A stretch of DNA of 12,859 nucleotides from positions 1 through 12,859 of the forward strand of contig JAFGKQ010000057.1 in assembly GCA_016928495.1 (NCBI GenBank), written 5' to 3'. Of the stretch, positions 1 to 12,859 are shown piece after piece. Source of the stretch: Candidatus Fermentibacterales bacterium (lineage in GTDB: Bacteria > Fermentibacterota > Fermentibacteria > Fermentibacterales > JAFGKQ01). The notes beneath the pieces are model-generated. The model did no database searches and was not told the origin of the DNA. It worked only from the letters and a program-made list of their open reading frames with translations. Each line of letters starts with the position of its first letter. Within the stretch, counting starts at the first letter, position 1. A program made the position numbers and the translations under genes.

Positions 1-234
1 GAACTGGCTCCGGTCGACGAAGCTCCAGCTGAAGACCTCCTCCGTATCGGTAGTCGTGACGTAGCGCTGAAGGGAGGAGCGCACCGCCTGGGCAACCTCG
101 TCCTCATGACCCTCCGGCAGGACCACCAGGACTCCCTTTATCGGGCCGGTGGCCGGCCCGGCGCATCCGGCCGCAAGAAGCAGCACACCAACCAGCAGGG
201 CGACGGGACCGGACCGGGAGGCTCTCCCTGTCAT
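1..234 (-). CDS. Putative lipoprotein, 3' end cut off by window edge (possibly DUF4837-like)
   Basis: This is the first 78 codons of a gene that runs off the left edge. The ATG (232-234) overlaps the stop of the DUF948 gene as ATGA. An excellent Shine-Dalgarno AGGAGG lies 8 bases before it, inside the end of the upstream gene. The product opens with a basic N-terminus, a hydrophobic stretch (about residues 11-22) and a lipobox LAAGC, so cleavage and lipidation at Cys24 are expected. The protein would then sit in the envelope. The mature part begins with a short Gly/Pro/Ala stretch and then a strand-like VLVVLP segment and an acidic, helix-like segment. The pattern of 'lipobox, short linker, VLVV, helix, then an acidic EEVFSWSF segment' is reminiscent of DUF4837 lipoproteins of Bacteroidetes, but this is weak and from memory. 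The function is unknown. Confidence 0.75.
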   Translation of the reverse strand, partial: MTGRASRSGPVALLVGVLLLAAGCAGPATGPIKGVLVVLPEGHEDEVAQAVRSSLQRYVTTTDTEEVFSWSFVDRSQF

Positions 235-587
235 TCCCTGTTCCTCCTTCTCCTGATCAGGGGAAGGATCCCCCTGACCAGACCCAGGGCTACCGGGACG
301 AGCTTCAGGTACATCATCGCGTTGCCCCTGTCCGATGATCCCAGACGGGCTATCCGCTTTCCGACATGCCCGATAGTGGAAGTCAGCTCCGCGGCGGTTC
401 TCCCGCTCTCGTCCAGCAGCGCCTGAAGCCTGGGAGAAACCTCCGAAAGCTCCTCCCGGACATCCTCGAGGGTCTTCTCCAGCTCGCGGAGAGTCCTCCT
501 CATCTGGATGCCCGCCGCCGCTACACCTGCTATGAGGACCCATACGCCCACCACTCCGACCAGGAGGATGATCTCCGCACCGCTCAT
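231..587 (-). CDS. DUF948-type membrane-anchored coiled-coil protein, 118 aa
   Basis: This is a small protein with an N-terminal transmembrane helix (about residues 5-26). A charged, heptad-like helical region follows (about 30-80, with repeated Leu, Glu and Arg and an 'RELEKTLEDVREELSEV' style pattern). A second hydrophobic stretch (about 93-111) precedes a basic tail RRRRNRE. This layout matches DUF948 proteins (YoxC-like), which resemble fragments of chemotaxis-receptor helices and have no firm function. I chose the ATG at 585-587 because GAGGGAG sits about 7 bases upstream and the membrane helix follows at once. An in-frame ATG at 710 would add an unconvincing 41-residue leader. The gene follows folD after 144 bases and is translationally coupled to the lipoprotein gene through ATGA, so the two products probably act together at the inner membrane or envelope. 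Confidence 0.8.
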   Translation of the reverse strand: MSGAEIILLVGVVGVWVLIAGVAAAGIQMRRTLRELEKTLEDVREELSEVSPRLQALLDESGRTAAELTSTIGHVGKRIARLGSSDRGNAMMYLKLVPVALGLVRGILPLIRRRRNRE

Positions 588-607
588 CCCTGTCTCCCTC
601 CAGAGCC

Positions 608-626
608 ACGGGCCCCGGGAGCCCGT
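608..626 (-). other. Short hairpin upstream of DUF948 gene
   Basis: ACGGGC and GCCCGT form a perfect 6-base-pair stem around a 7-base GC-rich loop, 21 bases before the DUF948 start codon. On the minus strand it is preceded by AAA and is not followed by a T tract, so it is not a terminator for the minus-strand genes. It could modulate access to the nearby ribosome binding site or be chance in GC-rich DNA. Confidence 0.3.
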
Positions 627-692
627 TTTCACACCCCTTCGAAGCCGCGGCCCGGAAGCATGCCGCAGGCTCACCAGCATCAAGATGTCTAT

Positions 693-708
693 CCGGAGAC
701 CCGGAGAC
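693..708. repeat. 8-base tandem direct repeat in intergenic gap
   Basis: CCGGAGAC occurs twice head to tail with no spacer, in the gap between folD and the DUF948 gene. Two tandem half-sites could be an operator, but two copies of an 8-mer in GC-rich DNA may also be chance. Confidence 0.35.
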
Positions 709-731
709 AACCGTCATCTGCCGGGAGAGGC

Positions 732-1577
732 TCAGGAAATCTGCCGCGCTCGCTTCCAGGCGGTCAGGGTATTGGCCAGGAGGAACGCTATGGTTAGCGG
801 CCCGACACCTCCGGGGACCGGCGTGATGGCCTCGACCGTATCCGCGACGGCGTCGAAGTCCACATCACCGCGGAGACCCTCCTCGGTTCGCGATATGCCG
901 ACATCGACGACGGTCATGCCCGGCCTGACGAAGGAGGGCCCGACGAACCCGGGGCGACCCACGGCGGCGACCAGCAGATCGGCTTTTCTCGAGAGCGCGG
1001 GAAGGTCCCGGGTGTGGGAGTGTGCGAGAGTGACGGTGCAGTTCTCCCGGAGCAGCATCGCGGCCAGCGGCTTGCCCACGATGTTGCTCCGGCCGATGAT
1101 CACGGCGCTGGCGCCGTCGAGAGGAACACCCTCCTCGGCGAGAAGCGCGACTATCCCCCTCGGCGTGCAGGGGAAGAGACCCTGCTCGCCTCTCCAGAGG
1201 CAGCCGACGTTGACGGGATGGAGACCATCGACGTCCTTGTCGGGATCGATGGCCGCCGCGACCTTCGAGGGCGAGATCCGGGGCGGAAGCGGCAACTGGC
1301 ACAGGATGCCGTCGATCGAGTCGTCGGCGTTCAGCTCGGAGACCACCCGGAGAACGCTGCCTTCGGAGGCGTCCGTGTCCAGCCTTCTCAGCACGGACAC
1401 TATCCCGGCCTTCTCGCAGGCCTTCTGCTTGCTGGCGACGTAGGTCTCGCTTGCGGGATCCTGGCCGACCAGGATGACCGCGAGGCCGGGCGGGCGTCCT
1501 CCGGCCCGCAGGACGGACTCGGCCACGTCGCTCCTGACTCGCCCGGCGAGCTCACGACCCTTCAGTAGCTTCGGCAC
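732..1577 (-). CDS. folD: Bifunctional methylenetetrahydrofolate dehydrogenase / methenyltetrahydrofolate cyclohydrolase
   Basis: FolD oxidises 5,10-methylene-THF with NAD(P)+ and hydrolyses the product to 10-formyl-THF, the one-carbon donor for purine ring synthesis and initiator-tRNA formylation. The 281-residue product has the usual family length and all landmark motifs. These are Y46xxxK50 (catalytic lysine region), QLPLP (94-98), the DKDVDGLHPVN segment (113-123), PCTP (136-139), the nucleotide-binding loop GRSNIVGKP (162-170), DVGI (225-228) and TPVPGGVGP (252-260). The GTG start at 1575-1577 gives a proper FolD N-terminus (KLLKGREL) and has AAGGA and GGAG just upstream. It lies 26 bases inside the end of rplU, so the gene is probably translated from the same transcript and driven by the rplU promoter. 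The pur genes upstream make a link to purine synthesis natural. Confidence 0.96.
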   Translation of the reverse strand: MPKLLKGRELAGRVRSDVAESVLRAGGRPPGLAVILVGQDPASETYVASKQKACEKAGIVSVLRRLDTDASEGSVLRVVSELNADDSIDGILCQLPLPPRISPSKVAAAIDPDKDVDGLHPVNVGCLWRGEQGLFPCTPRGIVALLAEEGVPLDGASAVIIGRSNIVGKPLAAMLLRENCTVTLAHSHTRDLPALSRKADLLVAAVGRPGFVGPSFVRPGMTVVDVGISRTEEGLRGDVDFDAVADTVEAITPVPGGVGPLTIAFLLANTLTAWKRARQIS

Positions 1578-1944
1578 TCTCCGGGTCCTTCTCCTGCTTC
1601 TTCTGTCTCTGCTTCCTGTCGAGGCTCTCCACGAGTACCCGCGTGAAGCTCTGCCTGTGGCCCATCCGCTTCTCGTATCCCTTGCGCCGCTTACGCTTAT
1701 AGACGAGGATCCTGGGTCCGCGCCCGTGCTCGACCACCCTGGCCACGACCGTGACTCCTCCCAGCACTGGCTGACCGATCTCGATCCCCTTCTCGTCGGA
1801 GATGAGGAGCACCCTGTCGAATCTGAGCTTCGCTCCCTCTCTCTGGTCGACACGGGGAATCAGGACCTGTCTCCCGGGAGCCATCCGGAACTGCATGCCG
1901 CCGGTTTCGACAATCGCGTACGAGTCCAAGTCCGTTACCTCCAT
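1552..1944 (-). CDS. rplU: 50S ribosomal protein L21
   Basis: This is an L21 protein of the large ribosomal subunit. The product (130 residues from the ATG at 1942-1944) shows the family opening SYAIVETGG, the central IGQPVLGG region and the basic signature KRKRRKGYEKRMGHRQ (83-98), followed by FTRV. Residues 109-130 form an extra tail that is first Lys/Gln-rich and then acidic. Bacterial L21 is usually about 100-105 residues, so the tail is the unusual part. An earlier in-frame ATG at 1998 is rejected, because the added 18 residues do not look like L21 and they cover a good promoter. AAGGA lies just before the chosen start. The gene follows rng by 82 bases, a conserved pairing, but the usual downstream ysxB and rpmA (L27) are absent and folD overlaps instead. 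Confidence 0.95.
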   Translation of the reverse strand: MEVTDLDSYAIVETGGMQFRMAPGRQVLIPRVDQREGAKLRFDRVLLISDEKGIEIGQPVLGGVTVVARVVEHGRGPRILVYKRKRRKGYEKRMGHRQSFTRVLVESLDRKQRQKKQEKDPESAEATEGS

Positions 1945-1965
1945 CTGTCCTTGCAGGTAGCCGCT

Positions 1966-1995
1966 TTTATAAGCCTCGAAGGCTCTCCGGGTCAA
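1966..1995 (-). promoter_or_regulatory. Predicted sigma70-type promoter for rplU-folD
   Basis: On the minus strand, TTGACC (1990-1995, 5 of 6 matches to the -35 consensus) is separated by 18 bases from TATAAA (1966-1971, 5 of 6 to the -10 consensus). Transcription would begin near 1959, about 15 bases before the L21 start codon, leaving room only for its ribosome binding site. The spacer contains a small inverted repeat (1972-1984, AGCCT/AGGCT). The TATAAA stands out as an AT-rich patch in GC-rich DNA. This is judged by eye and has not been scored. Confidence 0.6.
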
Positions 1996-2009
1996 CACGC
2001 ACAGCGTTC

Positions 2010-2023
2010 CCGGGCGAGCCCGG
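2010..2023 (-). other. Hairpin directly after rng stop codon
   Basis: CCGGG and CCCGG form a 5-base-pair stem around a 4-base loop, beginning 3 bases after the TAG of rng. No T tract follows, so it is not a classical terminator. It could mark a 3' end, protect it, or serve as a processing site between rng and rplU. Confidence 0.35.
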
Positions 2024-2026
2024 CCG

Positions 2027-3559
2027 CTAGTCGTGGAACTCGACTATCTCCTCGTGAGCGTCCAGGGAGTAGACACGGAAGCCGTCAACCCGGAGGCCCG
2101 GATCCTCATGGAGCTCTATCCTGAGGTCCTGCACGGAGCGGCAGAGGTGATCCAGCCTCCTCCCCTCGTCCTCGAGCAGGTACGCGGCCAGAGACGGGTG
2201 AATGGAGACCACGAGGTCCCTGTGCCTCTTCTTGATGGCGGCTCTCTCCAGGAAGCGTTCGAGCCTCGTGGCGGCGGAGACGGGCCCCATGACCCTGCCG
2301 CTTCCCCCGCAGTGCTCGCATGGCTCGGACAATGCCTGGATCAGACTGGGGCGCACGCGTTTCCTCGTCATCTCCACCAGGCCGAGCGTGCTCACCTGGC
2401 AGGTCTTCGTGGGAGACCTGTCCTTGCCCAGCTCGCTCCTCAGGCACTGGAGCACCTTCTCCCTGTGCTCCTCGTTCTCCATGTCTATGAAGTCGATGAC
2501 GATGAGCCCGCCGAGGTCTCTCAGCCGCAACTGCCTGGCGACCTCCTTCGCCGCCTCCATGTTGGTCTTCAGAATCGTGCTCTCCTGACTGCGCTTTCCG
2601 ACGTAGCGTCTGGTGTTGACGTCTATCGCCACGAGAGCTTCGGTGTGCTCTATGACCAGCGAGCCCCCGCTCTTGAGCGGAACGTCCCGGTGAAGGAGCT
2701 GATCGATCTGTGGCTCGATGCCGTAGTGATCGAAGATCGGTGTTCTGCCGCGGTAGTAGCGTACCTTCCTGGCCAGCCCCGGGTCGGTCTTCTTCAGGTA
2801 CTGCCTTGCGAGCCTGCACACCTCTTTCGAGTCGGTGATGAAGGCGTCCATGTCCGGAGAGAACATGTCCCGCATAGCGGTCGTCACCGCATCGTACTCC
2901 TGATGCAGGAGTGCGGGGGCACGGGAGGCGAGGGCAAGCTCCCCGACCTCCTTCCATCTCTCGATGAGCCCCTGTATGTCGCCGGAGAAGCTCTCCTCGC
3001 TCTGCCCGGTCCCCACGGTCCTCGCGATGATCCCGAAACCGTCCACCTGGATGTGATCCAGCACTTTCCTGAGCCGCTGCCTCTCCCTCCTGTCTCCGAT
3101 CTTGCGGGAGACCCCGGAAACGGGATCGCCAGGCATGCTGACCACGTAGCGGCCTGCGATCGAGATCCTCGTGCTGACCCGTGCCCCCTTGGTGCCGATG
3201 GGCTCCTTGGTTACCTGCACGAGTATCTCCTGCCCCTTCCTGAGCAGGCTCTCGATGGACTGCTCGCTGTCCCTGCCGACGAGGGGCTTGCCGTCGCGGA
3301 GCGAGGAGGAGAACTCCCTTGCATCCAGATTGCCGTCTCTCAAGTCCGAGACGTGGAGGAAGGCGCTCCTCTCGAGCCCGATGTCCACGAAGGCCGCCTG
3401 CATGCCGGGCAGAACCGCGCTGACGCTTCCCAGGTAGATGTTGCCGACGATGCGCCGGGAGTCGGCCTTGTCCACGATCAGCTCCATCAGCCGCTCGTCT
3501 TCCCTGAGCGCGATCCTCGTGACGTCCGGGTGGACGTTTACTATGAAATCGGTCTTCAA
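2027..3559 (-). CDS. rng: Ribonuclease G (RNase E/G family)
   Basis: This is a cytoplasmic endoribonuclease that matures rRNA 5' ends and takes part in mRNA decay. The 510-residue product aligns along the whole of RNase G. It has an N-terminal NVHPDVTRIAL strand, the S1-domain signature RRIVGNIYLGSV with GMQAAFVDIG (about 35-130), and the DNase I-like catalytic core with metal-binding D313 (AIDVNT) and D356 (VIDFIDM). The zinc-link CEHC (Cys414, Cys417) follows, and then a small C-terminal domain. It lacks the long disordered RNase E tail, hence the call RNase G. The start is TTG (3557-3559), which fits the family N-terminus and overlaps the previous stop as TTGA, with AGAGG just upstream. 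Placement between the TIGR03960 radical SAM gene and rplU is a conserved bacterial arrangement. Confidence 0.93.
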   Translation of the reverse strand: MKTDFIVNVHPDVTRIALREDERLMELIVDKADSRRIVGNIYLGSVSAVLPGMQAAFVDIGLERSAFLHVSDLRDGNLDAREFSSSLRDGKPLVGRDSEQSIESLLRKGQEILVQVTKEPIGTKGARVSTRISIAGRYVVSMPGDPVSGVSRKIGDRRERQRLRKVLDHIQVDGFGIIARTVGTGQSEESFSGDIQGLIERWKEVGELALASRAPALLHQEYDAVTTAMRDMFSPDMDAFITDSKEVCRLARQYLKKTDPGLARKVRYYRGRTPIFDHYGIEPQIDQLLHRDVPLKSGGSLVIEHTEALVAIDVNTRRYVGKRSQESTILKTNMEAAKEVARQLRLRDLGGLIVIDFIDMENEEHREKVLQCLRSELGKDRSPTKTCQVSTLGLVEMTRKRVRPSLIQALSEPCEHCGGSGRVMGPVSAATRLERFLERAAIKKRHRDLVVSIHPSLAAYLLEDEGRRLDHLCRSVQDLRIELHEDPGLRVDGFRVYSLDAHEEIVEFHD

Positions 3560-5997
3560 GCCTCTGCGTTCCCTTCCTGGAGAAGGGGAACCAGATCATC
3601 CCCTCTCCTGGCGTAGATGTCTTTTCTAATGATAAGAGGCCTCGGGGTCGAGGAGCCCGGCAGGGAGAGCCTGTCGATGAGAAGGTCCGGCCTGTTGCTT
3701 CTCGAGCCGAGCACGGTGAGTATCTCGAGCACGCCGGGCCCCCGCAGCACCGTCTCCAGCACGGCCTCCTCCGACGCCAGCGCCTCCGAGAGCCTCCACG
3801 CCTCGTCCGGAGGCAGACCTTCTATCTGGTATCTCGCGGCGCAGGCCACCCGGTCGGGAGCGGCCGCCTTCCTCTCGAGCAGAGCGACGCCCCTCACGGA
3901 GTAGCCTTCGGGCAGGCCGTCGCTCAGCCGATCGGCGCAGTCTGCCGGCGCGATCCCGACAAGGTCGACGTCCACGTACTCGCCCTCGCTGGCCATGCCG
4001 AGAGGGAGAGGAGGCCCGAACCTGAGTCTCGGTCTCGGGACGTGACCGTGGCTGTAGGCCACGGGGAGGCCGGCCCTCCTCAGCGTTCTCGTCCAGAGGC
4101 GCACCATGTCGAGATGAGAGCTGAACCTGGCTCTGCCGCTCTTGCCGTATCTCACTCTGAGCCTCTGGGCCACCTGCCCGTCGATGTCGGCAGCCGCGTC
4201 ACTCCCTGCACCCGAAGGCTGCCCTGCCAGGCCCCCGGTCGGGGAGAGCACCCGCGTGACCAGGCCGGGGCATGCCCCGCACCCCGAGCACCTGCCGGCT
4301 TCCCTGCAGTCGGGAGTCGTCTCGGCGTCAAGGTAGGCCCGGTACTCCGAGCGCAGGAAGTCCCTGCTCACTCCGGTCGAGATGAACTCCCACGGCAGCT
4401 CGGCGTCTCTTTCCGAGCGCACCCACTCGATCAGGCCAGGCTGCTCACGCAGCAGCTCCTCCCAGACTTCCCATCTCAGATGGTCGCTCCACCCGTCGAG
4501 CCGGGCCCCCCTCGAGGAGGCCTCCTCGAGCAGCGTGGATGCCCTCTCGTCTCCCAGGCCGAGCACCGCCTCTATGACCGCCTGCCTGGGATCGTTCCAG
4601 ACGACCCTGGCAAACCTCCCACAGGCGTCCCTGAGAATCCCCAACCGACGCTCCAGCTCCTCCAGCGGCATCTGGGGAGCCCTCTCCAGAGGTGTGTGGG
4701 GCTTGGGCGAGAATGGAGACACGGAAACGGTCACCGCCCTCTTCGATCCTGCCTTCCGGCGACCCGAGCCTCCCTTCAGCGACGCAACCTCCCTGACGAG
4801 CCGGGCGGTGGCCGCGAGGTCGTCCTCGGTCTCCATGGGAAGCCCGATCATGAAATAGAGCTTTATGCCGGTGGCTCCCATGCAAAAGGCCCTCTCGGCC
4901 GCAGCAACGACAATGTCGTTGCCCAGATTCTTGTTGAGGCGTCTCCCCAGCAGCTCCGATCCTGTCTCGGGAGCGAGGGTCAGCCTCCCCCGAACCGGAG
5001 AGGAGGGATCCAGCCGCAGCAGGCTGTCAGGGCGGAGCGAGGGTCTGGAGACCGCGGTGTGGGTCCTGGCCTCGAACTCGGCCACACGGGCCATCAGGCC
5101 GGCCAGATCGCTGTAGTCGGAGAAGGAGAGACTCAGAAGCCCCGCCTCCTCCCAGCCAGTCGAGGATATCGCCTCTTCGAGGATGGAGGCGATATCGTCT
5201 ATGGAGCGCTCCCTCACGGGTCTTCCCGTGAAGCTCGAGATGCAGAAGCGGCAGCCCCTGCTACAGCCCCTGGCGATCTCCACCACCGCCCTGTCATGGC
5301 TCACGGCACAGGTCGGAACCGGAGGCCTGACCGGAGCATCGGCCCGGAGCAGCGCCGGGACCCTCTGAAGCTCGACGGGCCGCCTCCCGAGCAATGGAGC
5401 GTACACCCCCGGAACGGAGGAAGCGGCCGACTCCAGTCTGGATCTCCTGCTCCCGGACCCGGCGGCGATCCCGAAGAGCTCCTCCGCATGCTGCTCTGCC
5501 TCGCCCAGGAAGAAGAGGTCTACGAAAGGCTCGAGAGCAAGCGGGTTCGACACCGCCCCCCCGCCGGCGATGACCAGGGGGTGCTCTTCGGTCCTGTCGG
5601 CGGATCGCACCGGGATCCCCGAGAGCCGGAGCATGTGCAGGACGTTGGTGAAGAGAAGCTCGGAGCTGACGGAGAACCCGATCGCCCTGGAGGTGGCTAT
5701 CCTGTCGCCGCCTTCGAGATCTGCGAGCGGCGTTCCGCTGCTCTCGAGAAGGACGGACATGTCCGGCGCGGGCACGAAGGCTCTGCGGACGTCGAAGCGC
5801 CCCGAGCGAAGCAGCAGGTGCCTTACTATGGTCATCCCGGCGTTCGACATGCCCAGCTCGTAGAGGTCCGGGTAGAGAAGTGTCACTCTCGGAGAGGCCC
5901 TTCGCGGGGCGCCGGTGTTCCACTCTCCCCCGGCGTACTGCTGAGGCTTCTGGACCTCTGCCAGGAAGGGCTCGTAGGGATGCGGATCGAAGGTCAT
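3556..5997 (-). CDS. TIGR03960-type radical SAM protein fused to DUF2344 domain
   Basis: The 813-residue protein is of unknown reaction. Residues about 1-235 form a B12-binding-like N-terminal part that begins with the family-typical 'KPQQYAGGEWN'. Residues about 236-460 form a radical SAM barrel with the cluster motif CSRGCRFC (Cys245, Cys249, Cys252), SFSDYSDL and LAPETGS. A second cysteine cluster follows (Cys564, 570, 573, 576), typical of the family. After a Gly/Ser/Ala-rich linker (about 585-605), the DUF2344 domain (about 611-800) starts with LRVRYGKSGRARFSSHLD. The two parts are separate genes in many Firmicutes and fused elsewhere. The ATG is at 5995-5997, and an upstream extension to 6261 is not protein-like. 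The gene starts 10 bases after the PurS-like gene and has no Shine-Dalgarno; the leader instead contains ACCTCC. Expression probably depends on coupling. A link to tRNA or rRNA modification is only inferred from the rng-rplU context. Confidence 0.88.
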   Translation of the reverse strand: MTFDPHPYEPFLAEVQKPQQYAGGEWNTGAPRRASPRVTLLYPDLYELGMSNAGMTIVRHLLLRSGRFDVRRAFVPAPDMSVLLESSGTPLADLEGGDRIATSRAIGFSVSSELLFTNVLHMLRLSGIPVRSADRTEEHPLVIAGGGAVSNPLALEPFVDLFFLGEAEQHAEELFGIAAGSGSRRSRLESAASSVPGVYAPLLGRRPVELQRVPALLRADAPVRPPVPTCAVSHDRAVVEIARGCSRGCRFCISSFTGRPVRERSIDDIASILEEAISSTGWEEAGLLSLSFSDYSDLAGLMARVAEFEARTHTAVSRPSLRPDSLLRLDPSSPVRGRLTLAPETGSELLGRRLNKNLGNDIVVAAAERAFCMGATGIKLYFMIGLPMETEDDLAATARLVREVASLKGGSGRRKAGSKRAVTVSVSPFSPKPHTPLERAPQMPLEELERRLGILRDACGRFARVVWNDPRQAVIEAVLGLGDERASTLLEEASSRGARLDGWSDHLRWEVWEELLREQPGLIEWVRSERDAELPWEFISTGVSRDFLRSEYRAYLDAETTPDCREAGRCSGCGACPGLVTRVLSPTGGLAGQPSGAGSDAAADIDGQVAQRLRVRYGKSGRARFSSHLDMVRLWTRTLRRAGLPVAYSHGHVPRPRLRFGPPLPLGMASEGEYVDVDLVGIAPADCADRLSDGLPEGYSVRGVALLERKAAAPDRVACAARYQIEGLPPDEAWRLSEALASEEAVLETVLRGPGVLEILTVLGSRSNRPDLLIDRLSLPGSSTPRPLIIRKDIYARRGDDLVPLLQEGNAEA

Positions 5998-6007
5998 CGG
6001 GGGAGGT

Positions 6008-6547
6008 CTAGCTGCTCGCCTCGTCGTAGAGCTTCGCTTCCTGCGAGACGGGATTGGCGAGCAAGCCCACCCTCCTCGATCGCGTGAGAGCCACGGCCAT
6101 CGCGTTCTCCTCCGCAACCTCCCGGGCAGTCCCGGGAGGGTAGCCGAGCCTCCACAGGACGCCGCACTGCACCCGGCGGACGCCGAAGCGGGAAGCCCGG
6201 AGAATCCTGGACCAGTTCTCGGAGCGGCTGTCGTCGTGGTCCTTGACGACCAGCCACACACGGGTCTGAGATCGATCCTCTCCGGGAACGCTGTCCGGGT
6301 GGCCCAGCTTCATCCACGACTGCTTGTTGGGGTTCACGATATCCGTATAGCTGGCTATCAGGGATCTCACCCGATCCATGGTGTCCGTCCCCGGGCTCAT
6401 CTCCAGCTCCCAGAGGTCGTACCTGCCGAGCGAGACGGGGGCCTCCCCCGGCATCGTCCGCCGGAGCGTGGACAGAGCGGTGGATGCGGCGGGATCTACG
6501 GCCTTCAGCCTGACAGCGATCATCACTCTCCTCGTCGCTTCGCTCAT
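6008..6547 (-). CDS. purS: Tandem PurS-domain protein, probable FGAM synthase PurS subunit
   Basis: The 179-residue protein is about twice the length of ordinary PurS (about 80). It appears to hold two PurS-like halves, residues 8-81 and 95-175. Each half starts with a beta strand then a DP/DD turn and a helix (VRLKAVDPA; VWLVVKDHDD). A strand pair follows (DLWELEM; VLWRLGY), then PGT, and the half closes on an NPxxQ motif (N72-P73-Q76; N165-P166-Q169, within GLLANPVSQE). PurS dimers bridge PurL and PurQ in FGAM synthase, so a covalent pair could do the same. Deltaproteobacterial PurL proteins carry similar tandem domains at their N-terminus (from memory). The ATG overlaps the purQ stop as ATGA. 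PurL here is the small type that needs a PurS, and no other candidate is present in this window. The family assignment is inference from internal symmetry and context. Confidence 0.72.
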   Translation of the reverse strand: MSEATRRVMIAVRLKAVDPAASTALSTLRRTMPGEAPVSLGRYDLWELEMSPGTDTMDRVRSLIASYTDIVNPNKQSWMKLGHPDSVPGEDRSQTRVWLVVKDHDDSRSENWSRILRASRFGVRRVQCGVLWRLGYPPGTAREVAEENAMAVALTRSRRVGLLANPVSQEAKLYDEASS

Positions 6548-7377
6548 CGGTCCACCCTGACACCGAAGCTGTTCGCCAGACCTGCGAAGACCGTCGCGCC
6601 GGGGCCCTCCGGCCCGGTGCCCTCCATGGGTCCGGAGAGCGCCCTCCTCCGGTCACCCCACGGCCCGCAGAGGGAGGGAGGGACCTGCCACAGACATGCC
6701 GCCCTTTCCGGGTGGGGCATCATCGCCAGCACGTTGCCTTCCATGTTGGAGATGGCTGCGGCGTCGTCACAGGAGCCATTGGGGTTCCAGGGGAAGCCCC
6801 CTGGGTCCCCCCCGTCCGGAGCGCAGTACCTCAGCGCGGTCACCTGAGGGCCGCGGGAGGACGCTCCCCCTGTAGCGAACACGAACCTTCCCTCCGCGTG
6901 CGCGATGGGAAGGGGCAGAACCTGACCCGGCTCCATCAGCGAGAGCCACGGGCACCTCGCCGCGACCTCCTGTCCGGGAAGGAGGTAGATCCACCTGCTG
7001 AGATAGCCGCTCCGGCCCGGGCTCATGTTGCCGGCCAGGGCTGCCTCCACGTTCCCGGCGCTCCATCCGGGGACCAGCCCGCTCTCGACGAGGATCTGAG
7101 CCCCGTTGCAGATGCCCAGCACGGGCTTGCCAGCGCCCGCAGCGCGGACGACCGCGTCCATCACGGCCTCCTTGGCCGCAACGGCGCCGGCCCTCACCCG
7201 GTCCTGGAACGAGAAGCCGCCGGGAAGGATGAAGGCGTCGCAGGCCTCTATCCCCGCGGAGCGATCGTTCCAGCGCACGACCCTCGCGTCCAGGCCCTGG
7301 GACCGGGCAGCCCTGGCGGTCTCGTACTCGCAGTTGGAGCCCGGGAACTGCAGGACCGCAACAAGTGGCCCGCTCAT
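6544..7377 (-). CDS. purQ: Phosphoribosylformylglycinamidine synthase, glutaminase subunit PurQ
   Basis: This is the class I glutamine amidotransferase subunit of FGAM synthase, which hydrolyses glutamine and passes ammonia to PurL. The 277-residue product starts with VAVLQFPGSNCEYET. It shows the oxyanion region LPGGFSFQDRVRAG (51-64), the nucleophile elbow GICNGAQ with Cys90, and the catalytic pair His222/Glu224 in MMPHPERA. It is longer than the roughly 225-residue Bacillus type because of extra sequence around residues 170-205 and at 230-262, as in longer PurQ forms. The ATG (7375-7377) overlaps the purL stop as ATGA and is preceded by GAGGAGGG at good distance. An upstream in-frame ATG at 7458 lies inside purL and is rejected. 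Order purL-purQ-purS is the reverse of the common purS-purQ-purL. Confidence 0.96.
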   Translation of the reverse strand: MSGPLVAVLQFPGSNCEYETARAARSQGLDARVVRWNDRSAGIEACDAFILPGGFSFQDRVRAGAVAAKEAVMDAVVRAAGAGKPVLGICNGAQILVESGLVPGWSAGNVEAALAGNMSPGRSGYLSRWIYLLPGQEVAARCPWLSLMEPGQVLPLPIAHAEGRFVFATGGASSRGPQVTALRYCAPDGGDPGGFPWNPNGSCDDAAAISNMEGNVLAMMPHPERAACLWQVPPSLCGPWGDRRRALSGPMEGTGPEGPGATVFAGLANSFGVRVDR

Positions 7378-9728
7378 GTCAGGCCCTCCTCGCGCCACAC
7401 GACCGACGCCAGCCTGTCGAAGTGCCCGGAGGCGATGCTCTCGAGATCGACGCTCCATCCGGAGCCCCTTATGACCAGGCCCTCCACGACTCGACCCACC
7501 ACCCTCGCGAAAGGGGGCAGGTCTTCCGGGCAGCGGCCCTGTGCGATCTCGAGGACATAGCCCGGTGACTCCGAGTAGAGAGCCACGGGGTCCCTTCCCG
7601 TATCGGGAAGCTCGGCGCCCAGGCAGGTCCAGGAGCGGCTGGCGAGAGACATCTCGGCAAGCGCCACGGCGAGTCCCCCTTCGGAGATGTCGTGACAGGC
7701 ATGGACATCGTCTCCGAGGTCACGCAGCAGCTCGAGCACGCAGAGGGCCATCTTCCTCTCCAGCGTCCCGTCGAAACCCGGCACCCTTCCTCCCGCGTGC
7801 CCGATGCACTCCCTGTAGTAGAGGCTCCCGCCCAGAGCGTCCATTCTCTCTCCCAGCAGCAGCAGGCTGCTTCCGGCAGACCTCAGCCCGATCCCCCTGG
7901 CGTGCGAGGCATCATCGAGCCTCCCTGCCACGCAGACTATGGGCGATGGGGGGATCGGACCGCCTCCCGGCGACTGGTTGTAGAAGCTGACGTTCCCGGA
8001 GACGATGGGCAGGGGAGCTTCGCATTCGCTCACATCCGGCAGGCCCAGGCACTCGCAGGCATGGGCGATGCCCCGAACGGACTCCCGGAACTGCCAGAAG
8101 ACCGACGGGTCCTCGGGGTTGCCGAAGTTCAGGCAATCCGTCGCGCACATGGGTCTCGCGCCGGTGGCCACGACGTTCCTGACGGCCTCTCCTACGGCGT
8201 GCGCACCGCCCTGGAAGGGATCGATGCGGCCTATGAAGGGGTTGCCGTCGCCGCTGATCGCGATTCCGACACTCGAGCCGGGGAGCGGCCTGATAACGAC
8301 CGCGTCAGACTCGCCGGGACGCAGCATCGTGTTGCCCTGGACCTCGCTGTCGTAGTAGCTCCATATGGCGGACCTGCTGCAGCAGGCCATCCCGGTGAGC
8401 ATCCGCTCGATGTCCGCGGGCGGGTCGCAGGCCCGTTCCGCGGGCTCGCTCTGATCCCCCGGAGCCTCGCTCCAGGGACGCTCGTAGGATACCCCCGCCA
8501 CGATGGCCTCGGCGGGAGCCTCCGCTATCAGGTCCCTCCCGGCTCCTCTCGTGACCCGGTAGACGGGGTCAGGCGTGAACCTGCCTACCACCTCGGCCCT
8601 GGCGCCCGGGAAGAGCCTGGGCAGCTCGTAGTCATCGTTGTAGATGCCGATGATATCCGGCGCGATGTCGCGGGGAACGGCCAGGCCGAAGCGCTCCTGA
8701 GTCTCGGCGCAGGCTACCACCTCGGGGGGAAGACCCTCGATCGAGACTGGCACTCTGTCCAGATCCAGCTCGATCCCCATCCCGGAGTGGGCGGCCATCT
8801 CACTGCTCACGCAAGCGATCCCGCCGGCCCCGAGATCCTTGAAGCCGAACTCTATCCCCCTCTCGTGAAGCAGTCTCTGTACCGCTCTGTTGGCTTCCGA
8901 CAGCACCCTCTTCAGGAAAGGGTCCGCCACCTGGACCGCGCCGAGCTGCTCCTCCAGGACGGCAGATGCGAAGGTGGCCCCGCCGAAGCCGGTATCGTCC
9001 GTGGGCTTCCCGACCAATATCAGAACGTACTCCTCGTCCCGGGCGCGCTCGGGAACGTAACTGTGGACGATCCAGTCATGCCTGGCCAGCCCGACGGCAA
9101 CGACATTGACGAGGCAGTTGTCGTCGTAGGAGCCGCAGAAGACGGTGTCCCCCCCCAGGTTGGGAACCCCCAGCGCGTTCGCGTACTGCCAGATCCCCTC
9201 GACGACCCCCCTGACGATGGACCTGGTCCTGGAGCCCCTGGGCCCCAGCGGGTCGCCGAAGCGAAGCAGGTCCAGGACGCCGATCACATCCGCGCCCATG
9301 CAGTAGACATCCCTGACGATTCCGCCTATCCCGGTCGCCGCGCCCTCCACGGGCAGTATCTGGGAAGGGTGGTTGTGGCTCTCGTGCGCTATCACCAGGT
9401 CGTACTCGACACCGTCATGAACGCAAAGCCTCACCACGCCGGCATCTTCGCCGGGGCCCAGCACTACCTGCGGCGCGTCGGTCGGAAGGGTGCGGAGCTG
9501 CGAGCGGGAACTCTTGTAGGAGCAGTGCTCGCTCCACATGGTGTCGAAGAGGTGCAGCTCGAGCGGGGTGGGACGCCTGCCGACGATGGAGGCGAGGTGC
9601 CTCGCCTCCTCCAGGGTCATCGCCAGGCCCCTGGCTTCTATCTCCCCGATCAGAGCGGAGTCCAGGCCGGGATCCGGTCCGGAGCGATCATCCCGGCAGC
9701 CGGCAGGGGCCGGCCGGTCAGCCGTCAT
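7374..9728 (-). CDS. purL: Phosphoribosylformylglycinamidine synthase, synthetase subunit PurL (small type)
   Basis: PurL turns FGAR, ATP and ammonia (from PurQ) into FGAM, the fourth step of purine synthesis. The 784-residue product is slightly longer than the usual 720-760 of the small, three-subunit type. It lacks the C-terminal glutaminase of the 1,300-residue type. Visible hallmarks are MWSEHCSYKSS (64-74), the metal/ATP region HNHPSQILPVEGAATGIGG (118-136), GVPNLGGDTVF (187-197), DLGAGGI (298-304) and VQGNTMLRPG (463-472). Further hallmarks are TDCLNFGNPEDP (530-541), VSGNVSFYNQS (576-586) and CHDISEGGLAVALAEM (678-693). The two AIRS-like halves are therefore intact. The first 30 residues are Pro/Asp/Arg-rich and poorly conserved, so the exact start is less certain. 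The ATG at 9726-9728 overlaps the GAF/GGDEF gene by 11 bases, with GAGGAG about 11 bases upstream. Confidence 0.97.
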   Translation of the reverse strand: MTADRPAPAGCRDDRSGPDPGLDSALIGEIEARGLAMTLEEARHLASIVGRRPTPLELHLFDTMWSEHCSYKSSRSQLRTLPTDAPQVVLGPGEDAGVVRLCVHDGVEYDLVIAHESHNHPSQILPVEGAATGIGGIVRDVYCMGADVIGVLDLLRFGDPLGPRGSRTRSIVRGVVEGIWQYANALGVPNLGGDTVFCGSYDDNCLVNVVAVGLARHDWIVHSYVPERARDEEYVLILVGKPTDDTGFGGATFASAVLEEQLGAVQVADPFLKRVLSEANRAVQRLLHERGIEFGFKDLGAGGIACVSSEMAAHSGMGIELDLDRVPVSIEGLPPEVVACAETQERFGLAVPRDIAPDIIGIYNDDYELPRLFPGARAEVVGRFTPDPVYRVTRGAGRDLIAEAPAEAIVAGVSYERPWSEAPGDQSEPAERACDPPADIERMLTGMACCSRSAIWSYYDSEVQGNTMLRPGESDAVVIRPLPGSSVGIAISGDGNPFIGRIDPFQGGAHAVGEAVRNVVATGARPMCATDCLNFGNPEDPSVFWQFRESVRGIAHACECLGLPDVSECEAPLPIVSGNVSFYNQSPGGGPIPPSPIVCVAGRLDDASHARGIGLRSAGSSLLLLGERMDALGGSLYYRECIGHAGGRVPGFDGTLERKMALCVLELLRDLGDDVHACHDISEGGLAVALAEMSLASRSWTCLGAELPDTGRDPVALYSESPGYVLEIAQGRCPEDLPPFARVVGRVVEGLVIRGSGWSVDLESIASGHFDRLASVVWREEGLT

Positions 9729-10875
9729 GCCTGGTGAAGCTCCTCTGCCCGAGCCTGTCCATGAGATCGTCCGCGGTAATCGTCCCCTCGGACGGATCGA
9801 GCGATATGGCGCGAAGCTCCACAGCCTTCACCCTGTCGCCCTCCTCGTCGGAGAGCGCGGGCATCGCCTGTCCCAGTCTCGACAGGACATTGGCACAACC
9901 CTCCTCGTCAGTGCCCGGAAGAAGCAGCAGGATGGTATCGGCGCTGACCTTCACCCCTATGTCTATGTTCCTCATGGTGTTCTTGAGATAGGTGGCGGAC
10001 ATCCTCATGATCTCGCGCCCCAGGAACCTGTCGGCCGAAGCCGCCGTAGGTATGCGGACCTCCACAACCGACATCGGGCTGCTGAACCGCCTGAACCTCT
10101 CCAGCTCCGACTCGAGCCTCTGCTGGAGCTGCGATGGGCCCGGCAGCCCCGTGTCCATGTCGAGGTCGGCGGCGGTCTCGAACCTCTCGAGCAGCCGGAT
10201 GTTCTCGAAGGCCGCCGCGGAGACGTTCGCTATCGCCCTCACCCTCTCGGGTACGAGCGTCGCTGACCTGGGAATGTCGTTCAGGCATAGCACGCCGTAG
10301 AGGACTCCCTGACAGGTCATGGGCGCGGCCAGGTCGGGAACGTATCCCGGGATGGCCGTCTGCTCGATGTGCTTGCGGACCAGGGCGCTCTCCTTCTCGA
10401 AGTCCTCCCTGGTCATGATCCTGCCGGTCTCGCCGACATGGCCGACGTGGCCTTCGCCGACGTTGAGAGCGAGAGGCGGGCTGATCACGCCCTCCAGGCC
10501 CCTCACTCCGGACAACCCGAGCCTCTTGCCCATCCTGTCGGCAAGGAAGAGGGCGATGCGGTCGGTGAGGGTCAGACGGTTGATGACCCTCATCGTGTAG
10601 TCCGTAGCCTCCGATGAGGTCCTTGCCGAGAGTATCTGTTTCACGAGCTCGGGGAAGAGGACCGCGAGGTCCCTGTGCTTCTTCACCTCGTCCTGGAGGT
10701 TGCAGATCTTCTCCGTGAGCTCCTTGCTCTCGTGAGCCCTGGAGGTGAGCTCAGTCCTGACATCGTTCAGCTTCTGCGAGAGCTCATCGCTCTCAGTCCT
10801 CGACCGGGAGCTGCAGACCAGCCAAGCCGCCGCGCCCCCTATCGCCAGCCCCAGTAGACCATAGACAATTTCCAT
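9718..10875 (-). CDS. Membrane-anchored GAF protein with degenerate GGDEF domain
   Basis: The 385-residue protein has an N-terminal transmembrane helix (about 3-21), then a charged coiled coil (about 27-72). A GAF-like sensor domain (about 78-230, with PMTCQGVLYGVLCLND and NVSAAAFENIRLLERFE) leads into a GGDEF-like domain (about 237-375). The GGDEF part keeps the entry motif DMDTGL and the helix LQQRLESELERF. The active loop, however, reads KVSADTILLLLP (309-320) where a cyclase would have RxGGDEF. The metal and substrate residues are thus gone and diguanylate cyclase activity is unlikely. It may bind a nucleotide or signal without catalysis. The ATG at 10873-10875 has GGGAG 5 bases upstream. 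The gene lies inside the purine block, overlapping purL by 11 bases, so its expression is tied to FGAM synthase. The signal sensed and the partners are unknown. Confidence 0.8.
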   Translation of the reverse strand: MEIVYGLLGLAIGGAAAWLVCSSRSRTESDELSQKLNDVRTELTSRAHESKELTEKICNLQDEVKKHRDLAVLFPELVKQILSARTSSEATDYTMRVINRLTLTDRIALFLADRMGKRLGLSGVRGLEGVISPPLALNVGEGHVGHVGETGRIMTREDFEKESALVRKHIEQTAIPGYVPDLAAPMTCQGVLYGVLCLNDIPRSATLVPERVRAIANVSAAAFENIRLLERFETAADLDMDTGLPGPSQLQQRLESELERFRRFSSPMSVVEVRIPTAASADRFLGREIMRMSATYLKNTMRNIDIGVKVSADTILLLLPGTDEEGCANVLSRLGQAMPALSDEEGDRVKAVELRAISLDPSEGTITADDLMDRLGQRSFTRHDG

Positions 10876-10925
10876 CGGTACTCCCGCTCACCTGCTGCCT
10901 GATGCGAAGTAGGAAAGACCACAAC

Positions 10926-10944
10926 AGCCGGCGTGCTGCCGACT
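10926..10944 (-). other. Hairpin in purB to GAF-gene gap, possible attenuator or weak terminator
   Basis: On the minus strand AGTCGGC pairs with GCCGGCT (7 base pairs, one T-G wobble) around the 5-base loop AGCAC. It is followed by a T-rich but interrupted stretch (GTTGTGGTCTTTCC). It lies 50 bases before the GAF/GGDEF start and 50 bases after the purB stop, so it could reduce read-through from purB. The T tract is too broken for a confident intrinsic terminator. Confidence 0.4.
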
Positions 10945-10958
10945 GACCCCGAACCACG

Positions 10959-10987
10959 AATATACGAATAGGCAGGCCGACCGCCAC
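10959..10987 (-). promoter_or_regulatory. Weak candidate promoter before the GAF/GGDEF-purL-purQ-purS genes
   Basis: TATATT (10959-10964, 5 of 6 to the -10 consensus) lies 17 bases after GTGGCG (10982-10987, only 3 of 6 to the -35). It sits in an AT-rich patch with the repeat TATTCG-TA-TATTCG, rare in this DNA. Transcription would begin near 10952, upstream of the hairpin at 10926-10944, which could then act as a leader element. The evidence is modest. Confidence 0.3.
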
Positions 10988-10994
10988 GACGGGA

Positions 10995-12302
10995 TCAGGC
11001 CTGGTCCAGGACTCCTGCCCTCTCCAGTATCGAGTCCTCTCTCGAGACCAGCCTCTCCAGACGGCAGAGCTCCCTGACCCTGTCCTCCCCGAGCGTCTTT
11101 CGAATGGCAGGGTCCGCTGCCGCGCGGTCCACGAAGCTCACGTCGCCCGCCTCGTCCTCGGCCAGTGCCAGCGACTGCACGATCCCGTAGGCCTCCTCAC
11201 GGCTCATGCCGCCGTCGATCAGGGCCAGGAGCAGGGTCTGTGTGTAGTAGGAATCGCCCGCTTCCTCGAGGTTCCTGGCGACGGCACGCCCGTTTATGGT
11301 CAGACCCCGGGCCAGCTCCTCGGCCTTCCGGATGGAGTAGAGGGCAACGCCGCAGGCATCGGGAAGGATGAAGCGCTCGGCAGCGGAGTGGCTTATGTCC
11401 CGCTCGTGCCAGAGCGCCGTGTTCTCGAGCCCGACCAGCAGGTATCCGCGGAGCAGTCTGGCCATGCCGCAGAGCCTCTCGCTGACGATGGGGTTCCTCT
11501 TGTGAGGCATCGCACTCGACCCCTTCTGACCGGCCCGGAACGCCTCCATGACCTCACCGACCTCGCTCCTCTGAAGATGCCTTATCTCCTGCGCGAACCT
11601 CTCCAGCATGTTGCCGGCACGGCAGAGGGCCCACAGGAACCCGGCGATGCGATCACGCGGGACGACCTGTGTGGCAACCGGCTCCGCGCCGATCCCGAGC
11701 TTCGAGCAGACGTGCTCCTCTACCCCGGGCGGAATGTGTGCGAACGTACCGACAGCCCCGCTCAGCTTGCCGAAGCTCGCCTGCTCGACGGCGGAGCGCA
11801 GAGCATCCAGCGCCCGCGCGCATTCCGAGTGGAAGCCGGCGAACTTCAGGGCGTAGGTCGTCGGCTCGGCATACATCCCGTGGGTCCTTCCCATGCAGAC
11901 CAGACCACGGGTCCTCAGGCACAGGTCCCTGAGGGAGTCGAGCAGCTTCTCCAGGGCATCGACCAGAAGCCTCCCCGAGTCCCGGATCTGGGTTGCCAGG
12001 CAGGTGTCCAGCACATCGCTGGAGGTCATGCCGTAGTGCAGGTGCCTGGACTCGGGGCCGAGGCCTTCCGACACGCAGGTCAGGAACGCAATCACGTCGT
12101 GCCTGACCCTGGCCTCGATCTCGTCTATGCGGGCTGCGTCGAACCGGGCGCCGGCCCTTATCGACTCCAGGTCCTCCAGGGGGACATCGCCCGAGAGGAC
12201 TCGCGCCTCGGTTGCGAGCAGCTCGATCTCGAGCCACCTGGCAAACCTGGAATCCCTCGACCAGATCTCTTCCATCTCCGGCACAGAGTATCTCTCGATC
12301 AC
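10995..12302 (-). CDS. purB: Adenylosuccinate lyase
   Basis: PurB removes fumarate from SAICAR to give AICAR, and from adenylosuccinate to give AMP. It is a cytoplasmic homotetramer. The 435-residue product has the family's usual length and all signatures. These are the opening MIERYSVPEMEEIW, HDVIAF (68-73), the TSSD loop (93-96), GRTHGMYAEPTT with catalytic His141, and the fumarase-superfamily signature GSSAMPHKRNP (261-271) with the mobile-loop serine at 263. The start codon is GTG (12300-12302), chosen because the family N-terminus begins there and GAGGAG lies 7 bases upstream. The preceding gene ends 92 bases earlier and a plausible promoter sits in that gap, so purB may open the purine transcription unit. 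The following gap of 119 bases holds a hairpin. Confidence 0.97.
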   Translation of the reverse strand: MIERYSVPEMEEIWSRDSRFARWLEIELLATEARVLSGDVPLEDLESIRAGARFDAARIDEIEARVRHDVIAFLTCVSEGLGPESRHLHYGMTSSDVLDTCLATQIRDSGRLLVDALEKLLDSLRDLCLRTRGLVCMGRTHGMYAEPTTYALKFAGFHSECARALDALRSAVEQASFGKLSGAVGTFAHIPPGVEEHVCSKLGIGAEPVATQVVPRDRIAGFLWALCRAGNMLERFAQEIRHLQRSEVGEVMEAFRAGQKGSSAMPHKRNPIVSERLCGMARLLRGYLLVGLENTALWHERDISHSAAERFILPDACGVALYSIRKAEELARGLTINGRAVARNLEEAGDSYYTQTLLLALIDGGMSREEAYGIVQSLALAEDEAGDVSFVDRAAADPAIRKTLGEDRVRELCRLERLVSREDSILERAGVLDQA

Positions 12303-12355
12303 GTCAGGTCTCCTCAGCCGAAATCCAGCCGCTGTCGGCAGGGGTCGTCCCGGCT

Positions 12356-12384
12356 CTCATAGCCCGGGCGCTCCCCGGGGTCAA
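12356..12384 (-). promoter_or_regulatory. Predicted sigma70-type promoter for purB
   Basis: On the minus strand TTGACC (12379-12384, 5 of 6 to the -35 consensus) is followed after exactly 17 bases by TATGAG (12356-12361, 4 of 6 to the -10). Transcription would start near 12349, giving a leader of about 47 bases that ends in a strong GAGGAG ribosome binding site. The -35 hexamer is identical to that of the rplU promoter at 1990-1995. The GC-rich spacer contains CCCCGGGG and GCCCGGGC palindromes. This is judged by eye and has not been scored. Confidence 0.5.
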
Positions 12385-12394
12385 GCTCGGCGGC

Positions 12395-12742
12395 TCAGGG
12401 AACATCGGGGGCAGCAGCCTCGAGCTTCCTTGTGAGGGCGGAGTAGATCCAGCCGAAGCAGCAACGCCGGCTGCTGTAGACCCTGAGCCAGTCCCCGGCC
12501 TCTCCGAGGACCTCCAGCGTGTCTCCCTCGCGGGCTGTCTCGACCACGCCGAACCGGGTGCCCGGACCATTGCGGAGGTTGACCACTGAGCCGCTCACCA
12601 GCACTCTCTCCCAGGGAACGGCGGCAGGCGCGGGAGTCAGTGCAGTATCTGCGCAGGATGCGGCGCCGTTTCGAGTGCCGCACCCGGCCGCCAGGAGCAT
12701 CCATGCGACGAGAGCCGTGGAGAGGGCTGTCGCGGACCTCAC
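12395..12742 (-). CDS. Small lipoprotein with bacterial SH3 domain, 115 aa
   Basis: The N-terminus has one Arg, then a hydrophobic segment (about 8-19) and the lipobox LAAGC, so lipidation at Cys21 is expected. A Thr/Pro/Ala-rich linker (about 22-46) leads to a single SH3b domain (about 47-103). That domain has the classic VVNLRNGPGT motif, REGDTLEVLGEAGDWLRV and the closing GWIYSAL. Such domains usually bind peptidoglycan or cell-wall peptides, so a periplasmic or envelope role is likely, with no catalytic domain. Two neighbouring cysteines (Cys94-Cys95) just before FGWIY are unusual for the fold. The start is GTG (12740-12742) and overlaps the previous stop as GTGA. No Shine-Dalgarno is visible, so translation is probably coupled. 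The gene is not clearly related to the purine genes that follow. Confidence 0.82.
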   Translation of the reverse strand: MRSATALSTALVAWMLLAAGCGTRNGAASCADTALTPAPAAVPWERVLVSGSVVNLRNGPGTRFGVVETAREGDTLEVLGEAGDWLRVYSSRRCCFGWIYSALTRKLEAAAPDVP

Positions 12743-12859
12743 GAGCGGACAGCGCTCAACAGCAGCGGCGCGACTCCCGCGACGGCGAGGGCGCTACCCG
12801 CCAGCAGCCTGACCGCGACCTCGGAGGGGAAGCTCTGCGCTCGCAACCATATGGAGAGA
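12739..12859 (-). CDS. C-terminal end of unidentified, probably membrane-associated protein
   Basis: Only the last 39 codons and the stop are in the window, read from 12858 down to the TGA at 12739-12741. The segment is mostly Ala, Leu and Val, with a likely membrane helix (about the last 25 residues, ending in APLLLSAVRS). The stop overlaps the GTG start of the SH3 lipoprotein gene as GTGA, which supports this frame over the other open frame. The family cannot be named from so short a piece. Confidence 0.5.
   Translation of the reverse strand, partial: LSIWLRAQSFPSEVAVRLLAGSALAVAGVAPLLLSAVRS
12743..12757 (-). other. Hairpin directly before the SH3 lipoprotein start
   Basis: GAGCG and CGCTC form a 5-base-pair stem with a 5-base loop, ending at the base before the GTG start codon. 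It occupies the position where a Shine-Dalgarno would be. A ribosome finishing the upstream gene would melt it, which would fit translational coupling. It may also be chance. Confidence 0.25.

Follow-up and report, generated by a model that had tools for sequence, protein, structure and literature searches.

The window, by which we mean the whole stretch of 12,859 nucleotides analysed here, carries on its minus strand purB, a GAF/GGDEF-like gene, purL, purQ, the tandem PurS gene tPurS, a radical SAM gene, rng, an L21-like gene and folD, in this order (Table 1); rng, folD and the L21-like gene were assigned from the sequence, without a family search, and the source genome assembly is 81% complete. 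The purL stop and the likely purQ start share a 4-base overlap (ATGA), as do the purQ TGA stop and the tPurS ATG, and the radical SAM gene, with its start as given in Table 1, begins 10 bases 3' of tPurS. Between purB and purL lies a GAF plus weak GGDEF protein whose position is conserved across the order Fermentibacterales. No GGDEF motif was seen by eye in its sequence, and it is a possible degenerate cyclase-like regulator in the purine operon. The L21-like ribosomal protein gene is found 3' of rng and is followed by folD, with no L27 gene there in the window.

Table 1. Features of the window, and tandem PurS genes at loci of other genomes (positions are those of the window or of the locus named).
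Feature	Place	Positions	Strand	Basis and remarks
tPurS (tandem PurS gene)	window	6008..6547	-	179 aa; predicted single-chain PurS dimer; from ORF, orthologs, profile and structure matches
tPurS N-terminal PurS-like repeat	window	6293..6547	-	residues 1-85; predicted E6-14 H19-31 E39-50 H56-71, then NPNKQ
tPurS C-terminal PurS-like repeat	window	6011..6271	-	residues 93-179; predicted E96-104 H109-116 E123-136 H142-159 E170-173; GLLANPVSQ
purQ	window	6544..7377	-	TIGR01737, 204.6 bits, above cut-off; start at MSGPLVAVLQFPG inferred
purL, small type	window	7374..9728	-	784 aa ORF; TIGR01736, 616 bits, cut-off 525.75
GAF/GGDEF-like gene	window	10875-9718	-	between purB and purL
purB	window	10995..12302	-	head of conserved cluster; TIGR00928, 430 bits, above cut-off; same order in relatives
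Radical SAM gene	window	3556..5997	-	TIGR03960/TIGR03936-type; start inferred; conserved downstream neighbour within order
L21-like ribosomal protein gene	window	1998-1552	-	3' of rng
Other free-standing tandem PurS	L079 (G079)	5851-6333		161-165 aa
Other free-standing tandem PurS	L080 (G080)	1162-1653		161-165 aa
Other free-standing tandem PurS	L081 (G097)	7479-7973		161-165 aa
tPurS, outside order	L122	6341-6874	+	beside apparent riboflavin genes
tPurS, outside order	L123	6052-6594	-	beside apparent riboflavin genes
PurQ then tPurS in one ORF	L174 (G238)	4242-5492	-	417 aa

An earlier sequence-only reading had described the same order of features in both halves of tPurS, and hence an internal duplication. 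Each half indeed has a turn (D-P in VDPAAS in the first, D-D in HDDSRS in the second), an LW pair (YDLWEL and GVLWRL), a PGT and a closing NPxxQ (NPNKQ and NPVSQ), and conserved columns recur in both halves across 25 divergent family members (W46/W132 and N72-P73/N165-P166). With Fermentibacterota sequences alone, the N half aligned to the C half with a score not above that of column-shuffled controls, but in the broader family the hhalign score was 43.2 against a null of 9.2 +/- 1.9, with none of 60 shuffles as good. The repeat is hence beyond chance, though visible in the wider family only, and the duplication proposed from the motifs stands. The further proposal that only the second half keeps a PurS ending held in part: GLLANP is confined to the second half, but across the family the first half closes with NPNK, which is just as well conserved.

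Pfam and NCBIfam models searched against tPurS and its halves gave no match, save for one spurious 10-bit listing far under cut-off, and at the curated cut-off of the PurS model PF02700 there were no matches to tPurS or to either half; the profile search suggested earlier for each half against the PurS family thus returned nothing in its direct form. Likewise, a search of the tPurS family against PDB sequences with hmmsearch returned chance matches only. Whereas PurS is a single domain of ~80 residues that acts as a homodimer, tPurS has 179 residues and two repeats. Relationship to PurS emerged from profile-profile comparison of 60 tPurS family members with 30 PurS sequences, using column-shuffled nulls: hhalign scored 27.0 for the N half (null 9.7 +/- 1.9) and 40.9 for the C half (null 9.0 +/- 2.1), and 0 of 40 shuffles reached the score in either case. 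Moreover, PF02700 directly matched four of eight homologs tested from outside the order at E 6e-4 to 2e-3, in the first half of one, the second half of two and two stretches of the fourth. Such outside homologs score 19-20 bits where the cut-off is 22.2, and the tPurS of genome G107, at 23.0 bits, exceeds it. Conversely, the weakest matches of a broad tPurS profile (A4), built without PurS sequences, are the genuine purS genes of G050, G192 and G198.

The predicted structure of the window tPurS was of low confidence (pLDDT 58), and a fold search with it returned common alpha-beta folds only. An ortholog from Candidatus Sabulitectum (L031; Candidatus Fermentibacterota), 41% identical to the window protein, gave a model of moderate confidence (pLDDT 67) in which one order of elements occurs twice (E2-10 H15-26 E35-46 H51-65 E69-75, then E88-96 H100-112 E117-131 H136-153 E162-168). 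In VIA-align, residues 1-166 of this model superposed on the N-domain of the Salmonella and human large FGAR-AT (residues 0-142 or 3-156) in 18 entries, at Z 8.5-10.3 over 137-147 residues and 3.0-3.4 A. Next in rank were four PurS chains, aligned on the C half at Z 4.5-5.2 and 2.0-2.7 A, among them PurS 2yx5 (75 residues, 2.0 A, Z 5.2); all other entries had Z <= 4.2. In Foldseek, too, the top match was large FGAR-AT (E 1.5e-3, probability 1.00). Since the PurS homodimer and the large PurL N-domain are homologs (PMC3815217), the ortholog model, superposing on this PurS-dimer equivalent and on PurS 2yx5, displays the PurS-like fold that had been expected.

tPurS occurs in 41 of the 42 Fermentibacterales genomes, a single-sequence search sufficing to find it in 40 of the 41 others (39-55% identity); the only genome without it, G036, is 73% complete and lacks PurL likewise. 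It adjoins purQ wherever checked in the order, and on contigs long enough to show it the arrangement purB-(GAF/GGDEF-like)-purL-purQ-tPurS-radical SAM-rng-folD recurs throughout the order. Across 66 loci, with a few genomes counted twice, tPurS mostly overlaps or abuts purQ (by 4 bases in 20 and by 1 base in 15). Beyond the order, an initial profile (A1) retrieved homologs, about 20 of them, from other families of the domain, and the broader A4 profile found tPurS in 26 genomes of a 385-genome sample, a count that omits single-domain-size matches in G123 and in G050, G192 and G198, the latter three coinciding with listed PF02700 genes. Where these outside loci have enough contig, purL-purQ mostly lies directly upstream of tPurS, often after purB, and the PurL is ~50% identical to that of the window. 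At three outside loci (L122, L123 and L140) tPurS is beside neither purL nor purQ. L122 and L123, from two genomes of one family, have the same gene downstream of tPurS. In G238, a genome of 0.9 Mb, PurQ and tPurS form one ORF; since purQ and tPurS generally share 1 or 4 bases, a sequencing frameshift may account for it.

Ordinary purS is missing where tPurS is present. Searched with PF02700, all 42 Fermentibacterales genomes, the source genome included, lacked a gene above cut-off, which answers the earlier suggestion to look there for a conventional purS. At E 1e-3, 221 genomes of the 385-genome sample had a PurS match: none of the 42 in the order, none of the 26 outside genomes with tPurS and 221 of the 317 others. 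For the outside genomes (0/26 versus 221/317) the Fisher p is 3e-13, a guide only, as the genomes are not fully independent. A separate PF02700 search of 21 of these 26 genomes found one gene over cut-off, which is the tPurS of G107. PurL was matched in all 26.

An ordinary small-type FGAR amidotransferase consists of PurL, PurQ and a PurS dimer, and large PurL has their equivalents in one chain. We conclude that tPurS is very probably a covalent PurS dimer of two diverged domains that, in a small-type FGAR amidotransferase, takes the place of the PurS homodimer as third subunit. This agrees with the sequence-only reading, in which a free-standing gene 3' of purL-purQ encodes a PurS with an internal duplication, given the PurS-like repeats, the structural match and the lack of an ordinary purS; the two findings named there as speaking against it, a fold unlike PurS or a normal purS together with no predicted PurL or PurQ contact, did not turn up. 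PurS is a homodimer, without which homologs of large PurL function poorly, and in large PurL the N-domain contacts the synthetase domain over 1033 A2 and the glutaminase domain more extensively, over 1919 A2 (PMC3815217). By analogy, a single tPurS chain would associate with a PurL (FGAM synthetase) and a PurQ (glutaminase) in a 1:1:1 complex and would keep PurQ in place on PurL, letting ammonia from glutamine reach the FGAR site. Both the fusion with PurQ and the position of tPurS after purQ fit a close contact between the two proteins. It is plausible, judging from the sequence, that the halves contact PurL and PurQ unequally, as W and NP are kept in both but their surroundings differ (NPNK versus GLLANPxxQ).

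tPurS thus resembles several known proteins without coinciding with any. With PurS (PF02700; B. subtilis, T. maritima 3d54, M. jannaschii 2yx5) it shares the fold of each half, an NP-containing ending and clustering with purQ and a purL of small type, but it has two differing domains per chain, ~165-190 residues instead of ~80 and a gene after purQ, and in Fermentibacterota it is out of reach of the PurS model. Like the N-domain of large FGAR-AT/PFAS (PF18076; Salmonella 1t3t, human 9nb3), it is a single-chain pseudodimer of two PurS-like folds; unlike it, tPurS is encoded separately, with a separate small-type PurL and PurQ, and has no match to PF18076. PurL-fused tandem PurS proteins (open frames of ~970-1045 residues) also have two PurS-like repeats in one chain, whereas tPurS is a separate ORF and its PurL is of a different clade. 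In the mdPurL of some archaea, ~200 extra residues form an N-terminal extension that stands in for PurS (PMC3261824). Other free-standing genes with two PurS repeats, those of G079, G080 and G097, differ from tPurS in that PF02700 recognises both repeats and they resemble the fused kind, as in their GVTD motif; also, the G097 PurL groups with the fused kind, unlike PurLs of tPurS genomes.

Two other readings of tPurS can be set against this one. That it is an unrelated ferredoxin-like (ACT- or PII-like) regulator, present in a purine operon by chance, would suit the want of a curated PurS match and the common alpha-beta folds retrieved with the weaker window model, but is extremely improbable in view of the profile statistics of both halves, the direct Pfam PurS matches of homologs, the top structural ranking of FGAR-AT and PurS, the mutual exclusion of tPurS and purS across genomes and the PurQ-tPurS fusion in G238. 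That it is an N-terminal domain split off a large single-chain PurL by fission is very improbable: the whole-length structural match is to that very domain, but the FGAR-AT_N model PF18076 does not match tPurS, the gene is located after purQ and not before purL, and the adjacent PurL is of small type, reaching 616 bits with TIGR01736 versus 86-112 bits, well under their cut-offs, with the large bacterial models. The two large PurLs sampled, moreover, fall on a separate long branch in the PurL tree.

In this tree, which comprised the two large and seven tandem-type PurLs besides ordinary PurLs chosen as best scorers of the PurL model, the PurLs of tPurS genomes form one clade (SH-aLRT 100) that is sister to ordinary PurS-type PurLs (100), with fused-tandem PurLs and the G097 PurL outside. 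A tree constrained to unite the PurLs of tPurS genomes and fused PurLs in one clade was rejected (AU p = 0.034). The earlier proposal that free-standing tandem PurS is an intermediate stage, giving rise to the form fused to a PurL of ~1000 residues, therefore fared poorly and appears unlikely. Fused tandem PurS-PurL proteins do exist (L082-L086, L093), and a shared duplication is compatible with half-domain trees constrained to unite the first halves of tPurS and of the fused proteins (AU p 0.62) or their second halves (0.52), neither of which was rejected; in the free half-domain tree, however, the two tPurS halves join each other (99.8). The free-standing genes of G079, G080 and G097 are better candidates for such an intermediate, their sequence type being nearer the fused kind.

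Returning to tPurS as a covalent PurS dimer, we favour, with some reservation, its recognition as a fourth FGAR amidotransferase architecture, besides PurS/PurL/PurQ, PurL-fused tandem PurS with PurQ and large single-chain PurL. It would comprise small PurL, PurQ and, as a protein of its own, an asymmetric covalent PurS dimer. It would be old, occur in many bacterial families, have a PurL clade to itself and stem from a duplication separate from that in the fused PurLs. The kind as such is already known, in view of the N-terminal PurS stand-in fused to PurL (PMC3261824) and the free-standing genes of G079, G080 and G097. Our searches of the open-licence literature yielded no account of tandem PurS as a free-standing gene, nor any of a diverged PurS dimer that has a separate gene and a PurL clade to itself and is missed by curated models. 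Disagreement over the physiologically relevant form of PurS has been noted (PMC3261824), and the function of the large PurL N-domain has been described as lacking a clear explanation (PMC3815217). With two diverged PurS protomers naturally joined as a heterodimer in a single chain, the contacts of each with PurL and PurQ would become testable singly, and a new family model could readily be built for tPurS. The fourth architecture, if true, would explain genomes that seem to be purS-less. As a covalent PurS dimer, tPurS closes the apparent purS gap in the purine pathway of a whole phylum and of 26 other sampled genomes.
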